Shown here: in pieces, positions 1 through 64,000 of the stretch
Numbering within the stretch: the stretch's first letter is position 1
Layout of the letters: the number at the start of each line of letters is the position of its first letter
Origin: Thioalkalivibrio sp. AKL19
GTDB taxonomy: Bacteria > Pseudomonadota > Gammaproteobacteria > Ectothiorhodospirales > Ectothiorhodospiraceae
Reading direction: 5' to 3'
DNA: 64,000 nucleotides
Assembly: GCF_000420165.1 (NCBI RefSeq)
Contig: NZ_ATUK01000010.1
Location: 62,001 to 126,000, forward strand
The notes under the pieces: generated by a model
What the model saw: the letters and a program-made list of their open reading frames with translations, nothing else
The model's database searches: none
Told to the model about the DNA's origin: nothing
Program-made: the position numbers and the translations under genes

Positions 1-392
1 GGGCGCGCCGCGCCCTCGAGGAAGAACCCGCCCAGTGGCAGTGCCGCCCCCGCGATCAGCAACCAGGCCATCGCCCCCAACACCGAGGCACGGCTGGAGC
101 CCGACAGGCCCAGACCGACATGACGCACTGCCTTCTGAGTGCGTTCCGGGGCCTCCTCCACCAGCTCGGTCGCGGCCGTGCGATCCAGCAGCCCGATGTG
201 CTTGAGCTCGCCATCGACCACCACGGCCGGGATCGAGCGGATGCGCAGCCGGGTCGCCAGCTCGCGCCCTTCGGGCTGGCCCATGTCGACCACCGCGAAG
301 TCGATCTGTTTGTGTTCCGCAACCTCGCGCCAGATGCGCTCGGCATCGTGGCAGGAGGCACACCATTCGGATACCAGCAGCTCTACCTTCAT
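1..392 (-). CDS. Membrane-attached thioredoxin-like protein (partial, C-terminus off the left edge)
   Basis: About 130 codons are visible. The ATG at 392 is preceded by a GGGGAG ribosome site. The N-terminal 80 residues form a thioredoxin/glutaredoxin fold with a WCASC redox motif (Cys11, Cys14) and a cis-proline (Pro55 in SIPAVVV). A hydrophobic segment at about residues 104-125 is a likely membrane anchor, after which the window ends. It starts 20 bases after the lipoyl-carrier gene and is probably its co-transcribed third member. A disulfide-reductase role toward its operon partners is inferred. Substrate and full length cannot be seen. Confidence 0.8.
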   Translation of the reverse strand, partial: MKVELLVSEWCASCHDAERIWREVAEHKQIDFAVVDMGQPEGRELATRLRIRSIPAVVVDGELKHIGLLDRTAATELVEEAPERTQKAVRHVGLGLSGSSRASVLGAMAWLLIAGAALPLGGFFLEGAAR

Positions 393-411
393 AAATCGGT
401 CTCCCCTGGCC

Positions 412-864
412 TCAGTCCGCGCAACGCATGCAGTGGATGTCGTAGCGATCGATCCATTGCTTGAGCCCCGTGATCGCCTCGGATCCGGTATGCAGCCGTT
501 CCAGGGCTTTTTCCGGGTCGTCGGGGCGCATCACGACCACCCAGGCATCCGTGTAGGGCGCCACGTTGACCAGCCCCGGATCCGCCTCCACGGCCGGATT
601 GATACGTTCGATCGTGCCATCGAACGGGGTCGGGATACCGCCGGCCCACTTGCCGGACTCCAGCCGCGCGACCGGCTTGCCCGCGGCGCGGTGCGAACCC
701 GGCTTGCGAAACCGGAAGTACTGCACCCGCCCCGCCATGGTCTGGGCGGGATCGGTAATCCCGAGGGTGAAGGTCCCGTCGTCCTCCGGGCGCACCCAGA
801 CATAATCCAGGTCGTAGAACAGGTCGTCGGGCAGCTCGCAGCCGTTGTATTCCTCGCGTGCCAT
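412..864 (-). CDS. GcvH-like lipoate-binding protein, LbpA type
   Basis: A 150-residue protein of the glycine-cleavage H / lipoyl-carrier fold. The lipoylation site is readable as LESGKW with Lys72, the form typical of LbpA-type proteins, whereas GcvH usually has ESVK. The N-terminus (NGCELPDDLFYD) also resembles LbpA. No glycine-cleavage P or T gene and no sHdr subunit is visible nearby, so a role in glycine cleavage is unlikely here. The C-terminus carries an extra Cys pair (Cys145, Cys148). It lies between a CcoN-like membrane protein (2-base gap) and a thioredoxin-like protein, as one operon. Function as a lipoyl carrier in sulfur or redox chemistry is inferred. Confidence 0.75.
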   Translation of the reverse strand: MAREEYNGCELPDDLFYDLDYVWVRPEDDGTFTLGITDPAQTMAGRVQYFRFRKPGSHRAAGKPVARLESGKWAGGIPTPFDGTIERINPAVEADPGLVNVAPYTDAWVVVMRPDDPEKALERLHTGSEAITGLKQWIDRYDIHCMRCAD

Positions 865-866
865 GG

Positions 867-1265
867 TTACGCCCCCTTCGGACCATAGTGGCGCACGGTC
901 AGCGCAATATTCAGCGCAAACAGGATCATCGCACCCCAGGCCATCGCACCGCCGATCGCGACCGTCATGTTGTGGAACAGCAGCCAGCCGGCGACCATCA
1001 CCCACAGCCCGACATTCGCCAGCAAGAACTGCACGTGCCCCAGGCGTTCGGAAAACAACGACCGCCCGGAAAAACGCGGCAGCACATGCAGACCCACGCC
1101 GTAGATCATCATGGTCACGAAACCCAGCAGCATCAGGTGTCCATGGATGCGCGGCACGTTGCCGGGGATCAGTCCGGGCTGCGCCAGCCACAGGATGCCG
1201 AGGAACCCGCCCAGCAAGGCATAGATCAGGGCCGCGAGAATGAACATCCGGTTACGAGGGTGCAT
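867..1265 (-). CDS. Small CcoN-like (heme-copper oxidase subunit I-like) membrane protein
   Basis: A 132-residue protein with four predicted transmembrane helices. The stretch around His41-Gly-His43 and His60 (HGHLMLLGF, then GLHVLPR) resembles the heme-ligand helices of cbb3 oxidase subunit I and related NO-response membrane proteins. It is far too short to be an oxidase. The ATG at 1265 has GGAG six bases upstream; the TTG one codon earlier would be too close to that site. It is the first gene of a leftward operon facing the FNR-type box at 1321. A role in heme binding or NO/oxygen response is inferred. Confidence 0.7.
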   Translation of the reverse strand: MHPRNRMFILAALIYALLGGFLGILWLAQPGLIPGNVPRIHGHLMLLGFVTMMIYGVGLHVLPRFSGRSLFSERLGHVQFLLANVGLWVMVAGWLLFHNMTVAIGGAMAWGAMILFALNIALTVRHYGPKGA

Positions 1266-1320
1266 CAAAGGCTCCAGGGCAGGTTTCGCACAGCATACTT
1301 TAAGCTATATTCAATTTACA

Positions 1321-1334
1321 TTGATCGAGATCAA
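1321..1334. promoter_or_regulatory. FNR/Anr/Dnr-type operator, perfect TTGAT-N4-ATCAA
   Basis: TTGATCGAGATCAA is an exact match to the FNR/CRP-family consensus. It lies midway between the divergent genes starting at 1265 and 1402. Its centre at 1327.5 would place class II start sites near 1286 (minus) and 1369 (plus), which leaves short leaders for both genes and supports the 1402 start over 1366. Whether the regulator is oxygen-sensing (Anr) or NO-sensing (Dnr) cannot be told from the site. Confidence 0.8.
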
Positions 1335-1401
1335 GACGGGGCGCGAGCGCTTCCGCGACAGTCGTATGTCTCCCGAGCACCATGCGAAGGTCCGATACCC
1401 G

Positions 1402-1947
1402 ATGCACGAGCAACTCTACGAAAGCGTTCCCGGATTCCAGCAGCCCATCGAGTTGCTGCGGGCCTGTCACCGCCGGATCCTCAACTCCCTGGATATCCTC
1501 GAGCGTCTGCCTGCGCATCTCGCCGAAAAGGGTGCCGACGAGGAGGCGCGCACCGCGGCGCAACGGGTACTGAACTACTTCCACGAGGCGGCCCCCAACC
1601 ACCACGCCGACGAAGACGAGGACCTGTTCCCCGTGCTGCGCCAGCACTGCGGTCACCCCGAGAGTCACCCGCAGCTGTGCGAGTGGCTGGACCGCCTGAC
1701 CGCCGAGCACGACGAGATCGAGACCGGCTGGGACCGGCTGGAACCGGCCCTGGAACGCATTGCCCACGGCAAGGTTACGGACCTGACCGGGGCAGAGGCC
1801 TGGATCCGCCAGTACCGCATCCATCTCGATCTCGAAGAGCGCGCCGTCCTGCCGTTCGCCGAGTACCTGCTGGGTCCGGATGAACGCCGCACCATCGGGG
1901 CCTCCATGGCCGCGCGACGCGGTATCGGGAATCCCGGGCATGGCTGA
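1402..1947 (+). CDS. Hemerythrin-like (HHE) domain protein
   Basis: A 181-residue cytoplasmic four-helix protein with the His/Glu pattern of hemerythrin HHE domains: ACHRRIL, then NHHADEDEDLFP, then EHDEIE, then HLDLEERAVLP. These supply the ligands of a di-iron site that binds oxygen or NO. Start 1402 is chosen over 1366 because an AAGG lies upstream and because a start site set by the FNR box would fall after 1366. It overlaps the next gene by 8 bases. Co-location of two HHE proteins under an FNR/Dnr-type box suggests NO or oxygen defence or iron-centre repair; this is inferred. Confidence 0.85.
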   Translation: MHEQLYESVPGFQQPIELLRACHRRILNSLDILERLPAHLAEKGADEEARTAAQRVLNYFHEAAPNHHADEDEDLFPVLRQHCGHPESHPQLCEWLDRLTAEHDEIETGWDRLEPALERIAHGKVTDLTGAEAWIRQYRIHLDLEERAVLPFAEYLLGPDERRTIGASMAARRGIGNPGHG

Positions 1948-2659
1948 CTTTGTGCTCGACCTGCGCGGGCTCGCCGAGCATGCGCATACCCGCGCCTACT
2001 ACACCCTTCGCGAACTGCGCACCGGACAGGTCTTCGAGGTCTTGCTGGACCAGGAACCGAAGCTGCTGATGGACGCGGTCAGCCTGCAGTTGCGCCATGC
2101 CATCCATTGGCAGGTCCGCGAGAACGGCCCGCCACTGTGGCAACTCTCGGTGCAACGCCGCGAGGACGTCGCCCCGGTGAACCTGGTCGACCTGCTGGAG
2201 CGCGATCACCTGCGCATCGACCGCCTGTTCGCCAGCGCCCTGCACAAGGTCAACGCCGGCGACCTGGAAGGCGCGGCGCCGGATTTCCGCGCCTACGTCG
2301 ACGGCCTGCGGCGCCACGTGGAGGTGGAAAACGAACTGATCGTCCCCCTGCTGGATCTGCCCCGAAACCCGAACGGCCAGGATCCCACCTCGATCATGCT
2401 GCGCGAACACGACGAGATCCTGGAACAAACCACGATGCTGGAGCACGAATTCAGCGAAGGCGTGGACGAGGCCTGGGCGGTGGCCCCGTTCTTCGCGCTG
2501 ATCTCCGGCGCGCTGGCCAAGCACGAAGGCCGCGAGGAGCAGAACCTGTTCCCCCACTGGAGCCGCGCCCTGAATGAACGCCCGGACGAAGCCGCCGAGC
2601 TTCTGCAACGCGCACAAGCCCTGCTCGCGACCACCGGGCCGACGGACCCCGACGCCTGA
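1940..2659 (+). CDS. DUF2249 plus hemerythrin-like fusion protein
   Basis: A 239-residue protein. The N-terminal 80 residues (DLRGLAEHAHTRAYYTLREL) match the small DUF2249 domain. The rest is an HHE hemerythrin-like domain with ligands in LLERDHLRIDRLF, LRRHVEVENELIVPLL, LREHDEILE and LAKHEGREEQNLFP. The ATG at 1940 overlaps the stop of the preceding HHE gene, so the two are translationally coupled. DUF2249-HHE fusions are commonly found in denitrifiers with NO-response genes. A role in binding or sensing NO or oxygen is inferred. Confidence 0.85.
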   Translation: MADFVLDLRGLAEHAHTRAYYTLRELRTGQVFEVLLDQEPKLLMDAVSLQLRHAIHWQVRENGPPLWQLSVQRREDVAPVNLVDLLERDHLRIDRLFASALHKVNAGDLEGAAPDFRAYVDGLRRHVEVENELIVPLLDLPRNPNGQDPTSIMLREHDEILEQTTMLEHEFSEGVDEAWAVAPFFALISGALAKHEGREEQNLFPHWSRALNERPDEAAELLQRAQALLATTGPTDPDA

Positions 2660-2695
2660 ACCCCGTCACCGCGCCCATCCGGACGCGGGCATCCA

Positions 2696-3883
2696 TCAGG
2701 CCGCGCTGGCCCGCGGTGGCGACAGGCGGGCCAGCGCCCAGAGCCCCAGCACCGGGCCGGGCAGCAACAGCCACAGCACCCACACCCCGCCATCCGCCCA
2801 TAACCAGCCGGTCAGCCAGATACCGGGCAGGGTCAGTGCAAACCCGATCGCGTTCATCACGCTCAACGCCGACCCCACCGCATCCTCGGGCGCACTGTCC
2901 GCAGCCAATGCGGAGAACTGCGGCGAGTCCGCAATGACCGCAAGCCCCCAGAGCCCCAGCAGACCGAACAGCAGCCAGGACGAGTGTCCGGCCAGTAGCG
3001 GGTACAGCAGGCAGGCGAGGCCCGACGTCGCCAGGGCCACCCGCGCCACACGCAGGCTGCCCAGACTGCGGCTCAGACGCCCGCCCCAGACACAACCCGC
3101 CAGACCCAGCGCGATCACGCCAAAGGCCAGCCAGGGGATCAAGCCGGCATCCGCCTCCAGGCGCGACAGTTCCCGTGCCACCAGCAGCGGCACCAGCGTC
3201 CAGAAGGCGTACAGCTCCCAGCAGTGCCCGAAATAGCCCCCGGCCACGGCGCGAAAGTCCCGCCGCTTCAGGGCCCGAAACCCCTTGCCCAGACCCGGTG
3301 TACGCCCGGCCGGTGGCAGATGGGGCCCGTCCCCCAGGCGCAGGATCAGTGCCGCCGCCAGCACCGCCAGGCCCGAGGCCAGCAACAGCGGAACCGCCCA
3401 GGGGAAATCCAGTGTTGCCCCGCGCAGCAGATGCGGCAGCGCGGTCCCCAGCGTCAGCATCCCCAGGAGCCAGGACAATGCCCAGCCCTTGTACTCCGGG
3501 GTCCAGGCGATCACGAGCTTCATGCCCAGCGGGTAGACCCCGGCCAGTGCGAGCCCCACCAGGAAACGCGCGAGCAGGGCCAACTCCCAGACGCCGGCCA
3601 GCAGGATGAAGACCGCGTTGACCCCGGCGCCGGCCAGGGCGGAGAGCGCGAACACCCGGCTCGCGCGGAAGCGATCCGCCAGCCCGGTCGCCGCCACCAG
3701 AAGGGTTCCGGTGATGAAGCCCGTCTGGGTGGACATCGTCAGCCAGCCAATCTCGGCGGGCGACCACCCCAGCGCCTGCTGCAGCGACAACCCGACCCCG
3801 TTGACCGAGAACCAGAGCGACGTGCCGAACAGCTGCGCCACCACGATCACCAGGAGTGGGTGGCGCCGAAGCAGTGACGGCAT
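2696..3883 (-). CDS. MFS transporter, substrate unknown
   Basis: A 395-residue major facilitator superfamily protein with about 12 hydrophobic helices spread over the whole length. The first helix has FGTSLWFSVNG, and ADRFRASR is the loop 2-3 motif position. It is of typical family length with no soluble domain. It converges on the hemerythrin operon with 36 bases between them and follows the small LapA-domain gene on the same strand after a 43-base gap. No residues allow a substrate to be assigned. Confidence 0.85.
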   Translation of the reverse strand: MPSLLRRHPLLVIVVAQLFGTSLWFSVNGVGLSLQQALGWSPAEIGWLTMSTQTGFITGTLLVAATGLADRFRASRVFALSALAGAGVNAVFILLAGVWELALLARFLVGLALAGVYPLGMKLVIAWTPEYKGWALSWLLGMLTLGTALPHLLRGATLDFPWAVPLLLASGLAVLAAALILRLGDGPHLPPAGRTPGLGKGFRALKRRDFRAVAGGYFGHCWELYAFWTLVPLLVARELSRLEADAGLIPWLAFGVIALGLAGCVWGGRLSRSLGSLRVARVALATSGLACLLYPLLAGHSSWLLFGLLGLWGLAVIADSPQFSALAADSAPEDAVGSALSVMNAIGFALTLPGIWLTGWLWADGGVWVLWLLLPGPVLGLWALARLSPPRASAA

Positions 3884-3926
3884 GAGCGGGCGGAGTCGGT
3901 GAAGCGGTAGAGGACCGCCTGGCCGT

Positions 3927-4142
3927 TCAGCGGCTGGCGCCGCGAATCCAGCGTTTCAGCAAGGCGACCAACGCACCCCCGGAGACCAGGCCCAGCAGGT
4001 AAATTCCGACAATCAGCAGCGCCAGCGGCAGCGTTACGTACAGCGTCAGGAAATTCAGGGTCACGAGCCGCAGGTTCTGCACCGCAAAGATCGCGACCAC
4101 GGCGACGAACACGATAATCAGGAGGGTGTAGACGTAGCGCAT
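3927..4142 (-). CDS. LapA-domain (DUF1049) small membrane protein
   Basis: A 71-residue protein starting MRYVYTLLIIVFV, with two transmembrane helices separated by a short loop (AVQNLRLVTLNFL), as in LapA/DUF1049 proteins. E. coli LapA works with LapB in lipopolysaccharide biosynthesis control, but no lapB is visible here. The ATG at 4142 is preferred over an upstream in-frame start at 4172 because the family begins directly with the first helix. It lies between the glycosylase gene and the MFS gene on the same strand. Confidence 0.8.
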   Translation of the reverse strand: MRYVYTLLIIVFVAVVAIFAVQNLRLVTLNFLTLYVTLPLALLIVGIYLLGLVSGGALVALLKRWIRGASR

Positions 4143-4222
4143 GCGAACTCCCGGGTCAGTCGGTCCAGGCAATCAGGTTCGGGCGCCGCGTCACCGGCGT
4201 CAACCGGGAAGAAAGCGCCCTC

Positions 4223-4864
4223 TCAGGCCTCGGGGTGGGTACAGTACCCACGGACCGGGCAGGTGTCGCAACGCGGCCGCGGGCGGCAGCGCTCCTTGCC
4301 GTGTTCCACGATCAGTGCGTGCAGGTCATTCAGGCCCGCCACATCCGGGCCCAGCTCCGCCTCGACGTGCTGGCGCAGCGCATCGTATGGGGCCCGAGCG
4401 TGCGCAACATCCAGGCGCTCGAACAGCCGCCGGGTATAGGCATCCACCACGAATACCGGGCGATCAAAGGCATACAGCACGATGTCGTCGGCGGTCTCTG
4501 GTCCCACGCCCTTGACGCCCAGCAGGGCGCGGCGCAGCGCATCCGTCTCCATCGCGGCCAGGCCCTCGACGCCTCCGGCCTGGTCCAGGAACGCGAGCAG
4601 GTGGCGCAACCGGTCCGCCTTCACGTTGAAGTACCCGCTCGGGCGAATGTGTTCGGCCAGCGCCTCGGGATCGAGCCGCATCAGCCCCTCCGGAGACAAC
4701 GCATCAATGGCGCGCAGGTTGGCCAGCGCCTTCTCGACGTTGCTCCAGCTGGTGTTCTGCGTCAGTACGGCGCCGACCATCACCTCGAACGCCGTGTCCG
4801 CCGGCCACCACTGCAGGTCGCCGTACTCCGCGCGCAGCGCGTCCAGGAGATCGGGAATCCGCAC
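4223..4864 (-). CDS. Endonuclease III-like DNA glycosylase (HhH-GPD, 4Fe-4S)
   Basis: A 213-residue base-excision repair protein. The helix-hairpin-helix LLGVKGVGPETADD (residues 115-127) is followed by the catalytic Asp141 in VFVVDAYTRR. The residue matching the catalytic lysine of E. coli Nth is Glu123, so a monofunctional glycosylase (like the 3-methyladenine type MagIII) is more likely than a lyase. Four cysteines (193, 199, 202, 208) form a C-x5-C-x2-C-x5-C iron-sulfur motif. The GTG start lies 6 bases after the stop of the pseudouridine synthase gene, with AGGG upstream, so the two are probably co-transcribed. Confidence 0.85.
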   Translation of the reverse strand: MRIPDLLDALRAEYGDLQWWPADTAFEVMVGAVLTQNTSWSNVEKALANLRAIDALSPEGLMRLDPEALAEHIRPSGYFNVKADRLRHLLAFLDQAGGVEGLAAMETDALRRALLGVKGVGPETADDIVLYAFDRPVFVVDAYTRRLFERLDVAHARAPYDALRQHVEAELGPDVAGLNDLHALIVEHGKERCRPRPRCDTCPVRGYCTHPEA

Positions 4865-4870
4865 CCGGCC

Positions 4871-5851
4871 CTACCGCTGGCGGCGCCCGCCCGGTTTCCC
4901 GCCCCTGTCGGGGCGTCCCCCCGAGGACTTCGCGCCCCGGGCCCCACCGCGATCGCCGGGGGCTGACGACTTGCCCGGCTTCTTCGGTGGCGAGGAACTC
5001 CAGCCGTCCTCGCGCGCCGCCCGGCTGTTGCGGGATTTGCCCTTGGCCACCGGCTTGCCAGGCCGTTTGCCTGGCGCGTCACGGCGCGGCCCGCCGCGGC
5101 CGCGCGGGCGCACGGAGTCCGGAACCGGCAGATCCACCGCCTGGTACAGCCCGGCCACCTCGCGGGTCTCGAGATCCCGCACCGCCCCCGTCTTCAGGCC
5201 TCGTCCAAGGACGACCGGTCCGTAGCGCACGCGGATCAGGCGGCTCACCGTCACTCCGACGGCATCCCACAGCCGCCGCACCAGGCGGTTGCGGCCCTCG
5301 CTCACGATCACGTGATACCAGTGATTGGCGCCGTCCCCGCCCTGCTCCTCCAGGCTGTCGAAACGCGCCGGGCCGTCTTCCAGTTCCACGCCCTCGCGCA
5401 GCATGTCCAGCGTGGCGGCCGGCACCTCGCCCAGCACCCGCACCGCGTACTCGCGTTCCAGCGCCATGCTCGGGTGCATCAGTCGGTTGGCCAGTTCGCC
5501 ATCGGTGGTGAACAGCAACAGGCCCGAGGTATTCAGGTCCAGCCGTCCCACGGCCACCCAGCGCTGGCCCTTCAGGCGCGGCAGGCTGGCAAACACCGGC
5601 CGCCGCCCCTCGGGGTCCGAGCGGCTGCAGATCTCGCCCACCGGCTTGTGATACACGATCCATCGATGTGGATGCTCCGGGCGCCGCACGATACGGCCGC
5701 GCACACGGATCACGTCGTGCTCGTCGACCTGGTCGCCCAGCTTCACGGTGCGGTTGTTCACCTGCACCTCGCCGCGCTCGATCCAGCCCTCGATCTCGCG
5801 CCGCGAACCCAGCCCGCGCGCCGCCAGGACCTTCTGTACCCGCTCCGACAT
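4871..5851 (-). CDS. rluB: RluB-family 23S rRNA pseudouridine synthase with long basic tail
   Basis: A 326-residue protein with an N-terminal S4 RNA-binding domain (residues 1-50) and an RsuA/RluB catalytic domain with the motif GRLDLNTSGLLLF, where Asp105 is the nucleophile. It converts a uridine of 23S rRNA helix 89 to pseudouridine. From about residue 245 the protein is a Gly/Arg/Lys-rich, low-complexity tail common in RluB of GC-rich gammaproteobacteria and likely to bind RNA. It is read divergently from moaB, with 59 bases between the starts. Confidence 0.88.
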   Translation of the reverse strand: MSERVQKVLAARGLGSRREIEGWIERGEVQVNNRTVKLGDQVDEHDVIRVRGRIVRRPEHPHRWIVYHKPVGEICSRSDPEGRRPVFASLPRLKGQRWVAVGRLDLNTSGLLLFTTDGELANRLMHPSMALEREYAVRVLGEVPAATLDMLREGVELEDGPARFDSLEEQGGDGANHWYHVIVSEGRNRLVRRLWDAVGVTVSRLIRVRYGPVVLGRGLKTGAVRDLETREVAGLYQAVDLPVPDSVRPRGRGGPRRDAPGKRPGKPVAKGKSRNSRAAREDGWSSSPPKKPGKSSAPGDRGGARGAKSSGGRPDRGGKPGGRRQR

Positions 5852-5910
5852 TCCCGGAACTCCAGCAACTCATTAAGATGGGCGCCACGATACACCAACA
5901 GGACGTCGCC

Positions 5911-6447
5911 ATGACCGATTCCGCGCCGGAAATCAGCCCCGTCAAGACACCGCTGAACATCGCCGTGCTCACGGTCTCCGACAGCCGCGAGCTCGCGGAG
6001 GACCGCTCCGGCGACGCCCTGGTGGAACGCCTTGAAAGTGCCGGTCACCGGCTGGCCGAGCGGAATCTCGTGAAGGACGACATCTATGCCATCCGCGCCG
6101 AACTCTCGCGCTGGATCGCCGATCCCGATATCGACGCCGTGCTGACCACCGGCGGCACCGGCATTACCGGCCGCGACGGCACCCCCGAGGCCGCCTCGGT
6201 CCTGCTGGACAAGACCATCGAGGGCTTCGGCGAGCTGTTCCGCATGCTCTCCTTTGACGAGATCGGGACCTCCAGCCTGCAATCACGGGCCCTGTCCGGC
6301 GTCGCCAACGGCACCTACATCTTCGTGCTGCCGGGCTCCACTGGCGCCTGCCGCACGGCCTGGGACCGCATCATCCGCGCCCAGCTCGACGACCGCACCA
6401 TGCCCTGCAACCTCACCATGCTGATGCCCCGCCTGAAGGAGTCCTGA
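5911..6447 (+). CDS. moaB: Molybdenum cofactor biosynthesis protein B
   Basis: A 178-residue MoaB/MogA-fold protein with the signature [13 protein letters not shown] and the downstream [14 protein letters not shown]. Members bind or adenylylate molybdopterin during cofactor synthesis. The ATG at 5911 follows AGGACGTCGCC, and the length fits MoaB. No other moa or mog gene is visible in the window. The gene reads away from rluB and is followed by a 430-base repeat-containing spacer. Confidence 0.9.
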
Positions 6448-6628
6448 GGGTGATACGAATTTCACCACGAAGGCACGAAGAAGGCCAAGGTCAAAAGCGG
6501 ACCTGATGAGCGACGAGAGTCGGCCAGTCACGGAGATCATCCGGAGGCGACATAGCCCGCCGCAGGTCGCTGTAATCCGGGCCTTTCCTGGAATATCACC
6601 GTCGCCGGCCCTTTGCCCCTGCACCGTC

Positions 6629-6660
6629 ATCCCGGCCGGAGCGTAGGGAAGGGCCGGGAT
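6629..6660. repeat. Hairpin repeat (ATCCCGGCC ... GGCCGGGAT)
   Basis: The two 9-base arms at 6629-6637 and 6652-6660 pair perfectly around a 14-base loop. The sequence GTCATCCCGGCC just upstream of moaB's end region is characteristic of short intergenic repeats seen in many proteobacterial genomes. There is no T-run, so a terminator role is doubtful. Confidence 0.55.
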
Positions 6661-6692
6661 CTCCCCCGTCGGGACAACCCCTGCCGCCAGGA

Positions 6693-6714
6693 TCCCGGAT
6701 AACGATTATCGGGA
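6693..6714. repeat. Short palindrome (TCCCGGATAA ... TTATCGGGA)
   Basis: A 22-base imperfect palindrome in the spacer between moaB and the chemoreceptor gene. It could be a regulator-binding site or part of the neighbouring dispersed repeat. There is no evidence to decide. Confidence 0.4.
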
Positions 6715-6773
6715 CATCCGTCCGCACCGAAACGCTATACACGGTTCCCACAAGAAAAATGCCCAAAATGCTC

Positions 6774-6800
6774 TAAAAATGCCTTTGGGCGTGCCGCTAC
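6774..6800 (+). promoter_or_regulatory. Sigma-28 (FliA)-type promoter for the chemoreceptor gene
   Basis: TAAA at 6774-6777, exactly 15 bases, then GCCGCTAC at 6793-6800. The FliA consensus is TAAA-N15-GCCGATAA, so the -35 and spacing are perfect and six of eight -10 bases match. It lies 78 bases before the chemoreceptor ATG, and chemoreceptors are classic FliA targets. Confidence 0.65.
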
Positions 6801-6878
6801 CCCCTGTATCGGGTGCGGCTCTCACACGGATCTGCTTGTCGCCCTCCGACTAGAACAACGAAATGGAAGGACAACGCG

Positions 6879-8816
6879 ATGACATCCCTGACCCCCCTCT
6901 CCAGTGTCGGCTTCGGCACCCGCCTGACGCTGATGATCCTTTCTCTTATCGTGGGCGCGATCCTCATCGTTGCCACCCTCATCTTCTTGCAGTACCGCGC
7001 CTCCTACACTGACGCGACCATCGACCGGCTTCACGCAATGGGCGAATCCAACGCCCAGTCCTTCAACGAATGGCTCGTGGGGCGGCAGGATGAAATGCGC
7101 TACCTCGCAGGCCTCGATGCAGCCCGCGGCATGGACCTCGATGAACTCGAGCACCTGCTCGAGCAGATCGCCTCGCTGCGCGGCGAATACGACACGATCT
7201 TTGTCGTGAATGCCGACGGCATGGGCGAGGTCGGGGTGGCCTTCGACGGACAGGCTCGCGTCCTCAGCCGCGAGGAGGCGAATGATTTCAATGTGCCCGA
7301 CCGGGCGTGGTTCCAGAGCGCGATCAGTGGGGAGGACACCTTCTCGCGGCCGGTGGTTTCCCGCGCGACGGGCAATCGGGTCAGCACCGTCGCAATCCCA
7401 ATCGAAGGGCCGGATGGTGAACCACTTGCCGTGATGCGCGGGGCGGTGCAACTCGACACGATCTTCGATCGGGTCAACGCGATCGATCTCGGTGAGGGGT
7501 CCGAGATCTACCTCGTGGACCGCGACCGCCAGCCCGTGACCCCGGTGGACTCGGCCCCCGATACGGACCAGCCAATCGACACCCGGGCTGCACAGGCTAT
7601 CGCCGCGGGTGATAGCGGAGTCGGACGCTACCAAAACGCGATCGGGACTGCGGTGATCGGTAGCTTTACCGACATCCCCCTGCTTGGCTGGGGCCTGCTG
7701 ATGGAGCTCGACGAAGGGGTCGCACTGGCCGAACTGCAACGCGCGCTGTGGTGGGTCGTCGGCCTCACCATCGTCATCCTGATCGTGGCCTCGCTGATCA
7801 GCCTCGGGGTGATCCGAAACATCCTGCGTACACTAGGGGGCGATCCTGCCTACGCATCTAACGTCGTCCGCCAGGTCTCGGAGGGCGACATGACCGTCCC
7901 GATCCAGCTGCGCAAGGGCGATGACTCGTCGTTGCTCGCGGCCATCGCCACCATGCAGTCCCGCCTGCGCGAACTGATCGGCAGCGTTCGCGGCCATGCC
8001 GAGGAAGTCGCCTCGGCCGCTACCGAGCTTTCGCACATCAACGAAGAGACCGACAAGGGTGTGAATCGCCAGAACGCCCAGCTCAGTGACGCGGCCGCGG
8101 CGATCAACGAGATGACCGCGACCGTCGAGGAGGTCGCCCACAACAGCCAGAGCACGGCAGATGTCGTGCGAGAGACCACGGAACAGGCCCAGAGTGGCCG
8201 CAACGTGGTCAGCGCGTCGGTCACCTCGATCAACAAGCTCTCGAACGAGATCCAGAGCACCGCCGAGGTCATCACGGCGCTCAAGGGTGACAGCGACAAC
8301 ATCGGCGACATCCTGCAGGTCATCAACAACGTCGCCGACCAGACCAACCTGCTAGCTCTGAACGCCGCAATCGAGGCAGCCCGCGCAGGGGAAGACGGTC
8401 GTGGGTTCGCGGTGGTCGCCGAGGAGGTTCGCAACCTCGCCGTCCGCACGCAGGAGTCAATCACCGAGATTCAGCAGATGATCGAGGCGGTGCAGAAGCG
8501 TGCGGATCAGGCCGTAACGGCGATGGCCGCCAGCCAGACCCAGGCCCAAGATGGCGTGGATCAGGTCAACCAGGCGGGCACGTCGCTCGAACAGATTGTC
8601 GCCGCGGTCGAAAAGATCGAGGACATGACGCGGCAAATCGCGAGCGCAGCCGAAGAGCAGTCGGCCACCTCCAACGAGATCAACCGCAATATCCACTCGG
8701 TCAGCGAAGTCTCGGAACACAACGCCACTAACGTCGTACAAATGGGTCAGGCTAGCGAGACCCTGGCCGGGTTGTCCGAGCAACTGCGCGAGATCGTCAA
8801 CCGCTTCAAGGTCTGA
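6879..8816 (+). CDS. Methyl-accepting chemotaxis protein
   Basis: A 645-residue chemoreceptor. Transmembrane helix 1 is at about 15-37. A periplasmic sensor of about 245 residues with Cache-like character follows ([43 protein letters not shown]). Helix 2 lies at about 287-309, then HAMP and the cytoplasmic signalling tip with the conserved hairpin ([20 protein letters not shown]). The ATG at 6879 has AAGGA seven bases upstream. The ligand is unknown. It is monocistronic with a sigma-28-type promoter, which implies flagellar-regulon expression. Confidence 0.92.
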
Positions 8817-8855
8817 CGCCGATCAGGACGCGCGGGGGACATGGGGCCAGACGAT

Positions 8856-9281
8856 CTACCCCGCGCGCCCCCCGCTTTCGGGTGCGAAGCATACCGGCGA
8901 GGCACGCTCGTCCGTTGGTTCCTCCTCGGCCCGTTCGGCGTCGAGGAGATCGCGCAGGACCACCGCGTGGCTGTGCTCGACGTCCCGGGTCGCCGTCAGC
9001 AGCGTCAGGCGGCCGCGACGGGCATACCCCAGCAAGCGGCCCCAGGCCTCGGGAGCCGCTCCCAGTTCCGCCCGGTACCGGCGACAGAACTCGCGCCAGC
9101 GCTCCACATCGTGGCCGAACCAGCGTCGCAGGTCGGTGGACGGAGCGAGCGACTTTTCCCAGGCATCCAGCGCGAGCGCCGACTTTTTCACTCCGCGCGG
9201 CCACAGGCGGTCGACCAGCACACGCGTCCCATCCCCGGGATCGACCGGGTCGTAGACGCGCCGGATCAGCACCCGTTCCAT
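8856..9281 (-). CDS. DUF488 family protein
   Basis: A 141-residue protein of the DUF488 family, recognised by RVLVDRLWPRGVKK near the N-terminus and the later RRYRAEL and LTLLTATRDVEHSHA segments. Function is unknown; Arg- and Asp-rich conserved motifs suggest an enzyme or nucleic-acid-binding role. The ATG at 9281 follows the stop of the osmolyte amidotransferase by 7 bases, so the two are probably co-transcribed. The 3' end converges on the chemoreceptor gene. Confidence 0.85.
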   Translation of the reverse strand: MERVLIRRVYDPVDPGDGTRVLVDRLWPRGVKKSALALDAWEKSLAPSTDLRRWFGHDVERWREFCRRYRAELGAAPEAWGRLLGYARRGRLTLLTATRDVEHSHAVVLRDLLDAERAEEEPTDERASPVCFAPESGGRAG

Positions 9282-9288
9282 ACGGCGA

Positions 9289-11073
9289 TTACCCGTCCAC
9301 GTGGGTCTGCAACCAGTACTCCAGCAGGGCGGCGTGCCAGAGCTTGGAACCCTGGATACGGGTGAAGTACTGGTCGGGTGCATCCAGCAACTTGTCGATG
9401 TAGGCCGGCTGATAAAGGCCCCGCTCGCGCGAGGCGCGCGAGGTGAGGATGTCGCGCATGAACTGGAGGAAGTCGCCGCGCACGTACTTGAGCGCCGGCA
9501 CCGGGAAGTAGCCCTTGGGCCGGTCCAGTATCGCGTCCGGCAGCCGGCCGCGGGCGATGCGACGCAGGACGTCCTTGCCACCATCACCAAGCTTCAGGTG
9601 TGGCGGCATCGCGGCGGCGGTCTCGACCAGCTCGTGGTCCAGGAACGGTACCCGGGCCTCCAGGCCGAAGGCCATGGTCATGTTGTCCACACGCTTGACC
9701 GGGTCGTCCACGATCAGCGTGGTCACGTCCAGCGCCAGCACGGCGTCGATGAAGGAATCCGCGCGGTCGGTCTCGAGTTCGGCGAACTGTTCGCGCAGCC
9801 AGTCACCGGTGACGTCGTTCGCCGGCGGGTGACGCAGCATCTCGGCCATCTCCGGATGGTCGCGGTCGAAGTAGTGGCGCCGAAAACGCTCCACCCAGTC
9901 GCCATGGCGATCCTCCGCCATCTGCGGATACCAGAAGTAGCCGCCGAAGACCTCGTCGGCGCCCTGACCGGACTGCACCACCTTCACATGCTGCGAGACC
10001 TGCTCGGACAGCAGATAGAAAGCGACCGCATCCTGGCCGAACATCGGCTCGGCCATCGCCCCCACGGCCTCCGGCAGGCGCGCCAGCACCTGATCGTTGG
10101 GGATCAACGTGGCCTGGTGGTCGGTGGCATAACGCTCGGCGACCGGATCCGAGTATTCGAACTCGGAACCCTTCTCCTCCGGCTGGTCCTCGAAGCCGAC
10201 GGTAAAGGTGCGCAGATCCTGCGCACCCTCCTCCATCGCCAGCGCGACCAGCAGGGAGGAATCCAGCCCACCGGAGAGCAGCACGCCGACGGGCACATCG
10301 GCGACCTCCAGCCGCTTGCGCACTGCCTGGCGCAGCGAATGCTCGATGCGTTCCTGCCACTCGCCGTCCGATACCGGCTCGGCGGGGCGGTGCGCATGCA
10401 GCGTCCAGTAGCGCTGCAGACGCTCCTGCCCACGCGCATCGATGCTCAGGTAGTGCCCCGGCTCCAGCTTGCGGATGCCACGCAGGACGGTACGCGGCGC
10501 GGGCACCACCGCGTGCAGCGAGAACAGCATGTGCAACGCCTCGGCATCCAGCTCGGTATCCACGTCGCCGGCCGCCAGCAGGGCCTGGGTGTTGGAAGCG
10601 AAGCGAATGCCATCGCCGACGCGGGCCAGATACAGCGGCTTGATGCCCATGCGGTCGCGTGCCAGCAACAGGCGCTGGGCGTTCCCGTCAAACAGCGCGA
10701 ACGCAAACATCCCGTGCAGCCGGGCGACGATGCCCTCGCCCCACTCGGCATAGCCGCGCAGGATGACCTCGGTATCGCCGGTGGAGAAGAAACGATGGCC
10801 GCGGCCTTCCAGCTCCGTGCGCAGCGCGCGGAAGTTGTAGATCGCGCCGTTGAACACCAGCGCCAGCCCGGTCTCCGGGTCGAACATCGGCTGGTGCGAG
10901 CGTTGCGAGAGGTCCAGGATCGACAGCCGGCGGTGCCCCAGGGCCACACGCCCGGAGGCCCACAGCCCATCGGCGTCCGGCCCGCGCCGTTCCAGACAGG
11001 GCAGCATGTGCGCGACGGCCTCGCCACTCGCGCGCCGCTCGCCCCAGACGAATTCTCCTGCGATCCCGCACAT
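9289..11073 (-). CDS. N-acetylglutaminylglutamine amidotransferase (asparagine-synthase family)
   Basis: A 594-residue class II glutamine amidotransferase with Cys2 as the predicted glutaminase nucleophile (MCGIAGE). The asparagine synthetase domain carries the pyrophosphate loop SGGLDSS at 267-273. Segments such as NGAIYNF, DTEVILRGYAEWG, FSLHAVVPAPRT and QSGQGADEVFGGY match the AsnB paralogue that amidates N-acetylglutaminylglutamine, a compatible solute of halotolerant bacteria, more closely than ordinary AsnB. Its usual partner, the ATP-grasp/GNAT synthetase, is not adjacent in this window. AAGGAAAT lies before the ATG. Product assignment rests on remembered family similarity. Confidence 0.75.
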   Translation of the reverse strand: MCGIAGEFVWGERRASGEAVAHMLPCLERRGPDADGLWASGRVALGHRRLSILDLSQRSHQPMFDPETGLALVFNGAIYNFRALRTELEGRGHRFFSTGDTEVILRGYAEWGEGIVARLHGMFAFALFDGNAQRLLLARDRMGIKPLYLARVGDGIRFASNTQALLAAGDVDTELDAEALHMLFSLHAVVPAPRTVLRGIRKLEPGHYLSIDARGQERLQRYWTLHAHRPAEPVSDGEWQERIEHSLRQAVRKRLEVADVPVGVLLSGGLDSSLLVALAMEEGAQDLRTFTVGFEDQPEEKGSEFEYSDPVAERYATDHQATLIPNDQVLARLPEAVGAMAEPMFGQDAVAFYLLSEQVSQHVKVVQSGQGADEVFGGYFWYPQMAEDRHGDWVERFRRHYFDRDHPEMAEMLRHPPANDVTGDWLREQFAELETDRADSFIDAVLALDVTTLIVDDPVKRVDNMTMAFGLEARVPFLDHELVETAAAMPPHLKLGDGGKDVLRRIARGRLPDAILDRPKGYFPVPALKYVRGDFLQFMRDILTSRASRERGLYQPAYIDKLLDAPDQYFTRIQGSKLWHAALLEYWLQTHVDG

Positions 11074-11136
11074 CGGTTATTTCCTTGTTGATTCTTGTTG
11101 GGTTGGCTTGCGCCGCCATTCTCCGACCCAGGCAGG

Positions 11137-11162
11137 GGCTTCGCGTGCGAGCACGCTCCTAC
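11137..11162 (-). repeat. REP-type hairpin (GTAGGAGCGTGCTCGCACGC)
   Basis: Read on the minus strand the sequence starts GTAGGAGCGTGCTCGCACGCG. This has the layout of the GTAGGAGCG...GCGA REP family known from Pseudomonas and relatives, which is mobilised by RAYT transposases. The stem GCGTGC/GCACGC is perfect. It lies between the LysR gene and the osmolyte amidotransferase gene. No RAYT gene is in the window. Confidence 0.6.
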
Positions 11163-11175
11163 CCGGGACTTCCTG

Positions 11176-12066
11176 TCAGGAAGCGGGATCGGCGCGAAAA
11201 GCCCGCTCCAGTTCTTCCATCAGGGACTGGCTGGCCACGCCCGCGCGGTCGCGATCGGCATGGGCGATATGGAATGGCACCATGTGGCGTGCCCCGGCCT
11301 CGAGATTCAGTTCGACCAGGCGCGCGGCGGCAAGGTCCCCGGCAATGCGATCCTCCGGCACCCAGGCGAAGCCGATGCCCGAGCGCAGGATCTCGCAGGC
11401 CGTACCCATGTGCGAGACCGTCCAGCGCTGGTCGGCCTCCAGCCAGCCGCCCTCGCCGGAACCCTGGTCACCCGAATCGCGCACCACGACCTGGCGATGC
11501 GCCTGCAGGTCGCGCCGGGTCAGCGCCTTGCCCGCCTGCGCCAGGGGATGCGACGGATGCGCGACACAGACCATGGACAACTCGCCGAGGCAGCTCCCGA
11601 GATAGCCGGAGGGCAGTTCCGGCCCCAGCAGGATATCCACGGCCGCATCCCGCAACATGTCGGGCCCCCCGCTCAGCACCACCTCGTACAGCTGAATCCG
11701 GGTGGCCGGGTAGGCCCGCGAGAAGGCCTCCAGGGCCCCGATCACCGGTTCGCGGGGGAGGAGCTGGTCGACCGCCAGCCGGATCTCGGACTCCACTCCC
11801 GCCGCCAGTGCCTCGGCCAGGGTCTCGATCTCCGCCGCCTCTTCCAGCAAGTGCCCGGCCCGGCGCAGCAGCGCCTCGCCAGCGGGCGTAAGCACGGCCT
11901 TGCGCCCCTGCACCTGGAATACGTCCACGCCCAGCTGCTCTTCCAGTTTCTGCACCGCGTGGTTGATGCTCGACGGGCTCTTGTGCACCCGTTCCGCGGC
12001 GCGCGCAAAGCCGCCCGCCTCCACCACCGCCTGCAGCATCCGCCATTGTTCCAGGGTGACACGCAT
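11176..12066 (-). CDS. LysR family transcriptional regulator
   Basis: A 296-residue LysR protein: an N-terminal winged helix-turn-helix (FARAAERVHKSPSSINHAVQKLEEQLG, about 18-44) and a periplasmic-binding-protein-like effector domain from about 90. The ATG at 12066 is selected; the longer in-frame reading to 12264 would translate the inverted-repeat element at 12097-12186 and is rejected. The target is unknown. The downstream neighbour, 100 bases away on the same strand, is the osmolyte amidotransferase. Confidence 0.88.
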   Translation of the reverse strand: MRVTLEQWRMLQAVVEAGGFARAAERVHKSPSSINHAVQKLEEQLGVDVFQVQGRKAVLTPAGEALLRRAGHLLEEAAEIETLAEALAAGVESEIRLAVDQLLPREPVIGALEAFSRAYPATRIQLYEVVLSGGPDMLRDAAVDILLGPELPSGYLGSCLGELSMVCVAHPSHPLAQAGKALTRRDLQAHRQVVVRDSGDQGSGEGGWLEADQRWTVSHMGTACEILRSGIGFAWVPEDRIAGDLAAARLVELNLEAGARHMVPFHIAHADRDRAGVASQSLMEELERAFRADPAS

Positions 12067-12096
12067 CAGTCGGCCCGCCCGCGCTCGCGCCCCGAT

Positions 12097-12186
12097 AGGG
12101 AAACGCCGATTGATGTGCACGTTCGCGCCCGGTCCAGGAAAACAGGGAGCACCCACGCGAACGTGTACATTAATCAGTGTTTCCCT
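12097..12186. mobile_element. MITE-like inverted-repeat element, copy 1 (90 bp)
   Basis: The left end AGGGAAACGCCGATTGATGT and the right end, read in reverse complement, AGGGAAACACTGATTAATGT, form imperfect terminal repeats that continue inward as GCACGTTCGCG / CGCGAACGTGTAC. The whole element can fold into a near-complete hairpin. It is non-coding, and no target-site duplication is evident. It lies 31 bases before the LysR start and contributes the stop codon (TAA at 12172-12170) of the gene to its right. Confidence 0.75.
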
Positions 12187-12574
12187 GGTGCTCGTCCGGG
12201 CATCCACAACCCGGATTGTGGGCGCGGGCGTGCCACTCCTCGCGCAGGGAGGCATAGGCCGCACCGGTCAGCAGAACCAGGTGCACCGTGGAGGGATAGA
12301 TCCGGCCGTCCAGGCGCAGGGTCTCGGTCAGTTCGGGATCGCGGCCTTCGGGGATGTAGAAGAAATCCACCCCCTCGCGCAACTGATCCTTGCGCGCCTT
12401 GAACAGACGAAAGGCCGTGCCCTTGGGCACCCCGTTCCACTCATCGACCTGGCGCAGGCTCAGGGTCGCATAGCCGGCGTGGATAATCGGCTCCGGCACC
12501 GGACCGGCAGCGGAACCTTCGCGCCCGTGAAACCGTCCCGCACTACGGGGGTCTTCAACTGTATCGGTATCCAT
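12170..12574 (-). CDS. Protein of unknown function, possible DNA-binding
   Basis: A 134-residue protein that I do not recognise. The centre (DEWNGVPKGTAFRLFKARKD, then EGVDFFYIPEG) looks like a small helical nucleic-acid-binding module, followed by a hydrophobic stretch (TVHLVLLTGAAYASL). The tail has two Cys residues (CGCPDE). The ATG at 12574 is chosen over a GTG at 12589. Its last codons and stop lie inside the inverted-repeat element at 12097-12186, so the original C-terminus may have been altered by insertion. It is divergent from sohB with 53 bases between starts. Confidence 0.6.
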   Translation of the reverse strand: MDTDTVEDPRSAGRFHGREGSAAGPVPEPIIHAGYATLSLRQVDEWNGVPKGTAFRLFKARKDQLREGVDFFYIPEGRDPELTETLRLDGRIYPSTVHLVLLTGAAYASLREEWHARAHNPGCGCPDEHQGNTD

Positions 12575-12627
12575 GCTGGCATTATGCACGCACCGACTTC
12601 GAGCACCCCATCCAACCGGGACACGAA

Positions 12628-13728
12628 ATGGAATTTCTTCAGGAATACGGACTCTTCCTCGCCAAGGCCGCCACGGCCGTCATCGCGGCGCTCATCGTGT
12701 TGAGTGCAATCGGCGGCCTGGTCGCCCGCTCGCGCGAGCGCCGGCCGGACCGCCTGAACGTCAAGCGCCTGAACGATCGCTTCGAACGCATGGAAAAGAC
12801 CGTGCGGCGCGCGGTCGAACGCCGCCGCGGCCGCATCGAGCGCCTGCGGAACTGGACCGCGCGCAAGCTGGGACGCGCGAACGCCGCCCCGGGCACGGAG
12901 ACCCCCCAGGGCGCCACGTCCGGGGTCGGAGCGACCGGCGGCCCGGACGAGGCGCAATCTGACGACGGCACCACCGCCGAGCGCCCGCGCGTGTACGTCC
13001 TGCGCTTCGACGGCGACATCCGCGCGTCCAGCGTCGAGAGTCTGCGCGAGGAGGTCACCGCCATCCTCACCATGGCGCGCCCGGAGCAGGACCGCGCCAT
13101 CATCTGTCTGGAGAGCCCGGGCGGGCTGGTGCCCTCCTACGGGCTCGCGGCCGCCCAGCTGGCACGTCTGCGCGAGGGCGGACTGGACCTGACCGTGGCG
13201 GTGGATCGTGTCGCCGCCAGCGGCGGCTACATGATGGCGGCGGTCGGGCACCGCATCGTGGCGGCTCCGTTCGCGGTGCTCGGCTCCATCGGCGTGGTCG
13301 CGCAGATCCCCAACTTTCACCGCTGGTTGTCGCGCAACGACATCGACGTCGAGCTGCTGACCGCTGGCGAATACAAGCGCACCCTGACCATGCTGGGCGA
13401 GAACACCGACGAGGGCCGCAAGAAATTCCGCGAACAGCTGGAAGAGGCCCACGAGCTGTTCAAGACCTTTCTCGCCCGCTACCGCCCGCAACTGGACCTG
13501 GACCTGGTTGCCACCGGCGAACACTGGTACGGCGAACAGGCACGCGAGATGGGGCTGGCCGACGAACTCCGCACCAGCGACGACCTGCTGCTGGAGTTGA
13601 CCCGCGAGGCGGACGTCTTCGAACTGACCTATCACCGCCCGCAGACCCTGGGCCGGCGCATCACCTTCGCCATGGAGTCCATCCTCGAACGCGTCCTGCG
13701 CAGTCAGGGACCCGAGAGCCGGATGTAG
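12628..13728 (+). CDS. sohB: SohB-like S49 serine protease
   Basis: A 366-residue inner-membrane peptidase. An N-terminal transmembrane helix (about 12-33) precedes a charged Arg-rich region and the ClpP-like S49 domain. The serine nucleophile is Ser198 in DRVAASGGYMMA, and the general-base lysine is Lys250 in AGEYKRT, giving the Ser-Lys dyad of SppA/SohB. The region GSIGVVAQIPNF is also conserved. Length and single-domain layout fit SohB rather than full SppA. The ATG at 12628 is close to the divergent unknown gene. Confidence 0.9.
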   Translation: MEFLQEYGLFLAKAATAVIAALIVLSAIGGLVARSRERRPDRLNVKRLNDRFERMEKTVRRAVERRRGRIERLRNWTARKLGRANAAPGTETPQGATSGVGATGGPDEAQSDDGTTAERPRVYVLRFDGDIRASSVESLREEVTAILTMARPEQDRAIICLESPGGLVPSYGLAAAQLARLREGGLDLTVAVDRVAASGGYMMAAVGHRIVAAPFAVLGSIGVVAQIPNFHRWLSRNDIDVELLTAGEYKRTLTMLGENTDEGRKKFREQLEEAHELFKTFLARYRPQLDLDLVATGEHWYGEQAREMGLADELRTSDDLLLELTREADVFELTYHRPQTLGRRITFAMESILERVLRSQGPESRM

Positions 13729-13804
13729 AAACCGCGGCCAGAAGGAACGCTTCGGCACGGGAAAACGTCAACCTTTCACAAACCCATGCAACGAGGAGTC
13801 CCCG

Positions 13805-14308
13805 ATGAACCGGAACAATCACTCGCTAACCCGACTGCTGCTGATCCTGCTGGCCACCGCCAGCCTGCTGGCCGCACCCCTGCTCGCCGGGGCGGACGAC
13901 ACGATGCCGTGGGGCTCGGCCGAGAAGATGGACCGGCAATACGAGCCCCGCAAGGTGGTCTATGACGTCTACACCAGCAGCCCGCGCGAGCTGGAAATGG
14001 TGCTGGATCGCGTAAGCATGCTGAACAACGTCTACGAGGCCGACCCGTTCGAATCACATATCGTCATGGTGCTGCACGGGGCCGAGGTGCCGTATTTCAC
14101 CCGCGACGAATTCGACGAGCACGAAGAGCTGATGCGCCGGGCGCGCTCGCTGACCCAGGCCGGCAACATCGAATTCCGCATGTGCGAGGCCTCGGCCCGC
14201 CTGCGCGGCATCGAGCTGGACGACATCCACGGTTTCGTGAACGTCGTGCCCATGGCGGATGCCGAGATCATCGAACTCCAGCACGAGGGTTACCTCCTGA
14301 TGCAGTAA
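13805..14308 (+). CDS. Exported DsrE/DsrF-like protein
   Basis: A 167-residue protein with a clear signal peptide (hydrophobic 10-27, cleavage near GADD at 29-32) and a mature DsrE-like domain (VYDVYTSS, then LNNVYEADP, then VLHG). The conserved-type cysteine is Cys127 in EFRMCEAS, where DsrE-fold proteins carry a sulfur-binding cysteine. Cytoplasmic DsrE proteins shuttle sulfane sulfur; this one is exported, so its partner is probably periplasmic. ATG 13805 has GAGGAG about 9 bases upstream. It is followed by another exported protein (DUF302). Confidence 0.8.
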   Translation: MNRNNHSLTRLLLILLATASLLAAPLLAGADDTMPWGSAEKMDRQYEPRKVVYDVYTSSPRELEMVLDRVSMLNNVYEADPFESHIVMVLHGAEVPYFTRDEFDEHEELMRRARSLTQAGNIEFRMCEASARLRGIELDDIHGFVNVVPMADAEIIELQHEGYLLMQ

Positions 14309-14343
14309 GGCCGGCCCCTGCGCCTGCCATCCTTCCGCACCGC

Positions 14344-14391
14344 CGGACGCCGGAACATGTCTCTCCGCATCTCGGACATGGCCGGCGTCCG
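14344..14391. terminator. Strong intergenic hairpin between the DsrE-like and DUF302 genes
   Basis: CGGACGCCGG (14344-14353) plus CATGTC (14356-14361) pair with GACATG (14375-14380) plus CCGGCGTCCG (14382-14391), giving a 16-bp stem with a small bulge. No T-run follows, so it may be a weak terminator, an mRNA-stabilising hairpin or a small repeat. It lies 36 bases after the DsrE-like stop. Confidence 0.45.
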
Positions 14392-14575
14392 CCCATCCCC
14401 GCATGCTGGTCCCACTGTCCGGGCGGAGGGTCGACGTTCGCGAGCCCTGCAAGTTCTGCATCCATCGCCTACCTTCCGCGGCATGGGCACGCCGTTCGTG
14501 ATCCAGGCGCCTCGGGATCGGCGATGCCGATCCGTTCCCCGGCCACGTCAATCCACTCGAGACAAGGACACCGTC

Positions 14576-15040
14576 ATGAATAAGACACTACTCACTGCCC
14601 TGCTACCCCTGGCCCTGACCGCGACCCCGGCGCTGGCCGCCGACGTGCCCGGCATGATCGCCAAGGCCAGCCCGCATTCGGCCTCCGAGACCCTGGACCG
14701 GCTGGAGAACGCGCTCGAGGCCAACGATGTCGGTGTCGCCCTGCGCTGGGACCACGCCGCAAAGGCGGCGGACGTGGATATCGATCTTGGTCCCACCGAG
14801 TTGCTGTTGTTTGGCAATCCGGCGCTGGGCAGCCACATGTTCACCAGCCAGCAGACCGCCGGAATCGATCTCCCGATGAAGGCCCTGGCCTGGACCGACG
14901 CGGACGGCCAGACCTGGCTGGCCTACAACGACCCGGAATGGATGGCCAAGCGGCACGGGATCGAGGATCGCGACGACATCCTCGACACCATGAGCAACGC
15001 GTTGGACAACCTGACCAACGCGGCCATCGCCGAGGACTGA
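14576..15040 (+). CDS. Exported DUF302 protein
   Basis: A 154-residue protein with a signal peptide (MNKTLLTALLPLALTATPALA) and a DUF302 domain (SASETLDRLENALEANDVGVALRWDH, then LLLFGNPALGSHMF, then LPMKALAWTDADGQTWLAYNDP). DUF302 proteins are small, often periplasmic, and of unknown function; they occur in many sulfur oxidisers. ATG 14576 follows AAGGACACCGTC. Its neighbour upstream is an exported DsrE-like protein, and a joint role in periplasmic sulfur handling is a guess. Confidence 0.85.
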   Translation: MNKTLLTALLPLALTATPALAADVPGMIAKASPHSASETLDRLENALEANDVGVALRWDHAAKAADVDIDLGPTELLLFGNPALGSHMFTSQQTAGIDLPMKALAWTDADGQTWLAYNDPEWMAKRHGIEDRDDILDTMSNALDNLTNAAIAED

Positions 15041-15103
15041 GCCTTTCGCCGGGAACCCCGGGTCCCGGCGCCCTTGCCGCTCGCCCCGGGCGGGCGATTC
15101 GCT

Positions 15104-15286
15104 AGGTAAACATTGATTATTGATTAATGTACACACTCGCGTTGGCACCCCAGGGTCCCCGATTCTGTGTGGCGCCCCGAAGACATCAAAAACGGGCGGG
15201 AAGAACCACTGCCCGCTGCCAGAGGCGCCTTGTCTCGGAAAACCTGGGGTGCCAAGGCGAGCGTGTACATTAATGAGTGTTTCCCT
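15104..15286. mobile_element. MITE-like inverted-repeat element, copy 2 (183 bp)
   Basis: The left end AGGTAAACATTGATTATTGA and the right end, reverse-complemented, AGGGAAACACTCATTAATGT match copy 1. Here the repeats extend inward for about 50 bases and include TTGGCACCCCAGG on both sides. The core contains no convincing gene. It fills most of the space between the DUF302 gene and the GTG start of the RimB-like gene, so it lies in the latter's promoter region. Confidence 0.78.
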
Positions 15287-15319
15287 ATAGTGAGGCTTCC
15301 ACCCGCACCGGGAGCCGAC

Positions 15320-15823
15320 GTGGATCGCCCGTCCCCTTCCAGCCTCACCGCAGCCACCGCCGACCATCGGTCCGTCCTGGGCTGGCGCGAATGGGTCGGA
15401 CTCCCCGATCTCGGCATCTCCGCGATCAAGTGCAAGGTCGACACCGGCGCGCGCAGTTCCGCCCTGCACACCTTCCGGATCGATCCGTTTACCCGCGGCG
15501 GTCGCGAGTGGGTGCGCTTCGGTATCCACCCGCACCAGCACGATGCCGAGACCGAGGTCTGGTGCGAAGCGCCGGTACTGGACATCCGCAGCGTGACCGA
15601 CTCGGGCGGGCACACCGCCGAGCGCTACTTCATCGCCACCCGGGTACAACTCGGATCGATCATGCTGCCCGTTGAACTTTCCCTGACCAGCCGCGATACC
15701 ATGCTCTTCCGCATGCTGCTCGGCCGCGAGGCCATGCGGGGTCGCTTCCTGGTCGACCCGCAGGCCTCGTTCGTCGCCAGCCACCGTGCGCCCAACCCAA
15801 CAGCCCAGCAGGCGCCTGAATGA
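15320..15823 (+). CDS. ATP-dependent zinc protease family (RimB-like)
   Basis: A 167-residue retropepsin-like aspartic protease-family protein (Pfam Zn_protease family). The active-site-like segment [14 protein letters not shown] contains the DTGA motif of aspartic proteases, so the older 'zinc protease' name may be misleading. The GTG at 15320 has GGGAG five bases upstream; longer readings would translate the repeat element. It overlaps rimK by 4 bases (ATGA). In several bacteria rimB, rimK and related genes act together on glutamate-modified ribosomal protein S6; a similar pairing is inferred here. Confidence 0.82.
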
Positions 15824-16725
15824 AACTCGGCATCCTCTCGCGAAACAGCAAGCTATACTCCACCCGGCGCCTGGTCGAGGCCGCGGACCAGCGCGGCCAC
15901 GAGGTACGCGTGGTCGATCCGCTGCGCTGCTACATGAACATCACCGCCCACAGCCCGCAGATCCACTACAAGGGTGACATCCTCGACCAGTTCAACGCGG
16001 TCATCCCGCGCATCGGGGCATCGATCACGTTCTATGGCACGGCGGTGCTGCGCCAGTTCGAGATGATGAACGTCTATCCGCTGAACGAATCGGTCGGCAT
16101 TTCCCGCTCGCGCGACAAGCTGCGCAGCCTGCAGCTGCTGTCGCGCCGGGGCATCGGGCTGCCGGTCACCGGTTTTGCCCACTCGCCGGACGACATCGAC
16201 GACCTGCTGGCCACGGTGGGTGGCGCGCCCTGCGTGATCAAGCTGCTGGAGGGCACGCAGGGACTCGGCGTCGTCCTGGCGGAGACCAAGCAGGCGGCCG
16301 AGAGCGTGATCCAGGCCTTCATGGGCCTGAAACAGCACATCCTGGTGCAGGAATACATCAAGGAGGCCAAGGGCTCGGACATCCGCTGCTTCGTGATCGG
16401 CGACAAGGTCGTCGCCGCGATGAAGCGCCAGGCGAAGGAAGGTGAGTTTCGCTCCAACCTGCACCGCGGGGGCAGCGCCACGCTGTGCCGCATCACCCCG
16501 GAGGAGCGCGCCACCGCCGTGCGCGCGGCCAAGGTCATGGGCCTGAACGTCTGTGGCGTGGACCTGCTGCGCTCCAATCACGGTGCGGTGGTCATGGAGG
16601 TCAACTCCTCGCCCGGCCTGGAGGGCATCGAGAACGCCTCGGGCAAGGACGTCGCGGGCATGATCATTGAGTTCATCGAGAAGAACGGCAAGCCCAACCG
16701 GACCAAGACCAAAGGACGCGGCTAG
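15820..16725 (+). CDS. rimK: RimK-family ATP-grasp glutamate ligase
   Basis: A 301-residue ATP-grasp ligase matching RimK closely: [18 protein letters not shown] at the start, [42 protein letters not shown] and [13 protein letters not shown], which includes the magnesium-binding Glu and Asn. RimK adds glutamate residues to the C-terminus of ribosomal protein S6 and can make poly-glutamate. It is coupled to the RimB-like gene and followed after 40 bases by an M14 aminoacylase-type gene. Confidence 0.92.
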
Positions 16726-16765
16726 TGGGCTCTGAGCGTTACATTATTCACCGCAGGGGCTACTA

Positions 16766-17839
16766 GTGCCCGGCATACCGCGCGCGCTGCGCAACAAGCC
16801 GATCACGATCGGCGGCACCACGGTCCGTCCCGGCGAACGCCGCACGGTGGAGCTGGAACTGGGGGCGCTGTACACCCACACCCCCACCAATATGCCGGTT
16901 CAGGTACTGTGCGGCCGGCGCAAGGGGCCGGTCCTGTTCGTCAGTGCCGCCATCCACGGCGACGAGATCAACGGCGTCGAGATCATCCGCCGCCTACTCA
17001 AGGTGCCGGCGCTACGGCGCATGAAGGGCACCCTGCTCGCCGTGCCCGTGGTCAACATGCACGGCTTCATCAACCAGAGCCGCTACCTGCCCGACCGGCG
17101 CGACCTGAACCGCTGCTTTCCGGGATCGCAGAAGGGCTCGCTGGGCGCCCGGGTCGCGCGGCTGTTCATGCGCGAGATCGTCCAGCGCAGCACCCATGGC
17201 GTCGACCTGCATACCGGCGCCATCCACCGCTCCAACCTGCCGCAGATCCGCGCCAACCTCGATCACGGCGAAACTCTCGACCTGGCGCGCGCCTTCGGGG
17301 CTCCGGTCATCCTCAACTCCGCCCTGCGCGACGGCTCCCTGCGCGAGGCCGCCGCGGAACGCCAGATCCCGATCCTGCTCTACGAGGCCGGCGAGGCCCT
17401 GCGCTTCGACGAACTCTCCATCCGCGGCGGGGTACACGGCATCATCGAGGTGATGCGCCACCTGGAGATGCTGCCCGCCGTGCGCCGGCGACCGCGCAAG
17501 GAGCCCATCATGGCGCGCACCAGCGGCTGGGTACGGGCGCCGCAAAGCGGCATCCTGCGGACCTTCGTGCGCCAGGGCGACCGGGTTCTCCGCGACCAGA
17601 CCCGGCTCGCGATCGTCTCCGACCCCTTCGGCGAGACGGAGACCGAGATCCTGGCCCCCGCGTCCGGCATCATCATTGGCGAACTCAACCTGCCGCTGAT
17701 CAACGAGGGCGACGCCCTGTTCCACATCGCCCAGTTCAACCGCACCGATCTGGCCGTGGAACGGCTCGAGAGCTTCCAGGAAAACCTCGAGGCCAGCGAC
17801 TACCCCTACGCCGATCCGCCCCCGCGCGAAAGCCCCTGA
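16766..17839 (+). CDS. Succinylglutamate desuccinylase/aspartoacylase family hydrolase
   Basis: A 357-residue zinc-dependent M14-like hydrolase. The zinc ligands are visible as His64 and Glu67 in AAIHGDEING and His149 in VDLHTGAIH. A C-terminal beta-barrel/biotinyl-like region (SGWVRAPQSGILRTFVRQGDRVLRDQ) follows from about residue 255, as in AstE-like proteins of this subgroup. The GTG at 16766 has AGGGG upstream. Its position behind rimK and the RimB-like gene suggests it acts on an acylated or glutamylated product of that pathway; the substrate is not known. Confidence 0.85.
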   Translation: MPGIPRALRNKPITIGGTTVRPGERRTVELELGALYTHTPTNMPVQVLCGRRKGPVLFVSAAIHGDEINGVEIIRRLLKVPALRRMKGTLLAVPVVNMHGFINQSRYLPDRRDLNRCFPGSQKGSLGARVARLFMREIVQRSTHGVDLHTGAIHRSNLPQIRANLDHGETLDLARAFGAPVILNSALRDGSLREAAAERQIPILLYEAGEALRFDELSIRGGVHGIIEVMRHLEMLPAVRRRPRKEPIMARTSGWVRAPQSGILRTFVRQGDRVLRDQTRLAIVSDPFGETETEILAPASGIIIGELNLPLINEGDALFHIAQFNRTDLAVERLESFQENLEASDYPYADPPPRESP

Positions 17840-17890
17840 TCCCATCGCCTGGATCTTCGAGCGACAGGCCGCGCAGCCCGGAAACATCCC

Positions 17891-18337
17891 TCAGTGGCCG
17901 ATATCCTCCTGCCACAATTCGGGGTGCACCTCGATAAACGACCGCATCAGTTCGCGACAGCCCGGATCCTGCACTACATCCACCTGGATGCCGTGCCCGC
18001 GCAGCCACTCCTCCTCGCCCCGAAAGGACTCGTTCTCCCCGATCACCACTCGCGGAATGCCGTAGAGGACGATCGCGCCGCTACACATCGCGCAGGGCGA
18101 GAGCGTGGTGTAGAGCGTGCATTCGCGATACACCTGCGCCGGCTGGCGCCCGGCACGCTCCAGGGCATCCATTTCCGCATGCAGGATCGCGCTGCCCTGT
18201 TGCACCCGCCGGTTGTGCCCGCGACCGAGCACCTCGCCCCGGTGTACCAGCACCGACCCAATCGGGATACCGGCCTCGCCCCGACCCTCGCGCGCCTCGT
18301 CCAGCGCCATCTCCAGAAACGGATCCATCGTCGTCAT
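17891..18337 (-). CDS. Zinc-dependent nucleoside/cytosine deaminase family protein
   Basis: A 148-residue cytidine-deaminase-superfamily enzyme. The zinc site is readable: His53-Ala-Glu55 and the PCAMC pair Cys82 and Cys85. The overall sequence (FLEMALDEAREG, IPIGSVLV, GHNRRVQQGSAILHAEMDAL, C-terminal VEVHPELWQEDIGH) resembles yeast-type cytosine deaminase and related purine/pyrimidine deaminases; the exact base is not decided. ATG 18337 has GGAG seven bases upstream. It is convergent with the M14 hydrolase gene, with 51 bases between them. Confidence 0.85.
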   Translation of the reverse strand: MTTMDPFLEMALDEAREGRGEAGIPIGSVLVHRGEVLGRGHNRRVQQGSAILHAEMDALERAGRQPAQVYRECTLYTTLSPCAMCSGAIVLYGIPRVVIGENESFRGEEEWLRGHGIQVDVVQDPGCRELMRSFIEVHPELWQEDIGH

Positions 18338-18434
18338 GCACTCGCTCCGGTTCACCTGTTTGCCGGAGACAGTAGCCGAATCCGCGCTCCCCGGGCGACC
18401 CCGCATGGTCGACCGCCTGGCATTCGGGGGCCAC

Positions 18435-18908
18435 TCAAACGTGGGCGCTGAACTCGCCGCGCCGGGGCCGGCCGAGGAGATACAGGAAGTCCGCCTCGCG
18501 CAAGTGGACGAGCGATTCGTGATCGCCGGCCTCGAAGTACACGTCGCGCTGCTGCAGCAGGCTGTCGTCCACCAGGGTCTCCAGCCCGAATGCGGGGCCC
18601 AGCGCGGGGATCGCACCCCGCTCGCAGTCAGCAAACACGTGGGCCACCTCGTCCTCGGTGGCCAGGCCTACGTGCTCGCCCAGCAGCCGGTGCAACTGGC
18701 CCAGCTTCACGCGGCGGGTCGCGGGCACGATGGCAAGGCGGTACTGCCCGTCCTCCTCGACCAGCAGGACCGCCTTGGCCACGGCGTCACCCGGCACGTG
18801 GGCCGCCTCGGCCGTGCGGCTGGCCGAATCGGAATGCGGGTGGTGCACCAGCTGGTAGGTCACCGCGTGCTCGTCGAGGAAGTCATTCAGGGTCCTGGAA
18901 ATACTCAT
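18435..18908 (-). CDS. YbaK/EbsC-family aminoacyl-tRNA deacylase
   Basis: A 157-residue protein of the YbaK/ProX fold: HPHSDSASRTAEAAHVPGDAVAKAVLL contains the lysine typical of the family, and CERGAIPALGPAFGLETLVD is the second conserved block. Such proteins hydrolyse misacylated tRNAs. The ATG at 18908 is preceded by GGGAGGG. The inverted-repeat element at 18924 begins 16 bases upstream of the start, overlapping the expected promoter region. Confidence 0.85.
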   Translation of the reverse strand: MSISRTLNDFLDEHAVTYQLVHHPHSDSASRTAEAAHVPGDAVAKAVLLVEEDGQYRLAIVPATRRVKLGQLHRLLGEHVGLATEDEVAHVFADCERGAIPALGPAFGLETLVDDSLLQQRDVYFEAGDHESLVHLREADFLYLLGRPRRGEFSAHV

Positions 18909-18923
18909 TGCGCGCCCTCCCAC

Positions 18924-19221
18924 AGGGAAACACGGATCAACGTACGCACTCGCGTTCGAGTCGCGTTTGCGCGCGAGCCAGGCGCTTTGAGCGCCGTGCA
19001 GTCACGCGGCACAAGGAAGCCGCCACGCCATGTGCGCGCCCGCTCTCATCACACAACGGGCGACCGAGCCCTCTCGGGCTTGGTATCCCGGGTTTCCCGA
19101 TCCCGCGTTACGTCCCGAATCCGTCAAAACAGGCCGTAGAACCGCTACCGGCGGCGGATCCCGCCTGGGCCCGGGAAACCTGGCATACCACCGCAGGCGC
19201 CTAATTGATCCGGGTTTCCCT
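18924..19221. mobile_element. MITE-like inverted-repeat element, copy 3 (298 bp, nested palindromes)
   Basis: The left end AGGGAAACACGGATCAACGT and the right end, reverse-complemented, AGGGAAACCCGGATCAATTA are terminal inverted repeats. Inside, TTGGTATCCCGGGTTTCCC (about 19079-19098) pairs with CCCGGGAAACCTGGCATACCA (about 19170-19190), a second nested inverted repeat. No coding gene is convincing. The element fills the spacer between divergent genes (YbaK-like and luciferase-like) and so sits in both promoter regions. Confidence 0.65.
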
Positions 19222-19298
19222 GTACCTCCCCTTGACTATAGACCCCGGCTGGATTGCCGGCGCCTGCGTTTCTGCCACGCACCGGTACAATCGGACCC

Positions 19299-20303
19299 AT
19301 GACCGCTTTCTCCGTCCTCGACCTGGCCCCGATCACCGCCGACGGGGACGCCACCCGGGCGCTGCACAACACCCTGGACCTCGCGCAGCACGCCGAGTCC
19401 CTTGGCTTTCAGCGCTACTGGCTGGCGGAGCATCACAACATGCCGGGCATCGCCAGCGCGGCCACGGCGGTGGTGATCGGCCAGGTCGCCGCAGCCACAC
19501 AGCACATTCGGGTGGGCGCCGGCGGGATCATGCTGCCGAACCACGCCCCACTGGTGGTTGCCGAGCAGTTCGGCACCCTGAATGCGCTGTACCCGGGCCG
19601 CATCGACCTCGGTCTGGGCCGCGCGCCCGGGACCGACCCGACCACCGCCCGCGCCCTGCGCCGGGCCCCGGATATCGACCCCGAGCAGTTCCCGCGGGAC
19701 GTCGCCGAGCTGCTCGGCTACCTGGACGATCCGCGGCCGGATCAGGTGATCCGGGCCATACCCGGCGCCGGGCAGCGCGTGCCCGTCTGGATCCTGGGGT
19801 CCAGCCTGTTCGGTGCCCAGCTCGCCGCCCGCATGGGCCTGCCGTACGCGTTCGCCTCGCACTTCGCCCCGGGGCAGCTGATGGATGCACTGGCGCTGTA
19901 TCGTGACCAGTTCCGGCCGTCCGCATGGCTGGACCGCCCCTACGCCATGCTCGGCTACAACGTGTACGCCGCTGGCACCGACGAGGAGGCCCGGACCCTG
20001 GCCAGCTCCATGGAACAGGCCTTCGTCAGCCTGCGCCGCGGGCGCCCGGAAGCGATCCAGCCCCCCGTCGAGGGCTACCGCGAGCGGCTCGACCGGGCTG
20101 AACGCGCCATCGTCGAGCAGACCATGGCCTGCTCCGCGATCGGGTCGCCGGACACGGTGGAAAAAGGGATCCGCCGGTTTCTCGAACAGACCGGCGCCGA
20201 CGAGCTGATCATCACCACCTCCACCTTCGACCACGCGGCAAGGCGACGCTCGCTGGAGCTGACCGCCGCGGTACGCGACCGGCTCGCCGGAGCGACGCGC
20301 TGA
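19299..20303 (+). CDS. Luciferase-like (LLM class) flavin oxidoreductase
   Basis: A 334-residue TIM-barrel monooxygenase of the bacterial luciferase family: [43 protein letters not shown], and [11 protein letters not shown] are hallmark segments. Members use reduced flavin. The substrate is unknown. The ATG at 19299 gives the standard family N-terminus. It stands alone, 84 bases before the macrodomain gene, and may be driven from within or next to the repeat element upstream. Confidence 0.88.
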
Positions 20304-20387
20304 GCACCGGTTCACCCGCCCGGAACGCATGCCCTATGCTTGGGGCAGGGGCTGGCAAGGCCACGATTATCCCGGACGGGGGAACAC

Positions 20388-20921
20388 ATGCGGGTCAAGG
20401 TCCACGACATCACCATCGAATGCACCACCGGCAACATCGCCGCACAGCGCGACATGGACGCAGTGGTCAACGCCGCCAACGCCTGGCTGCGTCCAGGCGG
20501 TGGCGTGGCGGGAGCCATCCATCGCGCAGCCGGCCCGGGGCTGGAGCGGGAATGCCAGCCCCTGGCCCCGATCGAACCGGGCCAGGCGGTCCTGACCGAC
20601 GCCCACAACCTCCCCAACCGCTTCGTGATCCACTGCCTCGGGCCGGTCTACGGGCATGACGAGCCGGCCAGCCGGCTGCTGGCCGCCTGCTACCGCAACG
20701 CCCTGCTCCGGGCGGAAGAAGCCGGGGTCTACAGCATCGCCTTTCCGGCACTTTCCACCGGCGCGTTCGGCTACCCCATCGAAGAGGCCGCCCGGATCGC
20801 CCTGCAGACGGTCATCGAGGCCACCCCGCGCCTGGACGCGGTCGGCCACATCCGCTTTGTCCTGCACACCGACGCCGATCGCGACATCCATGCGCGAATC
20901 CTGGAAGAGCTGACATCATGA
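20388..20921 (+). CDS. Macrodomain (ADP-ribose-binding) protein
   Basis: A 177-residue macrodomain. The ADP-ribose-binding loops are visible: VVNAANAWLRPGGGVAGAIH (residues 26-45) and ALSTGAFGYPIEEAA. Members bind or hydrolyse ADP-ribose derivatives such as O-acetyl-ADP-ribose. The ATG at 20388 follows a GGGGGAACAC sequence. The stop overlaps the start of pncB (ATGA), so it is the first gene of a four-gene NAD-metabolism operon. A role in recycling ADP-ribose adducts formed from NAD is inferred. Confidence 0.88.
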   Translation: MRVKVHDITIECTTGNIAAQRDMDAVVNAANAWLRPGGGVAGAIHRAAGPGLERECQPLAPIEPGQAVLTDAHNLPNRFVIHCLGPVYGHDEPASRLLAACYRNALLRAEEAGVYSIAFPALSTGAFGYPIEEAARIALQTVIEATPRLDAVGHIRFVLHTDADRDIHARILEELTS

Positions 20922-22330
20922 CCGGGACCGGGCGCACAACGGCCCCGAACGGCAATGGCCTGGCGCTCTTCACCGATCTGTACGAACTGACCATGCTCCA
21001 GGCCTATTTCGAGGAGGGCCTGCACGCCCCGGCGGTATTCAGCCTGTTCGTGCGCCGCCTGCCGCAACGGCGTAACTATCTGCTGGCCTGCGGGCTGGAT
21101 ACGGTCCTGGAACAACTGGAGGGCCTGTGCTTCGAGCCCTCGGATCTCGACTACCTCGCCAGCCTCGACCGCTTCTCCGACCGGTTCTTGCGCTGGCTGG
21201 AGGCCTTTCGTTTCACCGGATCGGTCCGCGCCGTGCCCGAGGGCACGCCCGTCTTCGCCAACGAACCCATCCTGGAGGTCACCGCACCGCTGCCCGAAGC
21301 GCAGCTGATCGAAACCCTGGTGATGAACCAGATCCACCTGCAGACGGTCCAGGCCAGCAAGGCCGCCCGGCTGGTGACGGCCGCCGAAGGTCGACAAGTG
21401 GTCGACTTCGGGGCCCGGCGCATGCACGGGCTGGATGCGGCGGTGAAAGGCGCGCGCGCCTTTCATGTCGCCGGGGTGACCAGCACCTCCAATGTCCTGG
21501 CAGGCAAGGCGTACGGCATACCGGTGAGCGGCACCATGGCGCACAGCTATATCCAGGCGCACCATGACGAATCCGAGGCCTTCGCCGCATTTGCCCGGCT
21601 CTATCCGGAGACCGTCCTGCTGGTCGATACCTACGACACGCTCGAGGGCGTGCGCCGGGTCATCCAGCTCGGCCACGAGCTGGGCGACGACTTCCGCGTG
21701 AACGCCGTGCGCCTGGATTCCGGCGACCTGGGCGCCCTGGCCCGGCAGGCTCGGGACCTGCTGGATGCTGCCGGGCTGCAACAGGTCCGGATCTTTGCCA
21801 GCGGCGGGCTCGACGAGTACGCCATTGGCGGCCTGCTGGCACAGGAGGCGCCGATCGATGCCTTCGGCGTCGGCACCAGCATGGGCATCTCCACCGACGT
21901 GCCGGACCTGGACATTGCCTACAAGCTGGCCGAATACGCCGGCGAGGGCCGCCTGAAGCTCTCCAGTGGCAAGCCCATCCTGCCGGGGGCCAAGCAGATC
22001 TTTCGCCGCCATCAAGACGGCCTGTTCGCGGGCGACATCATCGGTCGCCAGGACGAAAACCAACCCGGGGAGCCGTTACTGCAGCCGGTGATGCGCGAGG
22101 GCCAGCGCCTGCCCGCGCATACTCGCGATCTGGACGTGCTGCGCAACCACACCGCGCACCAACTGGAACAACTGCCCCCTTCGATCCGCGCTATCGAGCC
22201 CGCAGACACGCCCTACCCGGTGTCCGTCAGCCCGGCGCTACAGGCACACCAGGATGCGGTCACCCGCACCGTCCGGGCCCGATATGCGGCATCGGGCCAA
22301 GCGATACACGGAGGGAATGCCAATGACTGA
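20918..22330 (+). CDS. pncB: Nicotinate phosphoribosyltransferase
   Basis: A 470-residue enzyme of the NAPRTase family: LFTDLYELTMLQAYFEEG at the start, FGARRMHGLDAAVKGARAF, GTMAHSYIQAH (catalytic-histidine region), and VRLDSGDLGALA. It converts nicotinate, PRPP and ATP to nicotinate mononucleotide, the key step of the salvage route to NAD. It overlaps the macrodomain gene upstream (4 bases) and the nicotinamidase gene downstream (8 bases), so the genes are translationally coupled. Confidence 0.93.
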   Translation: MTGTGRTTAPNGNGLALFTDLYELTMLQAYFEEGLHAPAVFSLFVRRLPQRRNYLLACGLDTVLEQLEGLCFEPSDLDYLASLDRFSDRFLRWLEAFRFTGSVRAVPEGTPVFANEPILEVTAPLPEAQLIETLVMNQIHLQTVQASKAARLVTAAEGRQVVDFGARRMHGLDAAVKGARAFHVAGVTSTSNVLAGKAYGIPVSGTMAHSYIQAHHDESEAFAAFARLYPETVLLVDTYDTLEGVRRVIQLGHELGDDFRVNAVRLDSGDLGALARQARDLLDAAGLQQVRIFASGGLDEYAIGGLLAQEAPIDAFGVGTSMGISTDVPDLDIAYKLAEYAGEGRLKLSSGKPILPGAKQIFRRHQDGLFAGDIIGRQDENQPGEPLLQPVMREGQRLPAHTRDLDVLRNHTAHQLEQLPPSIRAIEPADTPYPVSVSPALQAHQDAVTRTVRARYAASGQAIHGGNAND

Positions 22331-22901
22331 CAACCCACGCGATCACCTGCAAACCGGGGACGCCCTGCTGGTCGTCGACGTGCAGAACGATTTCTGCCCC
22401 GGTGGCGCCCTGGCCATCGACCACGGCGATACCGTGATCCCGGTCCTCAACCACTGGCTGGAGGCAGCCACTGCACTGGAGATTCCGGTGTACGCCTCGC
22501 GTGACTGGCACCCGTCCCGACACCCGAGCTTCGCGGAACAGGGTGGTCCCTGGCCTCCGCACTGTCTGCAGGACGCTCCCGGGGCCCGGTTCCATGCCGA
22601 CCTCGAGCTGCCTGCGAGCACGATCAAGGTCACCAAGGGAGTCCGCTTCGATCACGATCAGTACTCCGCGTTCGACCAGACCGGCCTGGCGGAGGAACTG
22701 CGCAACCGGAGCGTGGCGCGGATCTGGCTGGGTGGGCTCGCCCTGGACGTCTGCGTGGCCGCAACGGCACTGGACGCGCGCAAGGAAGGCTTTGCCGTGC
22801 ACCTGATCCCGTATGCCTCGCTCCCGGTCTCGCCGGAGGGTGGCACGGAGGCCCGAATTAAAATGAAAGAGGCCGGCGTGGAGACCGCAGCGCATGGCTG
22901 A
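22323..22901 (+). CDS. pncA: Nicotinamidase
   Basis: A 192-residue isochorismatase-fold amidohydrolase. The catalytic triad is Asp19 (LLVVDVQNDF), Lys105 (KVTKGVRFD) and Cys144 (ALDVCVAATALD); Asp61, His63 and His80 (SRDWHP, WPPHC) fit the metal site of nicotinamidases. It deaminates nicotinamide to nicotinate, the substrate of pncB just upstream. ATG 22323 has GGAGGGAATGCC upstream. Its stop overlaps the next gene by 8 bases. Confidence 0.92.
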   Translation: MTDNPRDHLQTGDALLVVDVQNDFCPGGALAIDHGDTVIPVLNHWLEAATALEIPVYASRDWHPSRHPSFAEQGGPWPPHCLQDAPGARFHADLELPASTIKVTKGVRFDHDQYSAFDQTGLAEELRNRSVARIWLGGLALDVCVAATALDARKEGFAVHLIPYASLPVSPEGGTEARIKMKEAGVETAAHG

Positions 22902-23511
22902 ACCGAACAGGATGCCGGTCCAGCTGATCACTGTTGAGGAGGTGGTCCGTGCCGCCGACGGCCTTGCACGCCAGATCCTGGACAGCGATTTCCGGCCGGA
23001 CTGCATCGTCGCCATCGCCCGGGGCGGCTTCATGCCGGCCCGTTTCCTGTGCGACTTCCTGCACGTGCACAAACTGCTGAGCCTCAAGGTCGAGCACTAC
23101 ACCTCGGGCGCCCGCGAAAAGCAGCACGCGGCGGTCACCGTCCCGCTCGCCGGAGACGTGCGCGGCGAGCGCGTGCTCCTGGTGGACGACGTGAACGACT
23201 CCGGGGACACCCTGGCGGCCGCCCGCCCCCATCTGGAGGGTTTCGGGCCGGTCGCGGTGCGCACCGCCGTGCTGCACGAAAAGGCCACCACAAGCTGTCG
23301 CGCCGATTTCCGCAGTCAGGCCGTACAGGAGTGGCGCTGGATCCTCTACCCCTGGGCCGTCATCGAGGATGTCGGCCAGTTCGCCCGCGAGATGGACCCG
23401 GCCCCGACAAGCCCCGCCGATCTGCATGCCCGCCTGCAGCAGGACTACGGCCTCGCGCTGGACCGCGCCGAACTCGAACGCGTCATCCGCTACAACCAGC
23501 TCGCCTTCTGA
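22894..23511 (+). CDS. Phosphoribosyltransferase family protein
   Basis: A 205-residue type I phosphoribosyltransferase. The PRPP-binding motif VLLVDDVNDSGDT lies at 94-106 and IARGGFMPAR at 41-50. It resembles xanthine/hypoxanthine phosphoribosyltransferase-like proteins; the purine substrate is not resolved. It is the last gene of the macrodomain-pncB-pncA operon, overlapping pncA by 8 bases. That context links it to salvage of nucleobases alongside nicotinamide. Confidence 0.85.
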   Translation: MAEPNRMPVQLITVEEVVRAADGLARQILDSDFRPDCIVAIARGGFMPARFLCDFLHVHKLLSLKVEHYTSGAREKQHAAVTVPLAGDVRGERVLLVDDVNDSGDTLAAARPHLEGFGPVAVRTAVLHEKATTSCRADFRSQAVQEWRWILYPWAVIEDVGQFAREMDPAPTSPADLHARLQQDYGLALDRAELERVIRYNQLAF

Positions 23512-23843
23512 TCCCACCCCGCAAGGGGCCGCACCACCGCCCACCGTGAAGGCAACCGCGACCCCGTTGTTGCGAGGCCACGCAGGGTCCGCGGGAATCG
23601 GGTGGAGCTACCACCGTTCCCCGGACAGCCGGGCAACCACGGCGATCCCCCCCGGCGCTGCGCGCCGCGCGACGACGGCGCCGCTCCAGCGTCATGGCGC
23701 GTCCCGCAGCACCCGCCGACGCCACCGGCATGCCGGTCCAGTCGCCCGGGCTTGGCATCCCGCGCCGCGCGAAGGATCATACGCCCTGGTGCCCGCGCAG
23801 CCGGACGCCCCTGATCGCAACCCATCCAGCATCGAGACCGCCC
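23512..23843. other. 332-bp spacer with repeat-like sequence and no supported gene
   Basis: A small CCCCGCAAGGGG hairpin follows the operon end at 23517. From about 23570 the sequence TTGCGAGGCCACGCAGGG, and later CAACCACGGCGATCCCC and GCGCTGCGCGCCGCGCGA, resembles the dispersed 'ATTGCGAGG...GCAATC' intergenic repeats of proteobacteria, here in two partial copies facing each other. Reading frames across it are shadows. The trpB-like gene starts at its right end. Confidence 0.45.
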
Positions 23844-25040
23844 ATGTCGTATCTCAAGGATTTCCCCAACCCGGAAGGCTACTTCGGTGAATTCGGCGGC
23901 GCGTTCCTGCCGCCGGAGCTGGAACCGCACTTCGCCGAGATCAACCATGCCTACCGGACCCTGGCCCGCTCCGGCGACTTCCTCAACGAGCTGCGCTACA
24001 TCCGCAAGCACTACCAGGGGCGCCCGACGCCGGTGTACTACGCCCACAACCTGAGCCGGTCGGTGGGCGCGCATATCTTCCTCAAGCGCGAGGACCTGAA
24101 CCATTCCGGCGCGCACAAGCTGAACCACTGCATGGGCGAGGCCCTGCTCGCCAAGCACATGGGCAAGAAGAAGCTGATCGCCGAGACCGGTGCCGGCCAG
24201 CACGGCGTGGCCCTGGCCACCGCGGCGGCCTACTTCGGCATGGAGTGCGAGATCCACATGGGCGAGATCGACATCGCCAAGGAGGCGCCCAACGTGACCC
24301 GGATGAAGTTGATGGGCGCGCAGGTGGTACCGGTCTCCTTCGGCGGCCGCTCGCTGAAGGAGGCCGTGGATTCCGCCTTCCAGTCGTACCTGTCGCAGGC
24401 GGACGAGGCCCTGTTCGCGATCGGTTCCGTGGTCGGGCCGCACCCGTTTCCGCTGATGGTGCGCAACTTCCAGTCGGTGGTGGGCATCGAGGCGCGCGAG
24501 CAGTACCTGGAGATGAGCGGTGGCGAGCTGCCCGACCACGTGGTCGCCTGCGTCGGCGGCGGTTCCAACGCCATGGGCATGTTCGCCGGCTTCATCGAGG
24601 ACGACCAGGTGCAATTGAACGGCGTGGAACCGCTGGGGCGCGGCACCAAGCTGGGCGAGCACTCCGCCACCATGACCTACGGCAAGCCGGGCATGATCCA
24701 CGGATTCAAGTGCATGCTACTGGCCGACGAGGAAGGCAATCCGGCCCCGGTCCACTCCATCGCCTCCGGCCTGGACTATCCCGGCGTCGGCCCGGAGCAC
24801 TCCTACCTCAAGACCACCGAGCGCGTCGCCTACCACGCCATCAACGACGACGAGACCCTGGATGCCTTCTACCAGCTCTCGCGCACCGAGGGCATCATCC
24901 CGGCGCTGGAAAGCGCCCATGCCGTCGCCTGGGCCATGAAGCACGGCCGGGAAAATCCGGGCACGACGATCCTGGCCAACCTCTCCGGCCGCGGCGACAA
25001 GGACATCGACTACGTCGCCCGCGAGTTCGGGCACGGCTGA
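23844..25040 (+). CDS. trpB: Tryptophan synthase beta subunit, orphan
   Basis: A 398-residue PLP enzyme. The PLP lysine is Lys92 in HSGAHKLNH, the catalytic Glu is Glu114 in [10 protein letters not shown], and the phosphate loop is GGGSNAMG. It converts indole and serine to tryptophan. The sequence deviates from usual TrpB1 ([38 protein letters not shown]), and no trpA or trpF gene is adjacent, so it is probably a second, stand-alone TrpB that works on free indole or another substrate. The ATG at 23844 begins the standard family N-terminus. It is preceded by the repeat-rich spacer. Confidence 0.85.
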
Positions 25041-25136
25041 TCCCGCCCGCAAACGGCAGCGAGTCGCGCGTCCGGTGGAACTTCACGGCCGGTTCCAGCG
25101 GTCAGATAGACATTGATCCCCGACGCGAGGCACGCA

Positions 25137-25403
25137 ATGGCAGGCGGATGGGCGAAGGATGGCGCGGAGCAGGAGCAGATCGACCACACGGTGGAAGATG
25201 CCCTGCAGCGCGTGCGCAGCCAGATTCCCGAAGGCGAGAGCCTGTCGGAGTGCGAGGATTGCGGCGCGCCGATTCCGGAAGGTCGACGCCGGGCCCTTCC
25301 GGGTGTGCGCCTGTGCGTGGCCTGCCAGGAGGCTCTGGACGCCGAACAGCAGGCCACGAGCCCTTACAACCGGCGCGCCTCCAAGGACAGCCAGCTACGC
25401 TAG
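25137..25403 (+). CDS. DksA/TraR-family zinc-finger protein
   Basis: An 88-residue protein with a C-terminal four-cysteine zinc finger (Cys39, Cys42, Cys60, Cys63 in ECEDCGAPIPEGRR...VRLCVACQEAL) and a short N-terminal helix. It is the size of YbiI/TraR-like proteins, which lack the full coiled coil of DksA, and it might bind RNA polymerase. ATG 25137 has GAGG six bases upstream; the TTG at 25113 is rejected. It is convergent with the next gene. Confidence 0.85.
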   Translation: MAGGWAKDGAEQEQIDHTVEDALQRVRSQIPEGESLSECEDCGAPIPEGRRRALPGVRLCVACQEALDAEQQATSPYNRRASKDSQLR

Positions 25404-25420
25404 GGAGACGCTCCCGGGCA

Positions 25421-25442
25421 GGCAACACGGATCCCGGTTGCC
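25421..25442. terminator. Hairpin between convergent genes
   Basis: GGCAAC (25421-25426) pairs with GTTGCC (25437-25442) around a 10-base loop. It lies exactly between the stops of the DksA-type gene and the small unknown gene, and could end transcription from both sides. The stem is short and has no T-run. Confidence 0.35.
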
Positions 25443-25748
25443 CTACAGATACTTCATCCGCGTCCGCAGGGAGGCCGGGTCGGAGGCCACATCCTTCAGG
25501 CTGGCGCCGTCGTCGGCACTCCCGACCACCAGCCCCTTGCCGGACACCGGAATCACGCTGTCGATCTGAAAGCGCCCGGTGGTCCCGCGCAGAAAGCACT
25601 CCTCGTCGAAGAACAGGCGATCGCCATGCGGCCCGATCTCGTCCGATTCAAGCGTTTCGTACCCGATCAGCCGCGCGATGTCCTCGCGCCCTCCCACGTC
25701 CACCTCTTCGATCGTCTGCTGCTCGGGATCAATCAACAAGGCCTTCAT
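25443..25748 (-). CDS. Small conserved-type protein of unknown function
   Basis: A 101-residue acidic, soluble protein (MKALLIDPEQQTIEEVDVGG start) that I do not recognise. It contains a likely beta-strand pattern (RLFFDEECFLRGTTGRFQID, VIPVSGKGLVVGS) but no catalytic or metal motif I can name. The start at 25748 is ATG with GAGGGGAAC-type sequence upstream on the minus strand. It is divergent from the HDAC-like gene (125 bases between starts) and convergent with the DksA-type gene. Confidence 0.65.
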   Translation of the reverse strand: MKALLIDPEQQTIEEVDVGGREDIARLIGYETLESDEIGPHGDRLFFDEECFLRGTTGRFQIDSVIPVSGKGLVVGSADDGASLKDVASDPASLRTRMKYL

Positions 25749-25873
25749 TCGGTTCCCCTCTGCCGGCGCGATTCATGTGGATACTACGGTAGCGGTCCCG
25801 TCGCCACAGGACCACCGTGTCCGTGACCCGCACACCCCTATACTCGTGGGAGGCACCCGGCGGAGACACGTCC

Positions 25874-26827
25874 ATGCCTTACACGGCCTACATCTCGCAT
25901 CCCGATTGCCTGCTGCATGATCCAGGGCGGCATCACCCCGAGCGGCCGGGGCGCCTGCACGCCGTTCGCAACGCGCTGCTCGACGAGGGCCTGCTGGAAG
26001 GCCTTTGTCTGCTGGACGCCCCGCCAGCCACCGATGCACAACTCCAGCGGGTCCACACGGCGGCGCATGTGGCGCACATCCGTGCGAGTACCCCCGCTTC
26101 CGGGCACCAGGCCCTACTCGACCCGGACACCATCATGGGCGAGCACACGCTGCAGGCGGCCCTGCGCGCGGCCGGTGCCGGCATCGAGGGCGTGCGGGCC
26201 GTCATGGAGGGGGATGCGGACAACGCCTTCTGCGCCGTTCGGCCGCCCGGGCACCATGCCGAACGCGCCCGCGCCATGGGGTTCTGCCTGTTCAACAACG
26301 TGGCGGTGGCCGCCGCCCACGCACTGGAACACTACGCGCTCTCACGCGTCGCCATCGCCGATTTCGACGTTCACCACGGCAACGGTACCGAGGATATCTT
26401 TCGCGATGATCCACGGGTGCTGTACTGCTCCAGCTTCCAGCATCCGTACTATCCCGACACGCCCCACGCCGAACGGGATCATCTGATACACACGCCTCTG
26501 GCCGCCAGGACCGCCGGAGCCGGCTTTCGCGCGGCACTTGAACGCGACTGGATACCGGCGATGGACCGTTTCATGCCCGAACTGGTGCTGGTATCGGCCG
26601 GTTTCGACGCCCACCGGGACGATCCCCTGGCAAGCCTGAATCTCGACGAGGACGACTTTGCCTGGGTCACGCGGGCGCTTGCCGCGGTTGCGTCACGCCA
26701 CGCCGGCGGACGACTGGTCTCGATGCTGGAAGGCGGCTACGACCTGCCCGCCCTCGGGCTCAGCGCGGCCGCCCATGTCCGCGTCCTTTGCTGTGCGCCT
26801 GAGCGTCAGACGTCCGGCAGGCCCTGA
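25874..26827 (+). CDS. Histone-deacetylase-family amidohydrolase
   Basis: A 317-residue HDAC/acetylpolyamine amidohydrolase-family enzyme. Active-site residues are readable: His127 and His128 (RPPGHHAE), the zinc ligands Asp165 and His167 (DFDVHHGNG) and Asp245 (GFDAHRDDP), and Tyr289 (EGGYDL). Bacterial members deacetylate polyamines or other acetyl amides; the substrate here is unknown. ATG 25874 starts the standard N-terminus (YISHPDCLLHDPGRHHPERPGRL). It lies 140 bases before the BCCT carrier gene on the same strand. Confidence 0.9.
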   Translation: MPYTAYISHPDCLLHDPGRHHPERPGRLHAVRNALLDEGLLEGLCLLDAPPATDAQLQRVHTAAHVAHIRASTPASGHQALLDPDTIMGEHTLQAALRAAGAGIEGVRAVMEGDADNAFCAVRPPGHHAERARAMGFCLFNNVAVAAAHALEHYALSRVAIADFDVHHGNGTEDIFRDDPRVLYCSSFQHPYYPDTPHAERDHLIHTPLAARTAGAGFRAALERDWIPAMDRFMPELVLVSAGFDAHRDDPLASLNLDEDDFAWVTRALAAVASRHAGGRLVSMLEGGYDLPALGLSAAAHVRVLCCAPERQTSGRP

Positions 26828-26967
26828 TCCCGTATCTCGCAGCGACAAAACGAGGTTCGCGCCATCGCTTTTGCATTTTGCTTGTTGCACGTCTTTACTC
26901 GATGGGGTTGCCAAACCGGCCCCCTCGGCCACGGCAACCGACAAGAACAAGACACAAGGAGGCGACG

Positions 26968-28587
26968 GTGAGCGAGAATCCACAAGACCTCGAGGAACAG
27001 AAAAAGGAACTGGAAGCCGAATACGACACCGACCACGAGATTGGCGAGCAGAACATCAACCCGCTGGGGCTGGATCTGCACAACCCGGTCTTCGTGGTCA
27101 GCGCCCTGCTGATTGTTGTATTCGTCCTCCTGTCCCTGGTCTTTCCGGAACAGGCGAACGAGCACCTCGACAACACACGTCAGTGGATCGGCCGCACCTT
27201 TGACTGGCTGTTCCTGTCGGCCGGCAACATCTTCGTGCTGTTCTGCCTGGCCCTGATCCTCCTGCCCATCGGACGCATCCGCATCGGCGGCCAGGACGCC
27301 AAGCCGGAATTCTCGGTCATTTCCTGGTTCTCCATGCTGTTCGCCGCCGGCATGGGCATCGGCCTGATGTTCTGGAGCGTGGCCGAGCCGGTGGGCTACT
27401 TCACCGAATGGTTCGGAACGCCACTGGGCATCGAAGGCGGGACCGAGGAATCCCGACAGGCCGCGCTGGGCGCCACCATGTATCACTGGGGCCTGCATCC
27501 CTGGGCAATCTACGCGGTCGTCGGCCTGGCGCTCGCGTTCTTTGCCTACAACAAGGGCCTGCCGCTGACCATCCGTTCGGCGTTCTATCCCCTCCTCGGT
27601 GAGCGCGTCTGGGGCCCGATCGGCCACGTGATCGACACCCTCGCCGTGCTCGCCACCATGTTCGGCCTGGCCACCTCGCTGGGCCTCGGCGCGCAGCAGG
27701 CCGCCTCGGGCATGGAGTTCCTGTTCGGCATCGATTCCGGCCTGAACACCCAGGTCGCCATCATCATCGGCGTGACCATCATCGCTCTGCTGTCGATCAT
27801 GCGCGGCATCCACGGCGGGGTGAAGGTGCTCAGCAACATCAACCTGGTGTTCGCCGCACTGCTGTTGCTGTTTGTGATGGTGGCCGGGGGCGTCCTCGCA
27901 TTCCTCTCCAACATCGGCACCACGGTCACGGGGTATGTGCAGTACTTCATCCCGCTCAGCAACCCGGTCGGGCGCGAGGACGAGACCTTCTACCACGCCT
28001 GGACCATCTTCTTCTGGGCCTGGTGGATCTCCTGGTCGCCGTTTGTCGGCATGTTCATCGCCCGCGTGTCCCGCGGCCGCACGGTACGCCAGTTCGTCAC
28101 CGCGGTGCTGCTGGTACCGACCCTGGTCACCGTGATCTGGATGAGCGCCTTCGGCGGCTCCGGCCTGGGCCAGGCACGCGACGGCATTGGCGCCCTGGCG
28201 GACGGCATCTCCGACTCCTCCCTGGCGCTGTTCCAGATGCTGGAGCACCTGCCGTTCACCGCCATCACCTCGTTCCTGGCCATCGCCCTGGTCCTGGTGT
28301 TCTTCATCACCTCCTCGGACTCGGGCTCCCTGGTGATCGACTCCATCACCTCGGGCGGCAAGACCGACGCCCCGCAATCCCAGCGCCTGTTCTGGGCCAC
28401 CACCGAGGGCGTGGTCGCGGGGGTCCTGCTGGCGGTTGGCGGCGCGGCGGCCCTCAACGCGTTGCAAGCGGGGGCCGTGAGTACCGGCCTGCCATTCGTC
28501 ATCGTGCTGCTGCTGATGTGTGTCAGCCTGATGAAGGGGCTGTTCCACGAACTGGCCCTCATCCGCATCGAGGAAGCCAAGACCTGA
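26968..28587 (+). CDS. BCCT family transporter (betaine/choline/carnitine type)
   Basis: A 539-residue carrier with about 12 transmembrane helices. The glycine-rich segment FAAGMGIGLMFWSVAEPVGYF and the segment WWISWSPFVGMFIARVSRGRT are signature regions of BCCT transporters such as BetP and OpuD; MSAFGGSGL follows. Family members import glycine betaine, choline or ectoine with sodium. The GTG start at 26968 is preceded by a strong AAGGAGG. A betaine or ectoine substrate fits a halophile, but the sequence alone does not decide it. Confidence 0.9.
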   Translation: MSENPQDLEEQKKELEAEYDTDHEIGEQNINPLGLDLHNPVFVVSALLIVVFVLLSLVFPEQANEHLDNTRQWIGRTFDWLFLSAGNIFVLFCLALILLPIGRIRIGGQDAKPEFSVISWFSMLFAAGMGIGLMFWSVAEPVGYFTEWFGTPLGIEGGTEESRQAALGATMYHWGLHPWAIYAVVGLALAFFAYNKGLPLTIRSAFYPLLGERVWGPIGHVIDTLAVLATMFGLATSLGLGAQQAASGMEFLFGIDSGLNTQVAIIIGVTIIALLSIMRGIHGGVKVLSNINLVFAALLLLFVMVAGGVLAFLSNIGTTVTGYVQYFIPLSNPVGREDETFYHAWTIFFWAWWISWSPFVGMFIARVSRGRTVRQFVTAVLLVPTLVTVIWMSAFGGSGLGQARDGIGALADGISDSSLALFQMLEHLPFTAITSFLAIALVLVFFITSSDSGSLVIDSITSGGKTDAPQSQRLFWATTEGVVAGVLLAVGGAAALNALQAGAVSTGLPFVIVLLLMCVSLMKGLFHELALIRIEEAKT

Positions 28588-28604
28588 CGCCGCCCCCCCC
28601 CCGC

Positions 28605-28630
28605 CTGGATGGCCACCACAGGCCATCCAG
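28605..28630 (+). terminator. Hairpin terminator candidate after the BCCT gene
   Basis: CTGGATGGCC and GGCCATCCAG form a perfect 10-bp stem with a six-base loop, 18 bases after the BCCT stop codon. A C-rich rather than T-rich stretch follows, so it may stabilise mRNA or need Rho. Confidence 0.55.
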
Positions 28631-28753
28631 CCTCCCCACCCGGCCCCCGCGCCCGCCGGTCTCGGCGCCGCGGGGGTCGTTCCGTTGGGGACAACCACCC
28701 CCGGAATCGGGCATCCTCTCGCGGATGAGTCCACACGCCCCGGCCCAACACCC

Positions 28754-29344
28754 ATGAGCCTCCGCCAAGCGGTCGCGCGACACCCGCTGCTGGCCGGGAT
28801 GGCCTTTCAGGCCGCGCTGATCCCGCTCGCCCTGATCCTGGCCCGGGTGGCCGGCATCCCGCTCAACCAGCGAATCGACTGGAGCCTGGAGGCCGCCGCG
28901 CTGGGCGCCCTTGCCGTGTTGCCCATGCTGATGCTGCTCGGCACGCTCGCACTCAGCGGCTGGGAGCCCTACCGCGCACTGGCCGACCAGGTCCGCGATT
29001 TCGTGCACCAGCTCTTTCGCAACGCCCTGCCTGGCGCCGTGCTGCTGATCGCCATCCTCGCCGGCGTGGGCGAGGAACTGCTGGTACGGGGCGTGTTGCA
29101 GGGCTGGCTGACCGAACGCTGGTCACCCGAGTGGGCCATCGTTGCCGCGGCGATCGTGTTTGGACTCGCCCATTCGATCAGCCGCCTGTACTTCGTGTTC
29201 GCCACCGTCATCGGGCTCTACCTCGGGGTGCTCTATCACCTGACCGGCAACCTGCTGGTGGTGATCGTCACCCATGCCCTGTATGACTGGATCGTCATCC
29301 ACTGGTACCTGCGTTCCCGCGATGCCGGCAGGGGCGGCGCATGA
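28754..29344 (+). CDS. CPBP-family intramembrane glutamic protease
   Basis: A 196-residue membrane protein with about six hydrophobic segments and the CPBP/Abi motifs: Glu107-Glu108 with Arg112 (GVGEELLVRG), His140 (FGLAHS) and the third motif THALYDW. Family members act as CAAX-type proteases. Physiological substrates in bacteria are mostly unknown. ATG 28754 is chosen because the upstream in-frame stretch is Pro-rich and covers the BCCT spacer. Confidence 0.88.
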   Translation: MSLRQAVARHPLLAGMAFQAALIPLALILARVAGIPLNQRIDWSLEAAALGALAVLPMLMLLGTLALSGWEPYRALADQVRDFVHQLFRNALPGAVLLIAILAGVGEELLVRGVLQGWLTERWSPEWAIVAAAIVFGLAHSISRLYFVFATVIGLYLGVLYHLTGNLLVVIVTHALYDWIVIHWYLRSRDAGRGGA

Positions 29345-29345
29345 T

Positions 29346-29405
29346 CATCCAGCAGTTATCCAGGGGGAACGGGCCCGCCAAGCCCCGCCCTGCCCCTGCT
29401 GGATG
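29346..29405. repeat. 10-bp inverted repeat around a structured spacer
   Basis: CATCCAGCAG (29346-29355) and CTGCTGGATG (29396-29405) are perfect complements 40 bases apart; the inner part contains GGGCCCGCCAAGCCC, which can form a second small stem. It directly follows the CPBP protease stop. It could be a terminator, a small structured RNA or a short repeat; I cannot decide. Confidence 0.45.
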
Positions 29406-29522
29406 ACCATCCACGGGCGGGGGTCGACGTCACCGACTGCCTGCCCCGGGAACACGCGTCATGTTTCCATGACTGCGGGAGCGGTGCGCTGACGCACCGC
29501 AACGAGGACGAGGTGGGCGCGT

Positions 29523-30800
29523 TCAGCACACGCCCGGGCCAAGGCCCGAACGCGTCTGTTCCATGAATTGCGCCAGGCGTGCCGGCCGGCCGAGATAAAA
29601 ACCCTGCACCAGGTCACAGCCCAGAGCGCGCAGGCGCTCGAGGGTCTCGTGGTCTTCCACGCCCTCGGCCACCACGCTCAGGCCCATCTTCTGGCCGAGC
29701 CCGATCATGGATTCCACGATGCGCTGGTGCGGCCGGCTGGACACCAGTTCGTGGACAAAGGTCATGTCGATCTTGAGCTCGTCCAGCGGCATGCGCAGCA
29801 GCCGCTCCATCGACGAATAACCAATACCGAAGTCATCCATGGACACCCGCAAGCCCAGGTCCTTCATACCGTGCAGGGCCGCACGCGCCTCGGCGTCGTG
29901 GCTCTCCATCACCGCCGTTTCGGTCAGCTCCACTGTGACGCTCTCCGCCGGCACCTGCCAGACCTCCAGTGACTGCGCCACCAGATCCACCACCTCCCGT
30001 TCCTGCAGGTCGTCGGCGGAAAAGTTCACCGAGATCCCCGCGCCCAGTCCGGCCTGGCGGTACTCGGCACACTGGCGCAGGGCCGTGTTGAACACCCAGT
30101 GCGTCAGCCGGGGCATCAGGTCCGTTCCCTCCGCCGCCCGCACCATGGTGTCCGGACGGATCGAGCCATACTGCGGGTGATCCCAGCGCAACAGGGCTTC
30201 CACCGATTGCACGCAGCCCGATGCCAGCGCGACCTGTGGCTGATACTCGAGGTGCAGGCTTCCCTCCTCGATGGCCTGCCCCAGCTGGGACCACAGACCC
30301 ACGCCCTCCAGCATGGTCGCCGCCGCCTCCGGGGCATACAGGCTCAGGCGCGCCCGGGCCCGGCGCGCCTGCCGAACCGCGGCATAGGCATTCGCCAGCA
30401 ACTCCTGCGGGGCAACCACCCGGGGGGCCGCCAGCGCCAGTCCGGCACGCGGCCACAGCAGCACCTGTCGCTCACCACAGGGAAACGGTTCACTCAACAC
30501 CCGCAGCATCTTGTGGGCCGCCAGCTCGGCGAACCCACTCCCGGCCACGGCCGGCTGCGCACAGGTGATCTGATGGCGTCCGGTGATCCCGACCAGGCCG
30601 TCGGTCAGGGCGCTCGCCAGCGCCTGACCCGCGTTCCGGATCAGTTCGTCTCCCGCGGGGTACCCCAGGGCCGCGTCCACGTCCCTTAGCCCCTCCAGTT
30701 CGATGACGGTCACGGCTGCTTGCGCCCCTGCCGCCTGCGGGCGCGGGGAAATCCCGTCCAGGGCACGGAGAAAATCGTGATATTCAAACAGCTTCGACAT
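29523..30800 (-). CDS. c-di-GMP phosphodiesterase: degenerate GGDEF plus EAL
   Basis: A 425-residue protein. The first 165 residues keep a GGDEF-like fold, but the signature loop reads AGSGFAEL, so cyclase activity is not expected. The EAL domain (about 170-420) looks catalytically complete: Glu201-Ala-Leu203, SVNFSADDL, VELTETAVM, DDFGIGYSS, LKIDMTFV and AEGVED. It should hydrolyse c-di-GMP. The start at 30800 (MSKLFEYH) is used rather than a longer reading to 30827. It is the last of three co-oriented signalling genes. Confidence 0.88.
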   Translation of the reverse strand: MSKLFEYHDFLRALDGISPRPQAAGAQAAVTVIELEGLRDVDAALGYPAGDELIRNAGQALASALTDGLVGITGRHQITCAQPAVAGSGFAELAAHKMLRVLSEPFPCGERQVLLWPRAGLALAAPRVVAPQELLANAYAAVRQARRARARLSLYAPEAAATMLEGVGLWSQLGQAIEEGSLHLEYQPQVALASGCVQSVEALLRWDHPQYGSIRPDTMVRAAEGTDLMPRLTHWVFNTALRQCAEYRQAGLGAGISVNFSADDLQEREVVDLVAQSLEVWQVPAESVTVELTETAVMESHDAEARAALHGMKDLGLRVSMDDFGIGYSSMERLLRMPLDELKIDMTFVHELVSSRPHQRIVESMIGLGQKMGLSVVAEGVEDHETLERLRALGCDLVQGFYLGRPARLAQFMEQTRSGLGPGVC

Positions 30801-30875
30801 CGACAGAGTCCCGGCTGCTGCGCCCATGCAGCGAAATTGGCAGATGCGGATCCAAGGTACGGGATCCGCATCTAC

Positions 30876-32147
30876 TCAAAGATAATAGCGCGCCGGATCG
30901 ACCCCGTAGGCGCCCGCCGGAAGGTCGCGCAGGATCTGGCGCTGCACGCCCTCGGACTCCGGCGCGAGCGGCCCCAGATCCAGCTCCCACGGGTCGGGAT
31001 ACGGCATATGGGACGGATCGAGGATGCGCATCACCCGGGGCATGAAACGCTGCGTGCGGCGATGGCTCAACACAATCGCGACCTCGCCGTTGTCCAGCTC
31101 CACCAGGCTGCCCACGGGAAAAAGCCCCACGCAGTGCGTGAACTGATCCACAAGCGCCGAATTCAGCCCCCAGCGCGCGTGTTCCCGCAATTCCTTCAGG
31201 GCCTCGAAGGGGGTCGCGGCCAGGCCGCCCTCCGTCAGCATCTCCTCGTAGGAATCCACGATAGCCGCCATGCGCGCATAGGCACTGATCTGGTTGGCCA
31301 CCAGACCCCGTGGATAGCCGCGCCCGTCCTCGCGTTCGTGGTGCTGGGCGACAATGTCGCGCACGCCCTCCGGGATCCCGCGGGAGCACTGCAGAATGGT
31401 CTCGCCATATTCCACGTGCCGCTGAACCTCGCGCCGCTGATCCGGGGGCAGCCGCGTGCGGCGCCCCAGGAGCGTCGGCGGCATCTGCATCTTGCCGATA
31501 TCCATCAGCAGGCCACCCAGCCCGAGGATCGACAATTCGGCTCGATCCAGCCCCATGTGCCGGCCCAGCGCTAGAAGATGGATCGCGACATTGAGCGAGT
31601 GGGCGTACAGCACATCGTCCGAGCGGCTCAGCCTGGCCAGTAGCAGCAGGGCGTCCGGGTTGCGCTCCACGCTCTCGCGCAACGCCTCGGACGCCTCCCG
31701 GGCCGCCGCCATCGGTACCCCGGGGTTACGCTCCATGCCGGCACGGATCTGCTCCAGCACACGCCCGGCAATCGCCTGAGCCTCCTTGGCCGCCGGGAGC
31801 TCCTGCTCCACCGGGCAGTGATCGCGATAAACGGTCATGCCGCGAAACTGGGCGGCCTCGGGCTGGCCCGAAGCCGTCGCGACAGCCCGTGCGGACGCGG
31901 CGGCCGGTGGCAGCCGGCTCAGCGACTCCGGCGCGCTCTTGTCCAGATCAACGAATACATGCGCACAATGCCGGGCGAGCTCGTCGATATCGTCCTGCGA
32001 GCGAATCCGCACCCCCTCGACCAGATAGGGCGTCTCCAGCCACGGACGATCGAGCCGGCTGACGTACATACCAACCTGCAGATCGGAAACCGGGATTTCC
32101 TGCTGTAACAGCCCCCAGGGCATACCACTGTCGTCCAACCGTCGCAT
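30876..32147 (-). CDS. DUF3391/HD-GYP protein with altered HD motif
   Basis: A 423-residue protein: N-terminal DUF3391 (about 18-130; LQVGMYVSRLDRPWLETPYLVEGVRI) and a C-terminal HD-GYP domain (about 165-345). The GYP block is intact (HHEREDGRGYP, 269-279), but the HD pair reads Met215-Asp216 in GGLLMDIGKM, so a metal-binding histidine is missing. It may bind rather than hydrolyse c-di-GMP. The start could be 32147 or 32123; neither has a strong ribosome site. It lies 75 bases before the EAL gene and 197 bases after the pseudokinase gene. Confidence 0.85.
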   Translation of the reverse strand: MRRLDDSGMPWGLLQQEIPVSDLQVGMYVSRLDRPWLETPYLVEGVRIRSQDDIDELARHCAHVFVDLDKSAPESLSRLPPAAASARAVATASGQPEAAQFRGMTVYRDHCPVEQELPAAKEAQAIAGRVLEQIRAGMERNPGVPMAAAREASEALRESVERNPDALLLLARLSRSDDVLYAHSLNVAIHLLALGRHMGLDRAELSILGLGGLLMDIGKMQMPPTLLGRRTRLPPDQRREVQRHVEYGETILQCSRGIPEGVRDIVAQHHEREDGRGYPRGLVANQISAYARMAAIVDSYEEMLTEGGLAATPFEALKELREHARWGLNSALVDQFTHCVGLFPVGSLVELDNGEVAIVLSHRRTQRFMPRVMRILDPSHMPYPDPWELDLGPLAPESEGVQRQILRDLPAGAYGVDPARYYL

Positions 32148-32344
32148 CTGGCCGCTACCATGTTCGGCCAGCGTTGCATCACCTCTACATTAGCGCTACT
32201 TCTCGAGGCGGAACAGTGATTTAGTGCAGAACTCGCTAGGCGTTCACAAATGCCGGCATCCGCCGGCCCAATCCGGAGGACTGAGGGGCGCGATCGACAC
32301 TGCGCCGGCCGCACCACCCGCGGATGCGCGCGGCCGGGGCGGCG

Positions 32345-34681
32345 TCAGTCGCGCGCCTGCCGGATGGCCAGGGCCAGCTGGTTGCGCACCGCCTTGAGGG
32401 CGCGCAGGACGGTTGGTTCCAGTGCAGCGCCCTCCGGCAACTCCAGATACAGCAAGCCCACGCAGCGCTCCCGCACCGCCAGCGGCAACAGCAGGAAGCT
32501 GCGCGCATCCAGAGCCTGGCGGAACTCGTCGGGGATGTAGCGGCTGATCGAAGCCTCGTGACTGTCGGTGATGACCAGGTCCTTCTGCTGCTCCAGCGCC
32601 AGCGACAGGATGTCGCCCTTGCCGGCCAGCGTCAGCCGCAACCGCCCGGAGAGCGCCTCGGCGTCCTGCCCGAAGGCAGTGTGCGCCACCAGCACCCGAT
32701 GCTCGCGATCGGCGAGCATCAGCATCACCCGGCGCAGGCCGAGTGTCCGGTACAGGCTCTCCAGGGTCGTCTGGACCAGCGTGTTCAGCTCGAATTCGCC
32801 CACCATGCTGTCCAGCATGTCGGTCAGGGCCTCCATCAGCGCCGCGGCCTGGGCCGCGGGATCATTCGCCTCCTCGGCGGCCGCCTCGCCATTCCCCTGC
32901 GCGGGTTCAAGCTCCGCCGTATCAGCATCATCGATCCGCACGCCCAGGTTGGCCTTCAGGCGGTTCAGCGGCTCGCGGCCTTCCGGCGGCAGCTTCACCA
33001 CCGCCAGGAAATGATCCATGTGCTCGCGCCCCGACTTGATGGCCCGCTGCATGCCGCGCGCGTCCACGCCCAGGGCGTGTTCGTAGCGCCGGCGCAGATC
33101 GGTCAGCAGGGCACCCTGCTGGTCGCGGTCCGCCCGGGTAATGCACTGGCCCATCTCGGAGGCCAGGGTCACGATGCGATGCAGGCGCTGATCGGCATCC
33201 CGGGCCGCCGGCAGGGTGCCGGAAGGCGCCCGTTCCACCGACGTGACGATCTCCCGCGGGAAGTTCCAGTCCTCCAGCACGCTGCGCGCCAGGGCCTCGT
33301 AGGACAACCCCAGCACCTGCCGCGCCGCGCTGTTCTCGCCCGTACCCTGACCCACACGGATGCGGATCTCGTCCGCCTCCTCGGGCAGGTAGTACAGCAC
33401 CAGCATGCGGCCGATATCGTGGAACAGAGCACAGACAAAGGCCTGCTCGCTCTCCACTCCGCCGACCTGTTCCGCCAGCTCGCGCGCCAGCATGGCGCTG
33501 AACAGCGTTCCGACCAGGGCCTCCATCAGACGGCCGGAATGGCGCCCGCCCTTGAGGTTCTCGAACAGCACCAGTCCGAGCGCCGCCGTGCGCACCTGCT
33601 CGAAGCCCAGGAGCACGATCGCCCGGGAAACGGTCCGGATGTTGCCACCAAAATTGCTGTAAAAGGGCGAATTGGCCAGCCGCAGCAGCTTCTGCGTGGT
33701 CGCGTAGTCCTTCAGTACCGCGTTCGACAACTCCGCCACCGAGCGCTTCATGGTGTCGTCGGAACACTGGGTGATCTCGCGGATGTGGCTGGAGATTCCG
33801 GGGAAGTCCGGCTTGCGCCGGATCTTTCGCAGGATGAAGTCCTGCGAGCCATCCTCCACCGAGCCCTCACCCTGCACGGCCGCCAGCAATGCCTCGCGAA
33901 ATTCGCGCGCGGACGCAAAACGCTCCGAAGGTTCCGGGCGCGTGGCTCGGAGCACCAGGGCATCAAAGCGCTCGTCGCCATGGCCGGTTCGGCCCGACGG
34001 CGGTTCCAGCGCGCCGGCCTGCATCGACTGCCGGATGGCCACCGGGGTATCGCCGGCAAACGCCCGTTCGCCCGTCAGCATCTCGAAGAACAGGGCCCCG
34101 AGCGAGAACACGTCGGAGCGTTCGCTGGCTACCTCTCCCGCCAGCTGTTCCGGGGCCAGGTAGTACGGGGTATCCGGCAGATGGCTCTCGCCGCTCGCAG
34201 CCGCCTCGGGCAGTGCCATGCCCAGGCCGGTGATGCGCGCGTGCCCCTCGGGGTTCACGGTCACGTTCGCCGGTTGCAAGGCCCCGTGCAGGATGCCCTG
34301 CTCGTGGGCCGCCGCCGCGGCATCCAGCAACTCGCGCATCAACGCCAGGGCGCGATCGATCGGCAGGGCGCCGCGGGTGAGGAGCCGGTCCAGGGTCTCG
34401 CCCTCGACGTACTCGAAGACCAGGTAGACGCCCTGGGCATAGTCCCCCGCCTCGAAGATCGGCGCGATGTTCGGGTGCCGGAAACGGCTCAGACGCCGCG
34501 CGTCCTCAAGCAGCGCCCGACGGGTGTCGGCATCGGCCGCGGCATCGGTCAGCGTGCGGATCGCCACCTGGCGGTCCAGTACCGGGTCGTGCGCCACGTA
34601 GAGACCGTCGCGAGCACTGGTGCCCAGCGTCCGGGTAATCCGGAAGCGTTCGATCTCGGGAACGGCCACGGGATCAGCCAT
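32345..34681 (-). CDS. Pseudokinase-HDOD-GAF signalling protein
   Basis: A 778-residue multidomain protein. Residues 1-270 have a Ser/Thr-kinase fold, but every catalytic position is changed: the VAIK lysine is Arg42 (VAIRTL), HRDLKPxN reads HGALQPAN (132-139), and DFG reads GLG (152-154). The glycine loop is also lost. The structural APE and SDVFSLG motifs remain. An HDOD domain follows (about 280-490; RLANSPFYSNFGG, LFHDIGRMLVLYYLPEEA), then an acidic linker and a GAF domain (about 610-778). It is probably a phospho-independent scaffold or sensor. The start at 34681 is preferred to a GTG at 34708. Confidence 0.88.
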   Translation of the reverse strand: MADPVAVPEIERFRITRTLGTSARDGLYVAHDPVLDRQVAIRTLTDAAADADTRRALLEDARRLSRFRHPNIAPIFEAGDYAQGVYLVFEYVEGETLDRLLTRGALPIDRALALMRELLDAAAAAHEQGILHGALQPANVTVNPEGHARITGLGMALPEAAASGESHLPDTPYYLAPEQLAGEVASERSDVFSLGALFFEMLTGERAFAGDTPVAIRQSMQAGALEPPSGRTGHGDERFDALVLRATRPEPSERFASAREFREALLAAVQGEGSVEDGSQDFILRKIRRKPDFPGISSHIREITQCSDDTMKRSVAELSNAVLKDYATTQKLLRLANSPFYSNFGGNIRTVSRAIVLLGFEQVRTAALGLVLFENLKGGRHSGRLMEALVGTLFSAMLARELAEQVGGVESEQAFVCALFHDIGRMLVLYYLPEEADEIRIRVGQGTGENSAARQVLGLSYEALARSVLEDWNFPREIVTSVERAPSGTLPAARDADQRLHRIVTLASEMGQCITRADRDQQGALLTDLRRRYEHALGVDARGMQRAIKSGREHMDHFLAVVKLPPEGREPLNRLKANLGVRIDDADTAELEPAQGNGEAAAEEANDPAAQAAALMEALTDMLDSMVGEFELNTLVQTTLESLYRTLGLRRVMLMLADREHRVLVAHTAFGQDAEALSGRLRLTLAGKGDILSLALEQQKDLVITDSHEASISRYIPDEFRQALDARSFLLLPLAVRERCVGLLYLELPEGAALEPTVLRALKAVRNQLALAIRQARD

Positions 34682-34830
34682 GGGCCTGCCCCGCTGATCG
34701 CGCCCCACCCCTGTCCACGGCGCCTGCTGTCAGCCCCGCCATATACGGATCCATCCGTCTTCTCCCCGTTGTGTCCGCTGGTTGCAAGTCGGCCCCACCC
34801 CGGCCGCTCGCGAAACCCCCTCCGCGGAGG

Positions 34831-35211
34831 TCAATCCGCCGGATCGCGGGCGTGTTCCTTCAGGATATCCAGCGGGATCACCGCCAGGGTCTCCTCGTGC
34901 GTCGCGCGCAGGAAGACCCCGGGTGCCGCCCCCGCCCGGTAGGCCTCCAGCCAGCGTGCCGCACACAGGCACCAGCGATCGCCGGCCTCCAGTCCGGGGA
35001 AGCCGAACTCCGGTACCGGTGTCATCAGGTCATTCCCCTGCGCCAGGGAAAAGTCCAGGAACTCGCGCGTGACCTCGGCGCACACCGTGTGCATGCCCTG
35101 GTCGTCGTAGCCCGTGGCGCAGCGGCCATCGCGGTAGAAACCGGTGACCGGGTCCCGGCCGCAGGGCTCGAGCGCCCCGCCAAACACGTTCTTCGAGGGA
35201 AATGGCTGCAT
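34831..35211 (-). CDS. DUF2237 family protein
   Basis: A 126-residue protein matching DUF2237: KNVFGGALEPCGRDPVTGFYRDGRCATG, HTVCAEVTREFLDFSLAQGND, and FPGLEAGDRWCLCAARWLEAYRAG. It is rich in conserved cysteines (PCG, RCATG, VCAE, WCLCA), suggesting a metal or redox role; the function is unknown. It is a stand-alone gene between the pseudokinase gene and the DUF2235 hydrolase gene, all on the same strand. Confidence 0.9.
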   Translation of the reverse strand: MQPFPSKNVFGGALEPCGRDPVTGFYRDGRCATGYDDQGMHTVCAEVTREFLDFSLAQGNDLMTPVPEFGFPGLEAGDRWCLCAARWLEAYRAGAAPGVFLRATHEETLAVIPLDILKEHARDPAD

Positions 35212-35293
35212 TGAAGGACTCTCCGTCTGCTGTGCCTACAGGATAACGGAGACCCACCCCCCAAGCGCGAGCGTTTGTTTCACCCGGGGGAAT

Positions 35294-36325
35294 TCAGTCG
35301 GCGTCCGGCCAGCCCCATGCTTCCAGGGCAACGCGCAGGTTCTCGGGCCGGTAGTCCGCATCCCGCCGGTAGCGTTGCAGGACACTGGGGTGCAGTTCGG
35401 TCGGGTGGCCGGGCGGGTCCAGCGGACGCCGATAGCGGCGCCGCAGGCGATAGATGTGCCGCCGGGAGCGGTGCAGCGGCGCGAGTGGATCAGGGCGCAG
35501 GCCATCCGGGAGATGCCCTTCCACTTCCAGTCCACCCGCCCGGGCCTGCTCAACCATCCAGGCCAGCGGCACCTCGGACGCGAGGCGCCCCTTGGTATCC
35601 GGGGCATACCCGCCGCCCACATCCGCGTGCACACCACTGAACCACACCTGTTCCAGGTCCAGCCCCGGGCGCGGATCCCACAGGGTCGGCTCGAAGTCGG
35701 CTCGGGTCTCGTCGATCGCCATGGCATGGCGGGCGATGCGCACGTTGGGACCCAGCTTGGTGTCGTAGAATTCGTCCGTGCGGTCGAACATCCCCAGCAG
35801 GGAGAACGGGATGCCCAGCGCACCAACCGTGTCCCAGACCCCGACAAAGCGGATCTCCCGCGAGGGATGCGAATACGCAGCCCGGAATTCGCGCGAGGCC
35901 TCGCCCTCGGGCGCATGGCTGGCTGCGACGTTCTTGTAGTGGCGGAAGGCCTGCTCGATCAGGCGGGCGTCGGGGCGCTTCAGGATCCCGCAGTTGTTGA
36001 TGAGCCCACACAGGCTGCGGACGGTGTACGCACCCCGGCTGAAGCCGAACAGGAAGATCTCGCTGCCCGGCGCATAGTTCTGGACAATGTAGCGATAGGC
36101 ATCCTGGATATTCTTGTGGATGCCCCGTCCGGTCACGCCTCCGGTGATCTTTGCGTAGTAAGCCCCCACACCCCAGTCGTAGAAGACCTGCTGCGGGTCA
36201 CCGCTGGCGTCGGCGGGCGCGATGGCACGGGCCAGACGCAAGACATTGGTCGGCACGTCCGACTCGACGTCCTCCTCCGGGCGATTCCAGGTTCCATCCG
36301 CACAGATCACGATCCGTCGTGTCAT
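35294..36325 (-). CDS. DUF2235 alpha/beta-hydrolase
   Basis: A 343-residue protein with the lipase-type nucleophile elbow FGFSRGAYTVR (Ser97) and the start RIVICADGTWN typical of DUF2235. The later GVHADVGGGY segment carries the conserved Asp and His of the family. Some DUF2235 proteins are type VI secretion phospholipase effectors (Tle1), but no VgrG, immunity or other secretion gene is adjacent here, so a housekeeping hydrolase is as likely. It is 76 bases upstream of the Hsp20 gene's 3' end on the same strand. Confidence 0.85.
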   Translation of the reverse strand: MTRRIVICADGTWNRPEEDVESDVPTNVLRLARAIAPADASGDPQQVFYDWGVGAYYAKITGGVTGRGIHKNIQDAYRYIVQNYAPGSEIFLFGFSRGAYTVRSLCGLINNCGILKRPDARLIEQAFRHYKNVAASHAPEGEASREFRAAYSHPSREIRFVGVWDTVGALGIPFSLLGMFDRTDEFYDTKLGPNVRIARHAMAIDETRADFEPTLWDPRPGLDLEQVWFSGVHADVGGGYAPDTKGRLASEVPLAWMVEQARAGGLEVEGHLPDGLRPDPLAPLHRSRRHIYRLRRRYRRPLDPPGHPTELHPSVLQRYRRDADYRPENLRVALEAWGWPDAD

Positions 36326-36401
36326 TCGCCAGCCTCACATCCTTGTCGTCGGGCGGTGCCGGCGATCATTCATCGCACGGCATACCGCCGTGGGATGCCC
36401 C

Positions 36402-36938
36402 TCAGGAGCCGATCTCGATCCGGCGCACCCCCGGCCGGGCGTCTTCCTGGCGCCGGGGGATGTCGATCTTCAGCACGCCATTCTTGAACCGCGCCTGGAT
36501 GCCATCGACGTCGGCGTCGCCCGGCAGGCTGAGGATACGGCGAAACTGCCCGTAGGCCCGCTCGACACGATGATAGCCCTGGTCGTCCTCCTCGGTCTCC
36601 TGGCGCTTTTCGCCGGAGATGATCAGGTCGTCGCCATCCACCGTCAGGTCGATCGCGTCCTCGTCGATCCCTGGCACCTCCACCGTGATCCGGTAGGCCT
36701 TGCGGGTCTCGGCGATGTCCACGCTGGGCTTGAGCAGCAGCGAGGCCGCATCGCCCCCGCGCGCCCCGAGGGCGGCACCAAAGAAGTCCTCGAACATCCG
36801 GTCCATCTCCCGGTGCATGCGCACCAGGGGATCGCGCATCAGGGCATCGGGCGCCTCGCGCCGGGCCGGCACCACCTCCGGGCTCGCGGTCTCCTCGCGC
36901 TTGAACCAGTTCCACGGCTTGAGCTTTTGCAGGTCCAT
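36402..36938 (-). CDS. Small heat-shock protein (Hsp20/alpha-crystallin)
   Basis: A 178-residue Hsp20 chaperone. The alpha-crystallin domain spans about 75-170 (PSVDIAETRKAYRITVEVPG, DDLIISGEKRQE, FRRILSLPGDADVDGIQARFKNGVLKIDIPR), and the tail ends with the RRIEIGS variant of the IXI motif. ATG 36938 has a perfect GGAGGTGACGATC upstream. It binds unfolding proteins without ATP. A heat-shock-like promoter (CTTGAAA) lies upstream at about 37000. Confidence 0.92.
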   Translation of the reverse strand: MDLQKLKPWNWFKREETASPEVVPARREAPDALMRDPLVRMHREMDRMFEDFFGAALGARGGDAASLLLKPSVDIAETRKAYRITVEVPGIDEDAIDLTVDGDDLIISGEKRQETEEDDQGYHRVERAYGQFRRILSLPGDADVDGIQARFKNGVLKIDIPRRQEDARPGVRRIEIGS

Positions 36939-36977
36939 GATCGTCACCTCCACGGGAAAGACTACTGTCTACCGAAA

Positions 36978-37007
36978 TAACTAGGTCGCGGAGAGGGACT
37001 TTTCAAG
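36978..37007 (-). promoter_or_regulatory. Candidate heat-shock-type promoter for the Hsp20 gene
   Basis: On the minus strand CTTGAAA (37007-37001) is an exact sigma-32 -35 element. About 15 bases further on CCTAGTTA matches the sigma-32 -10 (CCCCATNT) only weakly; the same bases can be read as a poor sigma-70 promoter (TTGAAA-N17-TAGTTA). It is 40 bases ahead of the Hsp20 ATG. Confidence 0.45.
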
Positions 37008-37017
37008 CCCCCCCGAA

Positions 37018-38124
37018 TCAGGCCCTGCGGAAATCGGCCAGACGCACCGGCTGACGCCGGGCGCCCCACTCGCCGGGTCGCGCCTCGAAGACCCCCGGCA
37101 CCGACGCCCCGCACGCATCGCAGCAGCCATCGGCGGTCAGGTTCCAGTCCGAGAGCTCGTACCAGTCACGGCCGATCAGGCGTTGTCCGCAACTCGCGCA
37201 CCAGGTGCTCTGGCCGTCCGCGTCGTGCACGTTGCCGGTGTACACGTGATGCAGGCCCTGCTCGCGGGCGATGCGACGCGCCCGCTGCAGCGTCTCGATC
37301 GGCGTGCGCGGGTGTTCGGTCATCTTGAAATCCGGATGGAAGGCGGTGAAATGCAGCGGCACATCCGGCCCCAGATGCTCCCGGACCCATTGCGCCATGG
37401 AGGTGATCTCCGCATCGCTGTCGTTCTCCCCCGGGATCAGCAACGTGGTGATCTCGACCCAGGTATCGGTCTCGTGCACCAGCCATTCCAGGGTGTCGAG
37501 TACTGGCTGCAGATGGGCCCCGGTCAGCTTGTGATAGAAGCGCTCGGTGAATGCCTTCAGGTCCACGTTCGCCGCGTCCATGGCGGCAAAGAATTCGCCG
37601 CGCGCCTGCTCGGTGATGTAGCCGGCCGTCACCGCCACCGTGCGGATATCCCGCGCGCGGCAAGCCGCCGCTACGTCGATGGCGTACTCGTGAAAGATCA
37701 CCGGGTCGTTGTAGGTAAAGGCCACCGCGCGACAACCCAGTTCCTCGGCGGCACGTGCGATGGTCTCGGGATCGGCGCGATCCGCCAGGGTGTGGATCTC
37801 GCGCGACTTGCTGATGTCCCAGTTCTGGCAGAACTTGCAGGCCAGGTTGCAGCCGGCCGTGCCGAATGACAGCACCGGACTGCCCGGCAGAAAGTGATTG
37901 AGCGGCTTCTTCTCGATCGGATCCACGCAGTACCCGGAGGAACGCCCGTAGCTGGTCAGCACCACCGCGTCGTCGAGGTTGGCGCGCACGAAACAGGCCC
38001 CGCGCTGGCCGGGCTTCAGCTTGCAGTAGCGCGGGCACAGGTCGCACTGCACGCGGCCGTCCTCCAGGGCGTGCCAATAGCGCGTGGCCACGGTGAAATC
38101 ATCATGTTCGGGGGTGTCATTCAT
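37018..38124 (-). CDS. AmmeMemoRadiSam system radical SAM enzyme
   Basis: A 368-residue radical SAM protein. The cluster motif is Cys92-x3-Cys96-x2-Cys99 (GCNLACKFCQNWD). The N-terminal CDLCPRYCKL (Cys27, 30, 34) and Cys44 plus two C-terminal CxxC pairs (WCASCGQ, CCDACGA) add possible metal sites. This architecture (like PflA-related YloN/AmmeMemoRadiSam proteins) is the R component of a three-part system whose substrate is unknown. It reads divergently from the Memo gene with 85 bases between starts and ends 37018 next to the Hsp20 promoter. Confidence 0.9.
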   Translation of the reverse strand: MNDTPEHDDFTVATRYWHALEDGRVQCDLCPRYCKLKPGQRGACFVRANLDDAVVLTSYGRSSGYCVDPIEKKPLNHFLPGSPVLSFGTAGCNLACKFCQNWDISKSREIHTLADRADPETIARAAEELGCRAVAFTYNDPVIFHEYAIDVAAACRARDIRTVAVTAGYITEQARGEFFAAMDAANVDLKAFTERFYHKLTGAHLQPVLDTLEWLVHETDTWVEITTLLIPGENDSDAEITSMAQWVREHLGPDVPLHFTAFHPDFKMTEHPRTPIETLQRARRIAREQGLHHVYTGNVHDADGQSTWCASCGQRLIGRDWYELSDWNLTADGCCDACGASVPGVFEARPGEWGARRQPVRLADFRRA

Positions 38125-38151
38125 ATCCGGTCCAGCCCGTTCTTCATGGTC

Positions 38152-38182
38152 TTGAATATGAAGACGATATCCCAATATTCAA
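38152..38182. promoter_or_regulatory. Inverted repeat TTGAATAT-N15-ATATTCAA in the divergent AmmeMemoRadiSam promoter
   Basis: The two 8-base arms at 38152-38159 and 38175-38182 are perfect complements. The region is AT-rich in otherwise GC-rich DNA and lies between the divergent radical SAM gene (start 38124) and Memo gene (start 38210). It overlaps a second small palindrome, GTCTTGAATATGAAGAC (38149-38165). It is a good candidate for an operator that controls both directions. Confidence 0.55.
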
Positions 38183-38209
38183 CAACATAATGTTCGACGG
38201 AGACGTCCA

Positions 38210-39010
38210 ATGACCGCACAGCCCTGCGTCCGCGAGCCCGCCATCGCGGGACGGTTCTACCCGGCCGACCCCGACGAGCTGCGCGCCACCGTCACCCGGT
38301 TGCTGGACGCGGTTCCGGTGGAATCCGGCGCGGCGCCGCCCAAAGCCCTGATCGCGCCGCACGCCGGCTACCCGTACTCCGGCCCGGTGGCCGCCTCCGC
38401 CTATGCGCGCATCCGTCCCCTGGCGGGCCGGATCCGGCGCGTCATCCTTCTGGGCCCGTCGCATCGCGTGCCCTTCCACGGGATCGCGACCACCACGGCC
38501 TCGGCCTACCGCAGCCCACTTGGAGACGTTCCCGTGGATCTCGAGGCCCTGGGCACCATCGCGGACCTGCCCGGGGTGCAGGCACTCGATGTCGCCCACG
38601 GCCCCGAACACAGCCTGGAGGCCCACTTGCCGTTCCTGCAGGTTGCATTGGGTACCTTCGACCTGGTGCCGCTGGTGGTCGGAGACGCCTCCGCCGAGCA
38701 GGTCGCGAGCGTGCTGGAACACCTGTGGGGCGGCGCGGAGACCCTGATCGTCGTCAGCTCGGATCTCTCCCACTTCCACGACTACGCCACCGCCAGCCGC
38801 CTGGATGCGGCCACCACCCACTCCATCGAACGGCTGGATGAACGCGCCCTCGGCCCGGAACAGGCCTGCGGCTGCCGCCCGCTGGCGGGCCTGTTGCGGC
38901 TGGCACGGCAGCGTGGTCTTGCCATCACCACGCTGGACCAGCGCAACTCCGGCGACACCGCCGGACCGCGCGACCAAGTGGTCGGCTACGGCGCCTGGAT
39001 GCTGCAATGA
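38210..39010 (+). CDS. AmmeMemoRadiSam system Memo (component B)
   Basis: A 266-residue MEMO1-family protein. It contains the family's histidine positions His51 (APHAGYPYSG), His85 (GPSHRVPFHG) and His188 (SDLSHFHDY), and Cys220/222 (EQACGCRPL), which together resemble the metal-binding pocket of human MEMO1. It also resembles LigB-type extradiol dioxygenases in fold. The biochemical role in bacteria is unknown. It overlaps the AMMECR1 gene by 4 bases (ATGA). Confidence 0.9.
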   Translation: MTAQPCVREPAIAGRFYPADPDELRATVTRLLDAVPVESGAAPPKALIAPHAGYPYSGPVAASAYARIRPLAGRIRRVILLGPSHRVPFHGIATTTASAYRSPLGDVPVDLEALGTIADLPGVQALDVAHGPEHSLEAHLPFLQVALGTFDLVPLVVGDASAEQVASVLEHLWGGAETLIVVSSDLSHFHDYATASRLDAATTHSIERLDERALGPEQACGCRPLAGLLRLARQRGLAITTLDQRNSGDTAGPRDQVVGYGAWMLQ

Positions 39011-39585
39011 AGCACGCCATCGACCTGCCCGCGCCGGCGCGCGAGCGCTTGCTGGAACTGGCGGCGGAAGCCATCCGGTGGGCCGCCCACGACACCCCCG
39101 CCGACACCATTGCACTGGCACAGGAACCCAACCCGCTGCCCGAACCTGGCGCCTGCTTCGTCACCCTGAAGCGTGGGGACGCCCTGCGTGGTTGCATCGG
39201 CACGCTGGAGGCCCACCGCCCCCTGGCCGCGGACGTGCTGCACAACGCGCGGGCAGCCGCCCTGAACGATCCACGTTTCCCGCCACTGCGTGCCCCGGAG
39301 CTTGCGGGTCTCGACTACTCGGTGACCCTGCTCACCGCCTCGCGCCCGATCGAGGCCGACCACCGCGAGGCCCTGCTGGATCAACTGCAACCCGGTCGCG
39401 ACGGACTGGTCATCCAGGCCGGCGCCCGGCGCGCCACCTTCCTGCCGGCCGTCTGGGAACAGCTGCCGGACCCCGACGCCTTCCTGGATGCCCTGCTGCA
39501 AAAGGCCGGCCTCCCCCGTGGGAGCTGGCCCGAGGAGCTACAGGCCTGGCGCTACGGCTCGCTGGAGGTTGCCGGTGAACTTTGA
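39007..39585 (+). CDS. AmmeMemoRadiSam system AMMECR1-domain protein (component A)
   Basis: A 192-residue AMMECR1-domain protein with the hallmark LRGCIGTLE (residues 60-68) and the blocks NARAAALNDPRFPPL and VTLLTASRPIE. The human homologue is linked to the AMME disease locus; the enzymatic function is unknown. It is coupled to Memo upstream (ATGA) and overlaps the rhomboid gene downstream by 11 bases. Confidence 0.92.
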   Translation: MKHAIDLPAPARERLLELAAEAIRWAAHDTPADTIALAQEPNPLPEPGACFVTLKRGDALRGCIGTLEAHRPLAADVLHNARAAALNDPRFPPLRAPELAGLDYSVTLLTASRPIEADHREALLDQLQPGRDGLVIQAGARRATFLPAVWEQLPDPDAFLDALLQKAGLPRGSWPEELQAWRYGSLEVAGEL

Positions 39586-40192
39586 ACCGAGCGTCACGCT
39601 GTACCTGATCGTCGCCACCGTCGTGGTCTCCCTGCTCGCATGGCAGAACCCGCGCTGGCTGCAGGCGATGATCCATCACCCGCCGTCGGTGCAGCGCGGC
39701 GAGTACTGGCGTCTGGTGACCCACGGCTTCATCCATGCCGACGGCACCCATCTCGCGTTCAACATGATCACGCTGTTTTTCTTCGGCATGGCCATGGAAC
39801 GCGTGCTGGTGCCGGCGATCGGCATGGGCGGCTTCGTGCTGTTCTATCTGGCCGCCATCGTGCTCGCCAGCCTGCCCAGCCACCTGAGCCATCTGCGCGA
39901 CCCCGGCTACCGCTCGCTGGGCGCATCCGGCGCGGTCTCCGCGGTGCTGTTCGCCTACATCCTGCTGCAGCCCTGGTCGCTGTTATTCGTGTTCTTTATC
40001 CCGGTGCCGGCCATCGTGTTCGCGGCCGTCTATATCGGCTATTCGCTCTATGCCCAGCGGCAAAACCGCGACAACATCAACCACAGCGCCCACCTGTGGG
40101 GCGGGGCCTGGGGCGTGGGCTTCATGCTGCTGCTGGAGCCCGCCTTGCTGGGCCGCTTCTTCCAGGAACTGCTGTCGCCGCTTGGTGGGTAG
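39575..40192 (+). CDS. Rhomboid-family intramembrane serine protease
   Basis: A 205-residue rhomboid with about six transmembrane helices. The catalytic serine is Ser118 in GASGAVSAV and the catalytic histidine is His173 (SAHLWGG). The HGFIHADGTHLAFNM block includes the conserved N-terminal-side residues. The GTG start at 39575 follows GGAGG by six bases and overlaps the end of the AMMECR1 gene. The substrate is unknown; co-translation with the AmmeMemo genes may mean a shared pathway or only tight packing. Confidence 0.9.
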   Translation: MNFEPSVTLYLIVATVVVSLLAWQNPRWLQAMIHHPPSVQRGEYWRLVTHGFIHADGTHLAFNMITLFFFGMAMERVLVPAIGMGGFVLFYLAAIVLASLPSHLSHLRDPGYRSLGASGAVSAVLFAYILLQPWSLLFVFFIPVPAIVFAAVYIGYSLYAQRQNRDNINHSAHLWGGAWGVGFMLLLEPALLGRFFQELLSPLGG

Positions 40193-40201
40193 GGAGGTCG
40201 C

Positions 40202-41568
40202 ATGCCACACGCCACGCACCCAAATGCATTCCGCGCCCTGGGCGTCGTCGCCGGGCTCAGCATGGGCCTGTGGGGCTCGCCCAGCCTGTCCGGAGACGAC
40301 CTCCAGCCGCACATCCAGTGGCAGGAACCGGTGACGGTCGCGCAGGGCGAGGCCTACCGGGGTCCCTGGCGGATGAACGCTTCGGATTTTCGCTATGTGG
40401 ACGATGCCTCGGTCGCGATCAACGATCACGGCGAGGTGGTCGTCGTCTGGGCCGACCAGACGGAGCAGGCGATCTTCCTGCAACGTTATGACCGCCAGGG
40501 CCGACCCGTCTTCGAGCAAGCCACCCGCATCGGCGGCGAACCCGATACCTTCTCCTGGCTCCCGCGCGTGGCGATTGAACCCACTCCGGACGACGAACAC
40601 CGTTTCACCGTTCACCTGCTCTGGCAGGAGATCCTGTTTACCGGGGGGGATCATGGAGGCGAGATCCTCTACGCACGCTCCACGGACGGGGGTGCGACCT
40701 TCGAGGATCACCAGAACCTGTCCCGCTCGCGGGACGGCGCGGGCAAGGGCCGTATCACGGCGCATCGCTGGGACAACGGCAGCCTGGACCTGCTGCGCGC
40801 CGCTGAAGGGCACGTGATTGCGGCCTGGACGGAATACCAGGGCCCGCTGCGCGTGGCCCGCTCCAGCGACGGCGGCGCGACGTTTTCCGAGGCCATCACG
40901 ATCAACGACGGTGCCAGCGTGCCGGCCCGTGCACCCACCCTCGCGCAGGCCCCTTCCGGCAGGATACTGCTGGCCTGGTCGGAAGGCGACAGCCCGTATG
41001 CGGACATCCGCATCGCCACGTCGGACGACCTCGGCCAGGGCTTTACCACGCCCACCACCGCGCTGGAACACCCGGGCCATGCCGATGCGCCCTCGCTGGT
41101 GGTGGACGCTCACGGCACGGTCCATCTCGCCTTCGGCGCGATCCCGGCCAATGACCTGGAAGATTACCGTCAGCCCCACCACCGCCGCCTGCATGTCAGC
41201 CAGTCCGATGCCGACGACCTGGACTTCGGACCGGCGAAGAAGCTCGACGCGGACGACTGGCCGGGCGGCTTCCCGACCCTGGCCCGCGATGGCCAGCGGC
41301 TGTACCTGGTGTGGCAGCGCTATCCGCACCCCACCGACCGTCCCTACGGCCTGGCGTTTACCCACGCGCCGCTGGAGTCCCCGGCATTCGGCCCCGTCGA
41401 GCCCGTCCCGGGCACCACCGGTACACCCTATAGCGGCGGGCTTCAGGGCCAGCTGAAACGGCGAATGGCCGTCAATTCGAGCGGCGAGATCGCGATTGCG
41501 CAAAGCCGCTTTGTCCCCGGCAGTCATAGCGACATCCTGCTGATACGCGGACAGGTCGAGACAGGCGA

Positions 41569-41572
<4 letters not shown>
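40202..41572 (+). CDS. Exported sialidase-like beta-propeller protein
   Basis: A 456-residue protein with a signal-peptide-like N-terminus (ALGVVAGLSMGLWGSPSLS) and repeated Asp-box motifs (STDGGATF, SSDGGATF, with DDLGQGF as a degenerate third), the mark of BNR/sialidase-type beta-propellers. The motifs bind no catalytic residue I can identify, so glycosidase activity is not implied. It starts 10 bases after the rhomboid gene with GGGAGGTCGC upstream and overlaps the isoaspartyl peptidase gene by 4 bases. A rhomboid-linked exported role is speculative. Confidence 0.75.
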
Positions 41573-43601
<2,029 letters not shown>

Positions 43602-43620
43602 GCATGCCCTGAGGTACTCG

Positions 43621-45132
43621 TCAGTGATGTGCGGGCCCGGCTCCCGGTATCGGTGGCGGAAGACGATGAAACCAGGGCTGCACGGTCTCCAGCTGGGTGG
43701 CAAGCGACAGTAGCCGCCCCTCCTCGCCCCATGGCGCCATGAACTGCACGCCAACCGGGAGCCCCACGCGATCCCAGTGCAGCGGCACCGACATCGCCGG
43801 TATCCCGGCCAGGTTGGCCGCCAGCGTAAACGGGGTGCGCTCGAGGCTCTCGAAGGTCAGCCGCTCCAGAAAGCGGCTGTTGAGCATCCAGCGCCCCACG
43901 GGCAGGTACAGGGCCAGGCGCTGGAGGACGCGTACGCTCGGGGCCGGCTCCAGCTCGCCGATCCGGGGCGAAGGCATCGCCACCGTGGGCAGCAGCAATA
44001 CATCGTAGCGCTCGAACAGCGCAGCCAGCGCCAGATTGACGCGCTGCCAGCCCTGACGTGCCCGGGCGTACTCACCCGCCGTCAGCGCGCGGCCGAGGCG
44101 TGCCAGCGTGCGCGTATCCAGCTCGAACTCATTCCAGCGGGCGCCCCGTTCACGCGCCCGGGCCACGAACGCGGCGACCTGCCCGAAATAAAGGGCAAGC
44201 ACGGCCGACGCGAGGCGCTCACCGTCCAGCGGCCAGTCCACCACACGCTCGACCGCGTGTCCCTCGGCCTCGAGCAAGGCACCGGTGCGTTCAACCGCCT
44301 CCACGCAGTCACGATCGACGCGCCCAGCCACGGGCGAATCGACGTTCCAGCCAATACGCAACCGCCCCGGCGCGCGCCGCGCGAGGTCCTCGAAGGACGC
44401 GGGAGGCGGTTCCACGCGAAAGGGCGCGGAGGGGGTCGTCCCCGTGGACAGGACATCCAGCATCCGCGCACTGTCGCGCACGCTGCGCGAAAGCACGCCC
44501 TCGCTGACCGCCCCGTCCCAGGCCTCGGCGGCCAACGGGGTTGTGGGAACCCGCCCCCGCGAGGGCTTGAGCCCGAACAGGCCGCAGTACGATGCCGGTA
44601 TCCGGATCGAGCCGGCCCCATCGTTGGCGCCAGCCATGGGGACGACCCCCGCCGCCACGGCAGCGGCTGCGCCACCACTGGAACCGCCGGGCGAGCGCTC
44701 GGTGTCCCAGGGATTACGCGTTGCGCCCCAAAGCGCGGACTCGGTGACGCCCTTCAACCCGAACTCCGGGGTGGTGGTCTTGCCGAGAATCACCAGCCCC
44801 GCGCCCTCGGACCGGCGCACGGTGTCGGCGCTGACTGGCGCAATCTCGTCGCGGCAGGCGCGACTACCGCAGGTGCTGGGCAACCCCTCCACGTCCTGCA
44901 GGATGTCCTTGACCAGGTAGGGGACACCCGCGAACACCCCCTCTACCCCTCGCTCGATCTGCGTCCTGGCACGCGCCCGCGCATCGACGCAGACCGCATT
45001 GAGCACCGGGTTCACCGCGTCCAGGCGGTCCAGTGCGCAACGCAGCAGGGCCTCGGGGGTCGTGTCTCCTTCACGCACGGCCGCCGCGCCGGCGCAGGCA
45101 TCCCATTGGAAATAGCCATGTGGGTCCAACAC
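43621..45132 (-). CDS. Amidase signature family protein
   Basis: A 503-residue amidase. The Ser-cisSer-Lys triad is Lys75 (YLVKD), the GGSSGG serines (151-152) and Ser175 (GAGSIRIPA). Family members hydrolyse amides ranging from fatty amides to Gln-tRNA. The GTG start at 45132 lies 6 bases after the stop of the receiver gene, so the two are co-oriented and may be co-transcribed. Substrate unknown. No gatC/gatB partner is present, so it is not a GatCAB subunit. Confidence 0.88.
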   Translation of the reverse strand: MLDPHGYFQWDACAGAAAVREGDTTPEALLRCALDRLDAVNPVLNAVCVDARARARTQIERGVEGVFAGVPYLVKDILQDVEGLPSTCGSRACRDEIAPVSADTVRRSEGAGLVILGKTTTPEFGLKGVTESALWGATRNPWDTERSPGGSSGGAAAAVAAGVVPMAGANDGAGSIRIPASYCGLFGLKPSRGRVPTTPLAAEAWDGAVSEGVLSRSVRDSARMLDVLSTGTTPSAPFRVEPPPASFEDLARRAPGRLRIGWNVDSPVAGRVDRDCVEAVERTGALLEAEGHAVERVVDWPLDGERLASAVLALYFGQVAAFVARARERGARWNEFELDTRTLARLGRALTAGEYARARQGWQRVNLALAALFERYDVLLLPTVAMPSPRIGELEPAPSVRVLQRLALYLPVGRWMLNSRFLERLTFESLERTPFTLAANLAGIPAMSVPLHWDRVGLPVGVQFMAPWGEEGRLLSLATQLETVQPWFHRLPPPIPGAGPAHH

Positions 45133-45138
45133 TGAACA

Positions 45139-45627
45139 CTACCCGGAGAAGCGTGCCGGGCGCGCCGGCAGGCGACCCTGCTCCACCAGACGCTCGATGC
45201 GCGAGAACACCTCGCCGCGTCCGAAGGGTTTCTGCATGAAGTCGTCGGAGCCGATGCGATCGAGAAAGTACGGTTCCACCGCATCCTCCTTGCCACTGAT
45301 CATGATCACCGGCACCTTCGCGGTGGCGGGGTCGCGGCGCAGCTGGCGCAGCATCGCAAAACCGGTCATCCCGGGCAGGAGGATACCCAGGAAGATCAGG
45401 TCCGGTGGATTCTCGCGCGCCAGTGCCAGCGCCTCCTCGGCATCACCAGCGCAAACCGGCTCCAGTTCGTTCTGCTCGAGCATGCCGGAGAGCGACGCGA
45501 CCACCGTGCGCGAATCGTCCACCACCAGCACCCGCAGCCCCCGGGCGGCCTCCTGGCGCGACTTCCTGCGTCGCTCGCCGGCCTTGCCGAAGCGCAGCAG
45601 GCGGCCCATTCGCTGCCTGTAACTCAT
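45139..45627 (-). CDS. Atypical response-regulator receiver (phospho-acceptor Asp replaced)
   Basis: A 162-residue stand-alone receiver domain with a basic 30-residue N-terminal extension (RQRMGRLLRFGKAGERRRKSRQ). The acidic pair Asp37-Asp38 (VVDDSR) and the Lys133 position (DFMQKPF) are intact, but the phospho-acceptor reads Gly81 (LIFLGILLPG) instead of Asp, so canonical phosphorylation is not possible. PilG/CheY-like proteins share the fold. ATG 45627 has AAAGGAG upstream. It is divergent from the REC-REC-GGDEF gene. Confidence 0.88.
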   Translation of the reverse strand: MSYRQRMGRLLRFGKAGERRRKSRQEAARGLRVLVVDDSRTVVASLSGMLEQNELEPVCAGDAEEALALARENPPDLIFLGILLPGMTGFAMLRQLRRDPATAKVPVIMISGKEDAVEPYFLDRIGSDDFMQKPFGRGEVFSRIERLVEQGRLPARPARFSG

Positions 45628-45868
45628 GCCGGACTCCTTTCCTCAGCCACGGGCGCCGAGACCGACCCGTCTGAACGCATTGTTCCCCTGCCGGTGCGCA
45701 CTGTCCACCGTACCCGCCGCCCCGGTTTGAAGAGCGGACCGAAGGCGCGCATGATCGGGGTTTTCGTGCGGATCCCTGAAAGGAGTCAGAACCCGCCATG
45801 AAGCCGAACGCACCCTGCCCGCCCGACACGACCGCATCGCCCCGGAGACCCGCAGCGGGAGTCCGCTC

Positions 45869-47230
45869 ATGAAGATCCTGGTCGTCGACCGCTCGCGCGT
45901 GTTCCGGGCGCTGTGGAGCCGCATGGTGCTGGCCGCCGGACACAAGCCCATCATGGCCAGCAGCGGGGCCGAGGGGCTCGCGCGCATCGACGAGAACGAC
46001 CTGGAACTGGTCTGCGCCTCGATCACGCTGCCCGACATGAGCGGCGTGGAGTTCTGCCGCCAGGCCCGAGCCAGGGCCGCCGGCCACGACCTGCCACTGA
46101 TCCTGCTCACGACCAAGCAGGACCACGACATCCGGCGCCAGGCGTTCGAGGCCGGTGCCACCGATGTCCACGACAAGACCAACATCCGCGACCTGTTCCA
46201 CCAGGCCGCCCGCTACGGACGCCCGGTCGAACATGCCCACGAGGGCAAGGTGCTGTATGTCGAGGACAGCCCCACCGTTGCCCGCGTGATGATCCGCATC
46301 CTCGAGGGGATGGGACTCGAGGTCGCGCACTTCCGCAGCGCCGACGAGGCCCTGCAGACCTTTGAACGCGGCAGCTGGGACCTGGTGCTCTCCGACATCC
46401 TCGTCGAGGGCGAGATCAGCGGCATGGGACTGGTCAGCCGGCTGCGACAGCAATTCCCGGACAAGACCAGCCTGCCGATCGTCGCGATGTCCGGACTGGA
46501 CGACCAGAACCGGCGCGCCGAGCTCTTCCGCCTGGGGGTCAACGACTTCGTCACCAAACCGGTGCTGGAAGACGAAGTGCGGGCCCGCATCGGTAACCTC
46601 CTGGCCAACAAGCGGCTGTTCGAGGAAGTACAGGACCAGCGCCAGAAACTCTACGACATGGCGATGATCGATCCGCTCACCGGGCTGCGCAATCGCAACG
46701 TGCTGGCGGAGTGCGCCGCGCGCTTCTTCGCCGAGGCCAACCAGAAGGACATGCCCCTGAGCCTGATCCTTCTGGACATCGATCACTTCAAGCAGATCAA
46801 CGACAGCCACGGCCACCTGGTCGGCGACGAGGTCCTGGTTGGCGTCGGCGAACTCCTGCGCAGCACCGGGCGCGAGACTGACGTGGCCCTGCGTTTCGGC
46901 GGCGAGGAATTCCTGCTGGTCCTGCCCGAGTGCGACCTGTTCGATGCCCACACCCGGGCCGAGGAGCTGCGCCAGCAATTGCGCGAGCTGCAGCCGGCCG
47001 GGATCACGATCACGGCGAGCTTCGGCGTGACCAGCCGGCCCTCCGGGGAGGACGTCGGCATGAATGACCTGTTCCGGGTCGCCGACCAGGCCGTCTATCG
47101 GGCCAAGAGCGAGGGCCGCGACCGCGTCGTCTCCCGCGCCCTGGACACCGCCGCCAAACCCGACGAGCAAGGCACCCCCGCCGTCGACTTGCCCGGGCCG
47201 GGACAACCGACCGCGCAACCGGTCAGCTGA
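45869..47230 (+). CDS. Diguanylate cyclase with two receiver domains (REC-REC-GGDEF)
   Basis: A 453-residue protein. REC1 (1-120) is degenerate: the acidic pair reads VVDRS and the phospho-acceptor position is Ser51. REC2 (127-250) is complete with Asp176 (LVLSDILVE) and Lys230 (FVTKP). The GGDEF domain (about 265-425) keeps GGEEF at 344-348, so it can make c-di-GMP, and a RETD inhibitory site (335-338) sits exactly five residues upstream. ATG 45869 follows GGGAG. It is divergent from the pseudo-receiver gene, 241 bases apart. Confidence 0.9.
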   Translation: MKILVVDRSRVFRALWSRMVLAAGHKPIMASSGAEGLARIDENDLELVCASITLPDMSGVEFCRQARARAAGHDLPLILLTTKQDHDIRRQAFEAGATDVHDKTNIRDLFHQAARYGRPVEHAHEGKVLYVEDSPTVARVMIRILEGMGLEVAHFRSADEALQTFERGSWDLVLSDILVEGEISGMGLVSRLRQQFPDKTSLPIVAMSGLDDQNRRAELFRLGVNDFVTKPVLEDEVRARIGNLLANKRLFEEVQDQRQKLYDMAMIDPLTGLRNRNVLAECAARFFAEANQKDMPLSLILLDIDHFKQINDSHGHLVGDEVLVGVGELLRSTGRETDVALRFGGEEFLLVLPECDLFDAHTRAEELRQQLRELQPAGITITASFGVTSRPSGEDVGMNDLFRVADQAVYRAKSEGRDRVVSRALDTAAKPDEQGTPAVDLPGPGQPTAQPVS

Positions 47231-47271
47231 GGGGGGACACCGAGGCACGTGACAAGGCGGGGGCCCGCTGA

Positions 47272-47733
47272 TCAGCCCTGGATACGCCAGCTGCCGTCCG
47301 GCTGACGACAGGCCGTGCCATACACCTGCTCCGTCCGCCCACCGATTACCGCATCGATGGTGTACTCGCGGCAGGGACCGGCGGAGGTCTCGTACGTCCG
47401 GGTCGGCACCACGGTGTACTGGTGGCCACTGTCCGGATTGACCCACTGCGAAGGCACTCCGGTCCGCACGCTTTCCAGCGTCTGCGCGGTCTTCAACCGG
47501 TCGACCTCGTCCATGGACTGACCCACCGAGCCACCAATCGCCGCGCCCGCCAGGGTTCCGGCAATAATCGCCGCGGTGCGGCCGCGGCCGGCTCCCACCT
47601 GCGTGCCGAGTGCCCCGCCCAGCACGCCGCCGATCACCATCCCGGCCCGCTCCTGCGACCCTTGATGCGTCGCACAGCCACCCACAACCAGAAACGCGGC
47701 CAGGACAACCGTAAAAAAGATCTTGCGCCACAT
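47272..47733 (-). CDS. Glycine-zipper outer-membrane lipoprotein (17-kDa antigen-like)
   Basis: A 153-residue lipoprotein. The signal peptide ends in the lipobox VVGGC with Cys20 as the predicted lipidation site. A glycine-zipper region (GMVIGGVLGGALGTQVGAGRGR...AGTLAGAAIGGSVG) follows and then a beta-rich C-terminal domain (YTVVPTRTYE...REYTIDAVIGG). The second ATG (47733) is chosen because GGAGG is 7 bases upstream; the first is only 1 base from it. Similar proteins sit in the outer membrane. It is convergent with the REC-REC-GGDEF gene. Confidence 0.85.
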   Translation of the reverse strand: MWRKIFFTVVLAAFLVVGGCATHQGSQERAGMVIGGVLGGALGTQVGAGRGRTAAIIAGTLAGAAIGGSVGQSMDEVDRLKTAQTLESVRTGVPSQWVNPDSGHQYTVVPTRTYETSAGPCREYTIDAVIGGRTEQVYGTACRQPDGSWRIQG

Positions 47734-47874
47734 AAGCATTCCTCCGTTGGCCACCCCCGCGGGTGCGCGGGGCCAAGGGGAGACACTCACGCTCATCGTA
47801 TCTCCCAGACCGGAGTCGGAGTATAGGCCACCGGGGACACGTTATCCGTGTCCCATGAGGCCGGATCGCTGCGA

Positions 47875-49407
47875 TCAATCGGAACTCTTCGGCGTGGGGG
47901 CGACGCCGCCCTTCGGCTCCGGCTTCGAGGCATTGATCGCGCGCTGGAACACCCAGCTCTTGATCTCGCGGATCTGCTCCACCATGGTCCGCGACAGCGG
48001 GACCGTGTTGATCACGTTGCGGATCACATCGCGCTGGTTAAACACCCGCCCCTCCTGGTAGGCGTCGATCCGCGCCGACTTCACCGCCTGCTCGATCTCG
48101 GCCCCGCTCCAGTCCTCGGTGCTGGCCGCCATGTAGTTCAGGTTGAAGTCCTCGAGGTTGCCGCCATGGCGCTCGACATGGATGCGCAGGATCTCCTTGC
48201 GCTCCTCCACATTCGGCAGGTCGAGGAAGAACAGCTGGTCAAAACGCCCCTTGCGCATCAGCTCGGCCGGGAGCTGCTGGATGCGATTGGCCGTTGCGGC
48301 CACGAACACCCGCGGCGACTTCTCCTGCAGCCAGGTGAGAAAGCTGGAGAAGATGTTTACATTGCCGGCGCTGCCGGCGGCGTGACTGTCGAAACCGAAG
48401 GCGTTCTCCAGCTCGTCCACCCACAACACCATCGGCGCGATCTCCTCGGCGATCCGGGTGGCCCGGGCAAAGGCGTATTCCGGGGTACCGAAACTGCCGG
48501 ACAGCACCAGGCTCATGTCCAGCCGCACCAGCGGCAGCCCCCAGGCGGTGGCGATCGCCTTGGCGGCCATGCTCTTGCCGCAGCCGCTGACCCCCATGAA
48601 CAGCACCCCGGCCGGCAGCGGGACGTTGTCGTTCCAGGCCTTCTCGGTGAACAGGTCGGCGCGCGTGCGCACCCATTCCTTCAGATTCTCCAGACCGCCG
48701 ATATCCTCCAGCGAGCGCTGTGGCGGATAGAACTCGAGGCAGCTCTCCTTGCGCAGGATCTGGCCCTTCTCCTCCTGGATCTCGGCCAGCATCTCGGCCT
48801 CGGGCAGCGGCTTGCCGCGGAACAGCCGCGCGCTCAAGTGCCCGACCTCGTTCAGCGACAGGCCGCGCATTCCCGCCGCCACCCGGAACAACTGCTCGCG
48901 CGGGACCGCCTCGGCACCATGGGTGTGCTCGAGCTGCTCCAGCACCTCGGCCTCGGACGGCAGGTCCACCTCGACCAGGAAGACCTCCTTTTTCAGGATC
49001 TCCGGCAGCTTCAGCAACGGGCAACTGAGGAACACCACGTTGCGGCCCTTCTTCAGCTGGTAGTAGAGATCGCGCACGCCGCGCACCAGCGACGGGTCGT
49101 CGTCGAACCACATGGGAAGGTCCTTCAGCAGGACCATCCGCGGGGCATCCGTCTCCCCCGCGGCGACCCGGGCCACCGCCGCGCCCGGGTCCCTCGTCGG
49201 CGCGTCCGGGTCGTCTTGCTCGCCGAACCCGTGGCTCGCGGACCAGACCTCCAGGTGACCATCCTCGCCGTAGAACGAGCGCGCGACCGAGCGCAGCAGC
49301 CGTTCCATGCGGTCCTCGTCCCAGCCCAGCAGGTAGAACACCGGATAATGCGACTTGAGTCCGCGCAGGATCTTGTGTGCCGTCCGATTCTCGAGCTTCT
49401 TGCTCAA
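47875..49407 (-). CDS. Ycf46-like AAA+ ATPase
   Basis: A 510-residue AAA+ protein. The N-terminal 230 residues form a second, degenerate P-loop region; the C-terminal AAA domain has Walker A GVSGCGKS (272-279), Walker B MVLWVDELE (326-334) and AATANRIQQLP with the arginine-finger region RKGRFDQLF. It matches the plastid-encoded Ycf46 family, whose function is unclear. The predicted start is a TTG at 49407 with GAGGCGGA upstream. It is divergent from the TVP38-family gene (154 bases between starts). Confidence 0.88.
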   Translation of the reverse strand: MSKKLENRTAHKILRGLKSHYPVFYLLGWDEDRMERLLRSVARSFYGEDGHLEVWSASHGFGEQDDPDAPTRDPGAAVARVAAGETDAPRMVLLKDLPMWFDDDPSLVRGVRDLYYQLKKGRNVVFLSCPLLKLPEILKKEVFLVEVDLPSEAEVLEQLEHTHGAEAVPREQLFRVAAGMRGLSLNEVGHLSARLFRGKPLPEAEMLAEIQEEKGQILRKESCLEFYPPQRSLEDIGGLENLKEWVRTRADLFTEKAWNDNVPLPAGVLFMGVSGCGKSMAAKAIATAWGLPLVRLDMSLVLSGSFGTPEYAFARATRIAEEIAPMVLWVDELENAFGFDSHAAGSAGNVNIFSSFLTWLQEKSPRVFVAATANRIQQLPAELMRKGRFDQLFFLDLPNVEERKEILRIHVERHGGNLEDFNLNYMAASTEDWSGAEIEQAVKSARIDAYQEGRVFNQRDVIRNVINTVPLSRTMVEQIREIKSWVFQRAINASKPEPKGGVAPTPKSSD

Positions 49408-49560
49408 TCCGCCTCTCCCCCGGGTGGCCCCGTCCGCCTGGTCCCTATTGTCGGCACCGAGTGTACCGACTCACCGCGCCGATGCGAGCCGTGCCCCACG
49501 CCACGACGGCGCATTCGGTACCCTGAGGCATCGGCCCGCTGCAGCCCCGGAGGCATCCCG

Positions 49561-50265
49561 ATGCCGTCTGCCCTCCCCCGGCCCTTCCGGCTCTCGCGCG
49601 CCAGCCTCGGACGCGGCGTGCTGGTATTGCTGATCGCTCTGGGCATCGGGCTCGCCCTGTGGGTGGGTGACCCGGTCCGACTGCTGGCCTGGGGCGAGGC
49701 CATCGCCGGCGGCCCCTGGGTCACGGCGGCCCTGGTGGTCCTGATGGCGCTGATGCTCGCCTTCGCCCTCCCCGGCACCCTGATCGTCTGGCTGATCGCC
49801 CCGTTCCATCCGCCCCTGGTCGCGGTCGGCCTGCTCCTCGCGGGTAGCGTCAGTGGTGCCTGGGCGGCGTACGGGGTTTCCTCCCGCCTCGCCCGAAAGC
49901 CCGCTCGCGACCCCGGCAACGAGACCTGGCTGGCCGATTTCCTGCGTCGTCACAGCAGCCTCGCAACGCAGCTCGCACTGCGCGTGTTTCCCGGCTTTCC
50001 CCATTCGATGGTGAACTATGCCGGTGGCGCACTGGGTCTTCCCCTCACCCGTTTTCTCCTGGCAGCCGTGCTGGGGCTGGCGGTCAAATGGGGCGTGTAC
50101 GCCACCGCCATTCATGGGGCCACGGACGCCCTCGCGACGGGCGATGCGCTTCAGCCACAAACCCTGGCGCCCCTGGTCGTACTGGCGATCCTTTTGTTGC
50201 TGGGCGCCGTGCTGCGCTACCGGATCCAGAAACGGCATGCGCGGCCGATCAAGACCGACGCATGA
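49561..50265 (+). CDS. TVP38/TMEM64 (DedA/VTT superfamily) membrane protein
   Basis: A 234-residue membrane protein with about five helices and the VTT domain signature: FALPGTLIVWLIAPFHPPLVAVGLLLAGSVSGAW, then RVFPGFPHSMVNYAGGALGLPLTRFL. Family members such as YdjX/YqeD are proposed lipid or metabolite transporters or scramblases. ATG 49561 follows GGAGGCATCCCG. It is followed by the methyltransferase gene after 122 bases. Confidence 0.85.
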   Translation: MPSALPRPFRLSRASLGRGVLVLLIALGIGLALWVGDPVRLLAWGEAIAGGPWVTAALVVLMALMLAFALPGTLIVWLIAPFHPPLVAVGLLLAGSVSGAWAAYGVSSRLARKPARDPGNETWLADFLRRHSSLATQLALRVFPGFPHSMVNYAGGALGLPLTRFLLAAVLGLAVKWGVYATAIHGATDALATGDALQPQTLAPLVVLAILLLLGAVLRYRIQKRHARPIKTDA

Positions 50266-50387
50266 CACATGCGGATGGCACAGGGCCCCGCCAAACCGAG
50301 AACTGCTTCGCGGTGTTTGCCCGGCCCGTCTGTGACCACCCGTCAGGTTGGTTACACTGTCGGACACCATTCAAGCCCGGCCACCGC

Positions 50388-51131
50388 GTGACCCACCATA
50401 CCGCCCCGCAAGCACATTCGGACATCGGTGACGTCAATCAGCGTTTCTACGACGGCCTGTGGGCGGACACCCGCCTGGTGCACCCCGAGCGCTTCAATAC
50501 CTGGGCACTCGTCTCCGACCTGTCCCGGTCCCATGCCCGCCGGCTCGAGGTGGGGCCAGGGATGCGGCCACGCCTGCCCATCGCGGACACCCACTTTGTC
50601 GATATCAGCGCCCCGGCCCTGTCCGCGCTGAAAGGCGAAGGCGGGTTGACCCACTCGGCGCCCATCTCCGCGCTCCCCTACGCCGACCAGAGTTTCGATC
50701 TGGTATGCGCACTGGACATCATCGAGCACGTGGAGGACGACGAGGCGGCCCTCGCGGAGCTCTCGCGAGTCGCCGCGCCCGGCGCCCGGCTCCTGCTGTC
50801 TACCCCGCTGCACCCGGAATACTGGACCCCATTCGACGACATCGTCGGCCACTACCGGCGTTATGAACCGGCGAAGCTGGCGAACCTGCTGGAACGCCAC
50901 GACCTGGAGATCGAACAAAGCGCGATCTTCGGGATGAAGCCGAAATCCTCGCGTCTCAATGACCTCGGCATGTGGTTCCTGCAGCGCCACCGGCCCGTCG
51001 CGATGAAGGTCTACAACCGGTTCCTGATGCCCCTGGGCCTGCGCCTGCAGAAACCGCTCGAACTGCGCCCCGGCATGGTCGCCACCGAGGGCGTGGAAGA
51101 GGTCTTCCTGGTCTGTCGCCGCCGCCCCTGA
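50388..51131 (+). CDS. SAM-dependent class I methyltransferase
   Basis: A 247-residue methyltransferase. The SAM-binding motif I is VGPGMRPRLP, followed by DIS and SFDLVCALDIIEHVEDDEAALAEL (motif II-III region). The substrate is unknown. The GTG start at 50388 is chosen because it begins the conserved N-terminus (HSDIGDVNQRFYDGLW), but no clear ribosome site is present. It stands between the TVP38-family gene and a small membrane-type gene. Confidence 0.8.
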   Translation: MTHHTAPQAHSDIGDVNQRFYDGLWADTRLVHPERFNTWALVSDLSRSHARRLEVGPGMRPRLPIADTHFVDISAPALSALKGEGGLTHSAPISALPYADQSFDLVCALDIIEHVEDDEAALAELSRVAAPGARLLLSTPLHPEYWTPFDDIVGHYRRYEPAKLANLLERHDLEIEQSAIFGMKPKSSRLNDLGMWFLQRHRPVAMKVYNRFLMPLGLRLQKPLELRPGMVATEGVEEVFLVCRRRP

Positions 51132-51277
51132 GCCCGCCCGCACCTTCCCCGCACGGGCCCAGGAGCCACCCCCGGGCGGGGGCGCGACGAAAACCCCGCC
51201 CATCGCCATGCCTGCTTGATGGAAACCCGTCTCCGGGCGTACTGTCTACACAGGCAAGACTCCCGAGAGAACACCCG

Positions 51278-51601
51278 ATGCTCGACCTGCTGCGTTCACG
51301 TTCCACCTACCGCGATCAGCGCTTCCAGTTTTCCCTGCTGGTGCTGGCCACCGGGTTCGTGTTGACCGTGCAAAACCCGGAGGCACAGGAATCCGCCGCG
51401 GAACTGTTCTCCAAGGTCGAGTTCCCGAACTTTGCCCAGGTACAGGACATGCGCCCGCAACTGCCCCCACCGTGGATGGAGGGTGACCAGCTGGCCAGCG
51501 AGGACTCCGAATCGACCCCGGTGGTCACCCTGCTCGAGCGCACCGATGCTCGATCCGCCGACCCGCGCGAGCGTCCGACGCGCTCCGCCGGCGACGAATA
51601 A
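51278..51601 (+). CDS. Small one-helix membrane protein of unknown function
   Basis: A 107-residue protein that I do not recognise. A hydrophobic helix at about 18-34 (FSLLVLATGFVLTV) follows a short basic cytoplasmic N-terminus; the remainder is Pro/Glu/Ser-rich and acidic with predicted disorder. ATG 51278 has CGAGAG upstream. It is convergent with the PAS-GAF-GGDEF gene, with 15 bases between stops. Confidence 0.6.
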   Translation: MLDLLRSRSTYRDQRFQFSLLVLATGFVLTVQNPEAQESAAELFSKVEFPNFAQVQDMRPQLPPPWMEGDQLASEDSESTPVVTLLERTDARSADPRERPTRSAGDE

Positions 51602-51616
51602 CCCCGGCGGCCCGGC

Positions 51617-53053
51617 TCACATCCCCGCCGCGCAAACCCGGTTTCGCCCCTCGCGCTTGGCGCAGTAAAGCTGCCGGTCGGCCTCTCCCAGAAGGTCCTC
51701 CGGCGCCACCGATCGCCCCCTGTCGACCGCGGATACCCCGAGACTGACCGTCACCGCATCCGTCACATTATCCGGGTGGCCCAGCTGCAACGACTCGACC
51801 TTGCGGCGCACGCGCTCGGCGACCGCCCGCGCACCCTCCAGGGTGGTGTCCGGCAGGATGCAGGCAAACTCCTCGCCGCCATAACGCGCCACCAGATCGG
51901 TGGGCCGGTGTGCCGCGGCGCGCAATACCTCCGCGACCTGGCGCAAGCAGTCGTCCCCACGCTGGTGGCCAAAGCGGTCGTTGAACGGCTTGAAGTGGTC
52001 AATATCGATCATCAACAGCGCAAGGTTCACCTCGCGCCGCGAACCGCACTCGCGCTCCAGGACGGCATCGAATTCGCGCCGGTTGGCGAGGCCGGTCAGG
52101 CCATCTACCCGCGCCTGGCGGGCCAGCTCTGCCTCCACCTCCTTGCGCGCGAAGGTGCCGGCGATGATATCGGCCACCACCTGCAGCACGGCGATCTGTT
52201 CGGGGCTCCACTCGTAGTGCCGGGCCACCGAATCAAGGCCCAAGAGCCCGAAGGCCTTCTGATCACTGATCAACGGGATGAGCAACAGGGACTCGATATC
52301 CTGGCGCCGGAACTCGGCCTGCTCCACCACCGCAGCCTCGGGGAGCGCACCCACATCGGGGACGTGCACCGGGTGTCCCTGCCGAATCTGGCGGGTCACC
52401 CAACCATGCGCCTCCATGGGTATCCCTTGCATCTCGTCGAGGAAGGGGCCGACCCCGGGCGCGCACCACTCGCTCACCAGGTCCATCGTCTCATGGTCCG
52501 GGCGAAAACAGATCACGTAGGCTCGCCCCATCCGGAAGAACTCGCCCAGACGTTGCAGGGCCTGCACAACGGCCGCGTCCACCGCGTCCGCCGACAGGTC
52601 CGCAAACTGCGCGGAGATCGCCGAGACCACCTCCTGCAACCGGTACTGGTGCTGTGCCCTGAGTTCCAGTTGCTTGCGCTCGGTGATGTCCTCGCCCATC
52701 ACGCTGGCCCCAAGCAGCGCGCCCTCGGCATCAAAAAACCGCTGGGCATACCAGGACAGCGTGCGCTCTTCGCCATTGCGGGTGCAGATAGTGGACTCCA
52801 GGCCCGCGATCTCGCGGCCTTCGTGAATGATGGCCTGCCCCTCGGCGAAGACCGCCGCGCGATACTCCGGGTCGGGGAAAAGCCATTCCCAGATACTCGC
52901 GTGTCCCACGACTTCCTCGCGGCTGTACCCGCTGATCCGTTCCGCCGCGCGATTCCACAGCGTCACCCGCCCCTCGGTATCCAGGGTGTTTACCCAAACC
53001 GGAGCGTATTCAATGATCTGTGAATGGAAACACGCGGAGGGGTCTGCCGCCAT
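51617..53053 (-). CDS. PAS-GAF-GGDEF diguanylate cyclase
   Basis: A 478-residue protein. PAS spans about 10-130 (YAPVWVNTLDTEGRVTLWNRAAERISGYSREEVVG, ending EDITERKQ), GAF about 145-300, and GGDEF about 310-470. GGEEF (392-396) is active-type, and RPTD (383-386), exactly five residues upstream, is an inhibitory I-site. It should synthesise c-di-GMP in response to a PAS/GAF ligand. The start at 53053 is taken because the upstream 21 residues are unlike a PAS N-terminus. It is divergent from the yhdH gene. Confidence 0.92.
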   Translation of the reverse strand: MAADPSACFHSQIIEYAPVWVNTLDTEGRVTLWNRAAERISGYSREEVVGHASIWEWLFPDPEYRAAVFAEGQAIIHEGREIAGLESTICTRNGEERTLSWYAQRFFDAEGALLGASVMGEDITERKQLELRAQHQYRLQEVVSAISAQFADLSADAVDAAVVQALQRLGEFFRMGRAYVICFRPDHETMDLVSEWCAPGVGPFLDEMQGIPMEAHGWVTRQIRQGHPVHVPDVGALPEAAVVEQAEFRRQDIESLLLIPLISDQKAFGLLGLDSVARHYEWSPEQIAVLQVVADIIAGTFARKEVEAELARQARVDGLTGLANRREFDAVLERECGSRREVNLALLMIDIDHFKPFNDRFGHQRGDDCLRQVAEVLRAAAHRPTDLVARYGGEEFACILPDTTLEGARAVAERVRRKVESLQLGHPDNVTDAVTVSLGVSAVDRGRSVAPEDLLGEADRQLYCAKREGRNRVCAAGM

Positions 53054-53226
53054 GATGATCCTCGCAACGGGAAACAATCGGCGCGCACAGCAACGCCGCC
53101 CGGCGAACACGCGCAATCCCGTCCGCCCATCCCAATGAGGTTAGCAACAGTCCCCGGCCTTCGCGTCAGAAAAGACGGTTGTTTGTTAGGCTGCCGTTGC
53201 TCCCCTCTCACGAGACGCTGATCCGC

Positions 53227-54240
53227 ATGACCGAATCCTTCAAGGCCCTGCTCCTGGAACAGCAACCCGACGGCCCGGAAGCCACGATCCGGACCCTCTC
53301 CCTCGACGACCTGCCCGCGGGCGCGGTTCTGCTCCAGGTTCACTATTCGGGGCTGAACTACAAGGACGGCATGATCCTGCGGGGTCAGGGCAACCTGGTC
53401 CGGGAATACCCGCACGTGCCGGGCATCGACCTGGCCGGGACCGTCCTCGAATCCGCCGACCCGCGCTTCGCTCCAGGCGACTCCGTCGTGCTCACCGGGC
53501 ACCGCGTGGGCGAGATTCACTGGGGCGGCTACGCGGAACGCGCCCGGGTACGCGCCGACTGGCTGATCCCGAAGCCCACCGGCTACAGCACGCGCCAGGC
53601 GATGGCCGCGGGCACCGCCGGGTTCACTGCCATGCTCGCCATCGAGGCCCTGGAGGACCACGGCCTGCGACCCGACGCCGGGGAGATCCTGGTCACCGGG
53701 GCCTCCGGTGGTGTGGGCAGCATCGCCGTGTGCCTGCTGGCGCGACTGGGCTACGCGGTCACCGCCGTCACCGGCCGTCCCGAGAACGGCGAATACCTGC
53801 ACCGCCTGGGCGCCACGCAGATCCTGCCGCGCTCGGAGCTGGCCCAAACCCCGCCCAAGCCGTTGCTGGGGGAACGCTGGGCCGGCTGCGTGGACACGGT
53901 GGGGGGCGACATGCTGGCCCATGTACTCGCCGGCATGGCCTACGGCCGCTCGGTGGCGGCCTGCGGCCTCGCCGGCGGCGCGCAACTGCGGACCACGGTC
54001 CTGCCGTTCCTGCTGCGCGGCGTCAACCTGCTGGGGATCGACTCGGTCCTGTGCCCCACCGAGCGGCGGCGGGCCGCCTGGGAACGCCTCGCGACCCTGC
54101 TACCCGGCGACGACCTGGACGCGATCACCGCGGAGATCGGCCTGGACGACCTGCCGTACTTCGCCGGACAGATCCTTGCGGGACAGATTCGGGGGCGCAC
54201 AGTGGTCCGCCTGGATCCGGAGGACGCCCGCACCGCGTGA
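53227..54240 (+). CDS. acuI: AcuI/YhdH-family quinone/acryloyl-CoA reductase
   Basis: A 337-residue medium-chain dehydrogenase/reductase of the AcuI/YhdH type: FKALLLEQ at the start, VHYSGLNYKDGMILRGQG, HVPGIDLAGTV and the nucleotide-binding ASGGVGS. The AcuI subgroup reduces acryloyl-CoA using NADPH; it detoxifies acrylate formed during DMSP or propionate metabolism, and the window itself shows no such pathway genes. The ATG at 53227 gives the standard N-terminus. It is followed after 57 bases by the zinc-ribbon gene. Confidence 0.88.
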   Translation: MTESFKALLLEQQPDGPEATIRTLSLDDLPAGAVLLQVHYSGLNYKDGMILRGQGNLVREYPHVPGIDLAGTVLESADPRFAPGDSVVLTGHRVGEIHWGGYAERARVRADWLIPKPTGYSTRQAMAAGTAGFTAMLAIEALEDHGLRPDAGEILVTGASGGVGSIAVCLLARLGYAVTAVTGRPENGEYLHRLGATQILPRSELAQTPPKPLLGERWAGCVDTVGGDMLAHVLAGMAYGRSVAACGLAGGAQLRTTVLPFLLRGVNLLGIDSVLCPTERRRAAWERLATLLPGDDLDAITAEIGLDDLPYFAGQILAGQIRGRTVVRLDPEDARTA

Positions 54241-54297
54241 CGCCCCGGCCCGCCCGGAACCGGCTATGCTGCGGGCACCACCACTGCGGAGGCATCC

Positions 54298-54648
54298 ATG
54301 ACCGAACTCGCATCCCGCCTGAAGTCGATCCGCGACCGCTTGGCCGAACTGGAAGCCATGGCCCGGGACGATCACGCGGAAGCCGCCCACCGCCTGGCCG
54401 CCGAACTGACCCGGGAGCTGAATCACGCGCTGGAGGAAGCCACCGGGTCCGGAGACGGCGGACACGCGGCCGCCCCCGGCGAACCCCGCCCACCGCGGGA
54501 CCCGGTGGAGAAGTGCCCGCGCTGCACCCTGCGCAGCTTCACCTTCCAGGACGGCACTATCCGGGAACGCCCGGACGAGCCGGGGCACTTCGAGGCGCAG
54601 TACCAGTGCATGAGCTGCGGCCACGAGGCCTGGCGCCGCCTGGGTTAA
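54298..54648 (+). CDS. Small coiled-coil/zinc-ribbon protein
   Basis: A 116-residue protein: an N-terminal coiled coil (SRLKSIRDRLAELEAMARDDHAEAAHRLAAEL) and a C-terminal zinc ribbon with two CxxC pairs (KCPRCTLRS and QCMSCGHEA). I do not recognise it as a named family. ATG 54298 is preceded by GGAGG. It is probably in one transcript with acuI. The solo end of the repeat element lies immediately downstream (54664), followed by the convergent thioredoxin gene. Confidence 0.65.
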   Translation: MTELASRLKSIRDRLAELEAMARDDHAEAAHRLAAELTRELNHALEEATGSGDGGHAAAPGEPRPPRDPVEKCPRCTLRSFTFQDGTIRERPDEPGHFEAQYQCMSCGHEAWRRLG

Positions 54649-54663
54649 CAAACGAGGCGCGGG

Positions 54664-54688
54664 CGCATGCATTAGTCAGTGTTTCCCT
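54664..54688. mobile_element. Solo end of the MITE-like element family
   Basis: In reverse complement, AGGGAAACACTGACTAATGC is nearly identical to the ends of the full elements at 12.1, 15.2 and 19.0 kb. No second end is found within 500 bases. It abuts the stop of the trxC-like gene (TAG at 54689-54687), so it may be a remnant, or a family of single-ended repeats. Confidence 0.6.
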
Positions 54689-55121
54689 ACATCTGCCCCC
54701 GCGTCCAGCGCACGATGTCGGCGGCGCCCATGGCGCCTGCCTGGCGCGCGACCTCGTGACCCCCGCGAAACAGTGCCAGCGTCGGGATACTGCGAATGCC
54801 GAACTGCTGCCCAAGACCGGGCTCCGCTTCGGTATTGACCTTGGCGAGCCGCACGGCCGGCTCCAGATCCTCCGCCGCCTGCCGGAACTGCGGGGCCATC
54901 ATCTTGCAGGGGCCACACCACGGCGCCCAGAAATCCACCAGCAACGGGATATCGTTGCGTTCCAGATGCCGGCGAACGTTCGCGGCGGTCAGCTCCAGCG
55001 GCTCCCCGGCGAACACCGACCGATGGCACTGGCCGCACTTCGGTCCGGCCCCCAGGCGGGCGGAAGGGATTCGATTCACCGCATCGCAGTGCGGACAGAC
55101 CACATGCAGGGCTTCACTCAC
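54687..55121 (-). CDS. trxC: Thioredoxin 2
   Basis: A 144-residue TrxC-type protein. The N-terminal zinc-binding domain has Cys9, Cys12 (VCPHCD) and Cys29, Cys32 (KCGQC); the thioredoxin domain carries WCGPC (Cys69, Cys72) and the cis-proline segment RSIPTLALF. TrxC reduces protein disulfides and is often induced by oxidative stress. The GTG start at 55121 has GAGG upstream. It converges on the zinc-ribbon gene and shares its strand with the JmjC-like gene 75 bases upstream. Confidence 0.9.
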   Translation of the reverse strand: MSEALHVVCPHCDAVNRIPSARLGAGPKCGQCHRSVFAGEPLELTAANVRRHLERNDIPLLVDFWAPWCGPCKMMAPQFRQAAEDLEPAVRLAKVNTEAEPGLGQQFGIRSIPTLALFRGGHEVARQAGAMGAADIVRWTRGQM

Positions 55122-55196
55122 GGCAACACCTCGTCTGGACCAGATCGTAAGAGAGCGGTATCTCGATCTTATCCCACAAGCGCGCCGCTCGAGAGG

Positions 55197-56072
55197 TCAG
55201 GACGCGTGATGGCGGGCCAGGAACCGTTCGGTGCGTTCCACTGCGCGGCGCTCGTTGCGATCATTCCAGGGCTGTCCGATCAATTTGCGCATTGTCCCCT
55301 CGATCGTCCGCGTCACCAGGAGGTTGGTCAGCATGCGCGAGGCATTCGGGAAATCGCGCGGGAAGGCCCGCAGCGCCATGGAAAAACTGACGTCGTCGTA
55401 GAGCACGTAGTGCCAGAACCCAGGCGGGATGTAGAGCACATCCCCGTGGCGCAGTTCGGCCAGGTGACCGCGCACATGGCGCAGGCCCGGATGCCGCTCG
55501 TAGTCGGGGTTCTCGAAGTCCACCGAGGCCAGCGCGCTGAACGAGAACGGCACGTGGTACATGTACGCGGTGTATTCCGGGGCCACCAGCAGTACGCGCT
55601 TCGGCCCGCCAAAGTGGCACAGCAGGATGTCCGGACGGTCGATGTCGAAGTGCATCTGCACGCGTGCGTCCTTGCCGCCCATGAACAGAACGGGCAGCTT
55701 GCGGAACAGTCGCAACCCGATTTCGGGAAACTCGAAATCGCGCGCCAGCGCCGGCCGGGCAGCGAACAGATTGAAGAAGAACAGGCGCAGATCGCGTTCC
55801 CCCTCCGCCAGGCGGTCCAGGTATTCCGCCAGCGGCATGCGCAGGGACGCGGCGTGTTGATGCTCGTTGCCACGCGCGGGGCGGCTGTCGTACAGGGGCA
55901 CGACGGCGTCACCGGCCACCTTGCGAAAATAGTCGGTGGTCCAGCGTTCCCGCGCCGGCCACTCCCGGGTGACCTCTTCCAGAATCACCGGTTGCGCGAC
56001 CGCCTTGTACTGCTGCAAGAACGCGTCCGCTGCGACAGCCCCAACCCGCTCCACTGGGGTGGTCTCGATCAT
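55197..56072 (-). CDS. JmjC-like (cupin_8) 2-oxoglutarate/iron oxygenase-type protein
   Basis: A 291-residue cupin-like protein with the iron-binding HxD...H motif: His141-Phe-Asp143 (QMHFDIDRPD) and His221 (PPGFWHYVL). This is the layout of bacterial JmjC-related hydroxylases, some of which modify ribosomal proteins; the substrate here is unknown. The family also has Lys159 (GGPKRVLLV) where 2-oxoglutarate is usually contacted. ATG 56072 has AGGAGG upstream. It reads toward trxC with 75 bases between. Confidence 0.85.
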   Translation of the reverse strand: MIETTPVERVGAVAADAFLQQYKAVAQPVILEEVTREWPARERWTTDYFRKVAGDAVVPLYDSRPARGNEHQHAASLRMPLAEYLDRLAEGERDLRLFFFNLFAARPALARDFEFPEIGLRLFRKLPVLFMGGKDARVQMHFDIDRPDILLCHFGGPKRVLLVAPEYTAYMYHVPFSFSALASVDFENPDYERHPGLRHVRGHLAELRHGDVLYIPPGFWHYVLYDDVSFSMALRAFPRDFPNASRMLTNLLVTRTIEGTMRKLIGQPWNDRNERRAVERTERFLARHHAS

Positions 56073-56106
56073 TGCCGGCCCTGCCTCCTGGGGGAAACCC
56101 GTCAGC

Positions 56107-56775
56107 CTACCAACCGCGCGGGGCACGCGCGATCCCGCGCGGCCCCAGCAGCCAGCCGAACAGGCAGTGCGTCAGCCACCACACCGCGGCGCACACGGCC
56201 ATCACCACCGTCAGCCAGGCCAGGGGGTGCATCCACTCCTGGACCTGCCCGCCCGGCCCCAGTACCCAGTTCACGTTGTTGTCGGGATCGGCCAGCGCAA
56301 AGGTCAGCAGCAGGATGCCCCAGCCCAGCACCAGCATGTAGCGCCATGCGCGGGGGTCATACCCCAGGCGCCACACCAGCCAGATCAGCACGAACGGCAG
56401 GGGCAGGTGGTACAGCGACAACAACCGCACGAACAACGGGATCTCGGGGTTGAACATGTAATGCACAATGCCCAGCGGTGCCCAGCCCCAGACCACCATG
56501 CTCAACAGGAAGTCCAGCACCCAGCCGAGTTCCAGCAGCACGACCGCCACCAGCATCATGCTCGCGATCCGGCGGCTCTCCAGCCAGGCCGCCAGCAGTC
56601 CGCCCAGTAGCGCCACATTGGAGAACCACAGGAAATTGAACCAGCCATGCACCGCCGCGTAGACCGGCACCAGAACCAGCACGAACGCGAGATAACCCCA
56701 CTTGACCCCGTGCGGCACCCCGCCACCACTCGCCACTGAACCCCCTGGCTTCACTTCGCTTGCCCCCGGCTGCAT
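56107..56775 (-). CDS. Six-helix membrane protein of unknown function
   Basis: A 222-residue membrane protein with about six hydrophobic helices from residue 27 on (WGYLAFVLVLVPVYAAVHGWF, SNVALLGGLLAAWLE, LLELGWVLDFLLSMVVWGWAPLG). I do not recognise the family. Histidines and Trp-rich loops (GHWFNFLW-like, HYMFNPEIPL) are present but not diagnostic. It reads toward the JmjC-like gene with 34 bases between, possibly one operon. It is divergent from the patatin gene, 51 bases apart. Confidence 0.75.
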   Translation of the reverse strand: MQPGASEVKPGGSVASGGGVPHGVKWGYLAFVLVLVPVYAAVHGWFNFLWFSNVALLGGLLAAWLESRRIASMMLVAVVLLELGWVLDFLLSMVVWGWAPLGIVHYMFNPEIPLFVRLLSLYHLPLPFVLIWLVWRLGYDPRAWRYMLVLGWGILLLTFALADPDNNVNWVLGPGGQVQEWMHPLAWLTVVMAVCAAVWWLTHCLFGWLLGPRGIARAPRGW

Positions 56776-56826
56776 TCGGGCTCAGGGTAGCAGCATGTAC
56801 CCCGTGATTCGGAAGCACGCTGCGCA

Positions 56827-57747
56827 ATGAGACCGTTGTCCGCCCTCTGCGTAATCCTCTCGCTGCTGGCTGCCCCGGCCGTACTGGCGGCGGATCGCGC
56901 CGATGCCCCACCCCCGACCATCGGCCTGGCACTGGGCTCGGGCGGCGCCGGCGGACTGGCGCATATCGCCGTCCTCCAGGTCTTCGACGACCTCGATACC
57001 CGGCCCGACCGCATCACCGGCACCAGCATCGGGGCCGTAATCGGCGGGCTTTATGCGGCGGGGCTGACCGCCGACGAGATCCTCGACCTGTTCGACGACT
57101 TCGCGGGCTCCGAGCTGGACGCCCTGACCGGCCTGGCGCGCTCGGACATCCGGCTGATGGATCTCGTCCCGCTGCGGCTCGGCCGCAATGCCCTGTTCGA
57201 CTCCGGCGAATTCCTGCGTTTCCTCGCCGAGCATACCGACGCCCGTGACTTCGACGACCTGCGCATCCCGTTCGCGGTGGTCGCGACCGACTTTCGCACC
57301 GGCGAAAGCGTGGTAATCGACGAGGGCGACCTGTTCAAGGCCATCGAGGCCAGCATGGCGGTACCGGGACTATTCGAGCCGGTCCGCTACGGCGATGCCC
57401 AGTACCTGATCGACGGAGGCGCCTCCAACCCGCTGCCATACGACCTGCTGCAGGGCGAATACGACTACGTGATTGCCGTGGACGTCTCCGGCAACGGCGC
57501 GCAGAACGACACCGACGACATCGGCATCAGCGACCTGCTGTTCAAGAGCTTCAGCATCATGCAGGGTTCCATCATCCGTCACATGACGCGGCTGGACCCG
57601 CCGGACCTCTACCTGGTCCCGGATACCAGCGGCATCCGTCTGCTGCACTTCAACCGCATCGACGAGATCCTCGAAAAGGCCCAGCCCACCGCCGACGAAC
57701 TGCGCGCACAACTCGAGGCTTGGGGCATCCAGCGGCCCGGGCCGTGA
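56827..57747 (+). CDS. Patatin-like phospholipase with signal peptide
   Basis: A 306-residue patatin-family serine hydrolase. A signal peptide (hydrophobic 6-21, AAD) precedes the oxyanion-type ALGSGGAGGLAH, the nucleophile Ser67 in GTSIG and the catalytic Asp196 in LIDGGAS. RssA-type patatins are close relatives. Signal-peptide export suggests action on periplasmic or outer-membrane lipids. ATG 56827 begins directly with the signal peptide. It is followed after 75 bases by the GYF2-pentapeptide gene. Confidence 0.9.
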   Translation: MRPLSALCVILSLLAAPAVLAADRADAPPPTIGLALGSGGAGGLAHIAVLQVFDDLDTRPDRITGTSIGAVIGGLYAAGLTADEILDLFDDFAGSELDALTGLARSDIRLMDLVPLRLGRNALFDSGEFLRFLAEHTDARDFDDLRIPFAVVATDFRTGESVVIDEGDLFKAIEASMAVPGLFEPVRYGDAQYLIDGGASNPLPYDLLQGEYDYVIAVDVSGNGAQNDTDDIGISDLLFKSFSIMQGSIIRHMTRLDPPDLYLVPDTSGIRLLHFNRIDEILEKAQPTADELRAQLEAWGIQRPGP

Positions 57748-57822
57748 CACGGTGCAGGCCGCGACAGTGCCCTATAATCGCGGCATCCGTCGCAACGGAC
57801 GCGACGCCATCCCGGGAGAGGC

Positions 57823-58779
57823 GTGAACCACGACAACTCCAATAACCCGCCCGGTCCGGGTGATCCGCCCCTTGAGACCGGAGCCGGACGCCACGAGCTG
57901 TGGTACACCCGGCGGGATGACCAGGTCTGCGGGCCCTACCCGCAGCGCTCCATCGGCCGCTTCCTGATTCTCGGCCGCCTGCGCCCGGATGACGAGGTCA
58001 GCCTCGACCGGGACACCTGGTGGCGCATCGACCAGCGCCCGCACCTGATCCCGGAAGAACTGCAGAACGCCCATACCCCGGAGGGCCGCGAGCGCCTGGA
58101 ACAGGCGCGCCTGCGCGAGGACGAACGCCGCCGCGAACGCCGCCACGACGACCCGCCCCCCGAGATCCGCGAACGCCGCAAGGGCGACCGCCGCTGCCCG
58201 GAATCGCCGGAAACGGTCTCCCACCGGCAGCAATGGGCCGAGATCCTGGAACGGCCGTCACCTCCCTGGACCCAGTGGGTCCGCGGACCACGCCCCTGGA
58301 TCGCGGGTGGCCTGGCGGTCGCCGGGGCCCTCGCGCTGCTGATCGGCTTCGGCCTCGCCTTCGAGCGCGACACGGGGCCCGACTGCGACGCACCCCCGGC
58401 GCCCGGTATCAACTGGAATTACTGCGACAAGGCCGGGGCCGACCTGCGCGCCGCCGACCTCACCGGGGCATCCCTGCACAGCACGCGGCTGGCCGGGGCA
58501 CGCCTGCACGGCGCGCACCTTGCCGACGCCGACCTGCGCTTTGCAGACCTCTCCCTGGCCGGCCTGGAGAATGCGGATCTCGCGGGCGCCAACCTGACTG
58601 GCGCGGACCTGATACGGGCCCGCCTGGTGGATGCTAGCCTGGAGAGCGCCAACCTCGCACACGCCAACCTGACCGGCGCGGAGATGTCCGGTGCGCGCCT
58701 GGACCATGCCCGGCTCGACCGCAGCATATGGACCGACGGCCGGATCTGCGCCCGCGACTCCATCGGCACCTGCAACTAG
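57823..58779 (+). CDS. GYF2-like domain, membrane-anchored pentapeptide-repeat protein
   Basis: A 318-residue protein. Residues about 25-75 resemble a GYF_2 (DUF4339) domain (ELWYTRRDDQVCGPYP...DTWWRI); a highly charged Arg/Glu region follows, then a transmembrane helix (about 159-180) and a run of about 20 pentapeptide repeats (A[DN]LxG type, about 204-300), forming a right-handed beta-helix. The last residues are Cys-containing. The GTG start at 57823 follows GAGAGG. Its role is unknown; the beta-helix is probably outside the membrane. Confidence 0.8.
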   Translation: MNHDNSNNPPGPGDPPLETGAGRHELWYTRRDDQVCGPYPQRSIGRFLILGRLRPDDEVSLDRDTWWRIDQRPHLIPEELQNAHTPEGRERLEQARLREDERRRERRHDDPPPEIRERRKGDRRCPESPETVSHRQQWAEILERPSPPWTQWVRGPRPWIAGGLAVAGALALLIGFGLAFERDTGPDCDAPPAPGINWNYCDKAGADLRAADLTGASLHSTRLAGARLHGAHLADADLRFADLSLAGLENADLAGANLTGADLIRARLVDASLESANLAHANLTGAEMSGARLDHARLDRSIWTDGRICARDSIGTCN

Positions 58780-58797
58780 CTCGCCGCGCAACGCGCC

Positions 58798-59019
58798 CTA
58801 TTCGGCGTCGCGCTCGCCGGCCGGATCCAGGTCGATCCCCAGCTCGCCGGCCACGTCGACCCAGTACGGCTCGGCCTCGCAGGAACAGCAGTCACACCAA
58901 ACGGTCACGCCTTCGTGCATGCTGAGCCGGCTGCGCGCGGCGGGTGCCATCCGCGCCTCCGGCGCCTTGCCGGATACCCGCGCCACCCGGCCTCCGGCCG
59001 TGCCCTCAGGTTGAGACAT
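58798..59019 (-). CDS. Small Cys-rich protein of unknown function
   Basis: A 73-residue protein with a compact cysteine group (WCDCCSCEAEPYW) and an acidic C-terminus (DLDPAGERDAE), possibly zinc-binding. I do not recognise it. ATG 59019 has GGGAGG upstream, which sets the start against a longer reading to 59055. It is convergent with the pentapeptide-repeat gene and divergent from the CSS-EAL gene. Confidence 0.55.
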   Translation of the reverse strand: MSQPEGTAGGRVARVSGKAPEARMAPAARSRLSMHEGVTVWCDCCSCEAEPYWVDVAGELGIDLDPAGERDAE

Positions 59020-59177
59020 GGCTGCACCTCCCGACGCGCAGTCTCCTGAAGCCAAGAAACGCGATCCAAGCGGATCCGCATCGCCTTGAGCATAGACCCC
59101 GGCACCCGTCCCGGGCCAGCAGACGAATCCCGGCCCCGTGCTACTCTCGAGAGGATCCTTCCCTGCTTCCGGTGGAC

Positions 59178-60734
59178 ATGATCGCCCGACGCGACAAGAT
59201 CCTGCTCTCGGTCTCGGCCGCGGCCCTGCTCGGCATCCTGCTGCCGCTGGCCGCGCTGGCCTGGTTCCTGTGGCAGGAGTCCGTGGTCGCCGAGGAGAAA
59301 CGCCTGGCCGAGCTCGCCCAGCGCCTGGGCGAACAGACCGAGACCGCCCTGGTCGATGCCCGCGAGCTGCTGGACACCCTCAACCAGCTGGAGCTGGACG
59401 CCTGTTCCCCGGAGCACCTGGAACACCTTCAGGACGCGGCCATGGCGCGGCCGCACGTGCGCGCCATCGGCTACTGGCGCGCGGCAGAGCGCCAGTGCGG
59501 GGCCGGGTTCGTCCAGGGCGAGGCACTGACACCGCCGCGCGCCAGCCGCATCTACGACAGCGGGGTCATCGCCTGGTGGCCCGGCCCGGATACCGCGGTG
59601 GGCGGCGTGGAGCTGTTCCTGATGCGCTTCGGCCAGCACGACGTCTCGATCGATCCGCGCCTGCTGATCACCCCCGGTCTGCTGCAGGAACAGCAGGTCG
59701 GCCTCTGGGTGGAAGGTCTGCCAATGAGCCACCACCCTGCGGACGCCGAGCTCCCCTCGCCCGACGCCACCCCCACTGGCCTGAGCGTCGACCGCGCCCG
59801 GGGGCGCATCGTCAGTCGCTTCTCGCTGGACACGATCTTCCCGATCGACATCATCGCCGCCCAGCCACTGGCCGCCTTCTGGGACCGCTACCTGCCGACC
59901 CTGATCGTGGCGGGTCTCTTCGGACTGATGCTGGTGGCCCTGTGGCTGCTCCTCGTGGTGCACTACCTCCGCCGTCACCTGAGCCTGGCCAGCGAACTGC
60001 GCGAGGCCATCGCCCGCGGCCACCTGAGCGTGGAATACCAGCCCATCGTGGATCTCGCCGACGGGCGCTGCCGGGGCGCCGAAGCCCTGGCCCGCTGGCA
60101 TCGCGAGGGGGACGAGACCATCCGCCCGGACGTCTTCGTCCCGCTGGCCGAGGACACCGGCCAGGCCACCGACCTGACGCTCGCGATCCTGCGCGCCATC
60201 CTGCGTGACCTGGGCGACCGCCTGCGGGCGCACCCCGAACAGACCGTCAACCTCAACATCACCGGCCACGATCTGGCCTCCGACCGCTTCGGCGATGCCC
60301 TGCGCACGGCCCTGCGCGAGGCGGGCGTCGCCCCGACCTCGATCACGCTGGAACTGACCGAGCGCTCGCTGCTGAACGAAGACGCGGTACGCGGCCGGCT
60401 GCGGGAACTTCGCCGGCGCGGACACCGCATCGCCATCGACGACTTTGGCACAGGATATTCGAGCCTTTCCTACCTCGAGCATTTCGAACTGGATACACTG
60501 AAGATCGACAAGTCCTTCGCCGACGCCATCGCCCACGAGGCGGTGACCAGCAGCGTGATCGGCCACATCATCGACATGGCCCGTTCGCTCGAGCTGCAGA
60601 TCGTCGCCGAAGGCATCGAATCGCCCCACCAGGTCGAATGGCTGCGCGCGCAGGGCGTGGAGAGTGGACAGGGCTACCACTTCAGCCGTCCCCTGTCCGC
60701 CGCGGCCTTCCTCGACTGGTGCCACCAACGCTGA
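59178..60734 (+). CDS. CSS-motif membrane EAL phosphodiesterase
   Basis: A 518-residue c-di-GMP phosphodiesterase. It has transmembrane helices at about 10-32 and 253-275 flanking a periplasmic CSS-type domain with Cys76 (LDACSPEHL) and Cys107 (ERQCGAGF), a pair known in some PdeB/PdeC proteins to respond to disulfide formation. The EAL domain (about 282-515) is complete: GAEALARW, NLNIT, LELTE, DDFGTGYSS, LKIDKSF and AEGIES. The start at ATG 59178 is chosen over a GTG at 59172. It is followed 7 bases later by the lipoprotein gene. Confidence 0.9.
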   Translation: MIARRDKILLSVSAAALLGILLPLAALAWFLWQESVVAEEKRLAELAQRLGEQTETALVDARELLDTLNQLELDACSPEHLEHLQDAAMARPHVRAIGYWRAAERQCGAGFVQGEALTPPRASRIYDSGVIAWWPGPDTAVGGVELFLMRFGQHDVSIDPRLLITPGLLQEQQVGLWVEGLPMSHHPADAELPSPDATPTGLSVDRARGRIVSRFSLDTIFPIDIIAAQPLAAFWDRYLPTLIVAGLFGLMLVALWLLLVVHYLRRHLSLASELREAIARGHLSVEYQPIVDLADGRCRGAEALARWHREGDETIRPDVFVPLAEDTGQATDLTLAILRAILRDLGDRLRAHPEQTVNLNITGHDLASDRFGDALRTALREAGVAPTSITLELTERSLLNEDAVRGRLRELRRRGHRIAIDDFGTGYSSLSYLEHFELDTLKIDKSFADAIAHEAVTSSVIGHIIDMARSLELQIVAEGIESPHQVEWLRAQGVESGQGYHFSRPLSAAAFLDWCHQR

Positions 60735-60741
60735 GGAGATC

Positions 60742-61467
60742 ATGCCCGACACCCCCGCTCTGCGCCCGCTGGCCCGCGCCCTGGCGCCCGCCCTGTTGCT
60801 GGCCGCGACCGCCACCGGCTGCGGTCTGTTACCGATCGAACGGGACGACCCGTCCCCCGCGGGCGAGCACCTGCCCCCCGAGCCTTCGCCGGCGGATACC
60901 CCGTCCGTCGAAAGCCCGGAAACACCGCCCGAACCGGAGCCTGAAGCCACCCCGGAGGCCCCGGCCGAGGCACCCCCACCCCTGCGCATCGCCCGCTCGG
61001 ACCAGGCGGAACAGGAACGCAGCGCCACCCTGCGGGAACAGGGTCACGACACGCTGGACCCGGGCCGCCTGGGCTATTACATGGATGTCCTCGGCGCCCG
61101 GCTGCGCCAGGAACTGGCGGAACAACCCGCCGCAATCGATCACCGGGACGAGGGCATCCGCGTGACCCTGGCGGAAGGAAACGGCCAGACCCGGGCGCTG
61201 GAGACCATCGGTCACCTGCTCCACGAGTTCGGCGCCAGCCTGGTGACCGTCGTCGCGCATCGCGGCGGCGTGGATCCCGACACCGACCAGCGGACCGCCG
61301 CGGAAGGCGCAGCGCTGGCCGCGGGCGAGCAGCTGGAAAGGGCCGGGGTGTCACCCGAACGCCTGGTGCTGCGCGGCACGGATGCGAATAACGCGGGGGC
61401 CAACCCCGCCAGCCTCATCCCCGCCCCGCGGCTCGAACTGCTGATCCAGCCGCTGACCGCCAGCTAA
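60742..61467 (+). CDS. OmpA-like C-terminal domain lipoprotein
   Basis: A 241-residue lipoprotein. The signal peptide ends with TATGC, where Cys27 is the likely lipidation site. A Pro/Glu-rich linker (about 34-90) leads to a C-terminal domain resembling OmpA/peptidoglycan-binding (ETIGHLLHEFGASLVTVVAHRGG..., LVLRGTDANNAGANPASLIPAPRLELLI). The classic NxxLSxxRA motif is only loosely kept. It starts 7 bases after the CSS-EAL stop with GAGGAG upstream. Its role is probably to sit in the outer membrane and touch peptidoglycan. Confidence 0.75.
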   Translation: MPDTPALRPLARALAPALLLAATATGCGLLPIERDDPSPAGEHLPPEPSPADTPSVESPETPPEPEPEATPEAPAEAPPPLRIARSDQAEQERSATLREQGHDTLDPGRLGYYMDVLGARLRQELAEQPAAIDHRDEGIRVTLAEGNGQTRALETIGHLLHEFGASLVTVVAHRGGVDPDTDQRTAAEGAALAAGEQLERAGVSPERLVLRGTDANNAGANPASLIPAPRLELLIQPLTAS

Positions 61468-61494
61468 GCCCCCTCGCCACTGGAGCCCTTGGCC

Positions 61495-62514
61495 ATGAAC
61501 GAAGCCGTATCCGATGCGCCGGAGCCGATGACCATCCAGCCAGGCGCCGAAGCGCCCGCGCGCCGAACCGAGATGGAGCCAGACAGCACCGTCTATCGCA
61601 CGCTGCTGGAGTCCACCCGTGCCATCCCCTGGCGCATCGACTGGGCCACCATGCGGTTCACCTACATCGGCCCGCAGATCGAGGCGTTGCTGGGCTGGAC
61701 GCCGGAGAGCTGGGTCAGTATCGACGACTGGGTGGAGCGTATGCACCCGGACGACCGCGAATCGGTCGTCAACTTCTGTGTGGCACAGTCGCAGTCCGGG
61801 GTCGACCACGAGGCCGATTACCGTGCCCTGACCCGGGAGGGCCACTACATCTGGATTCGCGATGTGGTCCACGTGGTGCGCAAGGACGGCGAGGTCGAGG
61901 CACTCGTGGGCTTTATGTTCGACATCAGCGAGCGCAAGCAACAGGAAGAAGAGCTGCTGCGCCTGAAGTCCGAACTGGAGGCCCTGTCCTACCGCGATTC
62001 GCTCACCGGTATCGCCAACCGTCGGCAGTTCGATCTCGTACTCGAACGCGAGTGGGCCCACGCCCGGCGCGACCAGCGCCCGCTCTCCGCCGTCATGCTC
62101 GATATCGACCACTTCAAGGAATACAACGACCGCTACGGCCACCCGGCCGGCGACGGCTGTCTGCAGCGGATCGCCACCTGCCTCGCCGGCGTCGTCGGCC
62201 GCGAACAGGACCTGCTGGCACGCCTGGGCGGGGAGGAGTTTGTACTGATCCTGCCCGACACCGATATCGACGCGGCCCACGCGCTGGCCGAACGCTGCCT
62301 GCAGCGTATCCGCGAGGAGGCGATCCCGCACGCGAGTTCCCGCGTGGCCCCCACACTGACCGCCAGCGCCGGGGTCGGCAGCATCACCCCCGACGAGAAC
62401 AGCCACTCCACGCAGGTGGTCGAGGCCGCGGACCGCGCCCTGTACCAGGCCAAGCGCAACGGGCGCGACCGGGTCGCCATCGCCGCGGGCGACACTGCCC
62501 CACCGACAACCTGA
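61495..62514 (+). CDS. PAS-GGDEF diguanylate cyclase
   Basis: A 339-residue protein: PAS at about 35-150 (ESTRAIPWRIDWATMRFTYIGPQIEALLGWTPESW, ending DISERKQQ) and GGDEF at about 160-335. GGEEF (245-249) is intact, and REQD (236-239) is an I-site exactly five residues upstream. It should make c-di-GMP and be inhibited by it. ATG 61495 with GGAG nine bases upstream is preferred to a TTG two codons earlier. It starts 27 bases after the lipoprotein gene on the same strand. Confidence 0.92.
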   Translation: MNEAVSDAPEPMTIQPGAEAPARRTEMEPDSTVYRTLLESTRAIPWRIDWATMRFTYIGPQIEALLGWTPESWVSIDDWVERMHPDDRESVVNFCVAQSQSGVDHEADYRALTREGHYIWIRDVVHVVRKDGEVEALVGFMFDISERKQQEEELLRLKSELEALSYRDSLTGIANRRQFDLVLEREWAHARRDQRPLSAVMLDIDHFKEYNDRYGHPAGDGCLQRIATCLAGVVGREQDLLARLGGEEFVLILPDTDIDAAHALAERCLQRIREEAIPHASSRVAPTLTASAGVGSITPDENSHSTQVVEAADRALYQAKRNGRDRVAIAAGDTAPPTT

Positions 62515-62731
62515 ACCATCGCCAACGCCGGTGATCTGAACGGATAGCCACCGGCACACGCCCCACGCCGGGGCCCGGCGGGGACCCGAGCGCGGTCCAT
62601 CCGCGGCGTGGCCGGGCGCCAGGGCCGTGATCCACGTCGGATCTCGCGAAGCGTTCGCCGGGCCACATGGAAAACATCCGGGATTCGGACCAGACTCCGG
62701 GGAAAGGGGCACCCCGGAGGGAGAGATCGAC

Positions 62732-63115
62732 ATGACCAGCCTGCATCACCCCGCTCGGGAACCCGCGCTCTACCGATTTCTCGGGATCGTGCTGCCCCCC
62801 GTGGGGGCCTACCGCTACGGCGCCGCCGCCCACAGCTGCGCCGCGCCGATCGCCATCGTCTGGGCGGCCGCCCTCGTCTCCATCGCCTATGCCCTGCTGA
62901 CCGGCCTGGCGGGCATCTCCGGCTACGGCGGCTTCCCGCTGGCGATCGGTCTGTTCCTGTGGGTGTTCGCCACGGTATGGACCTTCCTGGTCGTGCGGAA
63001 CGTGCAGGCGGACTCCTCCCTCACCGACCCCCGCAAACACGAAGAACGCGTCCGCCAGCGAGAGGACGACCACGACCCGCTGGATCAACTCGATTCCGGC
63101 GAACGCCCGCGCTGA
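62732..63115 (+). CDS. Small membrane protein of unknown function
   Basis: A 127-residue protein with two or three hydrophobic segments (about 15-25, 38-60, 65-88) and a charged C-terminal tail (EERVRQREDDHDPLDQLDSG). I do not recognise the family. ATG 62732 has GGAGGGAGAG upstream; the longer reading to 62627 is rejected. It lies between two PAS-containing genes on the same strand. Confidence 0.65.
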   Translation: MTSLHHPAREPALYRFLGIVLPPVGAYRYGAAAHSCAAPIAIVWAAALVSIAYALLTGLAGISGYGGFPLAIGLFLWVFATVWTFLVVRNVQADSSLTDPRKHEERVRQREDDHDPLDQLDSGERPR

Positions 63116-63288
63116 CGTCTCCGCCCGTACTGCCATCCCACTGAACCGCGCCGCGTTCACCCCGCTTTACCACCCCTGAAATCTGCCTCTCGAATACGGT
63201 TTGCGCCTCCGGACGTCCCCTGCCAGACTCGGACCAACGCGTGCGGGTGGAACGGGCCGCCAGGACGCGTCCGACCGAGGGGACATGC

Positions 63289-64000
63289 ATGAGCGATTCG
63301 TCCGGGGTGGAGGTCCACTACGAGGACCTGGTGGAGAACCACCCCTTCATCATCATCTGCTATCGGCCCGACACCACCATCTTCTATGCCAACCGGGCGG
63401 CCCACGAGTACTTCGCGGCGCCCCCCGGCAGCCTGCTCGGGCACCGCTGGATCCATGACCTGCCCGAAGACCGGCAGTCCGAGAACCGCGCCGACCTGCT
63501 GCGCTATACCCCCGACGCGCCCGTGCGCACCATCGAGAATCCGGTGCGCCGCGGCGACGGAGCCGATCGCTGGATCCGCTGGACCAGCCGCGCCTTCTTC
63601 AACGACGCCGGGGAGGTCACCCACTTCCAGACCCTCGGCATCGACGTCACCGACCGCAAGCAGGGCGAGCTCCTGCGCGAGAACCTGCTGGGGAGCCTGG
63701 CCGAGGGCGTCTTCGGGATCGACGCCGACGGCAACTATACCTTCCTCAACCCCACGGCCTGCGAGTTGCTCGGGTTCGCCAGCGAAGACGAGGCCCTGGG
63801 CCGCAGTTCGCACGAGCTGTCGCACCACACCCGCCCCGATGGCCAGGCCTTCGCGCCCGCCGAGTGCCCCGTCTACCGCGTCCTGCACAGCGGCGAGCCG
63901 CTGCAGGCCTGCGAGGAATACTTCTGGAGCCGCACGGGCCACGGCTTCCCGGTGCTGATCAACGCCGCCCCGCTGTTCGATGCCCGCGGGCGGGTGACCG
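63289..64000 (+). CDS. PAS-domain signalling protein (partial, C-terminus off the right edge)
   Basis: An open reading frame of about 237 visible codons that continues past the window end. Two PAS domains are visible: the first about 12-120 (NHPFIIICYRPDTTIFYANRAAHEYF, ending LGIDVTDRKQGE), the second from about 125 (SLAEGVFGIDADGNYTFLNPTACELLGF). This layout is typical of sensor histidine kinases and c-di-GMP enzymes; the output domain lies outside the window. ATG 63289 follows GAGGGGACATGC. Confidence 0.85.
   Translation, partial: MSDSSGVEVHYEDLVENHPFIIICYRPDTTIFYANRAAHEYFAAPPGSLLGHRWIHDLPEDRQSENRADLLRYTPDAPVRTIENPVRRGDGADRWIRWTSRAFFNDAGEVTHFQTLGIDVTDRKQGELLRENLLGSLAEGVFGIDADGNYTFLNPTACELLGFASEDEALGRSSHELSHHTRPDGQAFAPAECPVYRVLHSGEPLQACEEYFWSRTGHGFPVLINAAPLFDARGRVT

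Follow-up and report, generated by a model that had tools for sequence, protein, structure and literature searches.

Background

MITEs are for the most part viewed as decayed hairpins. Among the described systems closest to the one reported here are the ERIC (or IRU) elements of the Enterobacteriaceae, which are 127 bp long with TA at their ends, and the Correia/NEMIS elements of Neisseria, for which we know of no two-module architecture. An orientation-dependent effect of ERIC on upstream transcripts is described in PMC2229807 (citing De Gregorio 2005), and the same article puts forward an action of Correia/NEMIS transcripts on adjacent mRNA via RNase III. REP/REPIN repeats are reported from other Thioalkalivibrio strains in PMC3733652, PMC3116915 and PMC2817692.

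Here we describe an element family found in a window of 64,000 nucleotides (G000:C10:62001-126000) from the 2.88-Mb genome of Thioalkalivibrio sp. AKL19, in which an initial annotation had marked three full copies of a non-coding inverted-repeat element and a solo end. MITEs as such are already known; the present family, of the IS5 type, is unusual in its conserved interior, which folds as two modules. We found no earlier account of the family in the literature searched, which left most subscription journals outside its coverage, so that its novelty is unproven; the portions available of PMC3733652, PMC3116915, PMC2817692, PMC10969869, PMC2229807, PMC3368412 and PMC5345834 do not describe it.

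Results

The end sequence that the initial annotation proposed as a search probe proved to be widely repeated, with 77 matches at up to 3 mismatches in the whole genome and 0 for the reversed control pattern. A looser end rule applied to the same genome yielded 35 paired elements of 90-317 bp together with 13 unpaired ends, several of which, that of 18924-19221 among them, have a decayed partner. BLAST searches with one full copy recovered the family in 16 of the 30 Thioalkalivibrio genomes searched, at 39-69 matches per genome in 15 of these carriers and 14 in the remaining one. Against named genomes a 24-base end pattern returned at least 106 stretches, and among the matches listed every title is Thioalkalivibrio; at up to 1 mismatch the end pattern occurs in 2 of 369 genomes of the class, again both Thioalkalivibrio. 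When 47 genomes of the order were searched with a model of the modules described below (R1), 18 had matches: 16 of these have at least 10 each, while those in G018 (1) and in G406 of another genus (2) are weak (E above 1e-4). No match to the element was found in plasmids, phages or one viral-contig pattern scan. The family is a MITE that is known to our searches only from Thioalkalivibrio, a genus of soda-lake bacteria.

The interior of the element consists of two homologous hairpin modules facing each other within a long outer stem, module A on the top strand and module B on the bottom strand. Twenty A cores taken from the top strand and 19 B cores from the bottom strand align with 13 invariant columns (alignment A1, 39 of 48 module sequences), and the two arms are therefore homologous and inverted. 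We assembled 168 distinct copies (62-317 bp among those with lengths reported), 154 of which carry A on top and B on the bottom, 6 B only, 3 A only and 4 neither; the remaining one in this tally is the window copy at 18924-19221, which has both modules. Of these copies 153 measure at least 260 bp and make up the 153-row alignment, from which the other 15, all shorter than 255 bp, are excluded. In L073:14282-14565, which stands outside the set of 168 (one end is decayed), arm A is inverted in place, which gives both modules the same sense strand. Ends of a second class diverge beyond base 14 and are nearly symmetric within a copy: over end positions 15-31 the mean difference is 1.45 between the ends of one copy as against 3.27 between copies (170 copies). 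This class, which reads AGGGAGACRCTGAT followed by AATCGCACG-like sequence, is seen in L251:1247-1560, L252:1252-1550 and L282:149-462, symmetric within each copy. To the right of position 1501 in L003 (G000:C10 near 175,000) a copy is interrupted by a different repeat, present twice in tandem in slightly differing form (GACGGGGTCGGACCA...).

The copy interiors align as a non-coding fold. The fold of one full copy reaches -180 kcal/mol for the top strand (z -13.5) and -174.5 kcal/mol for the bottom strand (z -11.2), with 0 of 200 shuffles as good. The pair sets used for counting were derived from the fold of a single copy, because the RNAalifold consensus on the 153-row alignment was poor. Across 44 copies and 101 pairs (alignment A2, 44 of 45 copies, with the window copy at 18924-19221 left out), 94.8% of the cells are paired as against 32.8-45.1% when the pairing is slid, and 38 of the 101 pairs, spread over 7 of 11 helices, have changed on both sides; 0 of 500 shuffles scored as high on any of five measures. 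On a FastTree tree of 153 copies, parsimony counts 110 same-branch double Watson-Crick changes at 93 pairs, compared with 0-4 when partners are shifted by 1-4 columns and a mean of 2.9 (maximum 18) over 100 random pairings, parsimony on such short and possibly recombining sequences being rough. The pairing of the modules is kept by compensatory change. Rfam 15 has 0 matches at gathering score in the window, and only 4 for one full copy, all below gathering (E 0.7-5.8); scans for promoters and terminators gave no hit in one full copy.

The wobble pattern of the module cores is strand-specific and opposite in A and B. In the A core, 18 changes away from Watson-Crick pairs lead to GU and 4 to AC, with 44 and 0 back; in the B core 9 lead to GU and 31 to AC, with 0 and 54 back, which amounts to G-T on the other strand. 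GU and AC changes are balanced in the end repeats (32 and 43) and in the arm stems alone (A 42:38, B 21:26). Folding energies show the same division of strands: for A the top strand gives the better fold in 149 of 153 copies, by a mean of 9.6 kcal/mol, and for B the bottom strand does so in 129 of the 153, by a mean of 4.9 kcal/mol. Arm B also has a competing fold on the top strand, with 395 GU to 13 AC cells, in which several wobble pairs hardly vary and two do, and the assignment of B to the bottom strand is therefore weaker than that of A to the top.

The initial annotation saw no target-site duplication, but empty sites in relatives reveal one of TA. The flanks read CT/A...T/AG; the A that opens and the T that closes the end as annotated are part of the duplication, which was overlooked because its A resembles the first base of the repeat. 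Thus the window reads CGC-TA-[element]-TA-TAGTG at 15104-15286 where the empty site of G010 reads CGCTATAGTG; likewise, the copy L073:2292-2574 in G008 reads ATCC-TA-[element]-TA-CTG, whereas G013 is empty and reads ATCTTAGTG, and G014 is empty as well. Joined-flank matches were recovered for 43 of the 168 copies, many of them diverged or gapped and only a handful clean. In the flanks of all 168 copies C occupies position -2 in 120, T position -1 in 110, A position +1 in 115 and G position +2 in 114, and TA is present on both sides in 74. A 4-bp duplication of the form YTAR was considered and rejected, since a base-by-base reading of the two empty sites agrees with TA instead. The left and right 4-mers are identical in 49 of the 74 copies with TA on both sides, but in the commonest 4-mer pairs a right-hand CTAA (22 copies) stands opposite a left-hand CTAG, TTAG or CCAG, and the 4-mer patterns of two of the 168 copies leave some doubt between TA and YTAR. 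The element inserts at TA within a CTAG-like target, duplicating the TA. A few sites are common to different species; 149 copies fall into 121 site clusters, and the family is almost certainly mobile. Copies positionally conserved in relatives, which like unrepeated ends the initial annotation had named as evidence against its reading, are not what we see: sites differ between relatives. At 27 of 141 gene ends facing an element the insertion lies in a TAG stop codon and rebuilds it, which is suggestive at most, because the CTAG junction by its own sequence supplies a stop codon to one of the frames.

A transposase with matching ends, whose existence the initial annotation had raised as a question, is present in this genome. 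A looser end search detected an inverted pair of ends 1192 bp apart on contig C11 (202923-204114; L241:1924-3115), between which lies a gene for a 342-aa IS5-family transposase (L241:2071-3099; NF033581, E 1.8e-91). Each end of this resident element is 2 mismatches from the 19-base end consensus and also lies beside TA; the MITE and the IS have their ends in common and not their interior. The IS5 transposase was found in 8 of 30 genomes, namely G000, G005 (3 strong copies), G006, G009, G011 (2), G001, G010 and G029, the match in G001 being a fragment and those in G010 and G029 weak; in several copy-rich genomes among the 30 searched none was found. Both ends are present in inverted orientation at six IS loci (L261, L262, L265, L269, L270 and L274), and a T before both ends gives TA flanks in five of the six, L265 being the one without. 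The ends and machinery of the MITE are very probably of the IS5 type, and the resident transposase or a close relative may mobilise it in trans. The initial annotation had wavered between a MITE and a large REP/BIME family. Inverted ends, an interior without a transposase gene, TA duplication at empty sites and an IS5-family element with matching ends identify it as the former; the latter is defined by a repeated palindrome of 20-40 bp, while the unit here is a two-module element of 260-319 bp, and 153 of 168 copies measure at least 260 bp. In G005 one copy of the element directly adjoins an IS5 copy, end against end (L274:1036-2553).

Within the window, the ends at 12165-12186, 15265-15286, 18924-18945 and 54667-54688 have 0, 1, 3 and 3 mismatches to AGGGAAACACTGATTAATGTAC, respectively, where 0 matches are expected from 100 shuffles, and the opposite ends at 12097 and 19221 have one mismatch over the first 10 bases of the end. 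The annotated picture of repeated elements with inverted ends thus stands, end matches in window and genome being far above controls, and its details are corrected as follows. Of the supposed three full copies only that at 18924-19221 is full-length, though decayed; the one at 12097-12186 has neither module and the one at 15104-15286 has module A only. These two, at 90 and 183 bp, are internal deletions of the ~260-319-bp element, and the cores, which had been taken to differ, are deletion states of one core and not different kinds.

The 90-bp copy (12097-12186, - strand) retains two ends without modules, a module search giving 0 matches, and is flanked on one side by the gene of a LysR-type regulator (Pfam), which starts near 12066 on the - strand, and on the other by an ORF at 12170-12589 (- strand). 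At the same site G012 and G029 carry copies of ~300 bp with an identical right-hand junction. The 3' end of the ORF 12170-12589 reaches into the element, with its TAA stop (12170-12172) inside the end repeat. The one-armed 183-bp copy (15104-15286, - strand) has two ends plus module A, whose sense strand is the - strand. Its neighbours, a DUF302 gene and one for a putative ATP-dependent zinc protease (Pfam), both read on the + strand, and the copy is thus oriented against the bias of the family relative to genes. The two TAs of its target duplication are at 15103-15104 and 15286-15287, and its junction at 15286 is common to G006, where ~40 bases of the right end remain. The right TA also forms the first two bases of the TATAGT box of a possible hybrid promoter on the + strand (15264-15291), in which the element end would supply TGTACA and the host, after 16 bases, TATAGT; in a consensus scan of this window stretch such promoter-like sites were not above chance (1 found, 0.9 expected in shuffles). 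The full-length copy (18924-19221, - strand, 298 bp), with B on the + and A on the - strand, separates divergent genes for an aminoacyl-tRNA editing domain protein (-) and a luciferase-like monooxygenase (+) (Pfam); G007, G010, G012 and G029 have no copy at this site and G006 has a remnant of ~25 bases. The annotated solo end at 54664-54688 (- strand) is indeed a lone end without modules, with TA beside it at 54688-54689. A thioredoxin ORF (54687-55121, - strand) stops at this lone end, its TAG (54687-54689) being made up of TA and the first G of the end. The placement of the window copies beside gene ends or in promoter regions was correctly annotated. Elsewhere in the window, ~40 intergenic bases at 16728-16766 are absent from the alignments of G006, G012 and G029 and match elsewhere in G012, and are perhaps another small repeat.

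Gene context was obtained by calling genes in the flanks only, from frame-specific G+C content; 19 of the 168 copies were too near a contig edge for this, which left 149. Where the two flanking genes are co-directional, some three to four sites in five have the A strand as coding strand: among the 121 site clusters it is coding at 57 and not coding at 18 (p 7e-6), the other clusters being divergent (27), convergent (18) or uncalled (1). Stricter gene calls give 41:13, 32:9 and 19:4 with versus against the genes (84, 62 and 35 clusters), our looser first gene-calling rules gave 76 to 17, and a count by element gives 15:5 for this genome and 50:11 for the remaining ones. A Pfam family was found on the called strand for 19 of 20 upstream genes tested. 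The mix of 75 co-directional, 27 divergent and 18 convergent sites is similar to that of element-free gaps (244, 89 and 75), and the bias therefore concerns orientation and not the kind of site. Along a contig of G005, 7 copies on the + strand are interleaved with 7 on the - strand, so that no replichore-wide orientation shows, on a rough count covering 14 of 52 matches.

Discussion

The above observations are best explained by an IS5-family MITE with modules that are preserved as single-stranded structures, most probably of RNA, and with an orientation that tends to follow gene direction, a reading that we regard as probable. We likewise think it likely that selection acts on single-stranded folds, and, going by the sequence patterns, the folded molecule seems somewhat more probably RNA than DNA. 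An IS5-type transposase would move the element in trans into the TA of a CTAG-like target, and the modules would be kept for single-strand folding, most probably in the RNA made when a neighbouring gene is transcribed through them. With the modules opposed, transcription from either side would yield one module in its own sense, and the orientation that prevails could be the one that affects the transcript usefully, or harms it least, in the manner reported for ERIC elements. Internal deletions would strip one or both modules, giving rise to short copies such as those of the window. More tentatively, the element might be a two-way mobile RNA cassette, in which the face-to-face modules are each selected as RNA on their own strand, so that, wherever an IS5 transposase inserts it, one functional module is added to the transcript of either neighbour, with A favoured behind same-direction genes; the module gained could be, for example, a binding site for a host protein or a protector of the mRNA end.

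Events at the DNA level may conceivably account for the whole pattern: in this rather doubtful scenario an ordinary MITE arose by inverted duplication, and its arms were matched by template switching or conversion in replication hairpins, without selection on the fold. The end repeats do show 61 double changes with no clear strand preference (the 32 GU and 43 AC changes given above), and arms have been deleted or, in L073:14282-14565, inverted in place; however, the opposite strand asymmetry of the cores is unexpected from a strand-symmetric process, and the orientation bias relative to genes also speaks against it. That asymmetry fits RNA and single-stranded DNA alike, as G-T pairs are also tolerated in folded DNA, and hairpins might accordingly be recognised on a displaced DNA strand, for instance during replication or transposition. 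This predicts an orientation tied to replication, whereas the 14 of 52 matches placed in G005 are, on a rough count, evenly divided and interleaved and orientation follows gene direction, which makes it unlikely that the folds act as DNA.

A conserved regulatory RNA with unchanging genomic positions would account for the strong fold and the covariation, and a few sites are common to species, but the empty TA sites in relatives and the dispersal of 149 copies over 121 site clusters largely refute it and leave it very improbable. We give as little credence to an origin from IS630/Tc1, the family best known for TA duplications, which we had at first favoured for the TA and the CTAG target; the DDE_3 transposase has 0 matches in this genome (G000) and matches in 6 of 30 genomes of the genus, 4 of them over the cut-off, and the matching ends are carried by an IS5-family element instead. 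The copy number, the paired changes, the opposite strand signatures and the orientation bias make maintenance of a bacterial MITE as a functional RNA directly testable, with hundreds of natural variants at hand in one-armed, arm-inverted and empty-site versions.

Like the Thioalkalivibrio element, REP/REPIN repeats are intergenic, inverted and present in high copy number, but they are GTAG- or CGTC-tagged palindromes of 20-40 bp tied to RAYT proteins, whereas the element described here far exceeds that length and inserts at a TA target of the IS5 type. The Correia/NEMIS elements are likewise structured MITEs, but measure 105-155 bp and differ in host and sequence. ERIC resembles our element in being an intergenic, MITE-like element with a strong hairpin; it forms one long hairpin, in contrast to the two homologous opposed modules within ~260-319 bp, the matching IS5 ends and the absence of an Rfam match seen here, and its orientation effect is one on mRNA, where in Thioalkalivibrio we have an orientation bias in the sequence. 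MITEs from IS5-family and other insertion sequences, as described in PMC10969869, likewise have inverted ends matching a resident IS, no transposase and stable folds; compared with that account, the Thioalkalivibrio element is set apart by an interior unrelated to the IS, by module signatures on opposite strands and by documented compensatory change.
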